A stretch of DNA of 64,000 nt from Ruminococcus sp. (GTDB lineage: Bacteria; Bacillota; Clostridia; Oscillospirales; Ruminococcaceae). The notes below the pieces were generated by a model. That model was not told the origin of the DNA. It searched no databases and saw only the letters and a list, made by a program, of their open reading frames with translations. This document shows, piece by piece, positions 1 through 64,000 of this stretch. Each line of letters begins with the position of its first letter. Positions within the stretch are counted from its first letter, which is position 1. Made by a program: the position numbers and the translations under genes. Where the stretch lies: positions 89,057 through 153,056 of the forward strand of contig JAFYGE010000023.1 in the NCBI GenBank assembly GCA_017543335.1, given 5' to 3'.

Positions 1-45
1 AGCTGATGAGATAACAAGCATCAGAATAAAGAATAATGTATACAT
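1..45 (-). CDS. N-terminal fragment of an unidentified membrane or secreted protein
   Basis: Fifteen codons of a gene running off the left edge. The minus strand reads an ATG at 45-43 followed by MYTLFFILMLVISSA, a hydrophobic start typical of a signal peptide or first membrane helix. A GGAGG ribosome site lies at 51-55, five bases before the ATG, and a perfect sigma-A promoter lies at 76-104. The start is therefore well supported. The function cannot be told from so little sequence. Confidence 0.6.
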   Translation of the reverse strand, partial: MYTLFFILMLVISSA

Positions 46-75
46 ATACTCCTCCGAATCAATTCATATAGACCA

Positions 76-104
76 ATTATAGTACATAGTTATAATTTTG
101 TCAA
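76..104 (-). promoter_or_regulatory. Sigma-A promoter of the left-edge gene
   Basis: On the minus strand TTGACA (104-99) and TATAAT (81-76) are separated by exactly 17 bp, matching the consensus at all twelve positions. It is divergent from the ABC-F promoter about 20 bp away. Confidence 0.8.
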
Positions 105-122
105 CTCGATATTCACTTTTGC

Positions 123-151
123 TTTACATAGAGTCCAGAATGTGGTATAAT
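123..151 (+). promoter_or_regulatory. Sigma-A promoter of the ABC-F gene
   Basis: TTTACA (123-128) and TATAAT (146-151) with a 17-bp spacer. An in-frame ATG at 150 lies inside the -10 box and cannot be the start codon, which helps place translation initiation at 183. Confidence 0.75.
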
Positions 152-182
152 GAATAGGATAATGATAAAATTCGGAGGTATT

Positions 183-1787
183 ATGATAACAGTCAGCAAT
201 GTAAGCGTTCAGTTCGGAGGAACAACGCTGTTCAAAAACGTCAATTTAAAATTCACAAACGGAAACTGCTATGGTGTTATAGGTGCTAACGGTGCAGGAA
301 AGTCCACATTTTTAAGAGTGCTCTGCGGCGAACTTGAACCGGCATCCGGTGAAGTCGTTATGCCAAAAGAGGAGCGTCTCAGCGTTCTTAAGCAGGACCA
401 CTTCGCTTATGATGAATATACTGTACTCGACACAGTTATAATGGGTAATGCTCGCCTTTATGAGATAATGCAGGAAAAAGATGCTCTTTACGCTAAAGAG
501 GACTTCTCCGAGGAGGACGGCGTTAAAGCTTCTGAGCTTGAAGGTGAATTCGCTGAGCTAAACGGCTGGGAGGCTGAATCTGACGCTTCAAAGCTCATTC
601 AGGGACTTGGCCTGTCAGAAGACCTTCTCTATCAGCAGATGTCCGGTCTTTCAGGTAACGAGAAAGTAAAAGTGCTCCTTGCACAGGCTCTTTTCGGAAA
701 TCCGGATATAATTCTCCTTGACGAGCCTACCAACCACCTCGACATAGACGCTGTAAAGTGGTTTGAAGAATTCCTTTCAGAATATTTCGGTACTGTAATA
801 GTCGTATCACATGACCGTCACTTCCTCAATAACGTCTGCACTCACATAGTTGATATTGACTATAATAAGATAAAAATGTATGTCGGCAACTACGAATTCT
901 GGTACGAATCAAGCCAGCTCATACAGCGAATGATAAAACAGCAGAACAAGAAGAATGAAGAAAAGATAAAGGAACTCAAAGACTTTATCGCAAGATTCTC
1001 TGCTAATAAATCAAAGTCCAATCAGGCTACATCACGACGTAAACTTATCGAAAAGCTCACTGTTGAGGAACTTCCGGCTTCAAGCAGAAGATACCCGTTC
1101 ATCGGCTTCGATATGGACAGAGAACTCGGTAAGGATATTCTTCAGGTAGACGGCATAAGCAAGACTGTTGACGGTGTTAAGCTCCTTAATAATGTAAGCT
1201 TCACTCTCGGAAGAAACGATAAAGTCGCTTTTATAGGCGAGAGCGAACAGGCTATCACTATGCTCTTCAAGATACTCATGGAAGAAGAACAGCCTGACGA
1301 GGGAAGCTTCAAGTGGGGCGTTTCCGTTACCACCTCCTATATGCCTGTCGATAACAGCGAGTACTTCAATGGATGTGAGCTTTCTATCCTTGATTGGATA
1401 CGTCAGTATTCAGTAAAAGACGAGACAGAAACTTACCTCAGAGGCTTCCTCGGCAGAATGCTCTTCTCAGGTGACGACGTTTACAAGCCTGTAAATGTAC
1501 TCTCCGGAGGCGAAAAGGTACGCTGTATGTTCTCAAGAATGATGCTTTTCGGCTCTAATGTACTGCTCCTTGACCGTCCTACAAACCACCTCGACCTCGA
1601 AAGCATCACTGCGGTAAATAACAGCCTTATCAACTTCAAAGGCGTAGTCCTTCTCGCTTCTCACGACCACGAGATACTCCAGACTACTGCAAATCGTATC
1701 ATCGAGATAACTCCGGACGGATGCATAGACCGTCAGGGAACTTATGAGGAATTTATGGAATTCAGAAAGAATTTAGACAATCAGTAA
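183..1787 (+). CDS. ABC-F family ATPase, YkpA/YbiT subgroup
   Basis: A soluble protein of 534 residues with two ATP-binding cassettes and no membrane helices, as expected of ABC-F proteins that act at the ribosome. The first cassette has a full Walker A (GANGAGKST), signature (LSGNEK) and Walker B (LLLDEPTNHLD). The second has signature LSGGEKV but lacks a canonical Walker A (GESEQAIT), which also holds for YkpA relatives as I recall them. Its Walker B reads LLLDRPTNHLD, with Arg (about residue 465) where the catalytic Glu should be. Start chosen at 183 because CGGAGGT lies just upstream and the earlier ATG sits in the promoter. Whether it protects from antibiotics or tunes translation cannot be told. 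Confidence 0.9.
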   Translation: MITVSNVSVQFGGTTLFKNVNLKFTNGNCYGVIGANGAGKSTFLRVLCGELEPASGEVVMPKEERLSVLKQDHFAYDEYTVLDTVIMGNARLYEIMQEKDALYAKEDFSEEDGVKASELEGEFAELNGWEAESDASKLIQGLGLSEDLLYQQMSGLSGNEKVKVLLAQALFGNPDIILLDEPTNHLDIDAVKWFEEFLSEYFGTVIVVSHDRHFLNNVCTHIVDIDYNKIKMYVGNYEFWYESSQLIQRMIKQQNKKNEEKIKELKDFIARFSANKSKSNQATSRRKLIEKLTVEELPASSRRYPFIGFDMDRELGKDILQVDGISKTVDGVKLLNNVSFTLGRNDKVAFIGESEQAITMLFKILMEEEQPDEGSFKWGVSVTTSYMPVDNSEYFNGCELSILDWIRQYSVKDETETYLRGFLGRMLFSGDDVYKPVNVLSGGEKVRCMFSRMMLFGSNVLLLDRPTNHLDLESITAVNNSLINFKGVVLLASHDHEILQTTANRIIEITPDGCIDRQGTYEEFMEFRKNLDNQ

Positions 1788-1850
1788 TAGTACACAAATA
1801 CGTGTTCAAAAAATTAGTCATTAAAACAGAAATATTTGTTTTTGGATTTA

Positions 1851-1879
1851 TTGACACTTTAATAAGAATAGTGTATAAT
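1851..1879 (+). promoter_or_regulatory. Sigma-A promoter of the zinc-ribbon gene
   Basis: TTGACA at 1851-1856 and TATAAT at 1874-1879, spacer 17 bp, 35 bp before the start codon at 1915. Confidence 0.8.
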
Positions 1880-1914
1880 ATTTACATAAAAATTATTTTT
1901 AGGGGGAACTAATT

Positions 1915-2550
1915 ATGATATGCAGATATTGCGGACATGAAGTCAGCGACGGAATAAAATTCTGTAACAACTGCGGAGCTAATCTCGGTGCCGAGCAGCC
2001 TATGCAGGATATTTATTCACAGAATGCTCCTCAAACAGGACAGAACCCATTCCCAAATGCTCCACAGCCTAATGGTATCCCTGAGCCTAATCAGTACGGT
2101 CAGCCGCAGTTCAATGGCGGTAATTTTCCACCAAACGACCTTCCGGTAGTTCCAATGCCAAAAAGAAAAACAAATCCGATACTCGTTGTTGTTATAGTAT
2201 TGATCGTTATCGGACTTGTTGCAGCTGTATTCTCACACATCAACAACGACGTAAACAGAGTAAAGAACGGCACTATAGATATTTCAGAATATAAGGGTAC
2301 TAAATGGGGCGATGCTCTGGACGATGTCTGCAAAGATTCAAAATGGAAGGCATATAAGGACGGCAGCAAACATATGGTAAAGTACACCGGTGTTAAGAAG
2401 TCTGACGGAAAAGAAATCGAAATAATCTTTAAGCTCAGCAGCAACAGAAAGACTTTCTCAGTCGAATCAATAACAGACGACGGTGAAAAGTCAACGAACG
2501 AGACTAAAATAGCATTTACGATAATGCAAATATTCAACGGTTCGCTATAA
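1915..2550 (+). CDS. Zinc-ribbon, single-pass membrane protein of unknown function
   Basis: 211 residues. The N terminus holds a double-CxxC zinc ribbon (CRYCG near residue 3, CNNCG near residue 17). A Pro/Asn/Gln-rich linker (about 25-80) follows, then one membrane helix (about 91-112, Val/Ile-rich) and a polar C-terminal domain of about 100 residues that should lie outside the cell. This layout is common in Firmicutes zinc_ribbon proteins whose role is unknown. Start supported by AGGGGGA before ATG and by its own promoter. A second protein of similar layout is at 26504-27208. Confidence 0.75.
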   Translation: MICRYCGHEVSDGIKFCNNCGANLGAEQPMQDIYSQNAPQTGQNPFPNAPQPNGIPEPNQYGQPQFNGGNFPPNDLPVVPMPKRKTNPILVVVIVLIVIGLVAAVFSHINNDVNRVKNGTIDISEYKGTKWGDALDDVCKDSKWKAYKDGSKHMVKYTGVKKSDGKEIEIIFKLSSNRKTFSVESITDDGEKSTNETKIAFTIMQIFNGSL

Positions 2551-2556
2551 CGTAAA

Positions 2557-2590
2557 AAATTCCCGCACTTCATATGAAGTGCGGGAATTT
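2557..2590. terminator. Bidirectional intrinsic terminator
   Basis: A perfect 34-base palindrome (core TCCCGCACTTCAT and its complement) with A/T flanks on both sides, between the convergent zinc-ribbon gene and the TraB gene. It can end transcription in both directions. Confidence 0.85.
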
Positions 2591-2594
2591 CTGT

Positions 2595-3689
2595 TTATTT
2601 CACTCTTTCTACGGTGTATCCTCTTTCAGTGAGGATATCATCAACACCTTCAGCACCTGCAAAGTGAAGAGTTCCTACCATGAAGAAATACTTCTTTCCG
2701 TCCTTTAAGAAACCTTCAGCAGCATCTGCCATGTTCTTATTTCTTTCGTGTAACATTACATCCTGATATGCTGCATAATCATCCTTCAACTCCTCCGGCA
2801 GCTTACCTGAAATATCATCAATTTCAGCAAGTTTATCCGGATCACCTGCTGCCCACGCATCATATAGTTTGCTGATTTCAGCAGCATACTCGGAAATCGG
2901 AGTATCTTCTTCTGAACTCAACATAAAGTCTGCAAGCTCATCAGTATAGGCGGTTATAGCTTTAGCCTGTATTTCGAAATTTTCTATCTCTACTATCTTT
3001 TTTCCGTCCTTATCGGCAAGGTCGGAGAACTTCCAGTCCACGCCTTCACTTGATATATTTTTTATTTTAAGCAGTTTTAAGCTTTCTATTTCTGAGATCC
3101 AGAATCCCGGAACATAATTATCCAACAAAGTATTATACATTCCCAATTCCTTGAGCATCTCTACTCCGTTTTCATAAGCTTTCTGAGAAATGTGGTCTTT
3201 TATGGTAGTACCGTCTGTCAGCACCTGATAGGATAGGTACTCCTGAAGGTTTACCGTATCCCTCAGCTTTCTTGCATCACACTCTATCGCTATACCTTCT
3301 GAATCCTTATACACATCCATAAGGTAATCAGGAATTTTGAATTTTTCTTCACTTACTACATGAATAGTGCCGAGCATATAAAGCTCGTTTCCGGTTTCAG
3401 GATCTGTAGCTTTCCAAAGTGCCGGAGTTGGCTCGTCAACAGTTATATAGTCATTTATATCTTCTGATTTTTCTTCGCTTGACCCAGATTCTGTAGAAGC
3501 TTCAGTTTCTTTTTCCTCTGTAGTATTTTCCTCAGAATCGTCAGTTTCCTCTGTTGTAGTATCTGCTGATTCAGTTATAGTCTCAGATGATGATGAACTT
3601 TTGGACGAACTTTCACTTCTTCCGCATGAAACAGCTGAAACAGACATTGCTGCTGCAAGAGATATACATAATAATTTAAAAATTTTCAT
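2595..3689 (-). CDS. TraB/GumN family lipoprotein
   Basis: 364 residues. An N-terminal signal peptide with Cys near residue 22 (AVSCG) suggests a lipoprotein, although the lipobox is not ideal (Ala at -3). A Ser/Thr/Glu-rich spacer covers about 25-80. The TraB/GumN domain (PF01963) starts near 90 (ALWKATDP) and has the paired motifs GTIHV near residue 108 and GTLHFAG near 342, the conserved Gly-x-x-His elements of this family. Related Tiki proteins are metalloproteases; the bacterial role is not established. It has its own promoter at 3726-3754 and converges with the previous gene. Confidence 0.85.
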   Translation of the reverse strand: MKIFKLLCISLAAAMSVSAVSCGRSESSSKSSSSSETITESADTTTEETDDSEENTTEEKETEASTESGSSEEKSEDINDYITVDEPTPALWKATDPETGNELYMLGTIHVVSEEKFKIPDYLMDVYKDSEGIAIECDARKLRDTVNLQEYLSYQVLTDGTTIKDHISQKAYENGVEMLKELGMYNTLLDNYVPGFWISEIESLKLLKIKNISSEGVDWKFSDLADKDGKKIVEIENFEIQAKAITAYTDELADFMLSSEEDTPISEYAAEISKLYDAWAAGDPDKLAEIDDISGKLPEELKDDYAAYQDVMLHERNKNMADAAEGFLKDGKKYFFMVGTLHFAGAEGVDDILTERGYTVERVK

Positions 3690-3725
3690 GTTGAATTACC
3701 TTCTTTATATTATAATGATGTGTAA

Positions 3726-3754
3726 ATTTTATCATAAAATTTACTATTTGTCAA
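3726..3754 (-). promoter_or_regulatory. Sigma-A promoter of the TraB-family gene
   Basis: Minus strand TTGACA (3754-3749), 17 bp, TAAAAT (3731-3726). Confidence 0.7.
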
Positions 3755-3878
3755 TAGCAGCCTTTGGTCACTGTAATTAAACAAACAAAAATATCAGCAT
3801 TTTTTTAAAAAAAGCTTTTATTTGCGAAACAAATGTGTTATAATAAATACGTATATTCTTATACACGGAGGTTTTATA

Positions 3879-6410
3879 ATGTCAAAAAACAAAACGTACT
3901 ACCAAGGATACGAAAAAGAAAAGTATTTTCTGGCATTCATACTCGGATTCGGATGCCTTATAATTTCACTTCTTCCGATGATGATAGTCAATCACGGCTA
4001 TTTTGTTTATTCCGGAGACTATAATGCTCAGCAGATACCTTTTTATAATATGGCTAATGATACCGTAAGGAGCGGATCATTCGGCTGGAACTGGCTAACA
4101 GACCTCGGTTCTGACTTCATGACTTCTTACTCGTTCTACCTTTTTGGAAGTCCGTTTTTCTGGCTCTCAACACTGCTTCCAAGGGGACTTGTAACTTATG
4201 CGATGCCTTTCCTCCTTGCTTTGAAGCACGGTCTTGCGTCACTTACCGCATATGCTTACATAAGAAGATTTGTTAAAAATAAATATGCTGCTGTTATCGG
4301 CGGACTTCTCTATGCTTGTTCAGGTTTTCAGGCTTACAACGTCTTCTTCAACCACTTTCAGGACGTTACCGCACTTTTCCCTCTGATGCTGATAGCTATG
4401 GAGGAAGCCATAAATAATAAGCGTAAAGGCGTTTTTGCTATAATGGTAGCTGTAATGGCTATAAACAATTACTATTTCTTCGCAGGTCAGGCAGTGTTCC
4501 TCGTACTTTACTACCTGTTCAGATGGAAGTCTCCTGACTTCCATACCTCATGGAAAAAGTTCTTTGGACTATGCTTTGAGGCTATCGTAGGTACTATGAT
4601 AGCGGCATTTGTACTCCTTCCGTCCGCACTTGCAATAATCAGCAACAAACGTGTAAATGATATGCAGTACGGTCTTGACATGGTAATATACACTGACTCC
4701 ACTATTATTCCACGAGTTATACAGACATTCTTTATGCCGCCTGATCCACCTGCTGCACCGAACCTGTTCTTCTCAGACTACGAAAAATGGGCTTCTATCG
4801 GCGGATATTTCCCACTGTTTTCTATGGCCGGAGTTATCGCTTTCATGCACAGCAAAAGAAAGCATTGGGCTACAAAGCTTTCATTCGCACTCATATTCTT
4901 CGCATTCATCCCGGTTCTTAACAGCTTATTCCAGGCTATGAACTTCTATTACTATGCAAGATGGTTCTATATGCCTATTCTGATTTTTGCTATGATGACT
5001 GCTGTTTCACTTGACGACGAGAATGCTGACGTCGATTTCGGTTGGAAGTTCTGTGTAGGAGCAATTACTGTATTTGCAGTAATAGGCTGTCTGCCGTCCC
5101 AATTATTCAACAGCAAACCATTCTTCTTCCTGCTGCCGGACGACATCGCTTACTTCTGGATAGTAATAGGAGTTGCTGTTGCTTGTCTGATCGTATCAAA
5201 GATAATCTTCATAAAGAAAAAGAATCATAAACCATTTATAAAAGCATCAGTATATGTAACAGCTTTTGCTGCGATTGGATGCTTCTTTACAACCTTCCTT
5301 TATACTGCTGCAAACATTGATACGGAAAGATATTATGTTGATAATGTTATTGACGGCAAGAAATATGTATACGAGGAGGCAGATGAAGATAATTTCTTCC
5401 GTATCGATACCAGCGACAGTTACGAAAATATGGGAATGATATGGGGACTTCCAAATATGAGATGTTTCCAGAGTACTGTAAATACCTCGATCATGGATTT
5501 CTACAATGCAATAGATTTAGGAAGAGATGTAGGCTCCCGTGCAGATCCATCACACTTCACTTTAAGAGGATTATTATCAGTAAAATATTTCTACAGACCT
5601 ATCGAAAATAATAAAACTTATCAGGTTCTTTTATCAGATGACGAAGAGAGAGATAAACAGAAACTTGCCATGGCTCTTAACGGTGGTGAAAAGAAAGACT
5701 TCTCCAACGCAATTATTCCGGAAGAGATACCCGGATTTGAGTATATCGAGACAAGAGGAGATTACGAAATATACGAAAACAAGCTCTTTATACCAATGGG
5801 TATAGCATATGATACTTATATATCCGAAGATAATGCAGATGATAAGAAGGCTAAACAGAGAGAAAGAGTTCTGCTTGATGCTCTTGTATTGAGTGACGAC
5901 CAGATAAAGAAATACTCTGATATAATGACGGAATATACAAGCAAAAAATCTCTTGATAAGGACGATTACACCAAATTCTGCAAGCAGAAAAGAGCTAAAG
6001 CTTCATCTTATTTCAAATACGACTCTCATGGATTTGAGTCAGGAATCACACTTGATAAACCTCAGCTCGTATTCTACAGCGTACCTTACAGCGACGGCTG
6101 GACCGCCGAAGTAAACGGCAAAAAGGTCGATGTTGAAAAAGTATCCTACGGATTTATGGCTGTAAAGGCAGAAGCAGGAGAAAATAATATCGTATTCCAC
6201 TATGAAACTCCGGGACTCAGATATGGTATCATAATATCTGTCTCAGGCATAGCACTGCTTCTCGGATATCTTATAATCGGCTTTATAATAAAGAAAAAGA
6301 GTAAGAATAACGAAGTGGGTCATACACATTATTATGATTATGAGTCGATACAGAAAATCGATGCTTCTCAGGAATATATAAGAAGCCTCATAGGAAAGGA
6401 TAAGAAATAA
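3879..6410 (+). CDS. YfhO-family polytopic membrane protein
   Basis: 843 residues from the ATG at 3879, which has CGGAGG eight bases upstream; an upstream TTG at 3822 lacks a ribosome site. The first 490 or so residues hold about 12 membrane helices with the early GDYNAQQIPFY stretch typical of YfhO (PF09586). A large extracytoplasmic domain follows (about 500-785, with a YSDGW motif near its end), then a last helix and a short cytoplasmic tail. In Bacillus and Listeria, YfhO-type proteins glycosylate lipoteichoic acid using lipid-linked sugars, so a role in decorating surface polymers is a fair inference. A -10 box TATAAT lies at 3839-3844. The Nudix gene follows after two bases. Confidence 0.85.
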   Translation: MSKNKTYYQGYEKEKYFLAFILGFGCLIISLLPMMIVNHGYFVYSGDYNAQQIPFYNMANDTVRSGSFGWNWLTDLGSDFMTSYSFYLFGSPFFWLSTLLPRGLVTYAMPFLLALKHGLASLTAYAYIRRFVKNKYAAVIGGLLYACSGFQAYNVFFNHFQDVTALFPLMLIAMEEAINNKRKGVFAIMVAVMAINNYYFFAGQAVFLVLYYLFRWKSPDFHTSWKKFFGLCFEAIVGTMIAAFVLLPSALAIISNKRVNDMQYGLDMVIYTDSTIIPRVIQTFFMPPDPPAAPNLFFSDYEKWASIGGYFPLFSMAGVIAFMHSKRKHWATKLSFALIFFAFIPVLNSLFQAMNFYYYARWFYMPILIFAMMTAVSLDDENADVDFGWKFCVGAITVFAVIGCLPSQLFNSKPFFFLLPDDIAYFWIVIGVAVACLIVSKIIFIKKKNHKPFIKASVYVTAFAAIGCFFTTFLYTAANIDTERYYVDNVIDGKKYVYEEADEDNFFRIDTSDSYENMGMIWGLPNMRCFQSTVNTSIMDFYNAIDLGRDVGSRADPSHFTLRGLLSVKYFYRPIENNKTYQVLLSDDEERDKQKLAMALNGGEKKDFSNAIIPEEIPGFEYIETRGDYEIYENKLFIPMGIAYDTYISEDNADDKKAKQRERVLLDALVLSDDQIKKYSDIMTEYTSKKSLDKDDYTKFCKQKRAKASSYFKYDSHGFESGITLDKPQLVFYSVPYSDGWTAEVNGKKVDVEKVSYGFMAVKAEAGENNIVFHYETPGLRYGIIISVSGIALLLGYLIIGFIIKKKSKNNEVGHTHYYDYESIQKIDASQEYIRSLIGKDKK

Positions 6411-6412
6411 TT

Positions 6413-6949
6413 ATGCATCTTGAAGAAAAACAGCTTTCCAGCGAAGTCAAATATGAAGGTCCTATATTCACAATCACACATGACACGGTACAGCTTGAAA
6501 ACGGAAAATCTTCCATAAGAGACGTACTCCTCCACAATGGAGGAGTATGTGTGATACCGGTCACAGATGATAATGAAATATACATGGTAAAACAGTTCCG
6601 TTATCCGTTCAGGACCGTCACTGTTGAAGTTCCTGCCGGAAAGCTTGAGAAAGGTGAAGACCACGGTGAGTGCGGAAAAAGAGAGCTCCTTGAAGAAACC
6701 GGCTGTGTTTGCAGCGAATATACCTATCTTGGAGAAATGTACCCTACTCCCGCTTACAACAGTGAGATAACCCATATGTATCTTGCAAGAGGACTGAAAT
6801 TTGAAAAGCAGTCCCTTGATGAAGGCGAGTTTCTCGACGTTATAAAAGTTCCGCTTACAGAAGCTATTGAAATGGTAATGAACGGCGAGATAAAAGACGG
6901 TAAAACTCAGCTTGTTATATTAAAGGCTGCAAGGATACTTGGAATATAA
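6413..6949 (+). CDS. Nudix hydrolase, ADP-ribose pyrophosphatase type
   Basis: 178 residues with a complete Nudix box at residues 76-98: Gly76, Glu82, Arg90-Glu91, Glu94-Glu95, Gly97. The preceding VEVPAGK and the later proline-containing YPTPAYN element match NudF/YqkG-like enzymes that split ADP-ribose to AMP and ribose 5-phosphate. It starts two bases after the YfhO stop codon and is probably translated from the same mRNA. Substrate is inferred from family resemblance only. Confidence 0.85.
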   Translation: MHLEEKQLSSEVKYEGPIFTITHDTVQLENGKSSIRDVLLHNGGVCVIPVTDDNEIYMVKQFRYPFRTVTVEVPAGKLEKGEDHGECGKRELLEETGCVCSEYTYLGEMYPTPAYNSEITHMYLARGLKFEKQSLDEGEFLDVIKVPLTEAIEMVMNGEIKDGKTQLVILKAARILGI

Positions 6950-6952
6950 AAA

Positions 6953-6972
6953 GACCTGCCATATGGCAGGTC
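6953..6972 (-). terminator. Intrinsic terminator of spoVG
   Basis: GACCTGCC-ATAT-GGCAGGTC, an 8-bp stem. On the minus strand it is followed by CTTTTTATA, so it best serves spoVG. On the plus strand no T-run follows. Confidence 0.65.
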
Positions 6973-7003
6973 CGGAAGTATATCAGAATATGTTATCAGT
7001 GAA

Positions 7004-7306
7004 TTATTCCTCAGCAGGGGCTTCTTCCTGAGCTTCTTCAGTTTCCATTATAGCAAGCTGACGCTCGTATGCTTCAAGAATACTCTGCTCAAAGAGCTTT
7101 CTTGCTGAAGGAGAGATCGGATGAACTATATCACGGAAAACTCCGTTTTCATCTTTTCTGCTTGGCATTGCAACAAATAATCTTTCATCGCCCTGAACGA
7201 CCTTGATATCATGCACTGCAAGCATCTCATCAATAGTTACTGAAACTACCGCTCTGAGTCTTCCTTCAGAGAGTATTTTTCTGATTTTTACATCTGTAAT
7301 TTCCAT
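7004..7306 (-). CDS. spoVG: SpoVG family RNA/DNA-binding regulator
   Basis: 100 residues, with the conserved opening MEITDVKIRK and the VHPISPSARK core of SpoVG. In Bacillus and Staphylococcus, SpoVG is a small nucleic-acid-binding regulator affecting septation, capsule and virulence genes. The C terminus is a Glu/Ala-rich tail. Start supported by GAGGAGG upstream. It is monocistronic, with a structured leader of about 90 nt and its own promoter and terminator. Confidence 0.92.
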   Translation of the reverse strand: MEITDVKIRKILSEGRLRAVVSVTIDEMLAVHDIKVVQGDERLFVAMPSRKDENGVFRDIVHPISPSARKLFEQSILEAYERQLAIMETEEAQEEAPAEE

Positions 7307-7332
7307 GTTTTAACCTCCTCTGTATGTAAAAA

Positions 7333-7384
7333 GATCACGCATTGTGTCAGCTTAGCACTTCATCGTTTTAAAGTGGCAGTGATC
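7333..7384 (-). promoter_or_regulatory. Structured leader of spoVG
   Basis: In the spoVG leader an outer stem (GATCAC 7384-7379 with GTGATC 7338-7333) encloses CACTT/AAGTG. The outer stem is followed by TTTTT on the minus strand, so it resembles an attenuator. No known riboswitch class was recognised. Confidence 0.35.
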
Positions 7385-7402
7385 TACCATTTGTTATATG
7401 GT

Positions 7403-7431
7403 ATTATAACTCATATTTTGTAAAAATGCAA
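7403..7431 (-). promoter_or_regulatory. Sigma-A promoter of spoVG
   Basis: Minus strand TTGCAT (7431-7426), 17 bp, TATAAT (7408-7403). Confidence 0.7.
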
Positions 7432-7536
7432 GCTATTTTTTCGATTTTTTGAAAAAAAATATGATTATATCTCTTTTGATATAGGCATATGATATAACTT
7501 ATACACAATTTGTAAGAAAGCGAAAGGTGAAATACT

Positions 7537-8952
7537 TTGGATAAGAATATCTTAAACGGAAAAAAACATATTCATTTTATAGGCATAGGCGGTTCGGGAA
7601 TGTACCCTCTGGCTCAGATACTCCATTCACAGGGATACTACCTTACAGGCTCTGACAACAATGAGACCGAAACTCTCGAAGCTGTAAGAAAAATGGGAAT
7701 ACCTGTATTTATAGGTCAGAAAGCCGAGAATATAAGCGGTGCCGACCTCATCGTACACACCGCAGCTATAATGGAGGATAATCCGGAACTTATGGCTGCA
7801 AGAGCAAGCGGTGTACCTGTACTTGAACGTGCTGACCTCCTCGGTATAGTAACAAGCTGGTACAATAATGCCGTATGCGTAACAGGTACTCACGGTAAAA
7901 CTACTGCCACTTCAATGATAACTCAGATCCTTTATACCGCCGGAGTTGACCTCTCCGCTTATATCGGCGGTAAGCTCCCATGCATCGGCGGAAGCGGAAT
8001 TGCAGGTAAAAGCGATACTCTGGTCTGTGAGTCATGCGAGTTTGAAGACCACTTTCTCAAACTCTCACCTGACATTTCAGTCATACTCAATATAGATGCT
8101 GACCACCTTGACTACTTCGGCACACTCGAAAACATAATGAAGTCTTTCAGAAAATTCGCTGAAATGACTTCAAAGGTTCTCGTCATAAACGGTTCTGACG
8201 AAAATACAGTTAAGACAATGGAGGGCATAGATAAAAATATCATAACATTCGGCAAAGACAGCTCATGTGACTTCTATCCCGCTGACCTGAAGCACGAAAA
8301 TGGTCTGCTCACCTCTTTTGACGCAATGTACAAGGGTCAGAAACTTGGCAGAATAACGCTACACGTTGCAGGTATCCACAACGTCCTCAACGCTCTTGCA
8401 GCAATTGCAGTCTCTCACTACCTCGGCATTGATTTTGCTGCTGTCCAGAAAGGTCTTGAGGAGTTCAGAGGAGCTAAACGACGCTTTGAAAAGCTCGGAT
8501 ACGAAAAGGGCATCACTGTTGTTGACGACTACGCTCATCATCCTACAGAACTTGAAGCTACATTAAAAGCTGCTATGGAGATGAATTTCAACAGCGTATG
8601 GGCAGTTTTCCAGCCTTTCACATTCTCACGTACAAAGCTTCTGCTTGACGATTTCGCAAGAGTGCTCCAGATACCGGATCACGCTGTACTCACCGACATT
8701 ATGGGCAGCCGTGAGAAGAACACATACGGAATATTTACAAGACACCTTGCAGAAAAAATACCAAACTGCATATGGTTCCCACAGGATGAGACAGTTGAGT
8801 GGACTGACGAAAGAAAATATCAGAATTTCAGTCAGATATGCGATCATATCTGCGAAAACGCTAAAGAGGGCGACTTAGTCATCACACTCGGCTGCGGAGA
8901 TGCCTACAAGATCGCTAAGATGATCCTCAAAAAGCTCAGCGAGGAGGAATAA
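7537..8952 (+). CDS. murC: UDP-N-acetylmuramate--L-alanine ligase
   Basis: 471 residues. MurC adds L-alanine to UDP-MurNAc, the first amino acid of the peptidoglycan stem peptide, in the cytoplasm. The N-terminal FIGIGGSGM motif is the MurC-type UDP-binding loop, GTHGKTT near residue 115 is the ATP-binding loop of Mur ligases, and DDYAHHPTE near 330 is the conserved C-terminal-domain signature. The start is TTG with AAAGGTG upstream. lexA follows after two bases, so the two form an operon. No convincing promoter was identified just upstream. Confidence 0.95.
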   Translation: MDKNILNGKKHIHFIGIGGSGMYPLAQILHSQGYYLTGSDNNETETLEAVRKMGIPVFIGQKAENISGADLIVHTAAIMEDNPELMAARASGVPVLERADLLGIVTSWYNNAVCVTGTHGKTTATSMITQILYTAGVDLSAYIGGKLPCIGGSGIAGKSDTLVCESCEFEDHFLKLSPDISVILNIDADHLDYFGTLENIMKSFRKFAEMTSKVLVINGSDENTVKTMEGIDKNIITFGKDSSCDFYPADLKHENGLLTSFDAMYKGQKLGRITLHVAGIHNVLNALAAIAVSHYLGIDFAAVQKGLEEFRGAKRRFEKLGYEKGITVVDDYAHHPTELEATLKAAMEMNFNSVWAVFQPFTFSRTKLLLDDFARVLQIPDHAVLTDIMGSREKNTYGIFTRHLAEKIPNCIWFPQDETVEWTDERKYQNFSQICDHICENAKEGDLVITLGCGDAYKIAKMILKKLSEEE

Positions 8953-8954
8953 TT

Positions 8955-9539
8955 ATGTCGACCAAGGAAAAAAAGCTTGAAGTATTCAATTATATAAAAC
9001 GCCGTCTTAACGAGGGTACTTCACCGTCAGTAAGAGAAATAATGGATGCAATGGGCTTTAAGTCCACTTCCACTGCTCACAGATATATCGAGATGCTCAC
9101 TGAAGAGGGACTTATCGAAAAAACTGACAACCTCAATCGTACCCTCCGCCTGCCAAACAGTTCAACTACATCTGTACCGGTCATCGGTACTGTTACAGCA
9201 GGTCAGCCTATCACGGCTATTGAGGATATAACAGGATATATAGGCTTTGAAGCCGAGGGCTATGACCCGTCTGAACTCTTTGCACTCCGCATAAGAGGCG
9301 AAAGTATGATAAATGCCGGCATCCTCGACGGCGATATAGTTATCGTCTATAAAACTGAGTACGCTGAGAATGGAGACATCGTTGTCGCTATGGTCGACCA
9401 CGAGGAAGCTACAGTAAAGACTTTCTATAAAGAAAGAGGTCATTACCGTCTTCAGCCTGAAAACGATACCATGGATCCACTTATTTTCGACGAAGTCGAG
9501 ATACTCGGAAGAGTCATAGGTCTCAAACGCTACTACTGA
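8955..9539 (+). CDS. lexA: LexA SOS repressor
   Basis: 194 residues. LexA represses DNA-damage genes and cleaves itself when RecA filaments form. Residues 1-65 make the winged helix-turn-helix. The cleavage site is Ala82-Gly83 within VTAGQP, and the catalytic dyad is Ser117 (RGESM) and Lys155 (ATVKTF), so the protein should be fully cleavable. It begins two bases after murC with its ribosome site inside the murC end. I recognised no SOS box before murC. Confidence 0.95.
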   Translation: MSTKEKKLEVFNYIKRRLNEGTSPSVREIMDAMGFKSTSTAHRYIEMLTEEGLIEKTDNLNRTLRLPNSSTTSVPVIGTVTAGQPITAIEDITGYIGFEAEGYDPSELFALRIRGESMINAGILDGDIVIVYKTEYAENGDIVVAMVDHEEATVKTFYKERGHYRLQPENDTMDPLIFDEVEILGRVIGLKRYY

Positions 9540-9563
9540 TAACATCCAAAAATAAGTATGATA

Positions 9564-9583
9564 TTGCCCTCTGTTTAGGGCAA
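9564..9583 (+). terminator. Weak hairpin after lexA
   Basis: TTGCCCT-CTGTTT-AGGGCAA, a 7-bp stem 25 bases after the lexA stop. It is followed by A-rich rather than T-rich sequence, so termination is uncertain. Confidence 0.35.
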
Positions 9584-9641
9584 AAGATAAAATAAATATA
9601 TTATTTTTAAAAAATCTCTTCCATATTAAGAGAAAATGTAG

Positions 9642-9647
9642 TATAAT
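9642..9647 (+). promoter_or_regulatory. -10 element before zapA
   Basis: TATAAT 41 bases before the zapA start; the -35 position (TTCCAT, 9619-9624) is weak. A small inverted repeat TCTCTT/AAGAGA (9615-9633) overlaps the -35 region and could be a protein site. Confidence 0.45.
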
Positions 9648-9687
9648 GTAGTGTGGAGTATATTTTGCTCAGAAAGGAAGATACAAA

Positions 9688-10053
9688 ATGCTTAACGAAG
9701 TTAAAGTTGTGATCTGCGGTAAGGAGTATAAGCTCAGAACCTCAGAAACACCTAATTATGTTTACGCTCTCGCAAGAGCTCTTGAAGCTAAAATAAATGA
9801 AATGATGAATTCCGGCAGCGGCTCTTCTCCATATTCTGCTTCAATAATGGTCGCTCTCAGCATTCTTGATGACCTCAATAAGTCCAACCAGAAGCTCGAC
9901 AGCATCCGCAATCAGACTAAAGAATATGTCGATGAAGCAGGAAGAACACGCATCGAACGTGACGCTGCTCAGAAAGAAATAGAAGTACTGAAATCCAAGA
10001 TAGAACAGCTTGAGAATATGGTAAAACTCAAGCAGCTCAGCCAGTCTATATAA
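9688..10053 (+). CDS. zapA: Cell division protein ZapA
   Basis: 121 residues. ZapA cross-links FtsZ filaments at the division site. The N-terminal globular part (VKVVICGKEYKLR) and the C-terminal coiled coil (about 65-115) match the family. Ribosome site AAAGGAAG precedes the ATG. The stop codon overlaps the start of the U32 gene by one base (TAATG), indicating coupled translation; this zapA-U32 pairing recurs in Clostridia. Confidence 0.88.
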   Translation: MLNEVKVVICGKEYKLRTSETPNYVYALARALEAKINEMMNSGSGSSPYSASIMVALSILDDLNKSNQKLDSIRNQTKEYVDEAGRTRIERDAAQKEIEVLKSKIEQLENMVKLKQLSQSI

Positions 10054-12104
10054 TGAGTTCTCCTGAAATACTCGCTCCTGCCGGCAGCATGGAAACTCTT
10101 TGTGCTGCTCTGCGTTCCGGTGCGGACGCAGTATATCTTGGCGGAAAACGCTTTTCCGCAAGGAGCAGTGCGGCAAATTTCACTGACGAAGAGATAAAGA
10201 CAGCAGCTGATATTTGCCATAAATACGGAGCTAAACTCGATCTTGCAGTCAATACCATTATAACCGACGAAGAATCCGAGGAGTTTTGCAGATATATAAA
10301 GAACGCTTCAAAGTCCGGCGTTGACGCTTTCATCGTTCAGGACTGGGGCTGTGCAGAACTCATCAGAAGATGCGTACCGGATGCAGTTCTCCATGCTTCT
10401 ACTCAGATGTCAGTGCATACTGCCGCCGGAGCTGCTCTGCTAAGCAGTCTTGGTTATGAAAGAGTAGTTCCCGCAAGAGAACTCGACTGCAATACCATAA
10501 AAAAAATATGCAGTGAAAATATTGAAGTTGAGATATTCACTCACGGAGCTTTGTGTATGTCCGTTTCGGGACAATGCTATATGTCGGCTATGATAGGCTC
10601 ACGCTCCGCTAACAGAGGCTGCTGCGGACAAGCCTGCCGTCTGCCGTTTTCGGCTGTCGGAAAGAAAGATCACGCAGCTCTTTCGCTCAAAGACCTCTCG
10701 CTCCTCCCCTATGCTGATGAACTAAAATCCCTCGGCATAGACTCACTGAAAATCGAGGGAAGAATGAAGCGTCCGGAGTATGTTGCTTCCGCTGTACATG
10801 AACTGCGGAACGCTCTTGACGGCATTGAGCCGGATATGCAGCTGCTGAGAGGAATATTCTCACGAAGCGGCTTCACTGACGGATATTTCAGCGGTAAACG
10901 AAAAGATATGTTCGGAGTGCGTGAAAAAGAGGACGTAACTGCCGCACAATCGCTTATCCCTAAGATACATGAGCTTTATCGCTTTGAACGCAAAGTCCAT
11001 GACTTGAATTATATTGCCGCAATTAAAGCTGACCAGCCCGTAACTCTGACCGGTACTGCCTGCGGTGTGACCGTAAGCGTGACCGGAGATGTTCCGGAAA
11101 AGGCTCTTAATCGTCCGACAGACGCTGCTGCTTTAGAAAAACAGCTCTCACGTCTCGGAGATACCGTTTTCAGATTCGGCGGACTTGAATCCGATATAGA
11201 CAGCGGACTTATAGTCCCAGCCGGAAAGCTGAACGACCTCCGCCGCCGTCTTACGGACAAGCTCACAGAAGAAGTGATAAAAAAGAACACTCCTTCCCAT
11301 GCTGTCACGGACTATAAACCTTCAGTTCCGGATATACCGGCAAAGAAAGCTCCGGAAGTCCTTCCGCTCAGAACTTACTGCCGTACTGTTGAACAGGCGG
11401 AAGCAGCTGTTGAACTTTCAGAGTTCATTATACTCGACCATAAACTCTGCATTTCAGGTGACATTTTTGAGAAGTCCGATAAAATAATTCAGAACATAGA
11501 GCGAGTTATAATTTCACCGCCGAGATTTATAGTCAACGAGGAAAAGCTGACCGAAAAGCTCTCTGAGCTTAAAGATAAGTACGGTTGCAGCAGACTTTAC
11601 TGCCATACTCCGGACCATATTGCTATCGGCAAAAAGCTCGGATATAAGCTGCACGGAAGCTTTACGCTAAATGTGTATAACTCCTACAGTGCGGAATACC
11701 TGCATTCTATCGGCATCGAGGACTGCATCTTCTCCATTGAGGCTACCCTCGAACAGCTGAGCCGTATAAGAACTGAAATGCCGCTTGGTGCGGTGGTTTA
11801 CGGCAGACTTCCGCTCATGCTGACACGCAACTGTCCGATACAGAATGAAGTCGGATGTAAAAATTGCACCGGAAGTCTCACTGACAGAACAGGCCGCAAA
11901 CTCCCTGTGATGTGCTGTAAGGACTACACCGAGATATTGAATCCGGATGTTCTGTTTATGCTCGACAGAAAAAATGAGATAAATAACATTTGCTGCGGAC
12001 TTGTAATGCTCAGCAACGAATCCGCCGAACAGACAAAACGTGCCCTTAAAGGAATAAAGCCCGAAGGAAACATAACCAGAGGACTGTACTACAGAGGTAT
12101 ATAA
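10053..12104 (+). CDS. Peptidase U32 family protein with C-terminal DUF3656-like part
   Basis: 683 residues. The N-terminal U32 region has APAGSMETL, the DAVYLGG element, the HASTQMSVH segment and a Cys cluster (SANRGCCGQACR near 190) likely to bind an iron-sulfur cluster. A SLKIEGRMK motif lies near residue 230. The remainder resembles the DUF3656 extension of RlhA-type proteins. Family members RlhA and TrhP hydroxylate rRNA or tRNA bases, so RNA hydroxylation is more likely than proteolysis, but this is inference. Translation is coupled to zapA; dut follows after one base. Confidence 0.85.
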   Translation: MSSPEILAPAGSMETLCAALRSGADAVYLGGKRFSARSSAANFTDEEIKTAADICHKYGAKLDLAVNTIITDEESEEFCRYIKNASKSGVDAFIVQDWGCAELIRRCVPDAVLHASTQMSVHTAAGAALLSSLGYERVVPARELDCNTIKKICSENIEVEIFTHGALCMSVSGQCYMSAMIGSRSANRGCCGQACRLPFSAVGKKDHAALSLKDLSLLPYADELKSLGIDSLKIEGRMKRPEYVASAVHELRNALDGIEPDMQLLRGIFSRSGFTDGYFSGKRKDMFGVREKEDVTAAQSLIPKIHELYRFERKVHDLNYIAAIKADQPVTLTGTACGVTVSVTGDVPEKALNRPTDAAALEKQLSRLGDTVFRFGGLESDIDSGLIVPAGKLNDLRRRLTDKLTEEVIKKNTPSHAVTDYKPSVPDIPAKKAPEVLPLRTYCRTVEQAEAAVELSEFIILDHKLCISGDIFEKSDKIIQNIERVIISPPRFIVNEEKLTEKLSELKDKYGCSRLYCHTPDHIAIGKKLGYKLHGSFTLNVYNSYSAEYLHSIGIEDCIFSIEATLEQLSRIRTEMPLGAVVYGRLPLMLTRNCPIQNEVGCKNCTGSLTDRTGRKLPVMCCKDYTEILNPDVLFMLDRKNEINNICCGLVMLSNESAEQTKRALKGIKPEGNITRGLYYRGI

Positions 12105-12105
12105 T

Positions 12106-12546
12106 ATGAAGATAACTTTCAAAAAGCTGGACGATAAAGCTGTTATCCCTTCAAGAGCAACAGCCGGAAGTGCCGGTATGGACATTTGTGCCTGCCTCGA
12201 TGAGCCTGTTACCTTGCTCCCCGGCGAGATAAAGCTGATACCGACCGGTCTTACTGCTGCACCGGATGAGGATGATGTTGCTCTGCTAATTTATCCACGC
12301 TCCGGATTGTCGTCAAAATTCGGTGTTTCGCTTGCAAACTGCGTCGGAGTCGTTGACAGCGATTACAGAGGTGCATGGTTCGTCCCACTGATAAACCACA
12401 GCAGCTCACCGTTCACTGTAGAACACGGTATGCGTATCGCTCAGCTCGTCCCTACAAGAATACTTATACCGGAAATCGAAGTAAGTGATGTCCTCCCCGA
12501 TACAGATAGAGGAGAGGGCGGATTCGGTTCCTCCGGTATCAAATAA
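12106..12546 (+). CDS. dut: Deoxyuridine 5'-triphosphate nucleotidohydrolase
   Basis: 146 residues. It hydrolyses dUTP to dUMP, keeping uracil out of DNA and feeding dTMP synthesis. All five trimeric dUTPase motifs are visible: AGSAGMDI, PRSGL near 65, GVVDSDYRG near 85, RIAQLV near 110 and the C-terminal GEGGFGSSG arm. It is one base downstream of the U32 gene in the zapA operon. Confidence 0.95.
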   Translation: MKITFKKLDDKAVIPSRATAGSAGMDICACLDEPVTLLPGEIKLIPTGLTAAPDEDDVALLIYPRSGLSSKFGVSLANCVGVVDSDYRGAWFVPLINHSSSPFTVEHGMRIAQLVPTRILIPEIEVSDVLPDTDRGEGGFGSSGIK

Positions 12547-12579
12547 TCAGCCTGAACATGGCAGAAATGGAGATAAACA

Positions 12580-12846
12580 ATGAAAAGAACACTGTATCTG
12601 ATGCTGCTTATGTTAGCAGCGGTCATTCTCGGTGAAGTTGCCGGAAAAGCTACTTTAGCACCGTTTGATGTACTCGGAAAATCTAAATCTATCAAATTCA
12701 TGCCTGACCAGTTCCTCATTGACACGGACGTTATACAGCTCGCTTTCGGCATATACATAAAGCTGAATCTGGGTCAGGTGCTCTTTATACTGCTGGCTCT
12801 GTTCATCTATTACAAAACTGTAGCTAAACTTATCCCAGGAAAATAA
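12580..12846 (+). CDS. Small DUF4321-type membrane protein
   Basis: 88 residues with two membrane helices (about 5-23 and 62-82) and a short loop between. The pattern (hydrophobic start, central Pro/Phe region, closing IKLNLGQV element and a C-terminal helix) resembles DUF4321, a small protein commonly found just before mre genes in Clostridia. Function unknown; position suggests cell-envelope work. Ribosome site GGAGA precedes the ATG. A terminator follows at once. Confidence 0.65.
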   Translation: MKRTLYLMLLMLAAVILGEVAGKATLAPFDVLGKSKSIKFMPDQFLIDTDVIQLAFGIYIKLNLGQVLFILLALFIYYKTVAKLIPGK

Positions 12847-12873
12847 ACTGTTCTTTTTGGACAGTTTTTATTT
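12845..12873 (+). terminator. Intrinsic terminator of the zapA-dut operon
   Basis: AAACTGTTC-TTTTT-GGACAGTTT (one G-U pair) followed by TTATTT, overlapping the stop codon of the DUF4321 gene. Confidence 0.7.
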
Positions 12874-12890
12874 GCGGTATAGGAGTATTA

Positions 12891-12924
12891 TTTCCCATTT
12901 GCAACAATTTCCTCAAATGGGAAA
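12891..12924. repeat. 11-bp inverted repeat upstream of the mreB promoter
   Basis: TTTCCCATTTG (12891-12901) and CAAATGGGAAA (12914-12924), perfect arms with a 12-base loop, 18 bp before the -35 box of mreB. It could be a second terminator or an operator; the T-run after it is short. Confidence 0.55.
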
Positions 12925-12942
12925 ATTTCTCATGCAAAATTC

Positions 12943-12971
12943 TTGTCTATATCCATTAATGGTGTTATAAT
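12943..12971 (+). promoter_or_regulatory. Sigma-A promoter of the mreBCD-PBP2 operon
   Basis: TTGTCT (12943-12948), 17 bp, TATAAT (12966-12971), 31 bp before mreB. Confidence 0.75.
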
Positions 12972-13002
12972 ATAAATATATAGATTATTAAGGAGCTTCA
13001 GA

Positions 13003-14019
13003 ATGTTTACTAAAGATATTGGCATTGATCTGGGTACAGCAAATACCCTCGTATATATGCGTGGCAAAGGAATCATAATAAGAGAACCCTCTGTTGTCGC
13101 TGTAAATACAAGAACCGATAAATGCCGCTATGTCGGAAAAGAAGCAAAGGATGTCATCGGCAGAACTCCGGGTTCTATCGTAGCTGTAAGACCTCTTAAA
13201 GACGGCGTTATAGCTGATTTTGATATCGCTACTACTATGCTTCAGGAATTTATCCGCAAGGCACTTAGAGGTACTCTCTTTACAAAAGCTAATGTTATAA
13301 TCTGCATCCCTTCCGGCGTTACTGCCGTGGAAAGAAGAGCAGTTCGTGAATCATGTAAAAAAGCCGGAGCTAATAATGTGCTCATTATCGAAGAACCAAT
13401 GGCTGCTGCTATCGGTGCAGGTCTTCCTACAAATGATCCGGCTGGAAGTATGATAGTCGACATCGGTGGCGGTACAAGCGAGGTCGCAGTTATCTCGCTC
13501 GGCGGCATCGTTGCTGCACGTTCGGTAAGATGTGCCGGCGATGAGTTCGATACAGCTATCATAAACTATATAAAAAAGAAGTATAATCTTCTTATCGGTG
13601 AAAGAACAGCAGAAAACGTCAAGCTTGAAATAGGCTCTGCTTTTCCAAGCGAAAAGGAAGAAACTATGGAGATCAAGGGACGTAACCTGCTCAACGGTCT
13701 TCCCGAAAATATCATTGTCAATTCAGCTGAGATACGTGATGCTCTCGTTGAACCGCTTTCAAGAGTCATCGATGCTATAAGATCAACTCTTGAAGAAACT
13801 CCTCCGGAGCTTTCTGCGGATATTATCGACCACGGTATCACACTCGCCGGCGGCGGTGCTCTGCTCAGAGGTCTTGATAAGCTCATCAACCGTGAGACCG
13901 GTATGCCCGTATATATCGCTGAATATCCGCTTGACTGCGTTGCTGAGGGTACTGGCAAGATACTCGAACATATCAACGATTATCAGGACGCTCTCACCGA
14001 AAACGTCAAGTACTATTAA
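13003..14019 (+). CDS. mreB: Rod-shape-determining actin homologue MreB
   Basis: 338 residues. MreB forms membrane-bound filaments that guide lateral wall synthesis. The actin-fold ATP-binding motifs are present: GIDLGTANT near residue 7, [13 protein letters not shown] near 155 and the [10 protein letters not shown] element near 285. Start ATG has AGGAGC upstream. It heads the mreB-mreC-mreD-PBP2 operon. Its presence in a coccoid genus would be noteworthy, since many cocci lack MreB. Confidence 0.96.
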
Positions 14020-14029
14020 GGAGTAGACC

Positions 14030-14884
14030 ATGCGTGAATTCTTAAAAAGCACCAGATTTAAAATTCTGCTTGCTTTTCTCGCCTTTCTCGTTGGCATAAT
14101 GATATATGCCGTTACTAAGGGAGGCTATTCCGTTTCAGGTGCTTCCTTTATAAATACGGTAACTAAGCCTTTCCGAATAGTTTCAAATAAGATAAGCATG
14201 ACTATCGAGCATAAACTCGACCTGTTCTCTAATTCTGACGACTACTATGAGGAAAACAAAAAGTTAAAAGAACAGATAGGTCAGCTGAATAAGCAGCTCA
14301 CTGAATACGATGCACTCAAAACAGAAGTTGAGGAACTCAGAAAATTCGTAAGCATCAAAGAAGCTCACGAGGACTATGAGCTCTCTGTTCCCTGCGATGT
14401 GCTCGGATATGTTGCTAACGACCCATTCATGTCGTTCACTATCGACAAGGGCTCTGATGACGGTATAAAGCCAAATTGTCCCGTAGTTACTGCGGAAGGA
14501 CTCATAGGCATCACAATTGAAGTCTCTGAACACGTTTCGACAGTCCGCACTATACTCTCCCCTGACCTTTCTATAGCATCTGTATGCTCATCTTCAAATG
14601 CCGATTACGGCATCATCGAAGGCTCTGTACTCACCGCTGAAAACGGCAATACAAAGCTCATACACCTGCGTCTTGATAATAAACTAAAGGTCGGCGACCT
14701 CATGATAACTACCGGTACGAGCGGTCTTTTCCCGAAAGACTACTCTATAGGTACTATCAAGTCTATCGACTACGATACAAGCGGACTCTCAATGTGTGCT
14801 GAGGTCGAACCTTGTATCGATATCGACCGCCTTACCTCTGTTATCGTTATCACCGATTTCAGCGGCAAAAAGGAGGATAAGTAA
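14030..14884 (+). CDS. mreC: Rod-shape-determining protein MreC
   Basis: 284 residues with one N-terminal membrane helix (about 11-29), a coiled coil (about 72-110) and the beta-rich extracytoplasmic MreC domain (motifs SFTIDKGSDDGI and TTGTSGLFPKDY). MreC links MreB to the wall-synthesis enzymes such as PBP2. The stop codon overlaps the mreD start by one base (TAATG). Confidence 0.93.
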   Translation: MREFLKSTRFKILLAFLAFLVGIMIYAVTKGGYSVSGASFINTVTKPFRIVSNKISMTIEHKLDLFSNSDDYYEENKKLKEQIGQLNKQLTEYDALKTEVEELRKFVSIKEAHEDYELSVPCDVLGYVANDPFMSFTIDKGSDDGIKPNCPVVTAEGLIGITIEVSEHVSTVRTILSPDLSIASVCSSSNADYGIIEGSVLTAENGNTKLIHLRLDNKLKVGDLMITTGTSGLFPKDYSIGTIKSIDYDTSGLSMCAEVEPCIDIDRLTSVIVITDFSGKKEDK

Positions 14885-15456
14885 TGAGGATCAGAACTAC
14901 CCGTGAACAGCGTATACTGTACTTCAAAACGACCTTTCGTTGGGTACTCTACTATTTTCTGATCTTTTTCAGTTTTATCATCATGACCTCAGGTACATGG
15001 CTGAAACCGATCTTCCTCGTTCCGATAGCTCTTGCGATCGCTATAGACAATAATCAGTACGGCTCGGTCTTTACCGGAGCTATGTGCGGTTTTCTTATCG
15101 ATATAAGCTGCGGAAAGCTTTTCGGCTATAACGCCGTGATACTCGCTTTCTTCTGCATTGTCGTATCACTCCTGTTTGAGCTTTATCTGAGACATAAATT
15201 CATAAATTTTATGATCATCTCAGCCGCTGTTTCCTACATACAGTGCCGACTTGACTATAAATTTTATTATGAGATATGGGATTATGAGAACGTTGAGCGT
15301 ATCTTTACAAGATATACTATGAGAGTATGGATATACACGGTAATATCATCTGTATTCATCTACCTCATAATAAAGCTCATAAATCATTTCCTTATGCCAA
15401 GAGCTCACCTCACTATCGAAGAGGCTATCACTACCAAGACACAGCAGAATCAATGA
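14884..15456 (+). CDS. mreD: Rod-shape-determining membrane protein MreD
   Basis: 190 residues with about five membrane helices. The family is poorly conserved in sequence; assignment rests on topology, length and strict position between mreC and PBP2. The motif GFLIDISCGKLFGYNA matches the conserved loop of MreD. Translationally coupled to mreC. Confidence 0.88.
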   Translation: MRIRTTREQRILYFKTTFRWVLYYFLIFFSFIIMTSGTWLKPIFLVPIALAIAIDNNQYGSVFTGAMCGFLIDISCGKLFGYNAVILAFFCIVVSLLFELYLRHKFINFMIISAAVSYIQCRLDYKFYYEIWDYENVERIFTRYTMRVWIYTVISSVFIYLIIKLINHFLMPRAHLTIEEAITTKTQQNQ

Positions 15457-15474
15457 CCGCACTGACCGTGCGGT
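15454..15474 (+). repeat. Hairpin between mreD and PBP2
   Basis: CCGCAC-TGACC-GTGCGG just after the mreD stop, without a T-run. It may stabilise the upstream mRNA or tune PBP2 expression. Confidence 0.4.
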
Positions 15475-15499
15475 CTGCTTTATAAAGGAGGCTATTTTA

Positions 15500-17812
15500 T
15501 TGAGAAGTTTGGCTGATAATATAAAATCGATCATCATTGTCGGAATTGTCGTATTCTTATCGCTCCTGAGCGGCATGAGACTTATGGAAATTCAGGTCGT
15601 AGGCGATAAGGATATAAAAACTCCGTCCAAATACGGACCTAACGCAAGAAGCTATGTTCATCAGATCAAAGCTACCAGAGGTGCAATTATCGACTATAAC
15701 GGAAATCTCATAGTCGGCAATAAAGCCCGCTGTGACCTCGTCCTCAGAAAAGCTTACTTCCCTGAGGATAACAAAGAAGGCAACGCTTCTCTGCTCGGTA
15801 TTTACAATGAACTGAAAAAGCGTGGATACGAGATAAAAGAGACTATCCCAATTACTAAGGACAGACCTTACGTATTCACTAAAAAAGATACAGAAAAACT
15901 TATTTCCGACCTCAACCTGAATGTTTATGCTTCAGCTGAAAACTGCATAGACAAGCTCATTTCCGACTATGAGATAGACGATTCCTATACCGACGAGGAA
16001 AAACGTATCATTGCCGGTCTGCGTTACGAAATGACAGCTCAGGATTTCTCATATGAGTACGATATGCTGCTCGCTAAAGACGTTGACGAGAAAACTGTAG
16101 TTGAAATGAAAGAAATGAGCAACTTCTATAAGGGTATCGACGCTATCGAGTCCTACGACAGAACTATCGAAAGAGGCGATATTCTCCCTCACGAAATAGG
16201 CACTGTAGGTCCTATATATGCTGAGGAGTACGAGGAGCTAAAAACTAAAGGCTATGCCCTCAACGACCAGCTTGGCAAAAGCGGTATCGAAGCCGCTATG
16301 GAAAATCAGCTAAGAGGTGTCAACGGCGAAGAAGAAATAGTCATTGAGGACGGCGAAGTCATAGACACTAAAACACTCACACATACCGAGACAGGTGCTA
16401 CTGTAAAGCTCACTGTTGACGGCAACTTCCAGCTCAAACTGCAAAACATCTTACAGAATTTCATTGACAATTTCCCGTCAATTAACCCGAAACCCGGCAT
16501 CCTCGACGCTAAAAAGGGGGCTATAGCGGTAATCGATGTAAAAACAGGTGCGGTAAAAGGTCTTGCTACCGCTCCGACTTACAATCTTAAAGATTATTCC
16601 GAAAACTATGACTACTTCCTGAAAGCTAAAAACTCCCCTCTCCTCAACCGCTGTACTTGGGGACTTTACCGTCCGGGTTCGACTTTCAAGACTATCACTG
16701 CTACTGCCGGTCTTAATGAAGGCGTAGTTTCCGGCGATACTGCTTTCCCATGTAAACAGGTTTACTGGTACCACGGCTCAAAATACGGCTGTACCGGCTA
16801 CCACGGATATATCTCAGTCAGAAGAGCTATCGAGGTATCATGCAACAGCTACTTCTATGAACTTTCAAGTCTGCTCGGAATAGATAATATCACTCGTTAT
16901 GCAAAACTCTATGGACTTGGCTCAAGTACAGGCATCGAGACCGGTGATGCTGCCGGTTACCTCTGTAACCCTGAGACTTTTGCTGCTAATAACATTCCTT
17001 GGTATATCGGTTACGTTATACAGGCTGGTATCGGTAACCAAGACGCCGGTATGACTCCGCTTCAAATGGCTGTTGTCGCAAGTACTATCGCAAATAAAGG
17101 CGTAAGATATAAGCCTTATCTTGTTGACAGCCTCTATGAATACGGCTCAGGAAAGCAGATCTCTCAGACTCAGCCTACTATTGCTGAAAAAATACAGCTC
17201 AACCATGAGGACGTCTATGACTATATCATCGGCGGTATGATGGATGCAGCTAAAAATGTACCTGCTAATTACTCACTTAGTAACCTCGGTTACAGCGTCG
17301 CTATCAAGACCGGTACTCCGCAGACCGGTGCAAACCTTGAAAAGCAGAACTCATTCTTCATTGGCTTCGCTCCTGCCGATAACCCTGAGGTAGCTTTTGC
17401 CGGAGTTATTGAGGACGGCGAGTACTCAAAGTATATGATAAGAGATATTCTCCTCGCTTATCAGGAATGCTACGGACTTAACGGCGTAAAGCCTAATATA
17501 ACCGATCTCCCTAAGGAAGTAAGACCTGTTCTGACTACTGTCCCAGAAGAAACAACTAATACAGCTACATCTACCACAACAACTACAACCAACGTTTCTG
17601 ACTACGAAGAAGCTACAACTACTACATTATATTATCCTATCCCACCTGTATACACTCAGCCTATCGATGACTATACTCCACCAACTGAACCAATCACTCC
17701 TGTAGAAGAACCTGCTACACAGGCTGTTGAAACTACAACTGTTCCTGTTCAGAACGACGAGCAGTCTTCAAATGACCTTCCACAAACTACTACCGGCGGC
17801 TCTCCGGAATAA
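15500..17812 (+). CDS. Penicillin-binding protein 2, elongation-type transpeptidase
   Basis: 770 residues. One N-terminal membrane helix (about 8-26), a dimerisation/pedestal region, then the transpeptidase domain with active-site Ser394 (STFK), SCN at 447-449 and KTG at 603-605. It cross-links peptidoglycan during elongation together with MreBCD; a RodA partner is not in the window. The start is TTG with AAAGGAGG upstream. The last 80 residues are a Thr/Pro-rich low-complexity tail (runs of TTT and PP) absent from most PBP2s, predicted to lie outside the membrane. Confidence 0.93.
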   Translation: MRSLADNIKSIIIVGIVVFLSLLSGMRLMEIQVVGDKDIKTPSKYGPNARSYVHQIKATRGAIIDYNGNLIVGNKARCDLVLRKAYFPEDNKEGNASLLGIYNELKKRGYEIKETIPITKDRPYVFTKKDTEKLISDLNLNVYASAENCIDKLISDYEIDDSYTDEEKRIIAGLRYEMTAQDFSYEYDMLLAKDVDEKTVVEMKEMSNFYKGIDAIESYDRTIERGDILPHEIGTVGPIYAEEYEELKTKGYALNDQLGKSGIEAAMENQLRGVNGEEEIVIEDGEVIDTKTLTHTETGATVKLTVDGNFQLKLQNILQNFIDNFPSINPKPGILDAKKGAIAVIDVKTGAVKGLATAPTYNLKDYSENYDYFLKAKNSPLLNRCTWGLYRPGSTFKTITATAGLNEGVVSGDTAFPCKQVYWYHGSKYGCTGYHGYISVRRAIEVSCNSYFYELSSLLGIDNITRYAKLYGLGSSTGIETGDAAGYLCNPETFAANNIPWYIGYVIQAGIGNQDAGMTPLQMAVVASTIANKGVRYKPYLVDSLYEYGSGKQISQTQPTIAEKIQLNHEDVYDYIIGGMMDAAKNVPANYSLSNLGYSVAIKTGTPQTGANLEKQNSFFIGFAPADNPEVAFAGVIEDGEYSKYMIRDILLAYQECYGLNGVKPNITDLPKEVRPVLTTVPEETTNTATSTTTTTTNVSDYEEATTTTLYYPIPPVYTQPIDDYTPPTEPITPVEEPATQAVETTTVPVQNDEQSSNDLPQTTTGGSPE

Positions 17813-17820
17813 TATTCCCT

Positions 17821-18179
17821 GCCGTTTGCGGTTGAGTAGACTCGTTCCGAGTATCATGCTTAATTATCGGGGCAAACCTTTCTGAAGAAAGGTTCTTCCC
17901 CGAACCCCTTTCCAAAGACTTTCAGACTGATTTTTCCCCTTATAGGGTACTCCTATAGTATATTTACTGTGGGAGTTTTTTCTATCTTGGAGTACCCTAT
18001 AAGGGGAAAAATAAAGCCGAAAGTTTTAGGAAGGGAGTTTGAGTGTGACTCCCCACAGTGTGGGGAGATGTCACGCAGTGACAAAGGGGAACGCCTCCGT
18101 CAGAGGAACCCTTTTTCAAAAGGGTTTCCCTCAATAATAAAGTGTAATATCCAGAATAAGCCACTCAACCGCAAACGGC
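17821..18179. repeat. Nested inverted-repeat element with multiple hairpins
   Basis: A 17-bp perfect inverted repeat forms the ends (17821-17837 with 18163-18179; core GCCGTTTGCGGTTGAGT). Inside lie a second perfect inverted repeat of 23 bp (17931-17953 with 17989-18011) and small hairpins at 17840-17852, 17875-17894, 18049-18067, 18069-18083, 18094-18106 and 18107-18126. No plausible gene is present; a 100-codon frame inside it has no family resemblance. The right end runs into GGGATTTTTATTTTT, so the outer stem alone would make a strong terminator for the mre operon. Confidence 0.8.
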
Positions 18180-18245
18180 GGGATTTTTATTTTTCTGCGT
18201 ATAAACTTTCCACATTTGACAATAATATCAATGGAGGTGTTATAC

Positions 18246-19070
18246 GTGAAGAAAAATATATTTTCCGATAATAACGATAAAAAGAGTTCAAAAGGATTTT
18301 ATGCAGCACTTGGAATAAGTGCGGTCATGATAGGTTCAGCTTGTTATTTTGCATACGATCAGGGAAATGATCTGAACGACAAGAAGCGTCCGGAGGACAT
18401 AATCTCAGTACCGGAAGCTGCTGTGGACAACAAATCTACCGGTATTCCCAAAACAACTTACTATACCCTGCACACTACTCCACCTATCTGGACCGCTCCG
18501 GTTACTACAGAAAGGCGAGTAACCGAAACTACTCCTGTAATAAGAGTACCCGCAGCCGACATTATACCGTCAATTCCAAAAGAACCGGTAACAGAGCCTG
18601 TGGAGCAGCCTGCAAAAGCAGAAGTACCTGCTCCAGTGTCAGCTTCAAAGCTTGATAATGCAAAGCCGCCGCTTGAAGACGTAAGCAATATACTCGAACC
18701 TTTCAGCGGAACTGAACTCGTAAAGAATCCCACTACCGGTTCATGGCAGACTCATAACGGCACTGATATTGCCGGTGAAGTAGGTACAGTGGTGTCTGCA
18801 ATATCATCCGGAGAGGTAAAAGAGATCGTCAATGATCCTATATGGGGAATTACAGTCACTATAGATCACCATAACGGATTTGTCAGCAAATATTGCAGTC
18901 TTGGTTCGGAACTAACTGTTCAGAGCGGAGATACTGTTGCAAGCGGACAAGCTATCGGAGTTATCGGACAAACGGCTGATATAGAAAGCAATACTCCGCC
19001 GCATCTGCACATAGAAGTTAAGCATAACGGTGCATATGTAGACCCTGTAAGTGCTTTTTCTCAGAACTAA
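18246..19070 (+). CDS. SpoIIQ-like M23 (LytM) peptidase, membrane anchored
   Basis: 274 residues from the GTG at 18246, which follows GGAGGT. One membrane helix (about 19-36), a Thr/Pro-rich stalk (about 60-150), and a C-terminal LytM domain. Metal ligands look intact: His and Asp of THNGTDIAG and the HLHIEVKH motif. The GDTVASGQAIG stretch and the WGITV strand resemble SpoIIQ of spore formers, which here would keep catalytic residues. It may be a general wall endopeptidase or a sporulation engulfment protein; the sequence cannot decide. Confidence 0.8.
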   Translation: MKKNIFSDNNDKKSSKGFYAALGISAVMIGSACYFAYDQGNDLNDKKRPEDIISVPEAAVDNKSTGIPKTTYYTLHTTPPIWTAPVTTERRVTETTPVIRVPAADIIPSIPKEPVTEPVEQPAKAEVPAPVSASKLDNAKPPLEDVSNILEPFSGTELVKNPTTGSWQTHNGTDIAGEVGTVVSAISSGEVKEIVNDPIWGITVTIDHHNGFVSKYCSLGSELTVQSGDTVASGQAIGVIGQTADIESNTPPHLHIEVKHNGAYVDPVSAFSQN

Positions 19071-19077
19071 AGAACAA

Positions 19078-19102
19078 GACCTCCTTGAAATAAAAGGAGG
19101 TC
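19078..19102. terminator. Bidirectional intrinsic terminator
   Basis: GACCTCCTT-7-base loop-AAGGAGGTC between convergent genes, with ATTTTAT on the plus side and TTGTTCTTT on the minus side. It overlaps the stop codon of the phosphopantetheinyl transferase. Confidence 0.75.
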
Positions 19103-19742
19103 ATTTTATATTATTAAGGAATTCGGCTATATCTCTTAGACTGACATCTATGATCGTATCAGGCACTTCGCAGCAAACTGAAAATGAATATCTGCCTCTG
19201 TTTTCGTTATAAAAATTGAGTCCCATATACTTATTCCAACCGTACTTTATATTGTCGAAACCTGTATTTTTCATATCAAAGGTTATTCCTTCGCAGGTAT
19301 ATTTGCCGTAAGCCTCCTTGATAGTCCATATATCAGTGAAACGAGCTGAAGAATCGCCTATAGACTCCAGTTCAGCTTCTGTAAGAACGCTTTTAGCAAT
19401 TCCCGAAAACTCCTTGACCTCGTCCTGAATATCTACACCAATTTTACCACTTGATACTCCGCAAATGACTCCGCAGTGGCTATGTGAAAGGTTGAAGTTT
19501 ATTTCTGAATTCTCGATATAAGGCTTTTTACCAACTCCGTACGCAAATTCGGGAGCTTCTACATAGCTGTATTCTTTATACAGTGCATATCTCAGAAGCA
19601 AATACACCATCATTGATGTTTTCTGATCTATGTTTTTTATATAGCGGTATGTCTTTTCAGCTCTTTGCGACGAAAGGTATTTTTTCCATTCTGCCAGTTT
19701 ATCATCACTCATTTTGTCTATTTCATCAAGAATGTATATCAT
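19101..19742 (-). CDS. 4'-phosphopantetheinyl transferase, Sfp type
   Basis: 213 residues. Such enzymes attach phosphopantetheine from CoA to carrier proteins of peptide or polyketide synthases. The core motifs are present: NLSHSHCG near residue 83, GVDIQ near 102 and WTIKEAYGKYT near 140. No carrier-protein or synthase gene is in the window, so its target is elsewhere. It has its own promoter. Confidence 0.88.
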   Translation of the reverse strand: MIYILDEIDKMSDDKLAEWKKYLSSQRAEKTYRYIKNIDQKTSMMVYLLLRYALYKEYSYVEAPEFAYGVGKKPYIENSEINFNLSHSHCGVICGVSSGKIGVDIQDEVKEFSGIAKSVLTEAELESIGDSSARFTDIWTIKEAYGKYTCEGITFDMKNTGFDNIKYGWNKYMGLNFYNENRGRYSFSVCCEVPDTIIDVSLRDIAEFLNNIK

Positions 19743-19773
19743 TTATTTTTCTCCAAAACTCAAATTCATATTA

Positions 19774-19802
19774 ATTATACCACATTTGAGTTATCTATTC
19801 AA
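19774..19802 (-). promoter_or_regulatory. Sigma-A promoter of the Sfp-type gene
   Basis: Minus strand TTGAAT (19802-19797), 17 bp, TATAAT (19779-19774). Confidence 0.7.
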
Positions 19803-19937
19803 TATGTGTCGAAAAAAACTGAATGCAAGTTAGCATAATGCCAAATCCCCACAAATCAATTTGTTAATTTTATATAAATAATTATCAACAATGTGAAATA
19901 TTCAAAAATTATACATGAATGTGATATAATTTTGTGA

Positions 19938-19943
19938 TATAAT
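19938..19943 (+). promoter_or_regulatory. Tandem -10 elements before the HD-GYP gene
   Basis: Two TATAAT boxes at 19925-19930 and 19938-19943, both within GTGATATAAT contexts; the -35 sequences are weak, which suggests extended -10 recognition or an activator. Confidence 0.4.
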
Positions 19944-19974
19944 ATATTAAAAACATATACGGGAGGGACGGAGT

Positions 19975-22113
19975 TTGAATACAGAAAATAATAAAAAGAG
20001 CAAAAATTGGATATTATATATGGTATTGTATTATGTTGCTGCTATAGCAATTAATATTATCGGCTCCACAATTGTTAATCAAACAGGCATCCCTTTATAT
20101 TTAGATACTGCCGGAACGTTCCTTGCTGCGGTATACGGAGGATATGTCCCCGGAATAATAGTTGCATTTACAACAACTCTCTGCAAATGTATCACCGACC
20201 ATGAAGCTATGTACTATAATGTCGTTGGTATTTTTATGGGAATATGTGCAGCTTTTTTTGCTTCAAAAGGCTTCTTTAAAAAGAATTGGAAAGCACTTCT
20301 TACTTTACCTGCGTATGCCATAGTAGCTGGTGTTCCTGATACAATAATAACATGGTTCCTTGATACTTCTGATGTAGGTCAACAGTATAAAGGACTTGAA
20401 AAATTCCTTATAAATAATGCCGAACTCAGTAGATTTCCAGCAAAAATGTTAACGGAAATATCTACTGAATTTATAGATAAGGGTATTTCACTTATAATCG
20501 CATTGATAATAATGCAACTTCTGCCGAAAAAATTAATTAATCGTTCTAAACCTAACGGTCTGTGGCAATCACCTCTTACTGCTGATATGAAGTCGGCTAT
20601 CCGCAAAAATCAGTGCCGCTCAGTATCTCAAAGGACTAAAATAGTACTTGTAATTACTGCTGCCTCACTTTTGATAGCTGATACATCAGTAACTATCAGT
20701 TCTTTTTTATATCGCCGCTCAAATATAGCCGACAAGGAAACTCTCGCTGAAGGCTTAGCTTCAATAGCCGCTGAAAATATAGATGCTGAAAGAGTTGAAG
20801 AATACCTTCTTATCGGTGAAAATGCAGAGGGCTACAACGATACTAAACATCAGCTTCAATTGCTTCTGGACGCATATAACGATGTTGAATATGTGTATGT
20901 TTACAAAATCGAAGAGGACGGATGTCATGTAGTATTTGAAGTTGCTGCCGACAGCAGCAATGCTGAGGATGCAGGTACATTAATTGAGTTTGACGACTCA
21001 TTCAATGACCTTATTCCCGATCTTCTTGCAGGAAAAGAGATTGACCCTATCATAACTGACGACTCTTATGGCTGGCTGCTTACCGCATATAAGCCAGTAT
21101 ACGACAAAAACGGCAACTGTGTATGCTATGCAGCCGCTGACGTTTCAATGGACGACATCGCTGTATACGAGTACAGCTTCATGACCAAGCTGATTTCTCT
21201 GCTGCTTGCATTCTATCTGCTTATAGTCGCATTGGCAATGTGGCTAATCAAGCATAATCTGCTGCTGCCGGTAAATACTATGGCATATTGTGCAGGTGCA
21301 TTCGCATATAACAGCGATGAGGCTCTTGAAAACAGCGTTAAAAGGCTGAAAAGTCTCGATATACATACCGGTGACGAGATCGAAAATCTCTACCACGCTT
21401 TCCTGAAAACCACTGAAGACACAATGAGCCACATCAATGATATCCAGACCAAAAACAAAACTATTTCAAAGATGCAGAATGGACTTATCATGGTGCTTGC
21501 AGATATGGTCGAGAGCCGTGATAAGTGTACCGGAGATCACGTCAGAAAAACTGCTGCTTATGTAAAAATTATCATGGAAGAAATGAAAAAAGAAAACATC
21601 TATGCAGATCAGCTTACTGACGAATTTATCAGGAACGTAAAAAATGCCGCTCCACTCCATGATATAGGCAAAATCTCGGTATCCGATACTATACTCAATA
21701 AGCCGGACAAGCTCACCGATGAGGAGTTTGTTATAATGAAAACTCACACTACTCTCGGCAGCGAGATAATTGAGCGTGTTATAGATATGGTTCCGGATAC
21801 AGGCTACCTTGCAGAAGCTAAAAGGCTTTCAGAATATCATCATGAAAAATGGAACGGAAAAGGCTACCCTCACGGTATTTCCGGTGAGGAAATACCTCTC
21901 TCCGCAAGGATCATGGCTGTAGCTGATGTATTCGACGCTCTTGTCTCTCGCAGAAGCTACAAGGAGCCTTTCACGTTTGAAAAAGCTATGGATATTATTC
22001 GCAAGGATGCCGGTGTACATTTTGACCCGCTCGTTGCTCAGGCTTTTATCAATGCTGAAGACAGAGTGCGTCAGGTAGCTGAAGAATTCAATTCAGTCAA
22101 TAAAATATCGTAA
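19975..22113 (+). CDS. Membrane HD-GYP signalling protein with N-terminal multi-helix sensor
   Basis: 712 residues, TTG start after GGGAGGGACGGAG. Residues about 12-200 form around six membrane helices resembling the substrate-binding subunit of vitamin transporters. Another helix near 225, an extracytoplasmic Cache-like segment (about 245-390) and a helix near 405 follow. The C-terminal domain (about 500-695) is HD-GYP: LHDIGK, HTTLG and HHEKWNGKGYP. HD-GYP domains hydrolyse cyclic di-GMP or related signals. The Asn in WNGKGYP replaces the more usual Asp. No cyclase is in the window. Confidence 0.85.
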   Translation: MNTENNKKSKNWILYMVLYYVAAIAINIIGSTIVNQTGIPLYLDTAGTFLAAVYGGYVPGIIVAFTTTLCKCITDHEAMYYNVVGIFMGICAAFFASKGFFKKNWKALLTLPAYAIVAGVPDTIITWFLDTSDVGQQYKGLEKFLINNAELSRFPAKMLTEISTEFIDKGISLIIALIIMQLLPKKLINRSKPNGLWQSPLTADMKSAIRKNQCRSVSQRTKIVLVITAASLLIADTSVTISSFLYRRSNIADKETLAEGLASIAAENIDAERVEEYLLIGENAEGYNDTKHQLQLLLDAYNDVEYVYVYKIEEDGCHVVFEVAADSSNAEDAGTLIEFDDSFNDLIPDLLAGKEIDPIITDDSYGWLLTAYKPVYDKNGNCVCYAAADVSMDDIAVYEYSFMTKLISLLLAFYLLIVALAMWLIKHNLLLPVNTMAYCAGAFAYNSDEALENSVKRLKSLDIHTGDEIENLYHAFLKTTEDTMSHINDIQTKNKTISKMQNGLIMVLADMVESRDKCTGDHVRKTAAYVKIIMEEMKKENIYADQLTDEFIRNVKNAAPLHDIGKISVSDTILNKPDKLTDEEFVIMKTHTTLGSEIIERVIDMVPDTGYLAEAKRLSEYHHEKWNGKGYPHGISGEEIPLSARIMAVADVFDALVSRRSYKEPFTFEKAMDIIRKDAGVHFDPLVAQAFINAEDRVRQVAEEFNSVNKIS

Positions 22114-22130
22114 TTAGGTGTATGAAAACT

Positions 22131-22168
22131 AAACGGGTCAAACCATTTTAAATTGGTTTGACCCGTTT
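22131..22168. terminator. Bidirectional intrinsic terminator
   Basis: A 15-bp perfect stem (AAACGGGTCAAACCA with its complement at 22154-22168) and an AT-rich 8-base loop, between convergent genes. Confidence 0.8.
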
Positions 22169-22185
22169 GAAGTTATATTCTGTTT

Positions 22186-23415
22186 TTAACTAAGAAGATC
22201 AACTGAGAAATGTCTTGAATCAACATCGAAATACTCCTCAAGCTCTGCAATATAGAATCTGAAGCATATTTTTCCGTTGAACGACATTACATCTCCGCTT
22301 TCAGGTACACCAAGCATTTCAAGCTGTTCATCTGTGAGAGTTTTCAGGTAAACTGAATCATCCTTCTTGACATTGAACAGTGCATTGCCGTAGTCATCAA
22401 CATTGCTTTTGTTGTACACCTTGAATGCCTTGCTGTTCATATCGCTGAAATAAGCTCTTTTACCTGAGGAAAGTTTCATTTCGTCAAGAAGCTTTGCTGA
22501 CGGATTTTTTACATAATACCTTCCGTCACCGTCTTTGCCGATACCAAATACATCAAGCTGTTCTTCTGTGAGGTCATTGAGGTATATCGGCTCAACATCA
22601 GAAGCTGTTTTGCCAATTTCAAATCGCTTAGACACTACTATATCTTCAAGTCTGAGCTTCTCGTCATATGAATATCCAAGCTTTGTAAGCTCATTTTCAG
22701 GAAGATGAACAATGATATTATCTGATATTTCATTAAGCTGCTTTGTAATATCAGCACGGCTCTGAGTAGTCCATTCAATATTTATTTCTTCACACATTGG
22801 TCTGTCGAGGTAAACTACACGCTCCATATCCTTCAGTGTAAAGGTCACGAAAGGATATTTTTTATCGGCATAGTTTGGCTCGATATATACAGCCGTACTT
22901 CCGTTTGAAGTATCCTCTGTATTTACGACTCTATAACGGTATCTTCCGGAAGGCGACTCACCTGATTCTATCTCCTCCTGCTTTGTTGTAGTTACAAAGA
23001 AGGATGTAAACAAGAAGTAACCGAGTGCACCGAAGATATACAAAAGCAAGGTGATCGTACCAAAAGCAGTCTTAGCTCCCTCACCTGCACCTGAAAGAAG
23101 CAGTATTGCGACTCCGGTGATTATTATAGGGATTATCATTCCCCACTCTCCGAAATACAACAGCACTACCGGAAGCATCGCCGGCAATATAAGAAAGCTT
23201 GCTATTCTGGTCAATATCTGCTTTCTGGTGTATAGCATCAGCAAAAACGATACTAATGAGATACCCGTCAGCGTAAGACATAGCTGAAGTCTCTGGTGAA
23301 TATGTATATCGTAGAAGATCGAGAAATAGCATAGCCTGCACACACAGAATGCGTAAAAAAGGCTTACGAGTGCCACTACTCTTTTAGTCCAGATATTGTC
23401 GAAAAAACTTTTCAT
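22186..23415 (-). CDS. Membrane protein of unknown function with large C-terminal domain
   Basis: 409 residues. Five predicted membrane helices in the first 150 residues are followed by a soluble domain of about 250 residues rich in charged residues. I see internal similarity between two stretches of that domain, LNDLTEEQLDVFGI and LKTLTDEQLEMLGV, suggesting a duplicated unit of about 85 residues. No family recognised. GGAGG precedes the start and a promoter lies at 23474-23502. It is divergent from the VanZ-like gene. Confidence 0.7.
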   Translation of the reverse strand: MKSFFDNIWTKRVVALVSLFYAFCVCRLCYFSIFYDIHIHQRLQLCLTLTGISLVSFLLMLYTRKQILTRIASFLILPAMLPVVLLYFGEWGMIIPIIITGVAILLLSGAGEGAKTAFGTITLLLYIFGALGYFLFTSFFVTTTKQEEIESGESPSGRYRYRVVNTEDTSNGSTAVYIEPNYADKKYPFVTFTLKDMERVVYLDRPMCEEINIEWTTQSRADITKQLNEISDNIIVHLPENELTKLGYSYDEKLRLEDIVVSKRFEIGKTASDVEPIYLNDLTEEQLDVFGIGKDGDGRYYVKNPSAKLLDEMKLSSGKRAYFSDMNSKAFKVYNKSNVDDYGNALFNVKKDDSVYLKTLTDEQLEMLGVPESGDVMSFNGKICFRFYIAELEEYFDVDSRHFSVDLLS

Positions 23416-23473
23416 TTCAACCTCCGAATAAATATATATAACTTTTGTTTAGTAACATAACAATACATAGTAT

Positions 23474-23502
23474 ATTATACCATTTTAAAAGTAAAGATAC
23501 AA
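23474..23502 (-). promoter_or_regulatory. Sigma-A promoter of the 22186-23415 gene
   Basis: Minus strand TTGTAT (23502-23497), 17 bp, TATAAT (23479-23474). Confidence 0.65.
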
Positions 23503-23546
23503 GTAATTTTTGAAATTTTTCCGAAAAAAAGAGATATTTCAGAGGC

Positions 23547-23575
23547 TTTACAAATGATTGAGAAAATAGTATAAT
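23547..23575 (+). promoter_or_regulatory. Sigma-A promoter of the VanZ-like gene
   Basis: TTTACA (23547-23552), 17 bp, TATAAT (23570-23575). Confidence 0.75.
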
Positions 23576-23606
23576 AATATTGACAAATTTATGAAAGGAA
23601 CAAGGC

Positions 23607-24104
23607 ATGGATAGAAAATTTTTATACCCTTCCAGAATAATCTGTGCTATTCTCTCACTGGCTTGTATGGTGACTATATTTATGTTTTCAAGAGAAGACG
23701 GCGAGAAGTCCTCAAAGACAAGCGGTAAAGTAACGGATACAGTTATTGATGTTACCGTAAAGGACTACGAGCAAAAGCCTGCTAAAGAAAAAAAGTCCAT
23801 AAGAGAAAAAGTATCGTTCTGGGTGAGGAAAACAGCTCATTTCACAATTTACACACTGCTTGGACTAATGGTATCACTCACCATAGGCAAAAGGAAGATA
23901 TTCAGTCTCGGAACACTCGGAGCACTTCTGTTCTGCTTTATGTACGCTGTATCAGACGAGATACACCAATCATTTACTCCTGACCGTTCCTGCGAGTTCA
24001 GAGATGTTATGATAGATACCTCCGGAGCAGCGTTAGGAATACTTATATCAATATCAGTGATGGCAGTCATAAAAGCCTTAAACAGAAAACTCTCAGATCG
24101 TTAA
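23607..24104 (+). CDS. VanZ-like membrane protein
   Basis: 165 residues with about four membrane helices. Family hallmarks are the RKTAHFTIYTLLG helix near residue 75 and SDEIHQSFTPDR near 117, followed by RDVMIDTSGAALG. VanZ-like proteins are widespread in Firmicutes; one member gives low-level teicoplanin resistance, but most have no known role, so resistance should not be inferred. ATG follows AAAGGAAC. A terminator lies ten bases downstream. Confidence 0.85.
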   Translation: MDRKFLYPSRIICAILSLACMVTIFMFSREDGEKSSKTSGKVTDTVIDVTVKDYEQKPAKEKKSIREKVSFWVRKTAHFTIYTLLGLMVSLTIGKRKIFSLGTLGALLFCFMYAVSDEIHQSFTPDRSCEFRDVMIDTSGAALGILISISVMAVIKALNRKLSDR

Positions 24105-24113
24105 CAAACAAAA

Positions 24114-24137
24114 GCCCACATTCAGATGAATGTGGGC
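24114..24137. terminator. Bidirectional intrinsic terminator
   Basis: GCCCACATTCA-GA-TGAATGTGGGC, an 11-bp stem followed by AATTTTTTAATTT on the plus strand and TTTTGTTTG on the minus strand. Confidence 0.85.
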
Positions 24138-24148
24138 AATTTTTTAAT

Positions 24149-25369
24149 TTACTGCATTCCGCCTCTGATATAGAAATTATCCTGAATGATAAGAGCACAT
24201 CCGCCGAGGAAGTTGTTCTTACCGTCAAGGCGGCTGAGGACTACTCTGTCAGCAATTTCTTCGCTTACAAGACGTATCATCTCTCTCTTTACGTAATCAA
24301 ACTGCTTCTCGTTGAGCTTGAAGTTGTGGAGCACGATACGCTTTGCAAAGTGGCTTATAGCAAGGTTATTGAGGAGTACAGTGTACTTTGCGATGATATC
24401 ATCAACAAGGTTCTTGACTGTCTCTTCACCACGCATAAGTGCCATAAATACATTTTCAGTATTGATCTTAGTTTTATCGCCTTCTGTAAGCTCATAAAGA
24501 ACAGGAGTCTTGTCCTTTGAATAGATCTCATAGAAAGCGTTGAGCATAGCTGTTCTTGAAAGCTCTGCCTTTACTGAGCCGTTTGGATAGCCTTCGTACT
24601 GCTTACCGTTAGGGCAGACGATATACTTCTCGATCATTGAAGTATAAGAAATATAGTCACTTGAAAGCTCATTCTTATTTATTACCGCAAGATTGACCTG
24701 ATTACCGTTATGGATAAACGCAGTATTCATCTGGTAACCGTTCTGAGTTCTGTAATCATTGCTTGCAAGAGCCATAAGTCCGATTGCGTTTCCGCAGTGG
24801 ATCTCGAAATCAAGTCCGCTTGAAAGCTTATCGATGAAATTGGTGAAATCAAGCACACCGTCCTTGTAGAATATCTTGAGCTTGCCCCACATTGAAGGAA
24901 CGACACCAACTCCGAGTCCGAGTATCTTATCCTTAGTAAGGCAGCTGTTTTCTACCATTTCGTTGCTTGTATTGATTATGTAATTGATGATATCCTTGCT
25001 TGTTGTACGCTCATCAATTACCATACTTGCTTTATCAAGTATCTCCGAGTTAAGGTTAGTAAGGCCTATACTTACTTCCTTTTCATCAACTGTAGCTCCG
25101 AGAGCAAAACGGCTGTTCACGTTAATATCGATAAGTATCTTTCTTCTGCCTTTCTGGAGCTTTTCTGTATTTACTGGAGCTTCACCTATCTCTACGAGGA
25201 CGCCCTCCTCGATCATTTCATTTGTTATAATGGTGACCGCAGCTCTTGTGATCTCAAGAGCACTTGCAACATCAACACGAGAAATAGGGCCGGATTCTCT
25301 GATCACACGAAGGATCTGCATACGGTTTCTTCTCTTAAGGTCGAGCTTACTGATGCCTCTTTTTTCCAT
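24149..25369 (-). CDS. ROK/NagC-XylR-like transcriptional regulator with degenerate sugar-kinase domain
   Basis: 406 residues from the ATG at 25369, preceded by GGAG at nine bases; an ATG five codons earlier lacks a good site. The N terminus is a winged helix (NRMQILRVIRESGPISRVDVA...) typical of NagC/XylR. The rest follows the ROK fold, but the ATP loop (DxGGT) is missing and the zinc motif CxCGxxGC is reduced to one Cys (VCPNGKQYEGYPNG). It may bind a sugar or other effector without phosphate transfer. A palindrome GTAGT-TT-ACTAC at 25403-25414, just upstream, could be its own operator. Confidence 0.75.
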   Translation of the reverse strand: MEKRGISKLDLKRRNRMQILRVIRESGPISRVDVASALEITRAAVTIITNEMIEEGVLVEIGEAPVNTEKLQKGRRKILIDINVNSRFALGATVDEKEVSIGLTNLNSEILDKASMVIDERTTSKDIINYIINTSNEMVENSCLTKDKILGLGVGVVPSMWGKLKIFYKDGVLDFTNFIDKLSSGLDFEIHCGNAIGLMALASNDYRTQNGYQMNTAFIHNGNQVNLAVINKNELSSDYISYTSMIEKYIVCPNGKQYEGYPNGSVKAELSRTAMLNAFYEIYSKDKTPVLYELTEGDKTKINTENVFMALMRGEETVKNLVDDIIAKYTVLLNNLAISHFAKRIVLHNFKLNEKQFDYVKREMIRLVSEEIADRVVLSRLDGKNNFLGGCALIIQDNFYIRGGMQ

Positions 25370-25402
25370 TAGCAACATCTCCATTCCTAATTAATTTAAT
25401 AA

Positions 25403-25414
25403 GTAGTTTACTAC
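25403..25414. promoter_or_regulatory. Candidate operator of the ROK-like regulator
   Basis: GTAGT-TT-ACTAC between the start codon and the -10 box (TATAAT on the minus strand near 25424-25429). Inverted repeats in this position are common sites for autoregulation; the binding protein is inferred. Confidence 0.4.
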
Positions 25415-25494
25415 ACAAATTTATTATAACACATTTGAAATAAAAATAAAACAGTTTAATGAAAAAAATATTAAAATCAGCACTTTGGACAAAG

Positions 25495-26424
25495 TTAGTC
25501 AAACAAATTTGTCAAATATTCTGTAAAGCGGACTATCATTGGCAAAGTAGCAACAGAAAGCACTGTACCGGCAGTAAAAATCTGTGAAGCATATACAGAA
25601 TTTCGTCCATATCTTATACATTGCAGAGTACACATCGCTGCCGGCGGAGCTGACGCTGCAACCACAACAGTCATTCTAACTTTTTCGTTCATCGGCAAAA
25701 ATGAAAGTCCTGCTGAAAGTATGAACGGAATGATAATAAGTCTAATTAAACAAACAATATAGACACGCTTGTTTTTCAGCATTTTAAGTATGTCCGTTTC
25801 TGCCATTGTTACACCCGATACTATCATTGCAAGCGGAGTATTCAGCTGTGCAACGAATTCCAGAGCTTTTGACGGCACATCCGGAAGTTTAAGCTCAAAG
25901 AAAAAGCATATTATACCCAGTACTATTGAGATAACCGTTGGCGAATAAAAGACCTTTATGACCTTTTTCATGTCTCTTTCACCGGATATGAGTATTATAC
26001 CGTGAGTCCATACGATAAGGTTGAAAACGGTTATATAAGCGGTAAGGTAGAACACACCTTCCATACCGAAAAGTGCGTTCAGAAGCGGTATACCCATGAA
26101 TCCGCAGTTTGAATATATAGACGAAAAGCGTTCTATCTCAGTTTCTCTGTCCTGTTTTTTCTGTATTAGAAGATAAGCCAGTATGGTCATTACAACAAAA
26201 GTTCCCACGGACAAAGCAAACGTCAGCAAAAGATTTTTCACCAATGACGCTTTATATTCAGTTTGGTAAGACATGAATATCATAGCCGGATTTACGACCT
26301 GAAGCACAAGTTTTGACAGGTCTTTATTTGATTCACGGCTTATCAGCTTGGCTTTAAAACAAAATACTCCTACCATTATCAGTATGAGCATTATTATAGT
26401 CTGATTTAATATGGTTTCTGCCAA
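25495..26424 (-). CDS. AEC family (auxin efflux carrier-like) transporter
   Basis: 309 residues from the TTG at 26424, which has AAAGGA upstream; longer readings would run back through the upstream terminator. About ten membrane helices with the family features NPAMIFMSY near residue 47, the SNCGFMGIPLL motif near 107 and the ASAPPAAMCTLQ segment near 265. Bacterial members export or import small organic acids such as malate or lactate; substrate unknown here. Confidence 0.85.
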   Translation of the reverse strand: MAETILNQTIIMLILIMVGVFCFKAKLISRESNKDLSKLVLQVVNPAMIFMSYQTEYKASLVKNLLLTFALSVGTFVVMTILAYLLIQKKQDRETEIERFSSIYSNCGFMGIPLLNALFGMEGVFYLTAYITVFNLIVWTHGIILISGERDMKKVIKVFYSPTVISIVLGIICFFFELKLPDVPSKALEFVAQLNTPLAMIVSGVTMAETDILKMLKNKRVYIVCLIRLIIIPFILSAGLSFLPMNEKVRMTVVVAASAPPAAMCTLQCIRYGRNSVYASQIFTAGTVLSVATLPMIVRFTEYLTNLFD

Positions 26425-26453
26425 TTTTAAGTATCCTTTCAATTTTATTTGGG

Positions 26454-26483
26454 CAAAAAAATCCGGAGCTTTACGCTCCGGAT
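26454..26483 (-). terminator. Intrinsic terminator of the 26504-27208 gene
   Basis: ATCCGGAGC-GTAAA-GCTCCGGAT on the minus strand followed by seven T residues. It lies between the zinc-ribbon gene and the AEC gene and supports the downstream TTG start of the latter. Confidence 0.85.
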
Positions 26484-26503
26484 GTCGATTCAATTTTCAG
26501 CGA

Positions 26504-27208
26504 TCAATCTTCGCCCATTTCTTTAAGATCATCAGCACTGTATTCGATAACCTTCCAGCCTTCGCCCTTGAATTTAACTACACAAACCTTATCTGTGTTA
26601 GTTTTCTTATCTCCGTCGTGCTTGACCTGAACTTTGATCTTATACTCATAGCCCTTCTTAGCCTCTGGATCGTCAGCTCCATTTTCTTCCCAGTACTTCT
26701 CTGCACCCTTGAGAGCTGTCTTGCTGAGCTTCTTGCCCTTCTTTACGCTCTTGAGCTTGTACTTATAACCGTCATCAATGCTGTCCTTAATGCCATCGTT
26801 ATAGTCTTCGATCTTATCTTTCCAGTCGTCATCATCCTTAAGATCCTTGATCTTATCATCAGGAAGTGTGAGTGAATAATAAGTCTTACCTTTGCCCTTC
26901 TTGGTAATTGACTTAGCATAGCTCTTAGCTGCACCCTTTGCACCGGTGTGACCAAGAATGAAAATGAGAAGGAGAATAAGAACGAGAACAACTGCAGCAC
27001 CGCCGATAAGGAGAGTTGGGTTACCCTTTACCTTATTGATAGTATCGTTTACATCGATACCCTTTTTGCCGCCGTTGTTATTGTCGTTGTTAAACACATT
27101 GTTAGCCTGATCAAATGTGTTATTTGCTGCATTCTGTCCCTGTGCTGCTGCACAGTCGCAAACTCCACCCTCAGGTATTTCTTTTCCACAGAACTTACAA
27201 AATGCCAT
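26504..27208 (-). CDS. Zinc-ribbon, single-pass membrane protein with Lys/Asp-rich ectodomain
   Basis: 234 residues. N-terminal CKFCG...CDC ribbon, Asn-rich linker (about 24-50), one membrane helix (about 67-87, LLIGGAAVVL...) and a highly charged ectodomain (about 95-234) ending in a GWKVIEYS strand. The ectodomain pattern (helix, GYEYKI strand, GW strand) resembles the lipoproteins at 31111-31752 and 35825-36472. GGAGG precedes the ATG and there is a clear promoter. Function unknown. Confidence 0.72.
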   Translation of the reverse strand: MAFCKFCGKEIPEGGVCDCAAAQGQNAANNTFDQANNVFNNDNNNGGKKGIDVNDTINKVKGNPTLLIGGAAVVLVLILLLIFILGHTGAKGAAKSYAKSITKKGKGKTYYSLTLPDDKIKDLKDDDDWKDKIEDYNDGIKDSIDDGYKYKLKSVKKGKKLSKTALKGAEKYWEENGADDPEAKKGYEYKIKVQVKHDGDKKTNTDKVCVVKFKGEGWKVIEYSADDLKEMGED

Positions 27209-27247
27209 AAAAACAAACCTCCATACATAATATATTTTTGCACTGTT

Positions 27248-27276
27248 ATTTTATCACATATCTTTCACAATGTCAA
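27248..27276 (-). promoter_or_regulatory. Sigma-A promoter of the 26504-27208 gene
   Basis: Minus strand TTGACA (27276-27271), 17 bp, TAAAAT (27253-27248). Confidence 0.75.
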
Positions 27277-27391
27277 GCCAAAGTGAAAAAATAAGCAATT
27301 TATGGCTGTTATTTCAGCATATATAACAAATTTATACTTATTAGGACATTTATATTGCCCATTAGTACAATATCATATTGTTACCACACAT

Positions 27392-27850
27392 TCAATTCCT
27401 TTTGGATGCTATAAAAAATGATGTAACAAAAATTACTGACGGCACTAAAGCAAGCGGAAGCATCTCAAATATCTCTCCGAACGACAGTGCCGAGGAACTT
27501 GCATCCGGCTCTATAAAATTGAATATCTGGATAAAAAAGCCGTTCAGCAGTTTATGCCAGCGATAGTACTCAAATTTGTTTTTCACTGATAAAATAAGTA
27601 CTCCCCAGCTTATAGATCCCGGAAGTGAGACCGAAACTGCCGGAACTACCATGTTTTTTAAACTATTATCCTGCTCCGCACACTTATTTGCATAGCTGCC
27701 AGTTATTGCCGTCAGTACGCCTATTCCGCATACCGCACTTATCAGCCTGACTATAACTGCCGATGAACCGGCAAGAGTGAACATGACAAAAAGTGCCAGT
27801 ATATCTGCCGCAAATACCGTAAATACAGATTTCAATACTTTTTCTGACAT
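27392..27850 (-). CDS. Small membrane protein of unknown function
   Basis: 152 residues with four predicted membrane helices (about 8-28, 33-52, 67-86, 125-147). No family recognised. It lies downstream of the zinc-uptake operon, separated from it by 129 bp in which a short plus-strand frame is found. Start ATG has only a modest AAGGCGG site. Confidence 0.55.
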   Translation of the reverse strand: MSEKVLKSVFTVFAADILALFVMFTLAGSSAVIVRLISAVCGIGVLTAITGSYANKCAEQDNSLKNMVVPAVSVSLPGSISWGVLILSVKNKFEYYRWHKLLNGFFIQIFNFIEPDASSSALSFGEIFEMLPLALVPSVIFVTSFFIASKRN

Positions 27851-27900
27851 ATGAATATCCGCCTTTTTTCAGGGAAATATATCTTTCGGGGGTGAATAAC

Positions 27901-28005
27901 ATGGATGATGAAGATGTAAAAATATATACTCCTGTAAATACAGTTCATTCCGAAACTGACGAAGAACTGTCCGATGAAGTCAAGATCTACCCGAACCCTT
28001 GCTGA
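27901..28005 (+). CDS. Candidate 34-residue acidic peptide
   Basis: ATG at 27901 is preceded by a very good ribosome site (GGGGGTG, seven bases away). The peptide is strongly acidic and contains the motif DEDVKIYTP near its start and SDEVKIYPN near its end, an apparent internal duplication, then a C-terminal Cys. Its last 26 bases overlap the antisense 3' end of znuB. No promoter was recognised. It could be a genuine small protein or chance; the duplicated motif and ribosome site favour the former. Confidence 0.4.
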   Translation: MDDEDVKIYTPVNTVHSETDEELSDEVKIYPNPC

Positions 28006-28819
28006 GTGAACCGGCAACTGAAAAACAAAGGAAGAAGAACACGTTTACTATTACAATGCTTGCTCCGGGAGCTGTATTCATTAACAGTGACATGAACATT
28101 CCCACTAAAAAGCTAAATACTGATACAGTTCCCGCAGTAAGTACAACTCCCTTGAAGCTTTTACATACACGCATAGCTGTAAGAGTAGGTATAACTATAA
28201 GACTCGATATGAGCAAAGCTCCCATCATCATCATGCCAAGCACTACGGTAACTGCTGTAAGTACCGCAAATATCATGTTGTATACACTTGCATTCACTCC
28301 GGTAGCTCTTGCAAAATTCTCGTCAAAAGTTACTGAGAAGATACGATTATAAAGAAGCAGGAATGTAAGTATAACTATCACCGACAGTATTACGCTGAGT
28401 ATCACGTCACTTTTACTCATAGCAAGTATGCTTCCGAACATATAGTGGCTCACATCATTTGTCAGTCCGGCTTTTGAGGAAACGAGTATTCCGACTGCAA
28501 GAGCTGTAGTTGAGAAAAGTGCAATAGCCGAGTCACCGCTGAGTCTGCTGTTTTCGCTAAGTCTGAGCAGTATAAAAGCTGCTGCTATTACGACAGGAAG
28601 TGCTACTTTAAGCGGTGCAAGGTTCATTACTGCCGCAACGGACAAAGCTCCGTAACCTATATGTGAAAGTCCGTCGCCTATCATGGAATATCTTTTTAAT
28701 ACCAATGTTACTCCAAGAAGCGAGGAGCAAATGGTAACTGCTATACCGCCGATAATCGCCGGCAAAAGTATAGCCATAAAGAATTCAGGTGTAAACATTA
28801 TTCTCAAATTATCAACCAT
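27980..28819 (-). CDS. znuB: Zinc/manganese ABC transporter permease, ZnuB type
   Basis: 279 residues, about eight membrane helices, ABC-3 family. Typical motifs are GVTLVLKRYSMIGDGLSHIGYGALS near residue 37 in the second helix pair and the later VVLGMMMMGALLI helix. It forms the channel for metal delivered by the neighbouring His-rich binding protein. It begins two bases after the ATPase gene and is the last gene of the fur-znuA-znuC-znuB operon. Confidence 0.88.
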   Translation of the reverse strand: MVDNLRIMFTPEFFMAILLPAIIGGIAVTICSSLLGVTLVLKRYSMIGDGLSHIGYGALSVAAVMNLAPLKVALPVVIAAAFILLRLSENSRLSGDSAIALFSTTALAVGILVSSKAGLTNDVSHYMFGSILAMSKSDVILSVILSVIVILTFLLLYNRIFSVTFDENFARATGVNASVYNMIFAVLTAVTVVLGMMMMGALLISSLIVIPTLTAMRVCKSFKGVVLTAGTVSVFSFLVGMFMSLLMNTAPGASIVIVNVFFFLCFSVAGSLSKGSGRS

Positions 28820-28821
28820 AG

Positions 28822-29526
28822 TCAGTCTCCTATAAATTTACTGCTTATATGCGAATTTGCGTACTCCTCAGGTGTGCCGTAGAAGCTGTGGTCACTGCTG
28901 CAAAGGCAGAGTATACGGCTTGCATCGTCAAGCGACTTGACTACATCGTGGGACACCATTATTATGGTCATATTATCTTTCTGATTGAGCTCAGATATAA
29001 GAGAGTACATATCAGCAGCAGCAGACGGGTCAAGACCTGTTACAGGCTCGTCGAGCAAAAGAAGTTTCTTTGCCGCACACATTGCTCTTGCAAGCAGCAT
29101 TCTCTGCTGCTGACCTCCGGAAAGCTCACGGCAGCTTCTTTTGGCGAGGTCAGCGATGCCAAGACGCTCCATAGCCTGCTGAGCTAATTTTTTCTCCTTT
29201 GGCGAGTAAAACGGACGCAGTCCACGTCTTCCGAGACAGCCCGATATGACCACCTCTGCAACCGTAGCCGGAAACCCTTTCGCAAGGTCTGTATGCTGAG
29301 GAAGATAGCCTATATCGGTCTGTTTAAGTCCCTCACCCATTACTATTTTTCCGCTGTCCGGAGTTTTTATTCCAAGAAGGCACTTTACAAGAGTACTCTT
29401 ACCGGAACCATTTTCTCCGAGAATACACACGTAATCCCCTTCATTTATAGTGAAACTCAGTCCGCTTATAACATTTGAACCGTCATAGCTGGCAGTGAGC
29501 TTATCACATTCAAGTATCTTTTTCAA
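28822..29526 (-). CDS. znuC: Zinc/manganese ABC transporter ATPase, ZnuC type
   Basis: 234 residues. Complete nucleotide-binding domain: Walker A GENGSGKST near residue 37, Q-loop LPQHTDL, signature LSGGQQQRM near 136, Walker B LLLLDEPVTGLD near 155 and switch His in VSHD. It powers import of the metal. The start overlaps the znuA stop by four bases (ATGA). Confidence 0.9.
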   Translation of the reverse strand: MKKILECDKLTASYDGSNVISGLSFTINEGDYVCILGENGSGKSTLVKCLLGIKTPDSGKIVMGEGLKQTDIGYLPQHTDLAKGFPATVAEVVISGCLGRRGLRPFYSPKEKKLAQQAMERLGIADLAKRSCRELSGGQQQRMLLARAMCAAKKLLLLDEPVTGLDPSAAADMYSLISELNQKDNMTIIMVSHDVVKSLDDASRILCLCSSDHSFYGTPEEYANSHISSKFIGD

Positions 29527-30533
29527 TACAATGCCTCCCTGAGATTTTCAAGATTTGTTTTCATAAGGTCAATGTAGGTCACTCCGTCTTCAAAGTCTTT
29601 TTTGGTCACGTTGTGACATGAATAAAGCGGCAGCATTTTTGCTCCCGTAGCTGAACAAAGCTTTTCAGCAAGCTTCTTTGTGGAGAATTCCAGATAAAAG
29701 ACTGTATCAAGATCGTGTTCTTTTATTTCGTCCATAAGAAAAGCCATTGTGTACACAGACGGCTCGGACTCTGAACTGCATCCGCTGAATGCAGCAAAAT
29801 ATTCCAGACCATATTCGTGCGATAAATAGCGGAATGGGAATCTGTCACCTATGACAATTACATTTTCCGGTGCATTTTCCGTCATTTCCGAGAACTGCTC
29901 GTCCAGTTCTTCAAGACGATTTATATAATCATCGCCGTTTTGGGTAAAGAAGTCCTTATCCTCCGGATACTTCTCACAGAGCTCATCTTTCACGCCTTCA
30001 ACGCATCGGATAGCATTTTCAGGAGAAGTCCAGATATGACCGTCTGCTTCAAAATCGTCAACATCTTCATTGTGATGTTCATGCTCATCGTCATCATCGT
30101 GGTGATGTTCCTCATGCTCGTGGTGATGATGATCGTGACCGTTTGGCGAAGCTCCCTCGACCTCTTCTTCTTCGAGCAGCTCAGCGTAGTCAAAAAGACG
30201 TATGACCTTTATATCGCTCGTATCTATAGCATCGAGTATCTTGTCCACCCATACTTCGTCCTCGCCGCCGATACATACAAACACGTCACACTTCTGTATC
30301 TTTGCAATGTCAAGCGGAGTAGGCTCATAGGAATGAGCCTCTGCACCGGTACTCAAAAGCATTGTTATATCAGCCTTATCCCCTGCAACAGCTCTTGCAA
30401 AGTCATACGGCGGAAAGCTTGTGGTCACTATAGAAATTTTTCCGTTATCCTCTTTATCCCAAGAGCATCCTGAAAAAACTGCTGTAACGAGCACTGCAAT
30501 AAGAGTGAACAGAGCCGGAATTTTCTTATTCAT
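29523..30533 (-). CDS. znuA: Zinc-binding lipoprotein, ZnuA type, with His-rich loop
   Basis: 336 residues from the ATG at 30533 (AAGGA site; overlaps the fur stop by eight bases). The lipobox VFSGCS places it on the membrane surface. Metal-ligand positions characteristic of the cluster A-I family are seen: His in GAEAHSYEPTP, His in DGHIWTSPENA, and a later acidic ligand. The long loop before DGHIW is almost all His, Asp and Glu (about residues 130-165), the usual mark of zinc rather than manganese transporters. Family and operon context make zinc uptake likely. Confidence 0.9.
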   Translation of the reverse strand: MNKKIPALFTLIAVLVTAVFSGCSWDKEDNGKISIVTTSFPPYDFARAVAGDKADITMLLSTGAEAHSYEPTPLDIAKIQKCDVFVCIGGEDEVWVDKILDAIDTSDIKVIRLFDYAELLEEEEVEGASPNGHDHHHHEHEEHHHDDDDEHEHHNEDVDDFEADGHIWTSPENAIRCVEGVKDELCEKYPEDKDFFTQNGDDYINRLEELDEQFSEMTENAPENVIVIGDRFPFRYLSHEYGLEYFAAFSGCSSESEPSVYTMAFLMDEIKEHDLDTVFYLEFSTKKLAEKLCSATGAKMLPLYSCHNVTKKDFEDGVTYIDLMKTNLENLREALY

Positions 30534-30951
30534 TTTCCTTATCACCTTCGCAATCTGAGCACACTCCGTAGAAAACGGTTTTGGACGAATCTACCGAAAA
30601 GCCGTGATGCTCAAAAATATGCTGTTCAATGCCTTTAAGGTGGGAACAGTCTATGTGAATAAGGCGGTCGCACTTCACGCATTTAAGGTGAAAATGCTGG
30701 TGGCAGTCCTGATTTTCGTCTATATACTGGTAGCAAGCACCGGTCTTGCCGTCGATAGTGTATTTTCTGACTACTCCATTTTCAACAAGCTTATCAAGCT
30801 GACGATAAATAGTTGCCACACCTACCGGAGTTCCCTCAGCAGTAAGAAATGCACTTATCTTCTGCACATTCATATGATTATCTTTATTTGCAATGAGAAA
30901 ATCGAGTATTTTCCCTTTCTGCTTTGTATTATAACCTTGATCCCGTTTCAT
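30526..30951 (-). CDS. Fur-family metalloregulator, Zur-like
   Basis: 141 residues. N-terminal winged helix (about 1-80, with GVATIYRQLDKLVENG) and C-terminal dimerisation domain. Two CxxC pairs (CVKCD near 96 and CSDCE near 132) bind the structural zinc; His residues in HQHFHLKC and HIDCSH can form the sensing site. Position as first gene of the znuACB operon points to Zur. The 7-1-7 operator just after the promoter suggests it represses its own operon when zinc is plentiful. Start ATG follows GGAGGAA. Confidence 0.9.
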   Translation of the reverse strand: MKRDQGYNTKQKGKILDFLIANKDNHMNVQKISAFLTAEGTPVGVATIYRQLDKLVENGVVRKYTIDGKTGACYQYIDENQDCHQHFHLKCVKCDRLIHIDCSHLKGIEQHIFEHHGFSVDSSKTVFYGVCSDCEGDKENE

Positions 30952-30976
30952 ATTTCCTCCGTCCGAAAGAAAAAAT

Positions 30977-30991
30977 TGAAAATGATTTTCA
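30977..30991. promoter_or_regulatory. Fur/Zur-type operator
   Basis: TGAAAAT-G-ATTTTCA, a perfect 7-1-7 inverted repeat as bound by Fur-family proteins. It sits directly downstream of the -10 box, where bound repressor would block RNA polymerase. The flanking CATTTTCG adds a further partial half site. Confidence 0.8.
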
Positions 30992-31004
30992 TTTTCGCTT
31001 TATA

Positions 31005-31033
31005 ATTGTATCACATTGGTGTGGTTTTGTCAA
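31005..31033 (-). promoter_or_regulatory. Sigma-A promoter of the fur-znuACB operon
   Basis: Minus strand TTGACA (31033-31028), 17 bp, TACAAT (31010-31005). Confidence 0.8.
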
Positions 31034-31070
31034 GAGTATATCAGGAATAAAGCTTTTTGCTGTTAGCAAC

Positions 31071-31103
31071 AAAAAACCGCTGTACTCTCAACTGTACAGC
31101 GGT
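31071..31103 (-). terminator. Intrinsic terminator of the 31111-31752 gene
   Basis: A 10-bp perfect stem ACCGCTGTAC/GTACAGCGGT with an 8-base loop; on the minus strand it ends in TTTTTTG. Confidence 0.8.
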
Positions 31104-31110
31104 AGTATAC

Positions 31111-31752
31111 TTATTTAGCAGTTGTAGTAACTGCTGCATCTGTTGCTGCTTCTGAAGCAGCTTCTGTCGTAACATTATCAGATAATTTTTCTTCTATTGA
31201 ACTCAGACTTAATGGGACATTCTTCCAACCGTCGTCTTTGAGGTATATCATACATTCAACATCATTTTCGTCATTTCCGCCCTCGTCCTTTATGCTGCAC
31301 TTGAACTCATATCCGTCTGTAGCTTCAATGTCGTCAAGCGAAAGCTGAATACCGGCACCGGCAGCGGTTATAACAAAATATCTTTCTACAAGTTCAAGCT
31401 GCTCTTTTGTAAACTGATTAGTCTCATCAACGGAAACTATCTCCGGTTTCTGAGTCATGAGCTTTATATATCCAGCCTGACCTTTGTTGAAATCTTCGAT
31501 ACTCTTTTCGTAAGTACCCATTTCCTTTAAAGTTTCAATAGCTTTTTTAGGATACATATATCTGTAGCATATATCGCCTGTATTATATGTGTACAACGCT
31601 GAATAAATCTCCTTCAGAGCTTCCTCAGCGGACTGTCCGTACTGAGCAGTACCGTCAACTTTTTCATCTTCTATATATTTTCTTTTACCGCATGATGTCA
31701 TCATAGCTGCAAGCATCATACCTGCAAGAGCTATAGCTGTTATCTTTTTCAT
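31111..31752 (-). CDS. Lipoprotein of unknown function
   Basis: 213 residues. Signal peptide with Cys near residue 21 (MTSCG), a helical segment (AEEALKEIYSALY) followed by GTYEKSIEDFN, then beta strands ending in DDGWKNVPLS, and an Ala/Thr tail. The helix-GTY-strand-GW order is shared with the lipoprotein at 35825-36472 (KKAGTYDTVESD), so the two are probably paralogues. GGGAGG site and own promoter. Function unknown. Confidence 0.72.
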   Translation of the reverse strand: MKKITAIALAGMMLAAMMTSCGKRKYIEDEKVDGTAQYGQSAEEALKEIYSALYTYNTGDICYRYMYPKKAIETLKEMGTYEKSIEDFNKGQAGYIKLMTQKPEIVSVDETNQFTKEQLELVERYFVITAAGAGIQLSLDDIEATDGYEFKCSIKDEGGNDENDVECMIYLKDDGWKNVPLSLSSIEEKLSDNVTTEAASEAATDAAVTTTAK

Positions 31753-31808
31753 TTTTATCCTCCCGTAATAGGTATGCCGGCATTGACCTCCGACACTTTT
31801 CGTTTGTA

Positions 31809-31837
31809 ATTATATCACACCCATAATCTTATGTCAA
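31809..31837 (-). promoter_or_regulatory. Sigma-A promoter of the 31111-31752 lipoprotein
   Basis: Minus strand TTGACA (31837-31832), 17 bp, TATAAT (31814-31809). The -35 box touches the T-run of the preceding terminator. Confidence 0.8.
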
Positions 31838-31841
31838 CAAA

Positions 31842-31869
31842 ATGGACTGTCACTAACGGGACAGTCCAT
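31842..31869 (-). terminator. Terminator after the SNF symporter gene
   Basis: ATGGACTGTC / GACAGTCCAT, a 10-bp perfect stem; the minus-strand tail is TTTTGTTGAC, a modest T-run. Confidence 0.6.
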
Positions 31870-31875
31870 AAAATT

Positions 31876-33276
31876 TCAGATTTTTGTCACAAACGGAGTT
31901 ATCAGAATGATTATCATACATATCGGACACACAACTTTTATCATAACATTGTATAGTCCCTTTGACTTGAATTTCTTTTCTCCGTGAATAACTTCTTCCT
32001 CGATATACTTTGTTTTAACAACATAACCTATCATAATACAAGTGAGAAATGCAAGTATCGGCATCATGATGTTATTAGTTGAGAAATCAAAGAAGTCGAG
32101 TATCTGCATACCAAATATCTCTACATCAGACCATGTGCTGTAACCAAGTACAGAAAGCATACCTACTATCAATGTGAATATTATTACTATTACACAGCTC
32201 TTGACTCTGCTGAGCTTGAATTTCTCTATAACTACCGCAGTAACAGTCTCCATAAGTGATATAGAAGAAGTAAGTGCTGCAAGTACAACAAGTATGAAGA
32301 ATGCCGCACCGATAAACTGTCCTGCCGGCATAGAGTCGAACACCTTAGGAAGAGTTATGAACATAAGTCCGGGACCTGCATTGAGCTTATCCTTGCCTGA
32401 AAATACAAATACTGCCGGAACGATGATAAGTCCCGCAAGAAAAGCAACTGCCGTATCGAACACCTCTATCTGACGCACTGAGCCTTCGATAGAGTCCTCT
32501 TTTCTCATATATGAGCCGTAAGTTACCATGATTCCCATAGCTATCGACATTGAATAGAAAAGCTGTCCGACCGCTGCTGCAATAGTTTTCAGAAGCATTG
32601 ACGGTGTTATGCTGTCTTTATCAGGGACTACATAGTATTTAAGTCCCTCACCTGAACCGTCGAGAGTGAGTGTATATATTCCGATTCCGACTATAAGTAC
32701 AAGCAGAACGGGCATAAGTATCTTGCTGACTTTCTCAATGCCCTTTTCAACTCCGAGCAGTACTGCTATTGAACCTACAAGAACGTATATCACAAAGAAT
32801 ATTGCAGGCTGTCCGGCATGACTTATAAAGTCACTGAAAAATGATATATCCGAACCGTCAGAAGCTGTACCATAGCTTTTTGTAGCTATTTCAGAACCGC
32901 CTCCGGTAATAAAAATGGTCATATATTTCAGTACCCAGCCGCCGATTACGCAGTAATAAGGCAGTATCAACGCCGGAATAGCAGCTGCGAGCCAGCCAAG
33001 AGGTGCAAAACGCTTGTCTACTGTTTTATATGCACCGATAACGCTCTTTCCGGTACGTCTTCCTATTGCTATTTCCGTGAGCATAAGCGTGAAACCGAAT
33101 GTTATCGCAAATATCAGGTACACCAGAAGGAACAGACCTCCGCCGTACTTTGCTGCAAGATACGGGAATCTCCATATATTTCCCAATCCGACCGCAGAGC
33201 CGGCTGCTGCAAGGATAAATCCTATCTTCGACCCGAAACTTCCACGGGATGCGTCTTTTTCATTACTGTTTTCCAT
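31876..33276 (-). CDS. Neurotransmitter:sodium symporter (SNF) family transporter
   Basis: 466 residues with about 11-12 membrane helices. The first helix carries the family's sodium and substrate site, AAGSAVGLGNIWRFPY near residue 28; the GVEKGIEK loop near 175 is also typical. Bacterial members such as LeuT, TnaT and MhsT import amino acids with sodium; substrate cannot be told. It is monocistronic with a structured leader (33303-33356) and its own promoter. Confidence 0.9.
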   Translation of the reverse strand: MENSNEKDASRGSFGSKIGFILAAAGSAVGLGNIWRFPYLAAKYGGGLFLLVYLIFAITFGFTLMLTEIAIGRRTGKSVIGAYKTVDKRFAPLGWLAAAIPALILPYYCVIGGWVLKYMTIFITGGGSEIATKSYGTASDGSDISFFSDFISHAGQPAIFFVIYVLVGSIAVLLGVEKGIEKVSKILMPVLLVLIVGIGIYTLTLDGSGEGLKYYVVPDKDSITPSMLLKTIAAAVGQLFYSMSIAMGIMVTYGSYMRKEDSIEGSVRQIEVFDTAVAFLAGLIIVPAVFVFSGKDKLNAGPGLMFITLPKVFDSMPAGQFIGAAFFILVVLAALTSSISLMETVTAVVIEKFKLSRVKSCVIVIIFTLIVGMLSVLGYSTWSDVEIFGMQILDFFDFSTNNIMMPILAFLTCIMIGYVVKTKYIEEEVIHGEKKFKSKGLYNVMIKVVCPICMIIILITPFVTKI

Positions 33277-33302
33277 TGTTACTTTTCCTTTCGTCTATTA
33301 TC

Positions 33303-33356
33303 GCTCCCACAACTATTTCAGCCTTTGCTTTTTCGGCAAAGCTTATTTTGGGGAGC
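33303..33356 (-). promoter_or_regulatory. Structured leader of the SNF symporter mRNA
   Basis: Outer stem GCTCCC (33356-33351) with GGGAGC (33308-33303) encloses an inner stem AGCTTTGCC/GCAAAGGCT with one bulge and an A-rich loop. It lies between the promoter and the start codon. No known riboswitch class recognised; could be an amino-acid or ion-sensing RNA, or simply mRNA-stabilising. Confidence 0.4.
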
Positions 33357-33377
33357 AAAAAAATGTCATTAAGGATA

Positions 33378-33406
33378 ATTATACCACATTACGGCTATAT
33401 ATTCAA
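33378..33406 (-). promoter_or_regulatory. Sigma-A promoter of the SNF symporter
   Basis: Minus strand TTGAAT (33406-33401), 17 bp, TATAAT (33383-33378). Confidence 0.75.
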
Positions 33407-33448
33407 TACTGTTCAGCATTATAACTTTCATATAGCTATATTCAAGTC

Positions 33449-33484
33449 AAAAAAATACGGGAAACTGAGATTTTCTCAGTTCCC
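33449..33484 (-). terminator. Intrinsic terminator of the two-component operon
   Basis: Minus strand GGGAACTGAGA ... TCTCAGTTTCCC, an 11-bp stem with one bulged T, then a T-rich tail with seven consecutive T. Confidence 0.8.
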
Positions 33485-33491
33485 ATTGATA

Positions 33492-34382
33492 TTACTTAGG
33501 CAGCTCCATATCTATACAGAATCTGCCGTCACTGCTATGTGCGGATATTTTTCCGCCGATAAGCTCGGTAAACTGCTTTGCAATGGCGAGTCCAAGACCG
33601 GTATTTCCCTTTGTACGTGAAATATCAGTTGTATAGAATTCATCAAATATCCTTGAAACATCAAGTTCAGGGTCATCGATACCGTTCTCGAACGATATTT
33701 TTATAACATCACCGTCAGTTACCGTAACGATGAGGTCTCCGACGCCATGTTTCAGAGCATTTCCAACAAGATTATCAAAAACTCTCATGAGAACATTGCG
33801 GTTCGAGACTAACTTTATACGTCCGGCAGGATTCCTCAGCTCGACCATTCTGTTCTGCATGGAATAGTCATCAAAATAGTGGACTATAGCTTCTTCAAGA
33901 ATGGTATTGAGATTCAGCTCTGCTCTTTCGGGGACTTTTCCTGATGAGATTATCATTGAGAATTCAAAGAACGAGTTTATAAGCTCCTCTAAACGTTTCA
34001 ACCGCTTATCGACTATCTCAATAGCAGAGCCACACTCAGCGTCGGACATCGTTCCTTCTTTTATAATGCTGATATAGCCCATTGCGGAAGTGAGAGGTGT
34101 CCGGAGGTCGTGCGAAATATTCGTCATCATCTGTTCAAGGTCGTGACTCTTCCGGACATACTCCATATCATAACGGCGTATATCCTTCAAAAGTCCGTTT
34201 ATCTCATTGATAAGCTTCGGAGGTATAGTGCCGGTCGTGATATGTACAAGTTCATTTGTGTCTTTACTCCTTATACTGCGTATCTTCTTTATGATCCCAC
34301 GGCACTCGACACGCATCAGCACTATATGTATCAGAAGAATTGCTATTACCACAATGCATATTACTAATAAAACTGTCTGCAT
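33492..34382 (-). CDS. Sensor histidine kinase without an extracellular domain
   Basis: 296 residues. A single N-terminal membrane helix (about 3-24) leads straight into the cytoplasm; there is no extracytoplasmic sensor loop. H-box NISHDLRTPLTS with phospho-accepting His91, N-box DNLVGNALKHG near 205, F-box and TGLGLAIAK near 262. Such 'intramembrane-sensing-like' kinases usually rely on a partner for the signal. It follows its response regulator by 13 bases; the lipoprotein and YjbR-EVE protein of the same operon are possible partners. Confidence 0.9.
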   Translation of the reverse strand: MQTVLLVICIVVIAILLIHIVLMRVECRGIIKKIRSIRSKDTNELVHITTGTIPPKLINEINGLLKDIRRYDMEYVRKSHDLEQMMTNISHDLRTPLTSAMGYISIIKEGTMSDAECGSAIEIVDKRLKRLEELINSFFEFSMIISSGKVPERAELNLNTILEEAIVHYFDDYSMQNRMVELRNPAGRIKLVSNRNVLMRVFDNLVGNALKHGVGDLIVTVTDGDVIKISFENGIDDPELDVSRIFDEFYTTDISRTKGNTGLGLAIAKQFTELIGGKISAHSSDGRFCIDMELPK

Positions 34383-34395
34383 ACTGCCTCCGGAT

Positions 34396-35076
34396 TCACT
34401 TTTTCATTCTATAGCCGATACCCCATACAGTCTCGATATATTCGTTATCGGGGTCGCACTCTTTAAGTTTCTTCCTGAGCTTGCTTATATGAACGTTCAA
34501 AGTATTATCATCCGCTGAGTTTTCATAATCCCAGACAGTGTCGTAAATAAGACTCTTTGTACAGGTGCGTGAAGGGTTCTCCATAAGCATACTGAGAAGT
34601 GAAAACTCATGCTTTGAAAGTTCAAGTGCCTTTCCGCAGCATTCTGCTGACATCTCAGTTTTGTCAAGAACTATATTCTTATATGTCAGCTTCTCATTTG
34701 CAGATTCATCTGATACCGCACCTTTTCTCATTCTTACAGCTATCCTCGCTAATAATTCATCGTTATGGAATGGCTTGGTTATGTAGTCATCTGCTCCAAG
34801 TTCAAAAAGGTCGACCTTTTTGCCGATATCATGTATAGCACTCATAACTATTATAGGGACATTGTGCTTCTTTTTCAGGTCAACTATAATATCCTCTCCT
34901 CTTTTTCCGGGAAGCATGAGGTCAAGCAGAATAAGGTCAACGTTATCGCCGTGAACGAGAAGTCCCTCTGTTCCGGAGTAAGCACTTATAGTACTGTAGC
35001 CGTTGCTTTTCAGCATTAAGCTCAGCATATTATTTATATCATTGTCGTCCTCTATTATAAGGATAGTCTTTCCCAT
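34396..35076 (-). CDS. OmpR/PhoB-type response regulator
   Basis: 226 residues. Receiver domain (about 1-120) with acidic pocket Glu9-Asp10-Asp11, phospho-accepting Asp52 (LLDLMLPG) and the conserved Lys in TKPF. C-terminal winged-helix DNA-binding domain (about 130-226) ending in WGIGYRMKK. It pairs with the kinase downstream. Targets unknown; no direct repeat was recognised before its own operon. Confidence 0.93.
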   Translation of the reverse strand: MGKTILIIEDDNDINNMLSLMLKSNGYSTISAYSGTEGLLVHGDNVDLILLDLMLPGKRGEDIIVDLKKKHNVPIIVMSAIHDIGKKVDLFELGADDYITKPFHNDELLARIAVRMRKGAVSDESANEKLTYKNIVLDKTEMSAECCGKALELSKHEFSLLSMLMENPSRTCTKSLIYDTVWDYENSADDNTLNVHISKLRKKLKECDPDNEYIETVWGIGYRMKK

Positions 35077-35079
35077 TAT

Positions 35080-35835
35080 TCACACCTCTGAAATCTTCAG
35101 TTCTTCAACAAGACTGTCCGGCATATACCTTGCTCCACGCACGGCATTAACTCCGTGAGCCCGAAGTTTGCTGCGTCCTATCTGCTCTTTATCGTATCTT
35201 CTGATAAGCTTCAGCTTCATTATTTTTTTCATACTGACATTCTTTCCCTCATATATATAAGGTATATCAGTTTCAACAGCCTCGCAGCGATAGATCACAG
35301 CCGAAACAGGAGCTGCCATATATATGAACACCTCGTCACCTACAGCAACACGGCTTGTCTGTTTCCAGTTTATCATGCCGTCCCTGCTGAAATCCTGTTC
35401 AAGGTCATAGTATGCAGGATTTGCCGGTACGAGCCAGTACTTCTTCCCTTCCCTGACGCTCTTTCCGCCTCCGGCAAGAATATAGCTCATATCCATGATA
35501 CCGCATATCTCATCAATGCTGACGCTGCCGTCAAGCAGCACAGTTATCCAACTATTCTTATTCATGTGATAAGCCGGAAAAATACCTTTTTTGCTTCTCA
35601 GAGAACCTCCCATAAGCGGATCACACTTGAAGTTCATTATGTTTACTTCGCTGTCATCATCAAGTCCGAGCTTTCTGCCTGAAACGGTCATAAGCAGTGC
35701 GAACCATTTCTTGTTGTCCTTACGTCTGAAAGCTGCTGCATCGGGAGATTTCAGCCAAAGATACTCCGGATCGCTCTTATACTTTTTCGCAGCATATTCT
35801 GTCAAAGCTGCTAAAATGTCATTTTCAGTCTTCAT
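35080..35835 (-). CDS. YjbR/MmcQ domain fused to an EVE-like domain
   Basis: 251 residues from the ATG at 35835 (GGAGG six bases away). Residues 1-125 match the MmcQ/YjbR fold (LWLKSPDAAAFRR, KKWFALLM, MNKNSWITVLLDG), a CyaY-like family often DNA-binding. Residues 130-250 look like an EVE/PUA-like domain (KYWLVPANPAYYDLE, GDEVFIYMAAP), a fold that binds modified bases. The fusion within a two-component operon is unusual. It overlaps the lipoprotein gene by 11 bases and the response regulator follows three bases later. EVE assignment is by motif reading only. Confidence 0.7.
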   Translation of the reverse strand: MKTENDILAALTEYAAKKYKSDPEYLWLKSPDAAAFRRKDNKKWFALLMTVSGRKLGLDDDSEVNIMNFKCDPLMGGSLRSKKGIFPAYHMNKNSWITVLLDGSVSIDEICGIMDMSYILAGGGKSVREGKKYWLVPANPAYYDLEQDFSRDGMINWKQTSRVAVGDEVFIYMAAPVSAVIYRCEAVETDIPYIYEGKNVSMKKIMKLKLIRRYDKEQIGRSKLRAHGVNAVRGARYMPDSLVEELKISEV

Positions 35836-36472
35836 CACTTACCTCCGGCTGCTGCATATAATCTTCAAGCTGTTCTCCCGACCACTCAACTATGCAGTAT
35901 GAACCGTCCCCTGCTTCGACCGCACAAAAACAAAAACGCTCAGCAAAAGAACCGTCATCGCCCTCAGCGATAACTGAAAATTCTATTTCATACCCGTCAT
36001 CAGCCGGCTCACCATAATACTTAGTATCATAGTTATATGCAAGTGCTTCATAATAAAGCTGAACACCGTCAAGCTGCATCCAGCTCAGCCTTTTGAAATT
36101 CCTTACCGAACTGAGCTTTACCTTTACATTTTCACCGCATTCATCTTTATATCTGCCACGCAGCTGTTCAACATAAGCGTCCATATCAGATTCTACGGTA
36201 TCATAGGTACCCGCTTTCTTCATTGAACTTACAAGGTCATCCGGAAGAGCCGATCTCAGGTAATCATCACCGCTCGAATTGTATGCCTCAACATATTTTT
36301 CCAGTATATCCAGATAATCATCCGGCAAGGTATCCGGAGTTTCACGGTCAGAACTATTGCTGCTCTTGCTGTCACTAATGGAAGTATCTGAACTGCTGCT
36401 CTTATCGCTGCCGCATGAAAACGCTCCCGCAGCTAAAACTGCTGTACATAAAAATATAATTACTTTTTTCAA
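35825..36472 (-). CDS. Lipoprotein of unknown function, first gene of the two-component operon
   Basis: 215 residues from the TTG at 36472 behind GGCGGTGG (a GTG three codons earlier is possible). Signal peptide with Cys near residue 20 (AFSCG), Ser/Asp-rich spacer, then a domain with KKAGTYDTVESD and a closing YCIVEWSGEQL strand. It is probably paralogous to the lipoprotein at 31111-31752. Being co-transcribed with a sensor kinase that lacks its own sensor domain, it may modulate that kinase, which is inference only. Confidence 0.7.
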   Translation of the reverse strand: MKKVIIFLCTAVLAAGAFSCGSDKSSSSDTSISDSKSSNSSDRETPDTLPDDYLDILEKYVEAYNSSGDDYLRSALPDDLVSSMKKAGTYDTVESDMDAYVEQLRGRYKDECGENVKVKLSSVRNFKRLSWMQLDGVQLYYEALAYNYDTKYYGEPADDGYEIEFSVIAEGDDGSFAERFCFCAVEAGDGSYCIVEWSGEQLEDYMQQPEVSDED

Positions 36473-36500
36473 ACTGACCACCGCCTTTCAATACAAATAT

Positions 36501-36529
36501 ATTATACCTTATACAGCGTTTTTTGTCAA
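36501..36529 (-). promoter_or_regulatory. Sigma-A promoter of the lipoprotein/YjbR-EVE/two-component operon
   Basis: Minus strand TTGACA (36529-36524), 17 bp, TATAAT (36506-36501), a perfect match. The four genes downstream overlap or nearly abut, so they form one unit down to the terminator at 33449. Confidence 0.82.
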
Positions 36530-36566
36530 TAAACAGCATTATTTTACATTTTCAGGAGTTGATATT

Positions 36567-36842
36567 TTGAACGAAAATGATACAATTATAACCGATGAAG
36601 TCACAGACACTTCTTCTCTTTTAGAAGAATATGAAAAGGAAGCTGTCGCACGTAAAACTGACGCTTCATCCGTACAGCTTGTTATATGCCTTTTTATTTC
36701 TGCAGCATTATTGGTGATGCATTTCTCATGCCCTCAGCTTGCAGAGGGAGTTATCGATATAGTCCGTGAACTTTCCGCTGATGAAAACGAGCTTATCCCC
36801 AATCCGCTGGATATGCTTATATCGCTGATTGATAAGCTTTGA
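36567..36842 (+). CDS. Small single-pass membrane protein preceding the M50 protease
   Basis: 91 residues from the TTG at 36567, which has AGGAG upstream. An acidic cytoplasmic N terminus (about 1-35), one membrane helix (about 39-60) and a short acidic tail. Its position overlapping the M50 protease gene recalls SpoIVFA before spoIVFB, but it is much shorter and no sequence similarity was recognised. A regulator or partner of the protease is a fair guess. Confidence 0.55.
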   Translation: MNENDTIITDEVTDTSSLLEEYEKEAVARKTDASSVQLVICLFISAALLVMHFSCPQLAEGVIDIVRELSADENELIPNPLDMLISLIDKL

Positions 36843-37392
36843 ACTGCTCCGGACAGAGTTCAGGCTGCATTTTTCTTTCCTTCTGTTCAATGCTGTTATT
36901 TTTCTATACGACAGCAGCGGACTTATCATTTGCTTCTATACAGCTTGTCTCCTTCATGAACTTGGTCACATAGCTGCTGCTCATATGACGAGGCAAAGTA
37001 TAGTCACAGTTGAGCTAAAGGGCTCAGGAATACTTATGATACCGGAGAAAAATGCCGCAGCTCCTCTGTATTCTGGAATAATAGTGCTTATGTCAGGTCC
37101 GGCAGTAAATCTGCTGCTCTGGACAATTTCTTACTTAAATGGCTGGCATTATTTTGCTGCGATAAATCTGATGCTGTTTTTATACAATATGCTCCCGTAT
37201 AAACAGCTTGACGGCGGTGCAGCTCTTTCGCTTATCTTATGCGGATGGATATACGAAAGAGCCGCTGATATACTGCTGACTCTCATTAAAGCTGCGATAC
37301 CTGTTGTGCTTCTACTGCTTGTGCTTTCCGGCAAAACTGAATTTATACCGGTATCTGCCGCCGCTGTACTGCTTTTCATATCCGACAGCTGA
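36829..37392 (+). CDS. Site-2-type (M50) intramembrane metalloprotease, SpoIVFB-like
   Basis: 187 residues with about five or six membrane helices. Zinc site LLHELGHIAA (HExxH) near residue 40 and the second motif NMLPYKQLDGG near 123, where Asp is the third ligand. This is the layout of small S2P enzymes such as SpoIVFB that cut membrane-bound sigma or anti-sigma factors. Start TTG at 36829 overlaps the upstream gene by 14 bases. An ECF sigma gene and its membrane-bound partner lie immediately downstream, which makes regulated proteolysis of that partner conceivable. Confidence 0.8.
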   Translation: MISFELLRTEFRLHFSFLLFNAVIFLYDSSGLIICFYTACLLHELGHIAAAHMTRQSIVTVELKGSGILMIPEKNAAAPLYSGIIVLMSGPAVNLLLWTISYLNGWHYFAAINLMLFLYNMLPYKQLDGGAALSLILCGWIYERAADILLTLIKAAIPVVLLLLVLSGKTEFIPVSAAAVLLFISDS

Positions 37393-37431
37393 CTATTGCA
37401 CACTCTGAAACTTAATGATATAATAAAACAT

Positions 37432-37502
37432 AGGCTGCTCCGGCAGCCTTAATGCTGTACCGCAAGTTTTGCTTTGTGCGGTACTGCCTTAAAAAATTTT
37501 TT
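37432..37502 (+). terminator. Hairpin pair after the M50 gene
   Basis: GGCTGC-TCCG-GCAGCC (37432-37447), then a larger hairpin with GTACCGCA/TGCGGTAC arms, then an A-run and T-run ending at 37502. Either may terminate the M50 transcript. Confidence 0.5.
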
Positions 37503-37537
37503 CAAAAAAAATTGACCATTCCCCTTTCTGTGACGTG

Positions 37538-37550
37538 TTATAAGTGAAAG
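37538..37550 (+). promoter_or_regulatory. Conserved TTATAAGTGAAAG element before the first ECF sigma gene
   Basis: TTATAAGTGAAAG lies 35 bp after an A/T-tract (AAAAAATTTTTT, 37491-37502). Nearly the same arrangement precedes the second ECF gene (56185-56197, TTATTAGTGAAAG, 34 bp after AAATTTTTTT). It may be part of a shared, autoregulated ECF promoter or leader. Confidence 0.4.
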
Positions 37551-37597
37551 GAAAAATACTCCGGAGTTCTTTCCAATCATTTCAAGGAGCTGATAAA

Positions 37598-38074
37598 ATG
37601 CCAGAAAACAACAGAATACGCATCGCAGTAGAACAATACGGCGATATGCTTTATCGTATCTGTATTGCAATGCTGAAAAATCAGGCTGACGCTGAAGATG
37701 CAGTTCAGGAGACTTTCTTGACCTTTTTCCGCAAATCTCCTGAATTCAAAGATGCTGAACACGAAAAAGCATGGCTTATAAAAACCGTCACAAACAAATG
37801 CCGGGACATCCTGCGATATAAGAAACGTCACCAGACCGAATGTGAGGACAAGCTGCTGTCGTTGCCTGAAAATACCAGTAATTCCGATATTTTTGAGGCA
37901 CTGACAATGGTGCCGGAAAAATTCCGTATAGTTCTCACTCTGCACTATATTGAAGAATATAAGGTGAACGAAATCGCAAAGATCATAGGTAAGTCTTCAT
38001 CAGCAGTCAAAATGCGTCTGCAAAAAGGTAGAAAGCTGCTTGAAGACATATACAGAAAGGAGTTTGCAGTATGA
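37598..38074 (+). CDS. ECF-type RNA polymerase sigma factor
   Basis: 158 residues from the ATG at 37598 (CAAGGAG site). Region 2 (about 10-75: YGDMLYRICIAML, DAEDAVQETFLTFF, WLIKTVTNKCRDILR) and region 4 (about 105-155: VPEKFRIVLTLHYIEEYKVNEIAKIIG, VKMRLQKGR) are present and region 3 is absent, as in ECF factors. The stop overlaps the next gene by four bases (ATGA). Likely controls its own promoter; see the element at 37538. Confidence 0.92.
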   Translation: MPENNRIRIAVEQYGDMLYRICIAMLKNQADAEDAVQETFLTFFRKSPEFKDAEHEKAWLIKTVTNKCRDILRYKKRHQTECEDKLLSLPENTSNSDIFEALTMVPEKFRIVLTLHYIEEYKVNEIAKIIGKSSSAVKMRLQKGRKLLEDIYRKEFAV

Positions 38075-40026
38075 AATACAATAACCTGAAAAATAATGCC
38101 CAGAACATACATATGCCGGAAGATATGAAGGAGCGTATTATAAAAAACTGCGAAAATGTCATTAAAACTGACAACACTGAATTCACAGACAATGTTTTTA
38201 AGGTCGAGAAATACAATAACCGCAATTTCATAAGAATTATAAGCGGACTTGCTGCTTGTGCTGTAATAGCCGGAAGTATAGGTCTTTCTGCTAAACTTAT
38301 GAAAAAACATTCTTCACCGGTCGAAACTTCATCTTCAAAACTCGAACAGAAGGTCATTCCGTCAACTATGCCTCCCGTTACAGAAATAATCAATACAGAA
38401 AATGTCCACGACTATGACTTCATAAGGACATTCCTCGCTTCTGATTATTATATCAATACCTATGACGATATAAGTCTAGGTAAACGTGATAATATTTCTG
38501 AGGTTATCACAAATTCAGAGATAAATGAGATAAGTGCAGAACAGGTACAGGTCGATAATGCTGAACCATATCTTACTTTATACTCATCTAAGGATGATAT
38601 ATATAATTACAAAATGACCTTCCGGAAAAATAATATTCTTGAGCTTGAAATGAATAAAAATTACGAGCTGAACAGCCTGACTTTCAATGAACATCTTTAT
38701 TACCAGTGCGACACAGAACAATTATCCGCAAAAATTATGGAGATAATAAATTCAGAACAGAATTATCCTCCTTTCGGAGATATTTCCAAAAAAGAATTTT
38801 TCTCAAAAATCGACTACAATGCAGAGAACCATGATTCCCCTGCCTCATTAAAAGTACAGGAGTTTATCGAGACTCAACCTGATGACGAATCATCAACAGA
38901 TGCCGCTGTAACAGAAAATTTCTACGACTATGAAATACAACACGGAGATCCTTTCACACAGGAACAGCGTGACCAGTTAGCTGACCTTTTCAACAACTAT
39001 GGTACTTTTGAAGGAAAAATTATGCAACACCCAGAACAAACCGAAACTATAACTCTGTATTTTGCTGATGCATACGAGTTTCGCTGGGCAGTACTTGCAA
39101 ATGACGATACTCTCATCGTAAGCCGATTTGTTTATGACTGGAACAGAAATACCAATCCGGTATGCAGTTGGAATAACGATATTGTACAAAATTTTTATAA
39201 AATTGACTACGCTTACTTCAAACAAAAACTGATCGATATTGTGGGATTCAATAATCTTTATATCCTGACAGATAATCTCGGAAAATTCGCATTTCCTACT
39301 GAGGATATAGAACAGTGCAACTACTATAAAACGTCCGGCAGCGACGAAATTAAGGCTTTTTCTGACATCAAGGCAGTTACTTCACTTTCTGATGATATTC
39401 TTTTATACTCGTGGTATGAACCACAGGAAATCCCAGATGTATCAGGTGAAAAATACTCAGCAATTTACCACAAGTCAAGTCCCGATGCTGCACCTGATAT
39501 AACTATCCAATTCTATGGATCCGGTGCACTGTATTACTGTAAAAACGGTGTTGAAAAATGGTATCTTATCAATGGCAACGCAAGGAACGATGAGACAACT
39601 ATTGATGAAAAGCTTTCTGAACAAGATCCTGCACCATTTAATATGTTTAAAGCATATTCTTCTTCACCTCTTAATATTGACACAACTGAAGATAACAAAA
39701 AAGTTCACTATGAGGTGACAAACGAAGACTATATTATGTATCGTTTTGGAGAAGATCTGAATTTATTTTATCATAATTATGCTGTAATTGCTCCTCCTGA
39801 GTATGTCTCTGAAAAAGAACCTATCTGCACTTTCTCAAGAGATTTTGACGGCTATTCAGAAGAATTGCGTGTTTTCGACACAGGTGTTATGGAATATATC
39901 AAAACTGCTGACAAAGTAGACAAATTCTACTATATGACAAGCTATTTCGATTACTTCAAAAATAATAATATCGATTCAGAACCAGACTTCGCCAGTGAAT
40001 TTTTAAGACGCTTTTCACATTTTTAA
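38071..40026 (+). CDS. Probable membrane-anchored anti-sigma factor with large ectodomain
   Basis: 651 residues. A cytoplasmic N terminus (about 1-50, with MPEDMKERIIKNC), one membrane helix (about 54-74) and an ectodomain of more than 550 residues rich in Tyr, Asn and Asp. Overlap by four bases with the ECF gene is the usual arrangement of an anti-sigma factor. No zinc-binding anti-sigma motif is visible, and the ectodomain has no recognised family. A similar pair is at 56229-58377. Confidence 0.65.
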   Translation: MKYNNLKNNAQNIHMPEDMKERIIKNCENVIKTDNTEFTDNVFKVEKYNNRNFIRIISGLAACAVIAGSIGLSAKLMKKHSSPVETSSSKLEQKVIPSTMPPVTEIINTENVHDYDFIRTFLASDYYINTYDDISLGKRDNISEVITNSEINEISAEQVQVDNAEPYLTLYSSKDDIYNYKMTFRKNNILELEMNKNYELNSLTFNEHLYYQCDTEQLSAKIMEIINSEQNYPPFGDISKKEFFSKIDYNAENHDSPASLKVQEFIETQPDDESSTDAAVTENFYDYEIQHGDPFTQEQRDQLADLFNNYGTFEGKIMQHPEQTETITLYFADAYEFRWAVLANDDTLIVSRFVYDWNRNTNPVCSWNNDIVQNFYKIDYAYFKQKLIDIVGFNNLYILTDNLGKFAFPTEDIEQCNYYKTSGSDEIKAFSDIKAVTSLSDDILLYSWYEPQEIPDVSGEKYSAIYHKSSPDAAPDITIQFYGSGALYYCKNGVEKWYLINGNARNDETTIDEKLSEQDPAPFNMFKAYSSSPLNIDTTEDNKKVHYEVTNEDYIMYRFGEDLNLFYHNYAVIAPPEYVSEKEPICTFSRDFDGYSEELRVFDTGVMEYIKTADKVDKFYYMTSYFDYFKNNNIDSEPDFASEFLRRFSHF

Positions 40027-40041
40027 ACCTCATATAAAATA

Positions 40042-40079
40042 AAACGTTACGCATCATTTTTACATGGTGCGTAACGTTT
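40042..40079. terminator. Bidirectional intrinsic terminator
   Basis: AAACGTTACGCATCAT with its complement at 40064-40079 (16 bp, one G-U), flanked by AAAATA and TTATTTTAT, between convergent genes. Confidence 0.8.
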
Positions 40080-40082
40080 ATT

Positions 40083-40949
40083 TTATAATGTTCTTTTTTC
40101 CAGAAGTTTCTTGAAGTCTGTCGGAGTACAGTGCTTTATCTCCTTGAATATACGGTTGAACGTAGTAAGACTCTTGAAACCTGCACGCATTGCGACCTCA
40201 GTTATCGGGATATCCGGGTCAAGAAGAAGCTGCTCAGCAGCCTTTGTGCGTCTTGCATTTATGTACTGCAAGTAAGACATAGAATTATATTGCTTAAATA
40301 TTCTTGAAAAATGATACTTACTGTATCCGGCAACATCCGCAAGCTGATCGAGGGATATATCATACATATAGTTGTTGTCGATATACTTCAGTACAGTACC
40401 GAATTTCTCGCTGTATTCATCTATTTTTTCGTCATCGACGTCCATTGCCATTTGCTGCTGTTTGAGCTGATATTCTCTTAGCTCCATAAAAAGCTCTATA
40501 AGCTTGATATATATTCTCACATCAGAAAGCTCGGACTTTGAATTATAAAGTCCGAATATATCAAGCATAGTCTTCTTGGCAATTAGACTAAGTTCCTTGT
40601 CCATTTCCGGTGTTATTACCACCGGAACAGAAACTGCTCTCATAACGCTGTCAAGAGCAGGAACGTCGCCGAGTATCCTGTTATCACACTGGAAGATAAG
40701 TCTTCTTCCGGGAATAGCCGGCATACTGTGGAGTTCGCCGCTTGGTATGAGCAGCACGTCATTTTCTCTTATTGTATAATCTATTCCTCCGACATTTACC
40801 ACGTATGTATTTTTTATAGCCATTATCAATTCAACTGCACTATGCCAATGAACAGGATAAGCTTCATCTTCAACATTGTCATAAAGCATTACATATTTTT
40901 TCTCATCATACTCTACAGTCTCATAGTCCCCTGAAAGATGTTTTATCAC
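40083..40949 (-). CDS. AraC-family transcriptional regulator with cupin sensor domain
   Basis: 288 residues from the GTG at 40949 (AGAGGTGAG upstream; earlier reading frame lacks a site). N-terminal cupin (about 20-110, HWHSAVELIM and IPSGELHSMP) likely binds a sugar. The C-terminal double helix-turn-helix (about 185-285) has the AraC signature AGYSKYHFSRIFKQY. It lies just downstream of the cellulosomal xylanase on the same strand, but has its own promoter. Regulation of plant-fibre genes is plausible from the location, not shown. Confidence 0.88.
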   Translation of the reverse strand: MIKHLSGDYETVEYDEKKYVMLYDNVEDEAYPVHWHSAVELIMAIKNTYVVNVGGIDYTIRENDVLLIPSGELHSMPAIPGRRLIFQCDNRILGDVPALDSVMRAVSVPVVITPEMDKELSLIAKKTMLDIFGLYNSKSELSDVRIYIKLIELFMELREYQLKQQQMAMDVDDEKIDEYSEKFGTVLKYIDNNYMYDISLDQLADVAGYSKYHFSRIFKQYNSMSYLQYINARRTKAAEQLLLDPDIPITEVAMRAGFKSLTTFNRIFKEIKHCTPTDFKKLLEKRTL

Positions 40950-41010
40950 TATTCTCACCTCTCGAAATTGTATTTTTTCATTATCTTCACCTATTCTCTT
41001 TTTTACATAT

Positions 41011-41039
41011 ATTATAATATATTTTCTGAATTTTGTAAA
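41011..41039 (-). promoter_or_regulatory. Sigma-A promoter of the AraC-family gene
   Basis: Minus strand TTTACA (41039-41034), 17 bp, TATAAT (41016-41011). Confidence 0.75.
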
Positions 41040-41127
41040 GAACGGCACAAAAACTTTGTCAATATTATCTAATTGACATACAGGTAATTAAGTAATATTA
41101 ACCACAATTTTTGAACAGTTGATAATA

Positions 41128-41157
41128 AGAAAAGGCAGTCGACATATGTCGACCGCC
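41128..41157 (-). terminator. Intrinsic terminator of the xylanase gene
   Basis: Minus strand GGCGGTCGACAT/ATGTCGACTGCC (one G-U pair) followed by TTTTCTTATT. The core GTCGACATATGTCGAC is a perfect palindrome. Confidence 0.75.
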
Positions 41158-41216
41158 CTTCAGGGGATATTAAAATTTGGAGAAACCTTAATTTAGTATC
41201 CTTTTGCGGATCAGAA

Positions 41217-44200
41217 TCAATATACTCTTGTGATGATCTGACCGTTCTTAGGAATTGACTTGCCCTTAGCTGCATACATTTCGCTGATAGAAACTATCTG
41301 CCAGCCCTGTGCCTTTATGTATGGAGCAAGTTCTTCTATAGCAGCAACTGTGTTTGCCTCTGTCTCATGCATAAGTACTACTGCACCGTTACCTGAACCA
41401 TCAGCCATTGCCTGCTTGATTGTGTTAACAATTGAGCTTGTTGGAACCTTATTGTAATCCTGTGTATCGATTGCACATGATACAAGACCGTAATCTGAAA
41501 GTGTTGACTTAACAGCACCGCTGCCGTCGAGGTATGGAAGTCTGAGAAGCTTGGATGGCTCTACGCCAAGAACGCTCTTGAGGTAGTTGTGGCATCCGTC
41601 TGCTTCCTGACGTATCTCATTTGCAGATTTCTGTCCAAGACGTGGGTGGCTCATTGTGTGGTTAGCGATCTCCATGCCCTTGCTGTAAGCATACTTGATC
41701 TCATTCTTTCCGTCTGAGCTCTGTGCCCAGTCAGAAACATAGAAGAATGTAGCTGTGAAGCCCTGCTTAGCAAGTGCATCAACGATTCTCTTGTTGTTTG
41801 AAGGTGAAGCACCGTCATCGAAGCTGATACCGATCATTGGCTTGCTTGGATCAGGGAATGAACCTGGCTCTGGTGTCTTGAATTCTTCAACCTTACCGCT
41901 GCCTGTAGTTACAGCTGACTTTGTACCTTCATTTCCGATAAGAACTGAATCTACATAGAAATCAGAAAGTGACTTTGGCATCTCGAAGTAGATAAGGAGA
42001 TCTGTAGCTCCCTCTGGGATAGTGTAAGAAGTATTTTCAAGTTTTGTCCATGTTCTGCCCTTAGCGGATGCAGAAGCAATCTGAGCGTAAGTTTCTGTAC
42101 CGGAAGCGTCATTATACTGGAGTGTTAACTGGATATCTTCTTCAGTAGTTGATGGCTGCATTACTGCTGCACTGAAGCTGTATGTATTGCCAGCCTTGAA
42201 CTTTGATGAATCGAGTGCCATTGCTGCACCATGCCAGTTATCAGTTCTGCCTGAAACAAGGAGTGATTTGCTGCCGTCATAGTAGCTCTTGGAGTCGAGT
42301 GATACAGATGCATCGCCTCTTCCGCTCCAATCGCCTGTGCTTGAATCAAAAGATTCCTTTATTGCGTCAACTGTCTTAGGAGTTGTAGTTGTTGTGATAA
42401 ATGTTGGAACTTTAGTTGTGTTTGTTACGTTAGTTTTTTTTTCAGCCGAATAGCTCTCTGGAAGCTCTTTTACAGAACCGATAAGGTACTTCTGGATTGT
42501 AAGAGCGTCCTTAGTTGTGATACCGTTTCCTGCTTCGCAAACGTCTGCGTTGAGGTAACCGATTTCTGAGATGTGAGTTCTTTCTGAACCGTTTAAACCG
42601 TAATAATCTTCGTTAGCAACAACCTGCATTACGAGAACTGCGTCGTTCATCTTAACGTCGCCGCTGCAGTTAGCGTCGCCCCAAAGTGTAACCTTATCGA
42701 ATGGATCTTCTTCTGTAGGTGGCTCTGTTGTAGGATCTGTAGCCTTTGTTGTTGGCTGCTCATCGCCGATGTAAGTTGGGAGCCAGTCTGACTCTGGAAC
42801 GAGAGCAACGATCTTGTTATAAGCCTGCTTTGGCTGATAGCTTGAATTGAAGATGAGTGGCTTGTCGCCCCTTCTCCAGCTCATGTTATCGTTTGTTCCC
42901 CAGAATGTGAGGGATGTAACCTTATCGCAATTCTTTATAGCCTTAACTATGCTCTCATAGTAAGTAGCCTGTGAAGCTTCAGTTGCTCCGTTTGAAGACT
43001 TAGCTGTAACATCAAGCTCAGTTACATGGATCTCACAACCGATGCTTGAGAAGAGGTCAAGTGCCTTCTGATACTTAGAAAGGCTTGGATATGTTGTATC
43101 AAGGTGAGACTGCATACCTACACCGTCAAGGATACCCTTAGAATAGAGCTTCTTGCAGAGGTTGTAGATGTTGTTGATCTTGTTGTCTTCGTATTCGTTA
43201 TAATCGTTGTAGAAGAGTTTGCATCCTTTTGGAGCATATTTTCTTGCTGAAGTGAATGCTGTTTCAAGGAAGCTGTCGTCGCCATAGATCTTTGTCCATG
43301 GTGAATTCTCGCCGCCGTCACCAGCAGCTCTGAGACCGCTATAGCCGTCTGCGAAGCACTCGTTAGCAACGTCATAAGCGTAAAGTCTGAGTGTTGGGTA
43401 ATTCTTATTAAGCATATCAAAAACATTCTTTATCCAGTTATCGATACGCTGATTCATTATATCCTTTGAAACGTATGCACCATTTGATGAGAAGTTCTGT
43501 CTGAAGAACTCTGTAGGTGTCTGGCTGTGCCAGATAAGAGTATGACCTCTTACAGGGATATTGTACTTAACTGCGAAATCAAGGATAGTCTTTGTATCAC
43601 TTGGAAGCTTAACCTGTGGATTTACGTTGTTTCCTCTCTGAGCACTTGCAGATGCATCAAAGATCCACTGTGGCTTGAGCTGATTTTCTGGAGTAATGCT
43701 GTTGAAGTGCTTGAGAACGAAGTCCTTATGAGAAGTAACTTCGCCGTCTGTAACTGCTGTACCGATTCTGAAGTACTTAGCAAATACATTCTTGAGACCT
43801 GTATCTGTTGATATGTAAGGATCAGGAGTTACAACTGTGCTTGAATCAACTGTTCCCTTACCTGTAACAACAGAAGAAGATTTACCCTTAACTGCTGCTA
43901 AAACATCATCGATATAGAAGTCTGTGTAGCTATCCGGAGCTTCAACATAAAGAACGAGGTCACTGCTGCCGGATGGGATAGTGAATGAAGTATTCTCAAC
44001 CTTTGTCCACTCGCCGCTCTTAGCATTTACTGTAGCAACTTCATGATATTCAGCTGAATCTCCGCTGCCCTGCTGCATTGTGAACTTTATGTCTACAGGA
44101 GAGCCGCTCTTCTGGAGTACTGCTGTACTTAAGCTGTATGTCTGACCCGGCTTGAACTTTGAAGAATCAAGAGTTATAGCTGCACCGTGCCAGTAGTCTG

Positions 44201-45137
44201 TTCTTCCGCTTACGAAGAGTGACTTGCTTCCGGAATAATAGTTCTTGCTGTCTGTTGTAACTGAAGCAGCACCTCTGCCCTCAAATTTACCAGCACCGGA
44301 TTCAAAAGTTTCGTTGAAATAAACGCCGTCAGAAGGTTCTGTTACAGGCTCTGTAGGTCCGTCTGTAGGATCAGGAATTTTACCTGTAGTGATTATATTC
44401 TTCTTAACGTTTGCCTGTCCGTCGCTCTCCCAACCTTCAACGTTGAAAGCAACTTCGTAGAAGTCACCCATCTTCATGCCCATTGATTCCCAAGTCTCAA
44501 AGTGCTTGTAGATGCTGATAGTACCGGATGTTCTCCTATTCTTACGAACGCTTATGTACTGTGTGAAAGGACCATTTGTACCTGTTATGTTATAGGAGTT
44601 CATTGCATTTGTGAAAATGTCGTATGAGCTTCCGTCGATAGTTGCCTGCTTAGCATTGCTTGATGAAGGAACCCAGTTTTTCCAGTCCTCGATGATGTAG
44701 TACTCAACGAGTGGGTTCTCTGTCCAACCGTAAATACAAATACGGGAGTTACCAGAGCTTCCTGCTGACCACTCACAATCGAACTGGCAAGTGAAGTTAC
44801 CGTGATCCTGCCAATGTTTGCCGGTGTTTCTTCCGTAGTATAAACCACGGCGTGCAAGGAAGTTACCTCTTGAACCATTAGGTCCGCACTTCCAGCTTGT
44901 TGTGAATCCACCGCCGCTGTCTGCAAGAGTCATTGTGGAGCTGTTCGGTGTATCTGCCTGCCATATTTCATGGTGGTATCCATTGACTGTTCCTGTTTTC
45001 TGTGTATCACTCGGAGTTGTCTGAAGAGTGATCGCAGCTTTTGCAGGTGCTTCTTTAGCTACATTCGGAATAGCTGTGATAGCCAAGAAACCAGCAGCAA
45101 GTGTACTTATCGTACGTTTGATTATGCTGTTCTTCAT
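41217..45137 (-). CDS. Cellulosomal xylanase-esterase: GH11, CBM22, GH10, dockerin, CBM22, CE4
   Basis: 1306 residues from the ATG at 45137. Signal peptide 1-35. GH11 endoxylanase about 38-250 with catalytic Glu145 (PLVEYY) and Glu234 (NVEGWE). CBM22 about 272-420. GH10 endoxylanase about 440-785 with Glu593 (DVANEC) and Glu707 (VTELDV). Dockerin about 825-890, two calcium loops (GDANCSGDVKMND and LNADVCEAGNG). Second CBM22 about 925-1075. CE4 polysaccharide deacetylase about 1100-1290, with Asp1107-Asp1108 (SFDDG), His1160 and His1164, Arg1199 and a late His. It would cut xylan chains and strip acetyl groups while docked to a cellulosome scaffold; Thr/Pro linkers separate the modules. Confidence 0.95.
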   Translation of the reverse strand: MKNSIIKRTISTLAAGFLAITAIPNVAKEAPAKAAITLQTTPSDTQKTGTVNGYHHEIWQADTPNSSTMTLADSGGGFTTSWKCGPNGSRGNFLARRGLYYGRNTGKHWQDHGNFTCQFDCEWSAGSSGNSRICIYGWTENPLVEYYIIEDWKNWVPSSSNAKQATIDGSSYDIFTNAMNSYNITGTNGPFTQYISVRKNRRTSGTISIYKHFETWESMGMKMGDFYEVAFNVEGWESDGQANVKKNIITTGKIPDPTDGPTEPVTEPSDGVYFNETFESGAGKFEGRGAASVTTDSKNYYSGSKSLFVSGRTDYWHGAAITLDSSKFKPGQTYSLSTAVLQKSGSPVDIKFTMQQGSGDSAEYHEVATVNAKSGEWTKVENTSFTIPSGSSDLVLYVEAPDSYTDFYIDDVLAAVKGKSSSVVTGKGTVDSSTVVTPDPYISTDTGLKNVFAKYFRIGTAVTDGEVTSHKDFVLKHFNSITPENQLKPQWIFDASASAQRGNNVNPQVKLPSDTKTILDFAVKYNIPVRGHTLIWHSQTPTEFFRQNFSSNGAYVSKDIMNQRIDNWIKNVFDMLNKNYPTLRLYAYDVANECFADGYSGLRAAGDGGENSPWTKIYGDDSFLETAFTSARKYAPKGCKLFYNDYNEYEDNKINNIYNLCKKLYSKGILDGVGMQSHLDTTYPSLSKYQKALDLFSSIGCEIHVTELDVTAKSSNGATEASQATYYESIVKAIKNCDKVTSLTFWGTNDNMSWRRGDKPLIFNSSYQPKQAYNKIVALVPESDWLPTYIGDEQPTTKATDPTTEPPTEEDPFDKVTLWGDANCSGDVKMNDAVLVMQVVANEDYYGLNGSERTHISEIGYLNADVCEAGNGITTKDALTIQKYLIGSVKELPESYSAEKKTNVTNTTKVPTFITTTTTPKTVDAIKESFDSSTGDWSGRGDASVSLDSKSYYDGSKSLLVSGRTDNWHGAAMALDSSKFKAGNTYSFSAAVMQPSTTEEDIQLTLQYNDASGTETYAQIASASAKGRTWTKLENTSYTIPEGATDLLIYFEMPKSLSDFYVDSVLIGNEGTKSAVTTGSGKVEEFKTPEPGSFPDPSKPMIGISFDDGASPSNNKRIVDALAKQGFTATFFYVSDWAQSSDGKNEIKYAYSKGMEIANHTMSHPRLGQKSANEIRQEADGCHNYLKSVLGVEPSKLLRLPYLDGSGAVKSTLSDYGLVSCAIDTQDYNKVPTSSIVNTIKQAMADGSGNGAVVLMHETEANTVAAIEELAPYIKAQGWQIVSISEMYAAKGKSIPKNGQIITRVY

Positions 45138-45178
45138 AAGAATCAATTCCTCACTTTCAATATAATGATATTGTCGAC

Positions 45179-45260
45179 TGTCGGATGCTCCCGACACGTA
45201 TCCAGCTGCAAGGAGCTGTCAGAGCTCCCTCTGCTCTGGCATCCCCTTCTCCCTCGCAGC
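45179..45260 (-). promoter_or_regulatory. Structured leader of the xylanase mRNA
   Basis: The leader of about 127 nt contains an outer stem GCTGC/GCAGC (45260-45256 with 45209-45205), an inner stem CAGAGC/GCTCTG with a purine-rich loop AGAGGGA (45238-45220), and a separate hairpin TGTCGG-GAGCAT-CCGACA (45196-45179). G+C here is well above the flanks. No known riboswitch class recognised. Confidence 0.5.
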
Positions 45261-45270
45261 TTCTGTAATC

Positions 45271-45299
45271 ATTTTATTACATTTTCGTGAACGATTCAA
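45271..45299 (-). promoter_or_regulatory. Promoter of the xylanase gene
   Basis: Minus strand TTGAAT (45299-45294), 17 bp, TAAAAT (45276-45271). The further upstream 45300-45510 is AT-rich and holds no gene. Confidence 0.55.
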
Positions 45300-45516
45300 G
45301 TCATTTGTTGCTAACAAATATACGACCAATCAATTTTTGCTAATTAATAATTGCGATGAGGTTGTTTTTTGGTTAAACTGTTCAAAATCGGCTATTTTAT
45401 TGTGCAACATTAACACATTTTCGTATTTAAAAACGTCATAATATATCAAATCAGATGTTTACTTTAAGTACAATTACGATAAATATTACACACAATATGT
45501 TGCCAAACAATAAAAA

Positions 45517-45540
45517 AACAGCTCAAAAACCTGAGCTGTT
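45517..45540 (-). terminator. Intrinsic terminator of hflX
   Basis: Minus strand AACAGCTCA-6-base loop-TGAGCTGTT followed by a run of T residues. Confidence 0.85.
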
Positions 45541-45553
45541 TTCTATTTGTTTT

Positions 45554-46804
45554 TCATTTAACAATATATCGAGCCGCTTCTTTTACAAGTTTTATATCTA
45601 CAAGAGCATCTATTGCAGTTCCGTCAGCTGTGTATTCCTCCGAGAAGACCTTGCCTTCTTCACGGATACGTCCTATGAAAGCGGTCTTATCATAAGGCAC
45701 AAGAAGCGACATTCTCTTTGCTGTCTCCGGCAGTTTAGCTGTTATTATCTCCAATAACCTGTCGAATCCGGTCTTTTCCTTCGCACTTATAAATACTGTT
45801 GAGTCGTCCTCAAACACGGTATCAAGCTCCGTTGCTATGTCAGATTTGTTCATAACATAGACTTTTGGTATATCTCCGCAGCCAAGCTCGTCAAGCAGAT
45901 GCCTCGTGACCTCAGCCTGCTTTTCTCGCTCAGGCGACGAAAGGTCCTGAACATTCAGTATAACGTCAGCCGCCGCAGCTTCTTCCAATGTGGACTTGAA
46001 TGCCTCGACCAGATCATGCGGAAGACGGCTTATAAGTCCGACTGTGTCTATCAGCATAACGCTTCTGCCGTCCGGAAGCTCTATTGAACGTGAAGTTATA
46101 TCAAGTGTCGCAAAGAGCTTGTTCTCGGCAAGAACTCCAGCATCGGTCAGTGCATTGAGCAATGTCGATTTGCCGACATTGGTGTATCCGACTATAGCTG
46201 CACACAGCACTCCGTCCTTTTTACGGCGTGAGCGTGAGAAATCACGGTGCTTTTTCAGCTCAGCAAGTTCCTCTTCAAGATAGGATATCCTGCGGCGGAT
46301 GTGTCTTTTATCTGATTCAAGCTTAGTCTCTCCGGGACCTCTTGTACCTATTCCGCCTCCAAGACGTGAAAGTGCAGTTCCAAGGCCGATAAGTCGTGGA
46401 AGTCTGTACTTCTGCTGAGCGAGTTCAACTTGAAGCTTACCTTCTTTAGTTCTCGCACGCTGAGCAAATATATCAAGTATAAGCGTAGTTCTGTCGATAA
46501 CTCTCACTTCGAGAATATCCTCAATGTTACGCACCTGAACTCCTGTTAACTCGTGGTCGAACACAACAAGCTCAGCTTCAAGTGCATCTATCTGTTCTTT
46601 AAGTTCCTGAAGTCTTCCTGCTCCCATACAGGTAGCCGGGTCGTAGGACTGCTTCTTTTGAATGACTTTTCCTACAACTTCAGCTCCGGCAGTTGAAGCA
46701 AGCTCTTCGAGTTCATCAATTGAAGCTTCGGCATCAAATTCTCCCGTATCAACACAGGCAAGGACTGCCTTTGCAGGTATTTCTTCCGTTTTATTCTCGT
46801 ACAT
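45554..46804 (-). CDS. hflX: GTPase HflX
   Basis: 416 residues. HflX binds the 50S subunit and can split stalled ribosomes, especially after heat or antibiotic stress. N-terminal HflX domain with DPATCMGAGRL and FDHELTGVQVRN, then the Gly-rich SRLGGGIGTRGPGETKLE segment near 140, coiled helices, and the GTPase domain with G1 GYTNVGKST, G3 DTVGL and G4 NKSD. Start ATG follows GGAGGAGCT. Last gene of the run from the lipoprotein at 49611. Confidence 0.95.
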   Translation of the reverse strand: MYENKTEEIPAKAVLACVDTGEFDAEASIDELEELASTAGAEVVGKVIQKKQSYDPATCMGAGRLQELKEQIDALEAELVVFDHELTGVQVRNIEDILEVRVIDRTTLILDIFAQRARTKEGKLQVELAQQKYRLPRLIGLGTALSRLGGGIGTRGPGETKLESDKRHIRRRISYLEEELAELKKHRDFSRSRRKKDGVLCAAIVGYTNVGKSTLLNALTDAGVLAENKLFATLDITSRSIELPDGRSVMLIDTVGLISRLPHDLVEAFKSTLEEAAAADVILNVQDLSSPEREKQAEVTRHLLDELGCGDIPKVYVMNKSDIATELDTVFEDDSTVFISAKEKTGFDRLLEIITAKLPETAKRMSLLVPYDKTAFIGRIREEGKVFSEEYTADGTAIDALVDIKLVKEAARYIVK

Positions 46805-46821
46805 AGCTCCTCCGAGGTTTC

Positions 46822-47694
46822 TTATTCTTCAATGAGTTTATTGATCTCCTGCGGTGTGAATACGTACTCTTTTCCGCAGAAATGACAGCACACCGAAGTA
46901 TCTTTTCCCTCAGCAGCTATTGAACGCAGCTCGTCTTTGCCGATGCTGATGAGCACACGCTCTGTACGCTCACGGCTGCAATCGCACTTATATTCAGGTG
47001 ACGCAGTATCAAGCTCATTCGGTTCAAGTCCTTTAAGGAGCATATTTGCTATCTCCTCCGGAGTTACTCCCTCGTCCAGCATAGCTGACACAGGCTTTAT
47101 CTCTGCGATATTTTTCTCAATTATATCTATACACTTCTCGTCTGCAAAAGGCAGCAGCTGAACAAGAAAGCCTCCTGCCGACTTTACACTAAGGTCGGGA
47201 TTCACAAGAACTCCGAGACTGCAAACTGTAGGTATCTGCTCGCTTGTAGCATAATAGCTTGCTATATCCTCAGCTATCTCACCGGAAACAAGCGGTATAA
47301 CTCCGACATAAGGCTCTTTCAGTCCGAGGTCTTTTACTACAGAAAGAGTTCCGTCACTTCCTACAGCTCCGCCAACATCGAGCTTGCCCTGAGCATTCAG
47401 CGGTATTTCTACCACAGGATTCACAACGCAGCTCTTTACGTTTCCACGGCTGTCAGCTACAGCAGTGAGCTGTCCGGCAGGTCCGCCTCCGTCCACACGG
47501 AGAGTAATGCTGTCGTCCTCACCTTTGAGCATATATCCCATAAGTGAAGCAGCGATAGTAAGTCTGCCAAGTCCGGCAGTAACGACAGCAGAGGTCTTGT
47601 GTATCTTCTCTATTTCGGAAACGATGTCCTTTGCATCAAGAACTTCCGCAAAAGCTGAACCGTCCGCTGATATAGCTCTGTATAGTTTTCCCAT
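46822..47694 (-). CDS. hslO: Redox-regulated chaperone Hsp33
   Basis: 290 residues. Hsp33 is a holdase activated when its four zinc-bound cysteines oxidise. The N-terminal domain includes GGGPAGQLTAVAD; the C-terminal redox switch shows CDCSRERTER near 235 and CHFCG near 267, the CxC...CxxC pattern. It is 17 bases upstream of hflX, giving a stress-related pair. Confidence 0.95.
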   Translation of the reverse strand: MGKLYRAISADGSAFAEVLDAKDIVSEIEKIHKTSAVVTAGLGRLTIAASLMGYMLKGEDDSITLRVDGGGPAGQLTAVADSRGNVKSCVVNPVVEIPLNAQGKLDVGGAVGSDGTLSVVKDLGLKEPYVGVIPLVSGEIAEDIASYYATSEQIPTVCSLGVLVNPDLSVKSAGGFLVQLLPFADEKCIDIIEKNIAEIKPVSAMLDEGVTPEEIANMLLKGLEPNELDTASPEYKCDCSRERTERVLISIGKDELRSIAAEGKDTSVCCHFCGKEYVFTPQEINKLIEE

Positions 47695-47713
47695 TTATAC
47701 CATTCCTTCCGAA

Positions 47714-48484
47714 TCAATAATTTGTCTGTCCGTTCCTTATGCACCTTGCGGCATAAACTATCCTCTGCGAGGTTTCCGCCGGAGGAGAAAATGTATCGTC
47801 GCCGTATTTTGCAAGGAGCTCGAATCCGCAGTCAGCGAGCAGCTTTTCTATCTCATCTTCACTATAAGCCTTTTCGGAAAAGCCGTCTGAACTTCTCGAC
47901 CACATTCCGTTATCCTCACGCTCGAAGAATTCAAGATTCATTCTTACTTCATCGGTATCGGGGTCAAGAGTATTCTCCCAGACACAATATACATTGTCAG
48001 TCTCATAGGTGAAAGTGTTGTTTGCAAGCACTTGCCTGTGCTTGTAAAGAGTGTTCACATCGAAGATGAAAAGTCCGTTAAGTTCGGAGAAGAAAGCAAC
48101 TCCCTCAAAGACCTTTCTCACGTCATTGAGTGAAGAAAGGTGATTTATACTGTCAAGAGCACATATAGTTATATCTATAGTGCCGAACATATCAAGCTTT
48201 CTCATATCCTGACACAGATACTGGATATTAAGTCCGCTGTCGAATTTTTTCTCGATAGCCATACCAAGCATCTCATCGGAGTTGTCCACTCCCACAACAT
48301 CATAGCCAAGTCCTGCCATGACCTCGGATATGCTGCCTGTACCGCAGGCAAGGTCAAGGAGGATATTATCTTTGGTACTCTTGAACTTTTTTATTATCTC
48401 ATGGAAGTACTCCCCACGCCTTTTATAGTCGATATTAGCTGTCAGTTCGTCGTAATATCTTGCAAAAGCACTGTAACCGCTCAT
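47714..48484 (-). CDS. Class I SAM-dependent methyltransferase
   Basis: 256 residues. SAM-binding motif I LDLACGTGSISEVMA near residue 42, acidic motif II VGVDNSDEM near 63, and DITICALDSINHL near 100. The family resembles small-molecule methyltransferases of the YqeM/Cfa-like type; substrate cannot be told. It lies 19 bases before hslO. Confidence 0.85.
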   Translation of the reverse strand: MSGYSAFARYYDELTANIDYKRRGEYFHEIIKKFKSTKDNILLDLACGTGSISEVMAGLGYDVVGVDNSDEMLGMAIEKKFDSGLNIQYLCQDMRKLDMFGTIDITICALDSINHLSSLNDVRKVFEGVAFFSELNGLFIFDVNTLYKHRQVLANNTFTYETDNVYCVWENTLDPDTDEVRMNLEFFEREDNGMWSRSSDGFSEKAYSEDEIEKLLADCGFELLAKYGDDTFSPPAETSQRIVYAARCIRNGQTNY

Positions 48485-48513
48485 ACTATCCTGCCTTTCC
48501 TCTTATTATCTTC

Positions 48514-49611
48514 TCAGGAACGCCATATCTCCGGAAGCTCATCAAAAGTATCAGTTCTGAAAAGCTTCCCGTCCTGATCGTAGCACTCAACTTTGTATTT
48601 GCCGCTCGGGAAATCCTGCATAAGTCTTCTGTTTTCTACATATTTGAGTTTCCCGCCATTCCAGCGATACTTGCTCATATCTCCGAGAGCAGCGTTCATA
48701 GTCTGACTATATCCACCTGAATAAAGAGTTTTATCACTGTAGTCAATATGGAAAACTATGTCATACTGATTCAGCTCTTCCCAGTCAACATATTTCTGTT
48801 CAGCAGGATCATAACGGAAATAAAGTGCATGACCGTCCATTGTGTCCACGAATATATCATCATAAGAGTCAAAATCGAAGTCTTTGACACAAACAGTACC
48901 GCCAACGCTGAAATCTCCTTTTATAGTCTGAAGCTCATATCCGTACATATTGGAGATAACAAGACTGCTGTTATCAAGTTTACACTCAATCCCTTCCTGT
49001 ACATACTCTTTCGGAACTTCTCCGGTATACTCATATCCGCCCTGTTTATAGAGCTGAACGATATTGCCGTCCCTACGCAGGTATCTTCCGCAGAACACAA
49101 ATTCAGGTCCCTCACGTTTAAATATATCAAGAGTATATGTCATGTCGTCAACAAACATACCTTCAAGTCCGAGCCCTTTCAGGAATCCGCACTCTTCAGC
49201 CGGGACAAGTCTTCGATGCTGAGTAGTTGCAATGAATCTGTCTTTCGACTTATCATATATATAGTATACACCTTCGTTCAAGTCTGAATTCAAGGAATCT
49301 CTGATAAAAATATCATCATTGCCGTCCATATCTATATCCTGAACATCTATATTATAAGAACCATATGTAGACCCGAATAAAGCAGGGGTAAGAGTCTGTA
49401 CCTCAGTTCCGTTTTTAGTAACTCTGATGTCATTTTTTTCAACTATTACTGATAGTCCATTAACTGTTAATTTATCGTATATTTTTTGTGTTGTTTCTAT
49501 TGTTGTAGTGATATTCGGTTTATCCTGCTCACTTTCCGGAATTTCGCTTTTCTTTTCAGAACATCCGCACAGCAAAACAGCACAGCCCAAAGCGACTGCT
49601 ATTCGTTTCAT
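48514..49611 (-). CDS. Lipoprotein with repeated Asp-rich calcium-loop-like motifs
   Basis: 365 residues from the ATG at 49611, whose AAGGAG site overlaps an earlier ATG. Lipobox LLCGC near residue 15. Two similar loops, DIDMDGNDDIFI and DFDFDSYDDIFV, look like FG-GAP/VCBS-type calcium loops of beta-propeller or XAC2610-like proteins. The protein is secreted and membrane-tethered. Function unknown. It may be co-transcribed with the methyltransferase 29 bases downstream. Confidence 0.72.
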   Translation of the reverse strand: MKRIAVALGCAVLLCGCSEKKSEIPESEQDKPNITTTIETTQKIYDKLTVNGLSVIVEKNDIRVTKNGTEVQTLTPALFGSTYGSYNIDVQDIDMDGNDDIFIRDSLNSDLNEGVYYIYDKSKDRFIATTQHRRLVPAEECGFLKGLGLEGMFVDDMTYTLDIFKREGPEFVFCGRYLRRDGNIVQLYKQGGYEYTGEVPKEYVQEGIECKLDNSSLVISNMYGYELQTIKGDFSVGGTVCVKDFDFDSYDDIFVDTMDGHALYFRYDPAEQKYVDWEELNQYDIVFHIDYSDKTLYSGGYSQTMNAALGDMSKYRWNGGKLKYVENRRLMQDFPSGKYKVECYDQDGKLFRTDTFDELPEIWRS

Positions 49612-49630
49612 TAAATACTCCTTCACAATA

Positions 49631-49654
49631 AAGGGCGGAAGTTCATCCGCCCTT
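49631..49654 (-). terminator. Intrinsic terminator of secA
   Basis: Minus strand AAGGGCGGA-6-base loop-TCCGCCCTT followed by TATTG. It lies only eight bases after the secA stop; the short T-run suggests partial read-through into the lipoprotein gene. Confidence 0.6.
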
Positions 49655-49662
49655 ACCTTCTA

Positions 49663-52416
49663 TTAATTATTTTCCTTATTCTTACAGCACTTCTTGTACT
49701 TCTTGCCGCTTCCGCATGGACAAGGGTCATTGTCCCCTATCTTCTTTGCACGGACCGGTTCAGAGAAGCTTCCGTCGCCGTTTCCTGCGTTTGGAGCATC
49801 AGGCTTTGCAACCTGCTCACGCTCAGGAACAGCATCCTTACGTACCTTTACTGTAAGGAGCATACGGATAGTATCCTCACGGATAGAATCTACCATAGCA
49901 TCGAACATCTCGAAACCTTCATAACGATACTCGATAACAGGGTTCTTCTGACCATAGGAACGAAGTCCGATACCCTTCTTGAGCTCTTCCATATCGTCGA
50001 TATGAGCCATCCACTTAGTATCAACAACTTTAAGGAGGATAACACGCTCAAGCTCACGCATGATATCAGAGCCGTACTCTTCTTCCTTAGCCTGATAGAT
50101 CTCTCCAGCCTTTTCTTTGAGTGCGTTTCTGATGTCTTCTTTCTCGACTTCATCCATATCGTCCTCATCAAATGTAAGGTCTTCTTCATTGATGAGCCAG
50201 CCGAGGAAGTAGTCTTTGAGTCCGACAAGGTTCCAGTTTTCCTTCTCATCATCCTCTGTAAGGTAAAGGTCAACAGTAGAGTCGATGAGGTCTTCCATCA
50301 TCTTCAGGATGCTCTCGTGAAGGTCTTCACCGTCGAGCACCTGTGCACGCTGCTTGTAGATTATCTCACGCTGTGTATTCATAACGTCGTCGTAGTTGAG
50401 GACGTTCTTTCTTATGCTGAAGTTCTGACCCTCGACCTTCTTCTGTGAAGACTCGATGATCTTTGTAAGGAGCTTGCTCTCAATAGGCATACCCTCATCA
50501 ACATTGAGAGTTCTCATCATATTTTCAAGACGGTCACCAGCGAAGATACGCATAAGGTCGTCCTCTACAGAGAGGAAGAAGCAGCTCTCGCCCTCGTCGC
50601 CCTGACGTCCTGAACGTCCACGGAGCTGATTGTCGATACGTCTTGACTCATGACGCTCTGTACCGAGGATATAGAGTCCGCCGGCTTCTTTTACCTTTAC
50701 AGCCTTCTCCTTTACCTCAGCGTTGTACTTATCATAAAGTTCACGGTAAAGCTTTCTTGCTTCGAGTATCTCTTTATCATCGGTATCAGCAAAGCCGATA
50801 GCTTCTGTGATTATTTCCTCAGGAACTTCACGCTTTCTCATTTCAGCTCTTGCAAGGAATTCAGCGTTACCGCCGAGCATGATATCAGTACCACGTCCAG
50901 CCATGTTTGTAGCGATAGTAACTGCACCATACTTACCAGCCTGAGCAACGATCTCAGCTTCCTTTGCGTGATGCTTAGCGTTGAGGACTTCGTGCTTTAT
51001 GCCCTTTCTCTTCAGCATAGCTGAAAGGAGCTCAGATTTCTCGATAGATACAGTACCAACGAGGATAGGCTGACCTTTTTCGTGGCACTCGATGATCTTG
51101 TCGATTATAGCTGCGTACTTGCCCTTTTCTGAGCTGTATACCTGATCGTTGTGATCGATACGGATAACAGGCTTGTTTGTAGGGATAGAGATAACGTCGA
51201 GTTTATAGATCTCCTTGAACTCATCTTCCTCAGTCATAGCAGTACCGGTCATACCGGAGAGCTTTGTATAAAGACGGAAGAAGTTCTGGAATGTGATAGT
51301 AGCAAGAGTCTTTGACTCGCTCTTGATCTTAACACCTTCCTTAGCTTCGATAGCCTGATGAAGACCGTCATTGAAACGACGTCCCATCATAAGACGTCCG
51401 GTGAACTCGTCAACGATGATAACTTCGTCGTCCTTAACAACGTAATCGACCTCGTTCTTCATAACACCGTTAGCCTTGATAGCCTGATTGATGTGGTGAA
51501 GGAGAGTCATATTTTCGGAATCCATGAGGTTCTCTACATTAAATGCCTTCTCTGCCTTCTTAACACCACGCTGAGTGATAGTAGCAGTCTTAGCCTTTTC
51601 GTCAATGATATAGTCGGCAGTTTCGTTTATAGAATCCTGATCCACCTTGTCGTCCATTTCAACGACTGTTGTGGAGGTAAGAGTCTTAGCAAAGCGGTCA
51701 ACTATTGAATAAAGCTCTGTGGACTTGTCGCCTCTGCCTGAAATGATAAGAGGTGTACGAGCCTCATCGATAAGGATAGAGTCGACCTCATCGACGATCG
51801 CAAAGTTAGGAGCTCTCTGAACACGCTCTTCCTTGTGAGTTACCATGTTATCACGGAGGTAATCGAATCCGAGCTCGTTATTTGTAGCATATGTAACATC
51901 ACAGTTATATGCAGCACGTCTTTCGTCATTTGTAAGTCCGTGGAGGATACAGCCTACGGTGAGTCCGAGCCAGCGGAGTACCTTACCCATTTCCTCTGCC
52001 TGAGTCTTAGCGAGGTAGTCGTTAACAGTTACGACATGAACGCCGAGTCCGGAAAGAGCATTGAGGTATGAAGCTACGCAGGCAACGAGTGTTTTACCTT
52101 CACCGGTCTTCATCTCAGCGATACGTCCCTGATGAAGAACGATAGCACCGATTATCTGTACCGGATATGGCTTCTTTTCGAGAACTCTCCATGCTGCCTC
52201 TCTGACAGTGGCAAGAGCCTCCGGAAGAATGTCGTCAAGAGTTTCTCCGTCTTCAAGTCTCTCTTTGAATTCCTGTGTTTTTCCCTTGAGTTCGGCATCG
52301 GAAAGCTCCGAATACTCCTCGTCAAGTGCGAGTACTTTATTTTTTATAGGTTCGATACGCTTCAGCTCTCTGTTGCTGTAGGCGTTCGCACCGAAAATTC
52401 CTGTGAATAAACCCAT
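49663..52416 (-). CDS. secA: Preprotein translocase ATPase SecA
   Basis: 917 residues from the ATG at 52416 (AAAGGCGG site). SecA drives unfolded preproteins through SecYEG. It begins [19 protein letters not shown]; Walker A MKTGEGKT is near residue 103, the DEVDS Walker B near 208 and [11 protein letters not shown] near 490. The C terminus has the zinc-binding SEC-C motif [13 protein letters not shown] that contacts SecB or ribosomes. Its own promoter and a short leader hairpin (CTCCG/CGGAG near 52455-52472) precede it. Confidence 0.96.
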
Positions 52417-52492
52417 TTGTTTACCGCCTTTATTGTGTTTTTTGTGAAATGTTCCTCCGCTATTTACCGGAGTATATAAATACATATAATAT

Positions 52493-52521
52493 ATTTTACA
52501 ACAATTGCTACTATTTGTCAA
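52493..52521 (-). promoter_or_regulatory. Sigma-A promoter of secA
   Basis: Minus strand TTGACA (52521-52516), 17 bp, TAAAAT (52498-52493). Confidence 0.75.
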
Positions 52522-52542
52522 TACCTGCGTTCAAAAAAACTT

Positions 52543-52590
52543 AATATATTTAAAAGAACAGCCCTTTCGGACTGTTCTTTTAAATATATT
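52543..52590 (-). terminator. Intrinsic terminator of the HEPN gene
   Basis: A 19-bp perfect stem (52543-52561 with 52572-52590), extended on the minus strand by CAGTCC-GAAA-GGGCTG with a GNRA tetraloop. The lower stem is A/T only, so the transcript ends in TTTTAAATATATT. Confidence 0.8.
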
Positions 52591-52596
52591 TATCAA

Positions 52597-53265
52597 TCAA
52601 TTGTTTTTAGGCTTATTATTTTTTAATATTATTTTTTTATCCTCAATACAATACCCACTTGTTTTTTTAATATATGCTTCTAAATCAACAAGTCTTAGAT
52701 AATAATCACGATAATGCGTCTTATCCGGGGATTCAATTAAATCCTCAACAATTTGAGAAAACCTCTCATATACCTCAAAAAGTCTGCTTATTTGAGAGTA
52801 ATCAAGAGCTTGCATTTGGGTTGTAAGTTCATTATTCACATGAGTGCAATCATTATTTAAGCATTCTTTCCATTGACCATGTGCAACTTTATTACGAATC
52901 TTGCTTGGCTTTATTATATACTCATCCAAAATATTTAATAATTTCTTTTTTTTATTTGCAGTTTCACCGTCTTTATCTAATGAAGACAATGCAAACTCCA
53001 TACATTTCTTCCATTTTTCCTCAAGATTCCTGCATTTTAAAACTTGATTAATTTGATTATCATCAAAACCATACGGAGTGTTAATCATTTTTAAAAAAGC
53101 TGTTTCAGCAAAAGCAGAATACATCAACGCATAAACCTTAGTCAAAGTTTCCACTTCGTAACAATTACCAGATTTTAGTTCTGCATTTATCAAACGCTTA
53201 ACATTTTTAGCTCTTTTTTTCAGTTCAGCAACATTTTGAACACTCGCCTTATAAATATCAATCAT
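52597..53265 (-). CDS. HEPN-domain protein, possible ribonuclease
   Basis: 222 residues, nearly all helical, Lys-rich and much more AT-rich than its neighbours. The motif IRNKVAHGQW holds Arg124 and His129 in the R-x4-H spacing of catalytic HEPN ribonucleases (toxins, abortive-infection proteins, RiboL-PSP-type HEPN). No membrane helix or second domain. It lies 54 bases downstream of a degenerate tRNA-like sequence with a strong promoter and no partner protein gene is adjacent. Cellular role unknown; defence or toxin function is inference from motif and context. Start ATG at 53265 has no strong ribosome site. Confidence 0.7.
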   Translation of the reverse strand: MIDIYKASVQNVAELKKRAKNVKRLINAELKSGNCYEVETLTKVYALMYSAFAETAFLKMINTPYGFDDNQINQVLKCRNLEEKWKKCMEFALSSLDKDGETANKKKKLLNILDEYIIKPSKIRNKVAHGQWKECLNNDCTHVNNELTTQMQALDYSQISRLFEVYERFSQIVEDLIESPDKTHYRDYYLRLVDLEAYIKKTSGYCIEDKKIILKNNKPKNN

Positions 53266-53285
53266 AATAATTCATAGCGATTTAA

Positions 53286-53327
53286 GGGTATTAAAATACA
53301 TTTTTTCCAAAATGTACTTTAATACCC
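53286..53327. repeat. 19-bp inverted repeat at the 3' end of the tRNA-like sequence
   Basis: GGGTATTAAAATACATTTT (53286-53304) and AAAATGTACTTTAATACCC (53309-53327), one mismatch. The second arm includes the acceptor-end bases of the tRNA-like sequence, so RNA from there would form a hairpin before the HEPN start. Confidence 0.75.
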
Positions 53328-53391
53328 CGGAATCGAACCGGGACCTCCTTCACAAATGTAAAGACGCTCTACCTTATTAAGCTAGTATTGC
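53319..53391 (-). pseudogene. tRNA-like sequence, degenerate (Val-like)
   Basis: Minus strand. A tRNA plan is clear: acceptor 5' arm GCAATAC, TA linker, D-stem GCTT/GAGC, and a full T-arm CCCGG-TTCGATT-CCGGG. However, the acceptor 3' arm reads GTATTAA, so the two outer pairs are lost, no CCA is encoded, and the anticodon stem cannot form with a 7-base loop (best folds give loops of 6 or 9). TTTACAT in that region recalls a Val TAC anticodon loop. It may be a decayed tRNA gene, an integration remnant or a tRNA mimic. A perfect promoter precedes it, with the predicted start at its first base. Confidence 0.65.
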
Positions 53392-53397
53392 AACATT

Positions 53398-53426
53398 ATT
53401 ATAACATTAAAGTTATAATTTGTCAA
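53398..53426 (-). promoter_or_regulatory. Consensus sigma-A promoter of the tRNA-like/HEPN unit
   Basis: Minus strand TTGACA (53426-53421), 17 bp, TATAAT (53403-53398), all twelve consensus positions matched. Start expected near 53391, the 5' end of the tRNA-like sequence. Confidence 0.82.
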
Positions 53427-53496
53427 TCAAAAATATAAATTTCATAATGCCTCAAATGCAAAAAGGACTGCCGTTAAAGAACAGCAGTCCCGAACA

Positions 53497-55968
53497 TCAA
53501 TATTTCTTAGTATTGAGCACTCTTATAGAATTGAGTATCAGCAGCATAGCCGTACCGGAGTCCGCAAAAACTGCGAACCACATATTAGGTATTCCTGCAA
53601 GTCCGAGGATAAGCACCGCTGCTTTTATAGCGAGTGCAAAAGCGATATTTTCATATGACACCCTCAGAGCTTTGTCTGCTATACGTTTTGCCTTGACTAC
53701 AGCCTCAGGCTCGGAATTCATAAATACAGCGTCAGCCGCTTCAAGAGCAAGGTCAGCACCGGTATGCATAGCTCCGCCGACGTCAGCTCCGGCGAGTACA
53801 GGGCCGTCATTGATACCGTCGCCCACGAACATAACAGCTCCGGACTTACTGCGTATCTTCTCTATCTCAGCAAGCTTACCGTCCGGAAGCAGACCGCCGT
53901 AAGCCTTATCCACACCAAGCTCAGTACCGACTGTCTCAGCATTTTCCGACTTATCTCCCGTTAGCATAGCAGTAAATATTCCCATTCTTTTAAGCTCCGC
54001 AACAGCTTCTTTTGAAGTATTCTTTACAGTATCCGAGACTACTATCCTGCCCGAGAGTTTGCCGTCAACAGCTATATAAACAACGCTTCCGGCAGTTTTT
54101 TCCTCAGTCTCTCCGATAGAAATATTATTTTCAGACATAAGTCTTTCATTTCCGCAGAGTATATTTTTTCCTTCCAGCACAGCTGAAACTCCCCTGCCGG
54201 CAAGTTCACTCACCTTATCAGGCTCACTTAGAGCAACTGAATTATTCTTACAGTATTCAACAATACTTTCCGCAACAGGGTGAGTTGAGGACTGCTCACA
54301 GCTTCCGCAAATCTTCAGTATTTCATTTTCGCTCACGTTTCCATAACTCTTTACTGATGTTACATTAAAGCTTCCGTTTGTGAGAGTACCTGTCTTGTCG
54401 AAAGCTATAGCCTTGACTTTTCCAAGAGCTTCTATAGCATCTCCGCCTTTAAAGAGTATTCCAAGCTTTGAAGCAGCTCCGATTCCGGAAAAATATGCAA
54501 GCGGCACACTTAATACCAACGCACACGGACAGCTTATTACCAGAAAAGTTAGTGCAGTATATATCCATTTATTCCAATCACCGGTTATGAGTGACGGTAC
54601 AACTGCTGTGACAGCAGCTATAGCTATTACTATCGGAGTATAAACTTTTGCAAATCTTGTTATGAAGCGGTCTATTTTAGGCTTTCCGGCAGAAGCATCC
54701 TCGACAGCATGAGCTATTTTTGCTATCATGGAGTCGTCTGCTGCTGCTGTTGCACGGAGAGTAAATGTATCAGAAAGATTTATGCATCCCGACATTACTG
54801 AATCGCCTGTCTTTACTCCTACCGGCACAGGTTCACCGGTCACTGCTGAGGTGTCTATTCGTGATTCTCCGGACTCTATAACACCGTCAACCGCTATACG
54901 TTCTCCGGCTTTTATTCTCAGAATATCACCTATCTCTATCTCGTCAGAAGATATACGCCTGTACTCGCCGTCACGGAGAACGTCAGCTTCTTCGACTTTA
55001 AGTCCCGCAACATCTGTTATAGCTTTTCTGCTCTTTGAAACAGCATAGTCCTCAAAAAGCTCGCCTATCTTGAAGAACAGTACAACTCCGACTGCTTCTG
55101 CGTACTCTCCAAGAGCAAACGCACCTATAGTCGCAACGGTCATAAGGGTATTTTCATCAAAGAAATTGCGTACTTTTATGTTCTTCCATGTAGCTTTAAG
55201 AACTCCCGAACCCAATATCAGATAGGAAGCTGCAAAAAGCACTATCGTCAGCGGTAAAATGTCGAGAAGTTTTCCGGTGAGCAAAGCTGCTCCAAAAAGA
55301 AGTATACCTATTATAAAGGGGACAGCCTCATGAGCAAGTCCTGATTTTTCTTTCTCATCATCCTGCTTGCTGTTCGCCTTTTCTATGGGAGCGATCACAA
55401 CTCCCGGTTCTATCGCATCAGCAGTCTTGTTAATGAGTTCAAGAAGCTCATCATCTATATCTCCGTTTATAATGAATTTCTTCATTGGAAAATTCAAAAC
55501 AGCCCCCTCAACTCCGTCAAGATCGTTGAGAGCTTCCTCTATTTTCGCACCGCAGTGAGCACAGTCAAGATTAGAAATGCTGAACTCCCTGCTTTTCGCA
55601 TTGATATTTATATGTCTCTCATTGTGGTAATGCTCATGGTCATGGTCACAGCAATGGTCATGCTCGTGGTGATGCTCGTGGTCGTGGTCACAGCAATGAT
55701 CATGCTCGTGGTGATGCTCGTGGTCATGGTGATGCTTGTGAGCATCGTGCTTCTCGTGAGGTATTATCTCTACGTCAGGCTCTATCTTTTTGGCAAGTTC
55801 ATTCATACGCTTTACCGTTTCGTCCGTAACATCTCCGTGAACTTTAAGCTTCATCATCGGGAAATTCAGCACAACAGCTTCTATCCCCTCGATCCTGCTT
55901 ATAGCTTCTTCTATTTTAGCACCGCAATTGGCACAATCAAGATTTTTTATACTAAAGACCTTCTCCAT
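53497..55968 (-). CDS. Zinc/cadmium-type P1B ATPase with two HMA domains and His-rich linker
   Basis: 823 residues. Two metal-binding HMA domains with CxxC sites (Cys12-Cys15 and the matching pair near 136-139) are joined by a His/Asp/Glu linker (about 74-118) holding a tandem 14-residue repeat. The ATPase core has AVTGEP, the membrane motif SCPCALVLS, DKTGTLTNG with the phosphorylated Asp, STHPVAE and GDGINDGP. The CPC motif plus His-rich linker fits Zn2+/Cd2+ export (ZntA/CadA). It has a consensus promoter with a palindromic operator over the start site, so metal induction is likely. No regulator gene is adjacent. Confidence 0.92.
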   Translation of the reverse strand: MEKVFSIKNLDCANCGAKIEEAISRIEGIEAVVLNFPMMKLKVHGDVTDETVKRMNELAKKIEPDVEIIPHEKHDAHKHHHDHEHHHEHDHCCDHDHEHHHEHDHCCDHDHEHYHNERHININAKSREFSISNLDCAHCGAKIEEALNDLDGVEGAVLNFPMKKFIINGDIDDELLELINKTADAIEPGVVIAPIEKANSKQDDEKEKSGLAHEAVPFIIGILLFGAALLTGKLLDILPLTIVLFAASYLILGSGVLKATWKNIKVRNFFDENTLMTVATIGAFALGEYAEAVGVVLFFKIGELFEDYAVSKSRKAITDVAGLKVEEADVLRDGEYRRISSDEIEIGDILRIKAGERIAVDGVIESGESRIDTSAVTGEPVPVGVKTGDSVMSGCINLSDTFTLRATAAADDSMIAKIAHAVEDASAGKPKIDRFITRFAKVYTPIVIAIAAVTAVVPSLITGDWNKWIYTALTFLVISCPCALVLSVPLAYFSGIGAASKLGILFKGGDAIEALGKVKAIAFDKTGTLTNGSFNVTSVKSYGNVSENEILKICGSCEQSSTHPVAESIVEYCKNNSVALSEPDKVSELAGRGVSAVLEGKNILCGNERLMSENNISIGETEEKTAGSVVYIAVDGKLSGRIVVSDTVKNTSKEAVAELKRMGIFTAMLTGDKSENAETVGTELGVDKAYGGLLPDGKLAEIEKIRSKSGAVMFVGDGINDGPVLAGADVGGAMHTGADLALEAADAVFMNSEPEAVVKAKRIADKALRVSYENIAFALAIKAAVLILGLAGIPNMWFAVFADSGTAMLLILNSIRVLNTKKY
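55644..55727. repeat. Tandem 42-bp repeat in the His-rich linker
   Basis: Two near-identical 42-bp units beginning GGTCACAGCAATG (55644 and 55686) encode the duplicated DHEHHHEHDHCC segment of the ATPase. In-frame tandem repeats like this can expand or contract by slippage. Confidence 0.75.
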
Positions 55969-55988
55969 AAGTTCACTCCTTTTAAAAT

Positions 55989-56002
55989 TGAACGATTGTT
56001 CA
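55989..56002. promoter_or_regulatory. Palindromic operator of the P-type ATPase gene
   Basis: TGAAC-GATT-GTTCA, perfect 5-bp arms, located just downstream of the -10 box. This resembles ArsR/SmtB-family sites (CzrA, CadC) that control zinc exporters. The core GAAC-N4-GTTC also resembles a Gram-positive LexA box, so both readings are possible; the zinc-exporter context favours ArsR. Confidence 0.65.
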
Positions 56003-56009
56003 TGTGTTT

Positions 56010-56038
56010 ATTATATCATCCTTTCACTCGTTTGTCAA
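56010..56038 (-). promoter_or_regulatory. Sigma-A promoter of the P-type ATPase gene
   Basis: Minus strand TTGACA (56038-56033), 17 bp, TATAAT (56015-56010), a perfect match. Confidence 0.82.
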
Positions 56039-56056
56039 TACATTATTTACATTTTC

Positions 56057-56085
56057 TTGATTAATTGATACAAATATGTTATAAT
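56057..56085 (+). promoter_or_regulatory. Sigma-A promoter before the second ECF gene
   Basis: TTGATT (56057-56062), 17 bp, TATAAT (56080-56085), about 144 bp before the start codon. A small hairpin CTGAAT-TCT-ATTCAG (56102-56116) follows. Confidence 0.6.
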
Positions 56086-56184
56086 GTATGAGACCATGAT
56101 CCTGAATTCTATTCAGTTTCTACAAACTAACATATTTCAAAAATTTTTTTAGAAAACTTCGTCTTTTTTGCAGTCTGAAATCAC

Positions 56185-56197
56185 TTATTAGTGAAAG
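56185..56197 (+). promoter_or_regulatory. Conserved TTATTAGTGAAAG element before the second ECF sigma gene
   Basis: Matches TTATAAGTGAAAG at 37538-37550 with one difference, and sits 34 bp after a T-run (56144-56150) compared with 35 bp at the other locus. Candidate ECF-dependent autoregulatory element. Confidence 0.4.
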
Positions 56198-56228
56198 CTT
56201 TCACAGCATACTAAAAAGGAGTGAGACC

Positions 56229-56846
56229 ATGACTGCCGAAACTAAACTATCTGCCGGAGGTGACGGTATCATTTTCGCCGCTATTACTCATAAAAAGAAT
56301 ATAACTGTCACAACAGGAAACGAAAGTGTCAACGATCTTATCATATCATGCAGCACATCTAAAGAAGCTCTTTGTAGATTATATGAAATGTTCAAGAACA
56401 ACGTTTTTGCTGTTGCTTACAGTATCACCGCCGACTATCATCTGTCGGAGGACTGTGTTGCCGAAACTTTTGTCAGGCTGACTCAGGTGAAAAGATTCTC
56501 CGCATCTAAAGGAGACGGCAAAGGCTTCATTCTTACTATCGCTCGCAACGTTGCATTAGAACTCCGCCGCAAATACAAACTCGATATAAAAGATACCTCA
56601 GATCAGCTGATACAGAATTACGGTGATTCCGAGTTAACTGTGGAAAACAGCATATTTATAAATCAGCTTCTGCAAAACCTTAACGACAAACAAAGGCAGA
56701 TAGTCGTTATGAAAGTATGTGCAGAGCTAACATTCAAAGAGATCGCAAAAATAATGAAAAGTCCGGAAACTACCGTTAAATCAAGATACAAACGTGCAAT
56801 GACGATCTTAAAGGAAAAGGCAGGTGTTGAAAATGAAAAAGTCTGA
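56229..56846 (+). CDS. ECF-type RNA polymerase sigma factor
   Basis: 205 residues, ATG behind AAGGAGTGAG. Region 2 about 45-115 (LYEMFKNNVFAVAYSIT, LSEDCVAETFVRLTQ, FILTIARNVALELRR) and region 4 about 140-200 (LNDKQRQIVVMKVCAELTFKEIAKIMKSP, VKSRYKRAM). The first 35 or so residues are an extra N-terminal segment. It overlaps the downstream partner gene by 14 bases. Confidence 0.9.
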   Translation: MTAETKLSAGGDGIIFAAITHKKNITVTTGNESVNDLIISCSTSKEALCRLYEMFKNNVFAVAYSITADYHLSEDCVAETFVRLTQVKRFSASKGDGKGFILTIARNVALELRRKYKLDIKDTSDQLIQNYGDSELTVENSIFINQLLQNLNDKQRQIVVMKVCAELTFKEIAKIMKSPETTVKSRYKRAMTILKEKAGVENEKV

Positions 56847-58377
56847 TATAAACGGAGATACTCAGTTTGAAGAACTCCTTAAAAGCAAAATGAACGAGCT
56901 TTCTGATTCTGTCAACTGCTTCGATAAGATCTCCGCCAAAGCTTTTCCTGACAAACAAGAGGATTTTTCAGACAGCGAGCTTACCGTAAGCGATCTTGAA
57001 AATATTACCGGCAAACGTAAGGGTATACCTGCTTTAAAGTTTATTTCTATAGCAGCTGCTTTCGTGCTTTTAGCAGGCATTATTCCTAAATTAGCTTTAG
57101 TCAACAGCATCCGCAATAATTTTATGGATAAGGACAAAGACTGTGCATTCAAAAATATACTTTCAGAAATAAACTCCGAAACTAACAATTTTGATTATCT
57201 TACTTTCGATGTAACTCTTGAACACTACGTCAATAACTATGTTCTCGTCACACCATTCTACAAATGTCCGTTCAAAATAACCGACGACAAGGACGCTAAT
57301 GTAAGAATATATATCAAAAAATGCGGAGATATGCTGACAAATCAGATATATGCAGTTGAATATACCGGCGAATACTCCGACGAGAATGTGATAGCAGCGG
57401 CAAGCAATGGTGTATACTTTACAGAAAGCGAAATAAAAGAACTGTCAGAAGAATATAACATACCTGAGATAAATACTCCCGACGATACTCTCTATATGAT
57501 ATATTCAAACGCAAATTGCTCATTTTCTGCTGGCGTTTCCGGTCAGCTTAAAGATAATGACGGAAACCTCATAAATGCTGCCGGATTCGGTGACAGAACT
57601 ATATTCAAAGACGAAAACGGCACTCACGTTCTTTTATATGATGTTCTGTATTACACCACAAACATAGACAATAAAAACTCGGAATTTTTCTATGATACCG
57701 AGATAATCGAACTCTCCGCACAGTCATTAAGCGAATATAATATGGCTGAAAATAACTGGAAATACTCAGTAAACTGCGATGATGTCTCTGTACTCCCCAA
57801 GAGGGATGAATCATGCTTCACTAAAGTCGATATCATACCAGAAACACAAGATGCCGACTTTAGCAGTGCTAACGATATAAAATACTGTATCTATCACAAC
57901 ATCTTCCCAGAAGCCGGCAAAAAGCTATCAGAGTCCGATATAAACGAAATTTCAAATGAAGTGATATCTATATCAGCTTCTTCCGGATACTCCCAGACTT
58001 CACAGGACATAACCAATGTTCAGGATGCGGATTGGATTTTTTTAACAAGCATACGTCCGCCTATGATACCTTCACTGAAAGAAAACCTGATGATATTCTA
58101 TACTCCGAACGAACCAAAAACGGAAAAAATAGAATCCACAATAAAATCATCTCCGGTTTACTCAGAGGAAAGTCTGAGTTCCGATGTATTCGGCAAGTCA
58201 GATATAGAGGCTAAGTTAGACTCGCTCAGAAAAATATCCGAGTCAGACAATGTTTTTGACGATAAGTCTGCACAGTATATCGCCAACGAAACTGAGCTTC
58301 TGAAAGTGTTTGAAAATAAAATAGAAGAGTCTGAAAGAAACGGAAAACAGTCAAATATCAGCGACAAACATGAATAA
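56833..58377 (+). CDS. Probable membrane-anchored anti-sigma factor with large ectodomain
   Basis: 514 residues from the ATG at 56833; TTG and GTG just upstream are also possible. Cytoplasmic N terminus (about 1-65), one membrane helix (about 69-88), and an extracytoplasmic region of over 400 residues with Ser/Glu-rich C terminus. Arrangement parallels the 37598-40026 pair. No recognised family; anti-sigma role inferred from overlap with the sigma gene and topology. Confidence 0.62.
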   Translation: MKKSDINGDTQFEELLKSKMNELSDSVNCFDKISAKAFPDKQEDFSDSELTVSDLENITGKRKGIPALKFISIAAAFVLLAGIIPKLALVNSIRNNFMDKDKDCAFKNILSEINSETNNFDYLTFDVTLEHYVNNYVLVTPFYKCPFKITDDKDANVRIYIKKCGDMLTNQIYAVEYTGEYSDENVIAAASNGVYFTESEIKELSEEYNIPEINTPDDTLYMIYSNANCSFSAGVSGQLKDNDGNLINAAGFGDRTIFKDENGTHVLLYDVLYYTTNIDNKNSEFFYDTEIIELSAQSLSEYNMAENNWKYSVNCDDVSVLPKRDESCFTKVDIIPETQDADFSSANDIKYCIYHNIFPEAGKKLSESDINEISNEVISISASSGYSQTSQDITNVQDADWIFLTSIRPPMIPSLKENLMIFYTPNEPKTEKIESTIKSSPVYSEESLSSDVFGKSDIEAKLDSLRKISESDNVFDDKSAQYIANETELLKVFENKIEESERNGKQSNISDKHE

Positions 58378-58474
58378 ATGTCGCAAAGGGGTGCTCAGCG
58401 ATCTTTAATGCGGAAGCTCGCTCAATAACAAAAAAGTTTACATAAATATGTCTGTAATTACCTGAAATAATTTC

Positions 58475-58518
58475 GACCTCCTATGGCTTACTTTGCGTCA
58501 TGGGAGGTCATTTTTATT
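58475..58518 (+). terminator. Intrinsic terminator of the second ECF operon
   Basis: GACCTCCTATG / CATGGGAGGTC (one G-U) with a 13-base loop, followed by ATTTTTATT. The stretch 58519-58581 is AT-rich with no gene. Confidence 0.8.
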
Positions 58519-58581
58519 ACGTCGATATATGTATATATAAAAAGTTAATACCCATACAATGAACATTTTATTAAAAAAGCA

Positions 58582-58610
58582 TTGCATAAATGTGAAAAAT
58601 AGTGTATAAT
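58582..58610 (+). promoter_or_regulatory. Sigma-A promoter of the DUF4353 lipoprotein gene
   Basis: TTGCAT (58582-58587), 17 bp, TATAAT (58605-58610). Confidence 0.75.
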
Positions 58611-58655
58611 ATCTTTAAATGTAATCGGACAACTTTTCTAAAAGGAGAGATATTT

Positions 58656-60047
58656 ATGAATAAAAAAAGACTTCTTTCTGCTTTGCTGGCTGTGTCTATG
58701 ATACCGGCTTTGTGTTCCTGCGGAAAGACGGATTCAAGCTCCGATGGAGGAGATGCCATTGCTATCGATCCTACAACAAAAACTACAAATGCAGACGAGG
58801 ATGATTATTCAAACGAGTCCTCTGACTCATATCACTCAATAGTAAATGGACATTCACCTAAAAAAACTACTACCACCAAAGTTACAGGAACTAAAATAAG
58901 CACCGAAACTACAACTAAATCAACCGCTCCCGCTAATTCATTACATACAACTCCAAGCAGCGGAAATCCACACTCCAACAACAATTATTCAACAGCCGGA
59001 AATTATTCCGGATACAACAACAGACCAAGTTACAGCGGCGGAAACAACAGCTCCGGCGGAAACAGCCACTCCGGCGACAGTACAATAATAACCACCAATA
59101 TTCCGGTCACTACTGCTGTTCAGCACATACCAGCTCCGACTACTCAGGTAACAACTGTTCCTAAAATCACAACTCAGCCTCCGGTTGAAGTGCCTGACGA
59201 AGAAAAAGAATGTACCGCTGTTATCGACCTCAACGGCAAACCAAGCTTCACCGGAAACAACGTGACCGTTAATGGCAGTGTGGTAACTATAACTGCCGGC
59301 GGCTATTATCAAATTTCCGGCTTCACATTCGGCGGCAGGATCTGTGTTGATACTGCTTCAGATGAAGCTGTTACACTGGTACTTGACGGTGCTGATATAC
59401 ATAGTATATCGGGTCCGGCTTTACTTGTAAACAAAGCTAAAAAATGTACAATAAAAGTAGCTGACGGCACGGTAAACTCACTCAGCGACAACACTAAAGA
59501 CAATGTCCATGACGGCGTTATCTTCTCAAATGCCAGCCTCAGATTCAAAGGCAGCGGAACTCTGAATATCGATGCCGGAAATGCTCATGGTATCGCAGGT
59601 AACGTTATCGCCTTTGAAAGCGGTACATATAATATAAATGCAATACGCTGCGGACTCCACGCTCATAACGATATAAATATAAGCGGCGGAACACTCACCA
59701 TAAGCGGCGGTGCTCAAGAAGACAAAAGCGTTATTTATTCCGATAGCCGCTTAATCCACTCAGGCGGATATGTTTTCGCTGCCGGCAATGCGGTAACTGC
59801 ACCAACAGCATCATCGTATCCATATGTAATAGCTGATCTCAGTGAGCCGGAATATGGCGGAAGTACAGTTGAGATGTACTTGAACGGAAAGCAGGTCAAA
59901 AAGTTTGAGCCGTACGATGATTTCCGCTGCCTCATGCTGCTGTCTCCGGAAGTTACTGTCGGAAAAAGTTTTTACACTATTATCAACGGAGTAAAATCAT
60001 CAGTCATTACAATAGGCAAAGGTCAGAACTTGTTTTCGGTGAAATAA
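58656..60047 (+). CDS. Lipoprotein with Cthe_2159-like (DUF4353) carbohydrate-binding beta-helix
   Basis: 463 residues from the ATG at 58656 (AAAGGAGA site). Signal peptide with lipobox Cys near residue 21 (LCSCG), then a Thr/Ser/Asn/Gly-rich stalk (about 30-180) with repeated GGN and TTT stretches. From about 190 the DUF4353 domain: repeated strands such as GGYYQISGFTFGG, LVLDGADIHS, GTLNIDAGNAHGI and INISGGTLTISGG, forming a right-handed beta-helix. The Clostridium thermocellum member binds polygalacturonic acid, so pectin or other plant polysaccharide binding at the cell surface is likely. Confidence 0.82.
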   Translation: MNKKRLLSALLAVSMIPALCSCGKTDSSSDGGDAIAIDPTTKTTNADEDDYSNESSDSYHSIVNGHSPKKTTTTKVTGTKISTETTTKSTAPANSLHTTPSSGNPHSNNNYSTAGNYSGYNNRPSYSGGNNSSGGNSHSGDSTIITTNIPVTTAVQHIPAPTTQVTTVPKITTQPPVEVPDEEKECTAVIDLNGKPSFTGNNVTVNGSVVTITAGGYYQISGFTFGGRICVDTASDEAVTLVLDGADIHSISGPALLVNKAKKCTIKVADGTVNSLSDNTKDNVHDGVIFSNASLRFKGSGTLNIDAGNAHGIAGNVIAFESGTYNINAIRCGLHAHNDINISGGTLTISGGAQEDKSVIYSDSRLIHSGGYVFAAGNAVTAPTASSYPYVIADLSEPEYGGSTVEMYLNGKQVKKFEPYDDFRCLMLLSPEVTVGKSFYTIINGVKSSVITIGKGQNLFSVK

Positions 60048-60173
60048 AGTACTTTTAATTAATAGATTGTAAATAAGTATTTCTATATAATCAATTCACA
60101 AAAAGTTAACCCAAAAAATAGTACATTTTCAAGTAAAAGTACACTTTTTTATATTTTTGTGTATTTTTGTATA

Positions 60174-60202
60174 TTGTCAAGCACGTAGATTTGCGATATA
60201 AT
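60174..60202 (+). promoter_or_regulatory. Sigma-A promoter of the candidate RNA
   Basis: TTGTCA (60174-60179), 17 bp, TATAAT (60197-60202). No gene starts within 340 bp downstream. Confidence 0.72.
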
Positions 60203-60208
60203 ACATAC

Positions 60209-60348
60209 AGCAAATGAAAAATACTTGATATTCAATATCAAGTACCCTCCCCTCTCATGTGCTTGATATTGGGTATTGATTCGTTTGCGTGCCATAGAAA
60301 AAGTTTCATTAACAAAAAAAACTAACCCCTTTCATTTGTAATTTTTTC
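60209..60348 (+). ncRNA. Candidate small non-coding RNA with C-rich loop
   Basis: About 140 nt between a good promoter and a U-rich end (TAATTTTTT, 60339-60347). The ends pair: CAAATGAAA (60211-60219) with TTTCATTTG (60330-60338). Inside, TACTTGATATT-C-AATATCAAGTA (60222-60244) can form one hairpin; alternatively AATATCAAGTAC (60234-60245) pairs with GTGCTTGATATT (60259-60270), presenting the loop CCTCCCCTCTCAT. That loop is complementary to Shine-Dalgarno sequences, as in several Gram-positive regulatory RNAs. No reading frame longer than about 22 codons with a ribosome site was seen. It does not match tmRNA, SRP RNA or RNase P RNA as I know them; 6S RNA is not excluded. Confidence 0.5.
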
Positions 60349-60394
60349 ATGTTTTCTATTCTCAATAACTTTTTTTAACTTAATGTTACGGATC

Positions 60395-60475
60395 GGTTCA
60401 CAGTGCTAAACGGTTTTCCGTTTGAACCACCACACCTTCCCTTCATGGGAAGGATTTTTTTACATTATGAAATTT
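60395..60475 (+). terminator. Hairpins and intrinsic terminator upstream of the RHH gene
   Basis: AAACGG-TTTT-CCGTTT (60405-60420) within GGTTC...GAACC, then CCTTCCC-TTCAT-GGGAAGG followed by ATTTTTTT near 60470. It isolates the candidate RNA unit from the RHH gene, which has its own promoter. Confidence 0.7.
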
Positions 60476-60498
60476 GCGTGAAAGATTATATAATTCGC

Positions 60499-60527
60499 TT
60501 GACAAATTCTATAATCTGTGATATTCT
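60499..60527 (+). promoter_or_regulatory. Sigma-A promoter of the RHH-clpB unit
   Basis: TTGACA (60499-60504), 17 bp, TATTCT (60522-60527), 22 bp before the start codon at 60550. Repeated TTCTATA elements overlap it and may be a protein site. Confidence 0.65.
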
Positions 60528-60549
60528 ATATATAACAGAGGTGATAAAA

Positions 60550-61191
60550 ATGAAAAGAAGCGTTTACAGTCTCGTCCTCATGGACGATATAATAAAAGCC
60601 GTAGATGCTGAGGCTTACCGACGTGGTACAAGCCGCTCAAACCTTATTAATCAGATACTCGCCGAAAATCTCTCTTGTATAACTCCGGAGATGAGAATGC
60701 ATGATATATTTGAGTCTCTCTCCGAACTTATCAGCAGCAGTTTCCAGATACAGCAGCAGCGTTCTGCTTCGCTTCTTACCTTGAAAACTGCCCTCGAATA
60801 TAAATACCGTCCTACTATTAATTATAAGGTAGAACTCGAACGTGTTCCGGATCAGTTCATCGGCACTCTGAAAGTTCAGATCCGTACCCAAAGTGACGCT
60901 CTGATACAGCTGTTCAATAGCTTCTTCGCTTACAGAATAAAATTTGAAGCAACTCAGCTCGCTTCGATCGGCTATAATAATTATACCTGCGAACTCGGCA
61001 ACGGAAGCTTTACAAGAAAACTCCTGAACACAGGTCTGAGTGAAGACCATTTAGGTGAGGCTATAAGCTGCTATCTCAGCAACCTGAATACAGCTATACA
61101 GGCTTATTTCTCCGCTCCGCAGCTGTTTTACGAAAACGCTCCGGAACTTGAGAAAAAATACATTGCTTTGCTCTCAGATGCTATTATTTAG
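60550..61191 (+). CDS. Ribbon-helix-helix (CopG-like) N-terminal protein
   Basis: 213 residues from the ATG at 60550 (AGAGGTGA site). The first 45 residues (MKRSVYSLVLMDDIIKAVD, then RRGTSRSNLINQILAENL) read as a ribbon-helix-helix DNA-binding unit. The remaining part has no recognised family; it is mixed alpha/beta with one Cys. clpB follows after 45 bases and may share its transcript, so this could be a local regulator of the chaperone or of its own promoter. Confidence 0.6.
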   Translation: MKRSVYSLVLMDDIIKAVDAEAYRRGTSRSNLINQILAENLSCITPEMRMHDIFESLSELISSSFQIQQQRSASLLTLKTALEYKYRPTINYKVELERVPDQFIGTLKVQIRTQSDALIQLFNSFFAYRIKFEATQLASIGYNNYTCELGNGSFTRKLLNTGLSEDHLGEAISCYLSNLNTAIQAYFSAPQLFYENAPELEKKYIALLSDAII

Positions 61192-61236
61192 TCCCGCTCC
61201 ACACGTAAACGGTAATATAGATAAGGAGGATTTAAT

Positions 61237-63834
61237 ATGAATGCAGAAAAATTAACTAAGAGATCGCTTGATGCCGTCCGAAAGGCTCAGAGCATCGCCG
61301 TGATGCAGTCAAACAGCGTTATCGAACCTATCCACATTCTCGCCGGTCTTCTGAAACAGGAAAACGGACTTATCCCTCAACTGCTCAGAAAAATGAATAT
61401 CGATGCCGATATTTTTGAAACCGAAACAGATAAAAAAATAAATATGCTCCCAAAGGTAACAGGCAGCGGAAGAAGCAGCAATTTAGGCATTTCTGCCGAG
61501 GCTGACCGTATCCTCACATCTGCTGAAACTATCGCTTCCGATATGAAGGACGAGTTCGTTTCTGTTGAGCATATCATGCTCTCGCTCATCGCTTCAAAAG
61601 ACAGGGACGTTTCTCAGCTCATGAGCGTTTTCAATATCGACCGTGAGAAATTTTTAAGTGCTCTTATGTCTGTAAGAGGAAACGCTCGTGTGACCAGCGA
61701 AAATCCGGAGGATACTTACGATGTGCTCGCAAAATACGGTCAGGAGCTTGTTGGGCTTGCAAGAAGAAATAAGCTCGACCCTGTTATCGGCAGAGACAGC
61801 GAAATAAGAAACGTCATCCGCATACTTTCAAGAAAAACTAAAAATAATCCGGTACTCATCGGTGAACCGGGTGTTGGTAAGACCGCTATCGCTGAGGGAC
61901 TTGCTCTGCGTATCGTTGCCGGTGACGTACCGGACAGCCTTAAAGACCGCAAAGTGTTCTCACTCGATATGGGTGCTCTCGTTGCCGGAGCTAAGTACAG
62001 AGGCGAATTTGAGGAGCGTCTGAAAGCAGTACTCAACGAGATAAAAAACAGCAACGGTCAGATACTTCTCTTCATCGACGAGCTCCACACAATAGTCGGT
62101 GCCGGTAAGACTGACGGTGCTATGGATGCCGGAAATCTCCTTAAACCTATGCTCGCAAGAGGCGAACTCCACTGTATAGGTGCTACTACACTCAACGAGT
62201 ATCGTCAGTACATCGAAAAAGACCCGGCTCTCGAAAGACGTTTCCAGCCTGTAATGGTCGACGAGCCTTCTGTTGAAGATACCATTTCTATCCTCAGAGG
62301 TCTTAAAGAAAGATATGAAGTATTCCATGGCGTTAAAATTCATGATAACGCTCTAATATCTGCTGCCGTACTCTCAAACCGCTATATCACCGACCGTTTC
62401 CTCCCTGATAAGGCTATCGACCTCATTGACGAAGCCTGTGCTACTATAAGAACTGAAATGGACTCTATGCCTACTGAGCTCGATGTTATTTCACGTAAAA
62501 TAGTACAGCTCGAAATCGAGGAGGCTGCACTCAAAAAAGAAAGCGATAACATCTCAAAGGAACATCTTGAAGAAATACAGAAAGAACTCTCAGAGCTGCG
62601 TGAGAAATTTAACGCTATGAAAGCTAAGTGGGAGAACGAAAAGAACGATATATCCGCTGTTCAGAAGCTCCGTGAGGACATCGAAAATGTCGGCGGTGAG
62701 ATCGAAAAGGCTGAGCGTGAATATGACCTCAACAAAGCCGCAGAGCTGAAATACGGCAAACTCCCTCAGCTTCAGAAAAAGCTTGAAGAACTTGAACAGC
62801 AGGCAGAAAAAGACCTCAGCGGCGAAAGACTTCTCCGTGACAAGGTAACAGAAGAAGAAATAGCTAAGATAGTCTGCCGCTGGACAGGCATCCCGGTTTC
62901 AAAGCTCATGGAGGGCGAAAAAGAAAAGATAATGGGACTCGAAAACCTGCTCCATAAGCGTGTTATCGGTCAGGACGAAGCCGTTACAAGAGTTAGCGAG
63001 GCTATACTCCGCTCCCGTGCAGGTATACAGGACCCTGACAGACCTATCGGTTCATTCCTTTTCCTCGGTCCTACCGGTGTTGGTAAAACCGAACTCGCAA
63101 AAGCTCTATCTGAAATACTCTTCGATGACGAGCGTAACATCATACGTATCGATATGAGCGAATATATGGAGAAATTCAGCGTAAGCCGTCTTATTGGAGC
63201 TCCTCCAGGATATGTGGGATACGACGAGGGCGGTCAGCTCACAGAAGCAGTCCGCAGAAAACCTTATTCAGTTGTACTATTTGACGAGATCGAAAAAGCT
63301 CACCCTGATGTATTCAATATACTCCTTCAGGTACTCGATGACGGTCGTATCACAGACTCTCAGGGACGTACTGTAGATTTCAAGAATACTATCATTATCC
63401 TCACTTCAAATCTCGGCTCTCCTTATATTCTCGACGGTATTGATGCAAACGGCGAAATAACTGACGATGCACGCTCCAAAGTAGATGCTCTGCTCAAACA
63501 GCAGTTCCGTCCGGAGTTCCTTAATCGTCTTGATGAGATAATCTTCTACAAGCCTCTTGCAAAAACTGAGATAATCAAGATAGTCGATCTCATGCTCGCC
63601 GACCTCCAGAAACGTCTTGACGATAAGCATATCCGTATAAATGTCAGCGATGAAGCTAAAAATTATATCGTTGAATGCGGCTATGACCCGAACTTCGGTG
63701 CAAGACCTCTCAGAAGATTCATCCAGAGCAAGATAGAAACTCTCGCTGCACGTAAAATTATCAGCAGCGACCTCTCCGCAGGTGATACTATCGATATTGA
63801 TATCGATGAGAATGGCTGCCTTTATGCGGAATAA
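61237..63834 (+). CDS. clpB: ATP-dependent disaggregase ClpB
   Basis: 865 residues. ClpB with DnaK rescues aggregated proteins after stress. N-terminal double repeat domain (about 1-145), first AAA+ domain with Walker A GEPGVGKT near 209 and Walker B FIDELHT, the long middle coiled coil (about 400-525) that distinguishes ClpB from ClpC, and the second AAA+ with GPTGVGKT near 610 and [13 protein letters not shown]. There is no ClpP-binding loop evident. Ribosome site AAGGAGG precedes ATG. I saw no CIRCE element upstream. Confidence 0.94.
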
Positions 63835-63849
63835 GTCGTATATATAAGT

Positions 63850-63945
63850 AATGTGTCCGCAATAACCGCCAACAGGCGGTTATTGCCCCGAACTTCGTTC
63901 GGGGAGCACAAATTCCTTATAAAACAGGAATTTGTGCATCACATT
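63850..63945. repeat. Cloverleaf-like cluster of perfect hairpins after clpB
   Basis: Three perfect hairpins in a row: CAATAACCGCC-AACA-GGCGGTTATTG (63860-63885), CCCCGAAC-TTC-GTTCGGGG (63886-63904) and GCACAAATTCCT-8-AGGAATTTGTGC (63906-63937), enclosed by AATGTG (63850-63855) and CACATT (63940-63945). A weaker hairpin TTTTGCCC/GGACAAAA follows (63964-63983). No T-run directly follows, so it is not a simple terminator. Confidence 0.8.
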
Positions 63946-64000
63946 TCTTTATGTCAAGCTCATTTTGCCCTAAAGGACAAAACAAAGTGCAAGAAAAAAT

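Follow-up and report, generated by a model that had tools for sequence, protein, structure and literature searches.

A tRNA-like RNA and a gene of one HEPN-motif protein family are linked across phyla: the RNA adjoins the gene in 91 of 98 loci, lying upstream on the same strand in 90 and convergently downstream in one. Class 1 of these RNAs keeps the D-arm, the T-arm and a 5-bp acceptor stem under covariation and has no decoding anticodon arm, while the family proteins keep the HEPN catalytic motif. We lean towards reading the pair as a defence or toxin-antitoxin module resembling type III systems, with an RNA that mimics tRNA and would restrain a HEPN RNase.

The module in the Ruminococcus window

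The window, i.e., the 64,000-nucleotide stretch of Ruminococcus DNA that was analysed, carries on its minus strand, in this order, a promoter, the tRNA-like RNA, a 20-bp hairpin, an open reading frame of 222 amino acids with a HEPN motif and a terminator-like hairpin:

53421..53426, minus strand: -35 hexamer TTGACA (12/12 promoter match with the -10 hexamer)
53398..53403, minus strand: -10 hexamer TATAAT, spacer 17 (12/12 promoter match)
53318..53391, minus strand: tRNA-like RNA, class 1 (Rfam tRNA, 32.0 bits, and our own covariance model)
53285..53328, minus strand: 20-bp hairpin (fold; covariation in 54 sequences)
52597..53265, minus strand: ORF of 222 aa, HEPN motif R124-N-K-V-A-H129 (translation, alignment)
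52543..52590, minus strand: intrinsic-terminator-like hairpin 3' of the HEPN gene (hairpin scan)

This layout agrees closely with the original prediction, made from the sequence of the window, of a perfect promoter (TTGACA-17-TATAAT, 12/12) starting transcription at the first base of the tRNA-like sequence (the -10 hexamer ends 6 nt before 53391), a HEPN gene with an Arg-x4-His motif (R124 and H129 of the ORF at 53265-52597) and a terminator after the gene (the terminator-like hairpin at 52590-52543). The inverted repeat that it placed between RNA and gene is also present, although it measures 20 bp rather than 19, its terminal pair being G-U (53328-53285). That no protein partner is adjacent holds as well, the flanking genes being, as we read their translations, presumably secA-like and heavy-metal P-type-ATPase-like. 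The neighbouring metal-transport ATPase contains, at window positions 55612-55758, a very His-rich repeated linker (HHDHEHHHEHDHCC), which we take to separate two metal-binding-like domains.

Of the 12 promoter-like sites in 52400-53600, a region for which shuffles yield 6.2 sites on average, the promoter at 53426-53398 scores best. Of 51 class 1 loci, with the window counted and three class 1 rows with cut 5' ends excluded, 20 show the same 6-nt gap between the -10 hexamer and nucleotide 1 of the RNA, and the best promoter-like site lies 2-9 nt before the RNA in 28 of the 51, as against 15% of shuffles; in the remaining 23 it is placed elsewhere. Where the promoter site fits, the RNA is probably a primary transcript from tRNA position 1.

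As a tRNA, the window RNA (53391-53318) scores 32.0 bits with Rfam against a gathering score of 29, near the bottom of the 41 tRNA matches of the genome (29.1-72.9 bits), and it went unreported in a whole-window Rfam scan at the gathering score. ARAGORN calls it Ile(aat) over 95 nt, and our own covariance model gives it 98.7 bits, by construction, as its row belongs to the model. It had been described as having intact D- and T-arms with a broken anticodon arm and acceptor end, and this is borne out: the D-arm (53382-53366) and T-arm (53342-53326) have intact stems, the acceptor forms 5 of 7 pairs (53389-53385 with 53325-53321), and the central arm (53364-53347) is a 7-bp stem with a 4-nt loop. 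The full 151-nt leader, which favours the hairpin when folded alone, is more stable than any of 200 shuffles (z = -4.67); the 79-nt tRNA-like body alone folds into a cloverleaf-like structure of unremarkable stability (z = -1.27; 22/200 shuffles).

Linkage of the RNA to the HEPN gene

Relatives were gathered by protein sequence alone and the upstream DNA was inspected afterwards. The 98 loci comprise the window, two plasmid relatives, 80 genome loci (kept of 114 confirmed) and 15 virus-contig loci; the genome and virus-contig loci came from a search with a three-row protein alignment, and single-protein searches of genome contigs and viral contigs returned no relatives. The RNA sequence of four loci (L078, L119, L120 and L122) duplicates that of another.

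A perfect 5-bp T-arm with a loop beginning GTTCRA occurs within 260 nt upstream of the start codon in 84 of the 98 loci, and a 4-bp T-arm in three further ones (L064, L127, L128). For L101, L105 and L129 the start first assigned lies too far downstream, and the RNA precedes an earlier in-frame start. The only convergent case is L059, where the HEPN gene is followed immediately by the RNA (79.3 bits), encoded on the other strand. Among the RNA-less loci, five (L080, L081, L099, L100, L107) lack a usable start, have a disrupted frame or lie at the edge of a contig, the sequence of L121 begins at its start codon, and L109, an intact HEPN gene for which no RNA was found, is a real exception. By comparison, the T-arm pattern was counted 19 times in 1,125,104 other strand-bases of 97 loci, i.e., 0.0048 per 285 nt, a count to which the L101 and L105 RNAs and some genuine tRNAs contribute. 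Two loci outside the 98, L147 and L151 (a Rhodococcus plasmid), likewise bear the RNA, and the D-arm, T-arm and TTCRA loop of functional tRNA are present in the family RNAs. The proposal that RNA and HEPN gene form a pair is thus strongly supported by these 91 of 98 HEPN loci, and the suggested check of relatives for RNA without HEPN and HEPN without RNA turned out in favour of the pair. The convergent module of L059 (positions 2144-4516) sits between apparent small toxin-antitoxin pairs, which, from their translations, we take to include MazF/PemK-like and PIN-like ORFs.

RNA classes, covariation and the missing anticodon

The RNAs were sorted by eye and by pattern into three classes. Class 1 consists of 57 loci and the window, from which 54 distinct rows were aligned. 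Its tRNA fold, with pairs drawn from one row (L043), has 14 pairs with 95.2% of cells paired, double changes in 10 of the 14 and a covariation score of 0.545 versus 0.231 for shuffled alignments. All five acceptor pairs change on both sides; three acceptor pairs are kept in L035, L040 and L041, and a few rows are cut or misaligned at the acceptor. Covariation is higher in the class 1 hairpin than in the tRNA fold (18 pairs, 95.5% paired, 17/18 with double changes, 0.828 versus 0.263 shuffled). Because the 5' arm of the hairpin contains the acceptor 3' strand, the hairpin and the closed tRNA fold are mutually exclusive, and this strand covaries with two competing partners. A T-tract follows the hairpin in 6 of 53 class 1 loci, so that in most of them the hairpin is probably no intrinsic terminator, an explanation that suits those six loci and that we rejected for the class as a whole.

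In class 2 (17 loci, of which 16 were aligned) the acceptor is rich in G, and the covariation score is 0.430 versus 0.157 shuffled, for a structure predicted on the same rows. This class seems to go without the downstream hairpin, which was absent from the six members folded and was not seen in the sequence of the others. Class 3 (11 loci) is marked by a GTGTAA D-arm and has the hairpin in seven; those without it are L104, L106 and L110, from Methanosarcina and Methanolobus, and L003. One locus, L124, falls outside all three classes.

The anticodon arm was assessed by a register test (5-bp stem, 7-nt loop and U33, small shifts allowed), by which a canonical arm is present in 2 of 54 class 1 RNAs versus 21 of 24 ordinary tRNAs, the latter being the distinct sequences among the 30 of 41 genome tRNA matches given as loci. 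The class 1 central arm has a stem of 5.9 bp, against 4.1 in shuffles. Its loop measures 3-5 nt in 46 of the 54 RNAs (GCAA, GAAA and TTCG among them), by a loop finder that is weak, as it also assigns 3-nt loops to 8 of 24 and 3-4-nt loops to 9 of 24 ordinary tRNAs; for class 1 we therefore relied on the register test, and the anticodon loops of classes 2 and 3 were judged by the weaker loop finder alone. At some family sites ARAGORN reports tRNA-Ile, -Asn, -Tyr or undetermined genes.

The HEPN-motif protein family

Nine residues (N11, E54, W85, R124, N125, A128, H129, G130 and Q131) are invariant in all 60 aligned proteins, and the catalytic motif of HEPN enzymes (Rx4-6H with a polar residue after R) takes the form RN[KR]xAH. 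The invariance is partly by construction, since NxxAHGQW was one of the two search patterns for genome loci (RNxxAHGQ being one of the two for virus contigs); R124, E54 and W85 lie outside the genome-locus patterns. Every one of the 60 proteins matches phrog_12663, a phrog without assigned function. The family is a likely member of the HEPN superfamily, an assignment founded on the motif and on weak matches to HEPN models of Pfam (HEPN_Swt1 7/60, RiboL-PSP 4/60, AbiU2 3/60; best E 0.0012), and the ferritin-like cargo family IMEF_Flp, which is not HEPN, matches more members than any of them (12/60, best E 1.5e-5). The window protein itself matches no Pfam HEPN model; it has no Pfam match over the curated cut-off and none at E<=1 in PADLOC or NCBIfam. 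Across the family, these two collections give scattered weak matches of one or two members each, along with an encapsulin cargo model in seven. A sequence search of the PDB found no HEPN protein, its best hit being a C-type lectin chain (E 1.6e-5, 54 residues) that we dismissed as a chance helix match, and a PDB profile search gave nothing below E 0.2.

RNA class tracks the HEPN protein tree. On a tree of 88 proteins the RNA class changes five times, where the minimum is four and the shuffled mean 30.6 (0/200 shuffles as low); the labels of L059, L101, L105 and L127-L129 had been set by eye beforehand, and L127 and L128, which are rows of the class 1 alignment, were counted as class 3 because of their D-arm. 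The class 2 proteins form one clade with support 100/97.

Distribution and probable mobility

Genomes were scanned for the RNA with a class 1 covariance model. It gave exactly one match (E<=1e-6; 67.3-101.8 bits) in each of 30 HEPN-bearing genomes or records, where rows inside the model match by construction; loci outside the model (L059, L101, L105, L112, L129) score 47.6-79.3 bits, and the ordinary tRNA loci of the window's genome at most 32.8. On other classes the model falls to 32.9 (L067), 27.2 (L069), 25.2 (L124) and 11.8 bits (L104), with no match at E<=1 on L003, L110 and L113, and these low scores mean that it misses class 2 and most of class 3. Across 299 genomes of the phylum, scanned for the RNA side alone under strict filters and with 12 candidates per genome scored among the matches listed, only the genome of the window exceeded 47 bits (98.7; next 46.8). 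In a sample of 249 genomes of Pseudomonas, the genus of L057, the HEPN profile matches two and the RNA model (E<=1e-8) one; the second HEPN gene is preceded by a class 2 RNA that, at 29 bits, is too low for the model search. The HEPN gene itself is sporadic: it was found in 1 of 125 genomes of the window's genus and in 1 of 197 of its family, while a search of 291 genomes of its class gave the window and one weak match with 28% identity.

The proteins in the tree carry ten phylum labels, namely Bacillota, Bacteroidota, Pseudomonadota, Cyanobacteriota, Candidatus Melainabacteria, Myxococcota, Deinococcota, Campylobacterota, Thermodesulfobacteriota and Methanobacteriota; archaeal members include Methanosarcina, and the Rhodococcus plasmid adds Actinomycetota. 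The module was also found on plasmids and virus contigs. Neighbouring genes are unconserved, the largest shared cluster spanning 4 of 94 loci, by which a conserved protein partner was rejected. Some neighbours match PADLOC defence models, e.g., DpdF, PsyrT and PtuA (130 of the 165 nearest listed neighbours were scanned, without a background count). No HEPN match was obtained in GenBank phage records with three queries, nor any match to the L061 module in E. coli genomes; at the top of the matches listed, the DNA of the window element aligns with phage records only in pieces of about 48 nt, the best of which (E 0.01) covers 31% of the query and overlaps a ribonuclease H gene. Two genomes of the same genus (G019 and G135) have secA and lack the HEPN gene. 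Their similarity to the window upstream of secA ends near window position 52527, and no metal ATPase lies within 1.5 kb upstream of secA, so that no simple insertion boundary can be read from them.

Two further observations concern insertion sites. The E. coli plasmid NZ_AP026904 (L152, positions 2501-2917) holds a front-truncated class 3 HEPN remnant, without RNA, that adjoins sitA; among 5,426 E. coli genomes, 293 match at least 80% of the 1163-bp stretch round it, where it adjoins a gene annotated as isocitrate/isopropylmalate dehydrogenase, and from this neighbour the icd site of E. coli may harbour a remnant of the module. In three loci of Rhizobiales type (L066:2323-2412, L074:2325-2413 and L079:2324-2413) a tRNA-Ser(CGA) gene, a typical island site, lies about 450 nt upstream of the RNA.

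Comparison with known systems

The closest parallels are with AbiF, which the available text of two reports describes as a HEPN-like toxin that an RNA from an upstream gene neutralises (PMC12373285, PMC12737573). As in AbiF/AbiFr (RCd22) of the Abi_2 family, as far as those texts describe it, a HEPN-type protein has an RNA directly upstream under one promoter, with a hairpin between RNA and gene and a prophage location (PMC12373285, PMC12737573). The AbiF RNA is described there as two abiF hairpin motifs, whereas the present RNA is tRNA-shaped. The window protein, unlike AbiF, has no PF07751 match at E<=1, and hhalign gives probabilities of 0.5% and 0.2% against two Abi_2 proteins, a weak test with single sequences, in which one short aligned piece superposes the RNxxAH motifs of the window protein and an Abi_2 protein. 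Nor does the abiF RNA motif, for which Rfam has a family, turn up when 53100-53500 is compared with Rfam at E values up to 10, or at the gathering score in the window or 10 relatives.

The type III toxin-antitoxin systems ToxIN, CptIN and TenpIN share with the module an RNA gene just upstream of a presumed endoribonuclease in one transcription unit. Their antitoxins are tandem repeats, whereas the present RNA is single copy (one match in 30/30 genomes or records), and a terminator separates their RNA from the toxin, where here class 1 has a hairpin with a T-tract in 6 of 53 loci and the six folded class 2 members have none. The present protein differs in its HEPN motif; ToxN has a fold other than HEPN. 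The HEPN-MNT (type VII) toxin-antitoxin systems share the HEPN RNase motif with it but apparently not the adjacent MNT nucleotidyltransferase, as clustering found no neighbour family common to more than 4 of 94 loci.

Another RNA of the same kind could be SpF41_sRNA (RF02435, Streptococcus), which by its consensus has a tRNA-like body and a hairpin: window positions 53289-53378 score 38.2 bits against it, below its gathering score of 52, and in 296 genomes SpF41 had no match over the cut-off. According to the available text of one survey, SpF41 is confined to regions exclusive to two strains of S. agalactiae (PMC6064168). Among HEPN effectors, Cas13a is reported, in the portions of two papers available, to cut tRNA anticodons (PMC11042736, PMC12373285); it resembles the present protein in being HEPN and differs in being guide-directed. 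The accessible part of the 2013 HEPN survey mentions neither 'tRNA-like' nor 'tRNA gene' (PMC3710099). Among the open-access papers listed, mostly by title and first lines, none describes a pair of tRNA-mimic RNA and HEPN protein, which may nevertheless have been described elsewhere. Rfam apparently lacks a family for this RNA; in a scan of 10 relatives, only L036 and L066 reached a gathering score, that of tRNA.

Proposed mechanism and alternative readings

We propose a mobile, two-part module of an RNA and a HEPN-family endoribonuclease. One promoter would produce the small tRNA-shaped RNA and, by read-through past the hairpin where one is present, the HEPN mRNA. The RNase-like motif of the protein, together with an RNA that keeps the parts common to tRNAs and loses the variable one, suggests that the protein may be a toxic RNase recognising tRNA-shaped RNA and that the RNA may act as its competitive inhibitor. 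An inhibitor is favoured over a decoy or a guide, although sequence cannot separate them. The order of promoter, RNA, hairpin and gene would set the ratio of RNA to protein, as in type III systems, and the competing acceptor and hairpin folds may set how much free mimic is made versus how much HEPN mRNA is read. Loss of the mimic, e.g., when a phage stops host transcription, would then free the nuclease. A further and distinctly tentative proposal is a separate kind of RNA-protein immune or toxin module, in which a tRNA-directed HEPN nuclease would depend on a dedicated anticodon-less tRNA mimic as its obligate partner. The two exclusive conserved folds of the mimic would form a switch sensing whether it is captured, so that the cell, or a phage attack on tRNA or transcription, would set release of the nuclease by way of a false tRNA.

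Four other readings were weighed against this inhibitory module. We hold it rather improbable that the RNA is a cis-acting leader, i.e., that the HEPN mRNA carries the tRNA-like fold as an operator, bound or cut by HEPN or a tRNA-binding enzyme, with an acceptor/hairpin switch setting translation. Autoregulation of threonyl-tRNA synthetase is a precedent for a tRNA-like operator; the position of the RNA, same-strand and directly upstream in 90 of 98 loci, would suit a leader, as would a hairpin mostly without T-tract and an acceptor 3' strand covarying with both partners as a switch would. Yet in 20 of 51 loci the first base of the RNA coincides with the predicted +1 of a promoter-like site, which is what a free RNA would show, and a pure leader is made less likely by both the opposite-strand RNA of L059 and the hairpin-less RNAs (the six class 2 loci folded, and in class 3 L104, L106, L110 and L003).

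Marginally less probable is that the RNA serves as an activating cofactor, guide or sensor, with a HEPN protein that is inactive without it and a ribonucleoprotein that phage-induced damage to tRNA, or competitors of tRNA type, would alter, switching the nuclease on. The linkage and co-evolution of RNA and HEPN are compatible with such a role, as are the virus contigs and plasmids that bear the module and the neighbours matching PADLOC defence models (again without background), whereas the variable central arm is paired with itself (5.9 versus 4.1 bp), unlike a guide.

The original prediction had offered, as an alternative, an integration scar at a tRNA gene; we weighed it together with a degenerate tRNA gene, as a reading in which the RNA bears no relation to HEPN function. 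The low tRNA score in the window and the real tRNA genes near L066, L074 and L079 would agree with it, but as a general account it is refuted by recurrence of the RNA in 91 of 98 loci, across phyla, with compensatory changes. Nor was a copy relation to the host tRNAs compared found: compared with 24 ordinary tRNAs from its genome, the window RNA reaches an identity of at most 0.53, an unremarkable value less than one standard deviation from the mean of 0.48 among those tRNAs (sd 0.09). We therefore regard a scar as very unlikely. A working but unusual tRNA, for which the intact D- and T-arms and the ARAGORN calls for some members might speak, has the least chance, a next to negligible one, given a canonical anticodon arm in 2 of 54 RNAs, an acceptor of mostly 5 bp and the tie to one gene family.

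Implications

If the preferred reading of a tRNA mimic restraining a HEPN RNase is right, the module would represent an undescribed family of RNA-controlled HEPN nucleases across bacteria and archaea, and, besides AbiF, another case of a HEPN nuclease under the control of an adjacent RNA. Its RNA partner would hint at the recognition target, namely tRNA shape, and would offer a ready test of tRNA mimicry as a means of restraining a nuclease, and the family would bear on the origin of RNA-bound HEPN enzymes such as Cas13. Some of the odd tRNA calls found in annotated genomes may also be due to this family.
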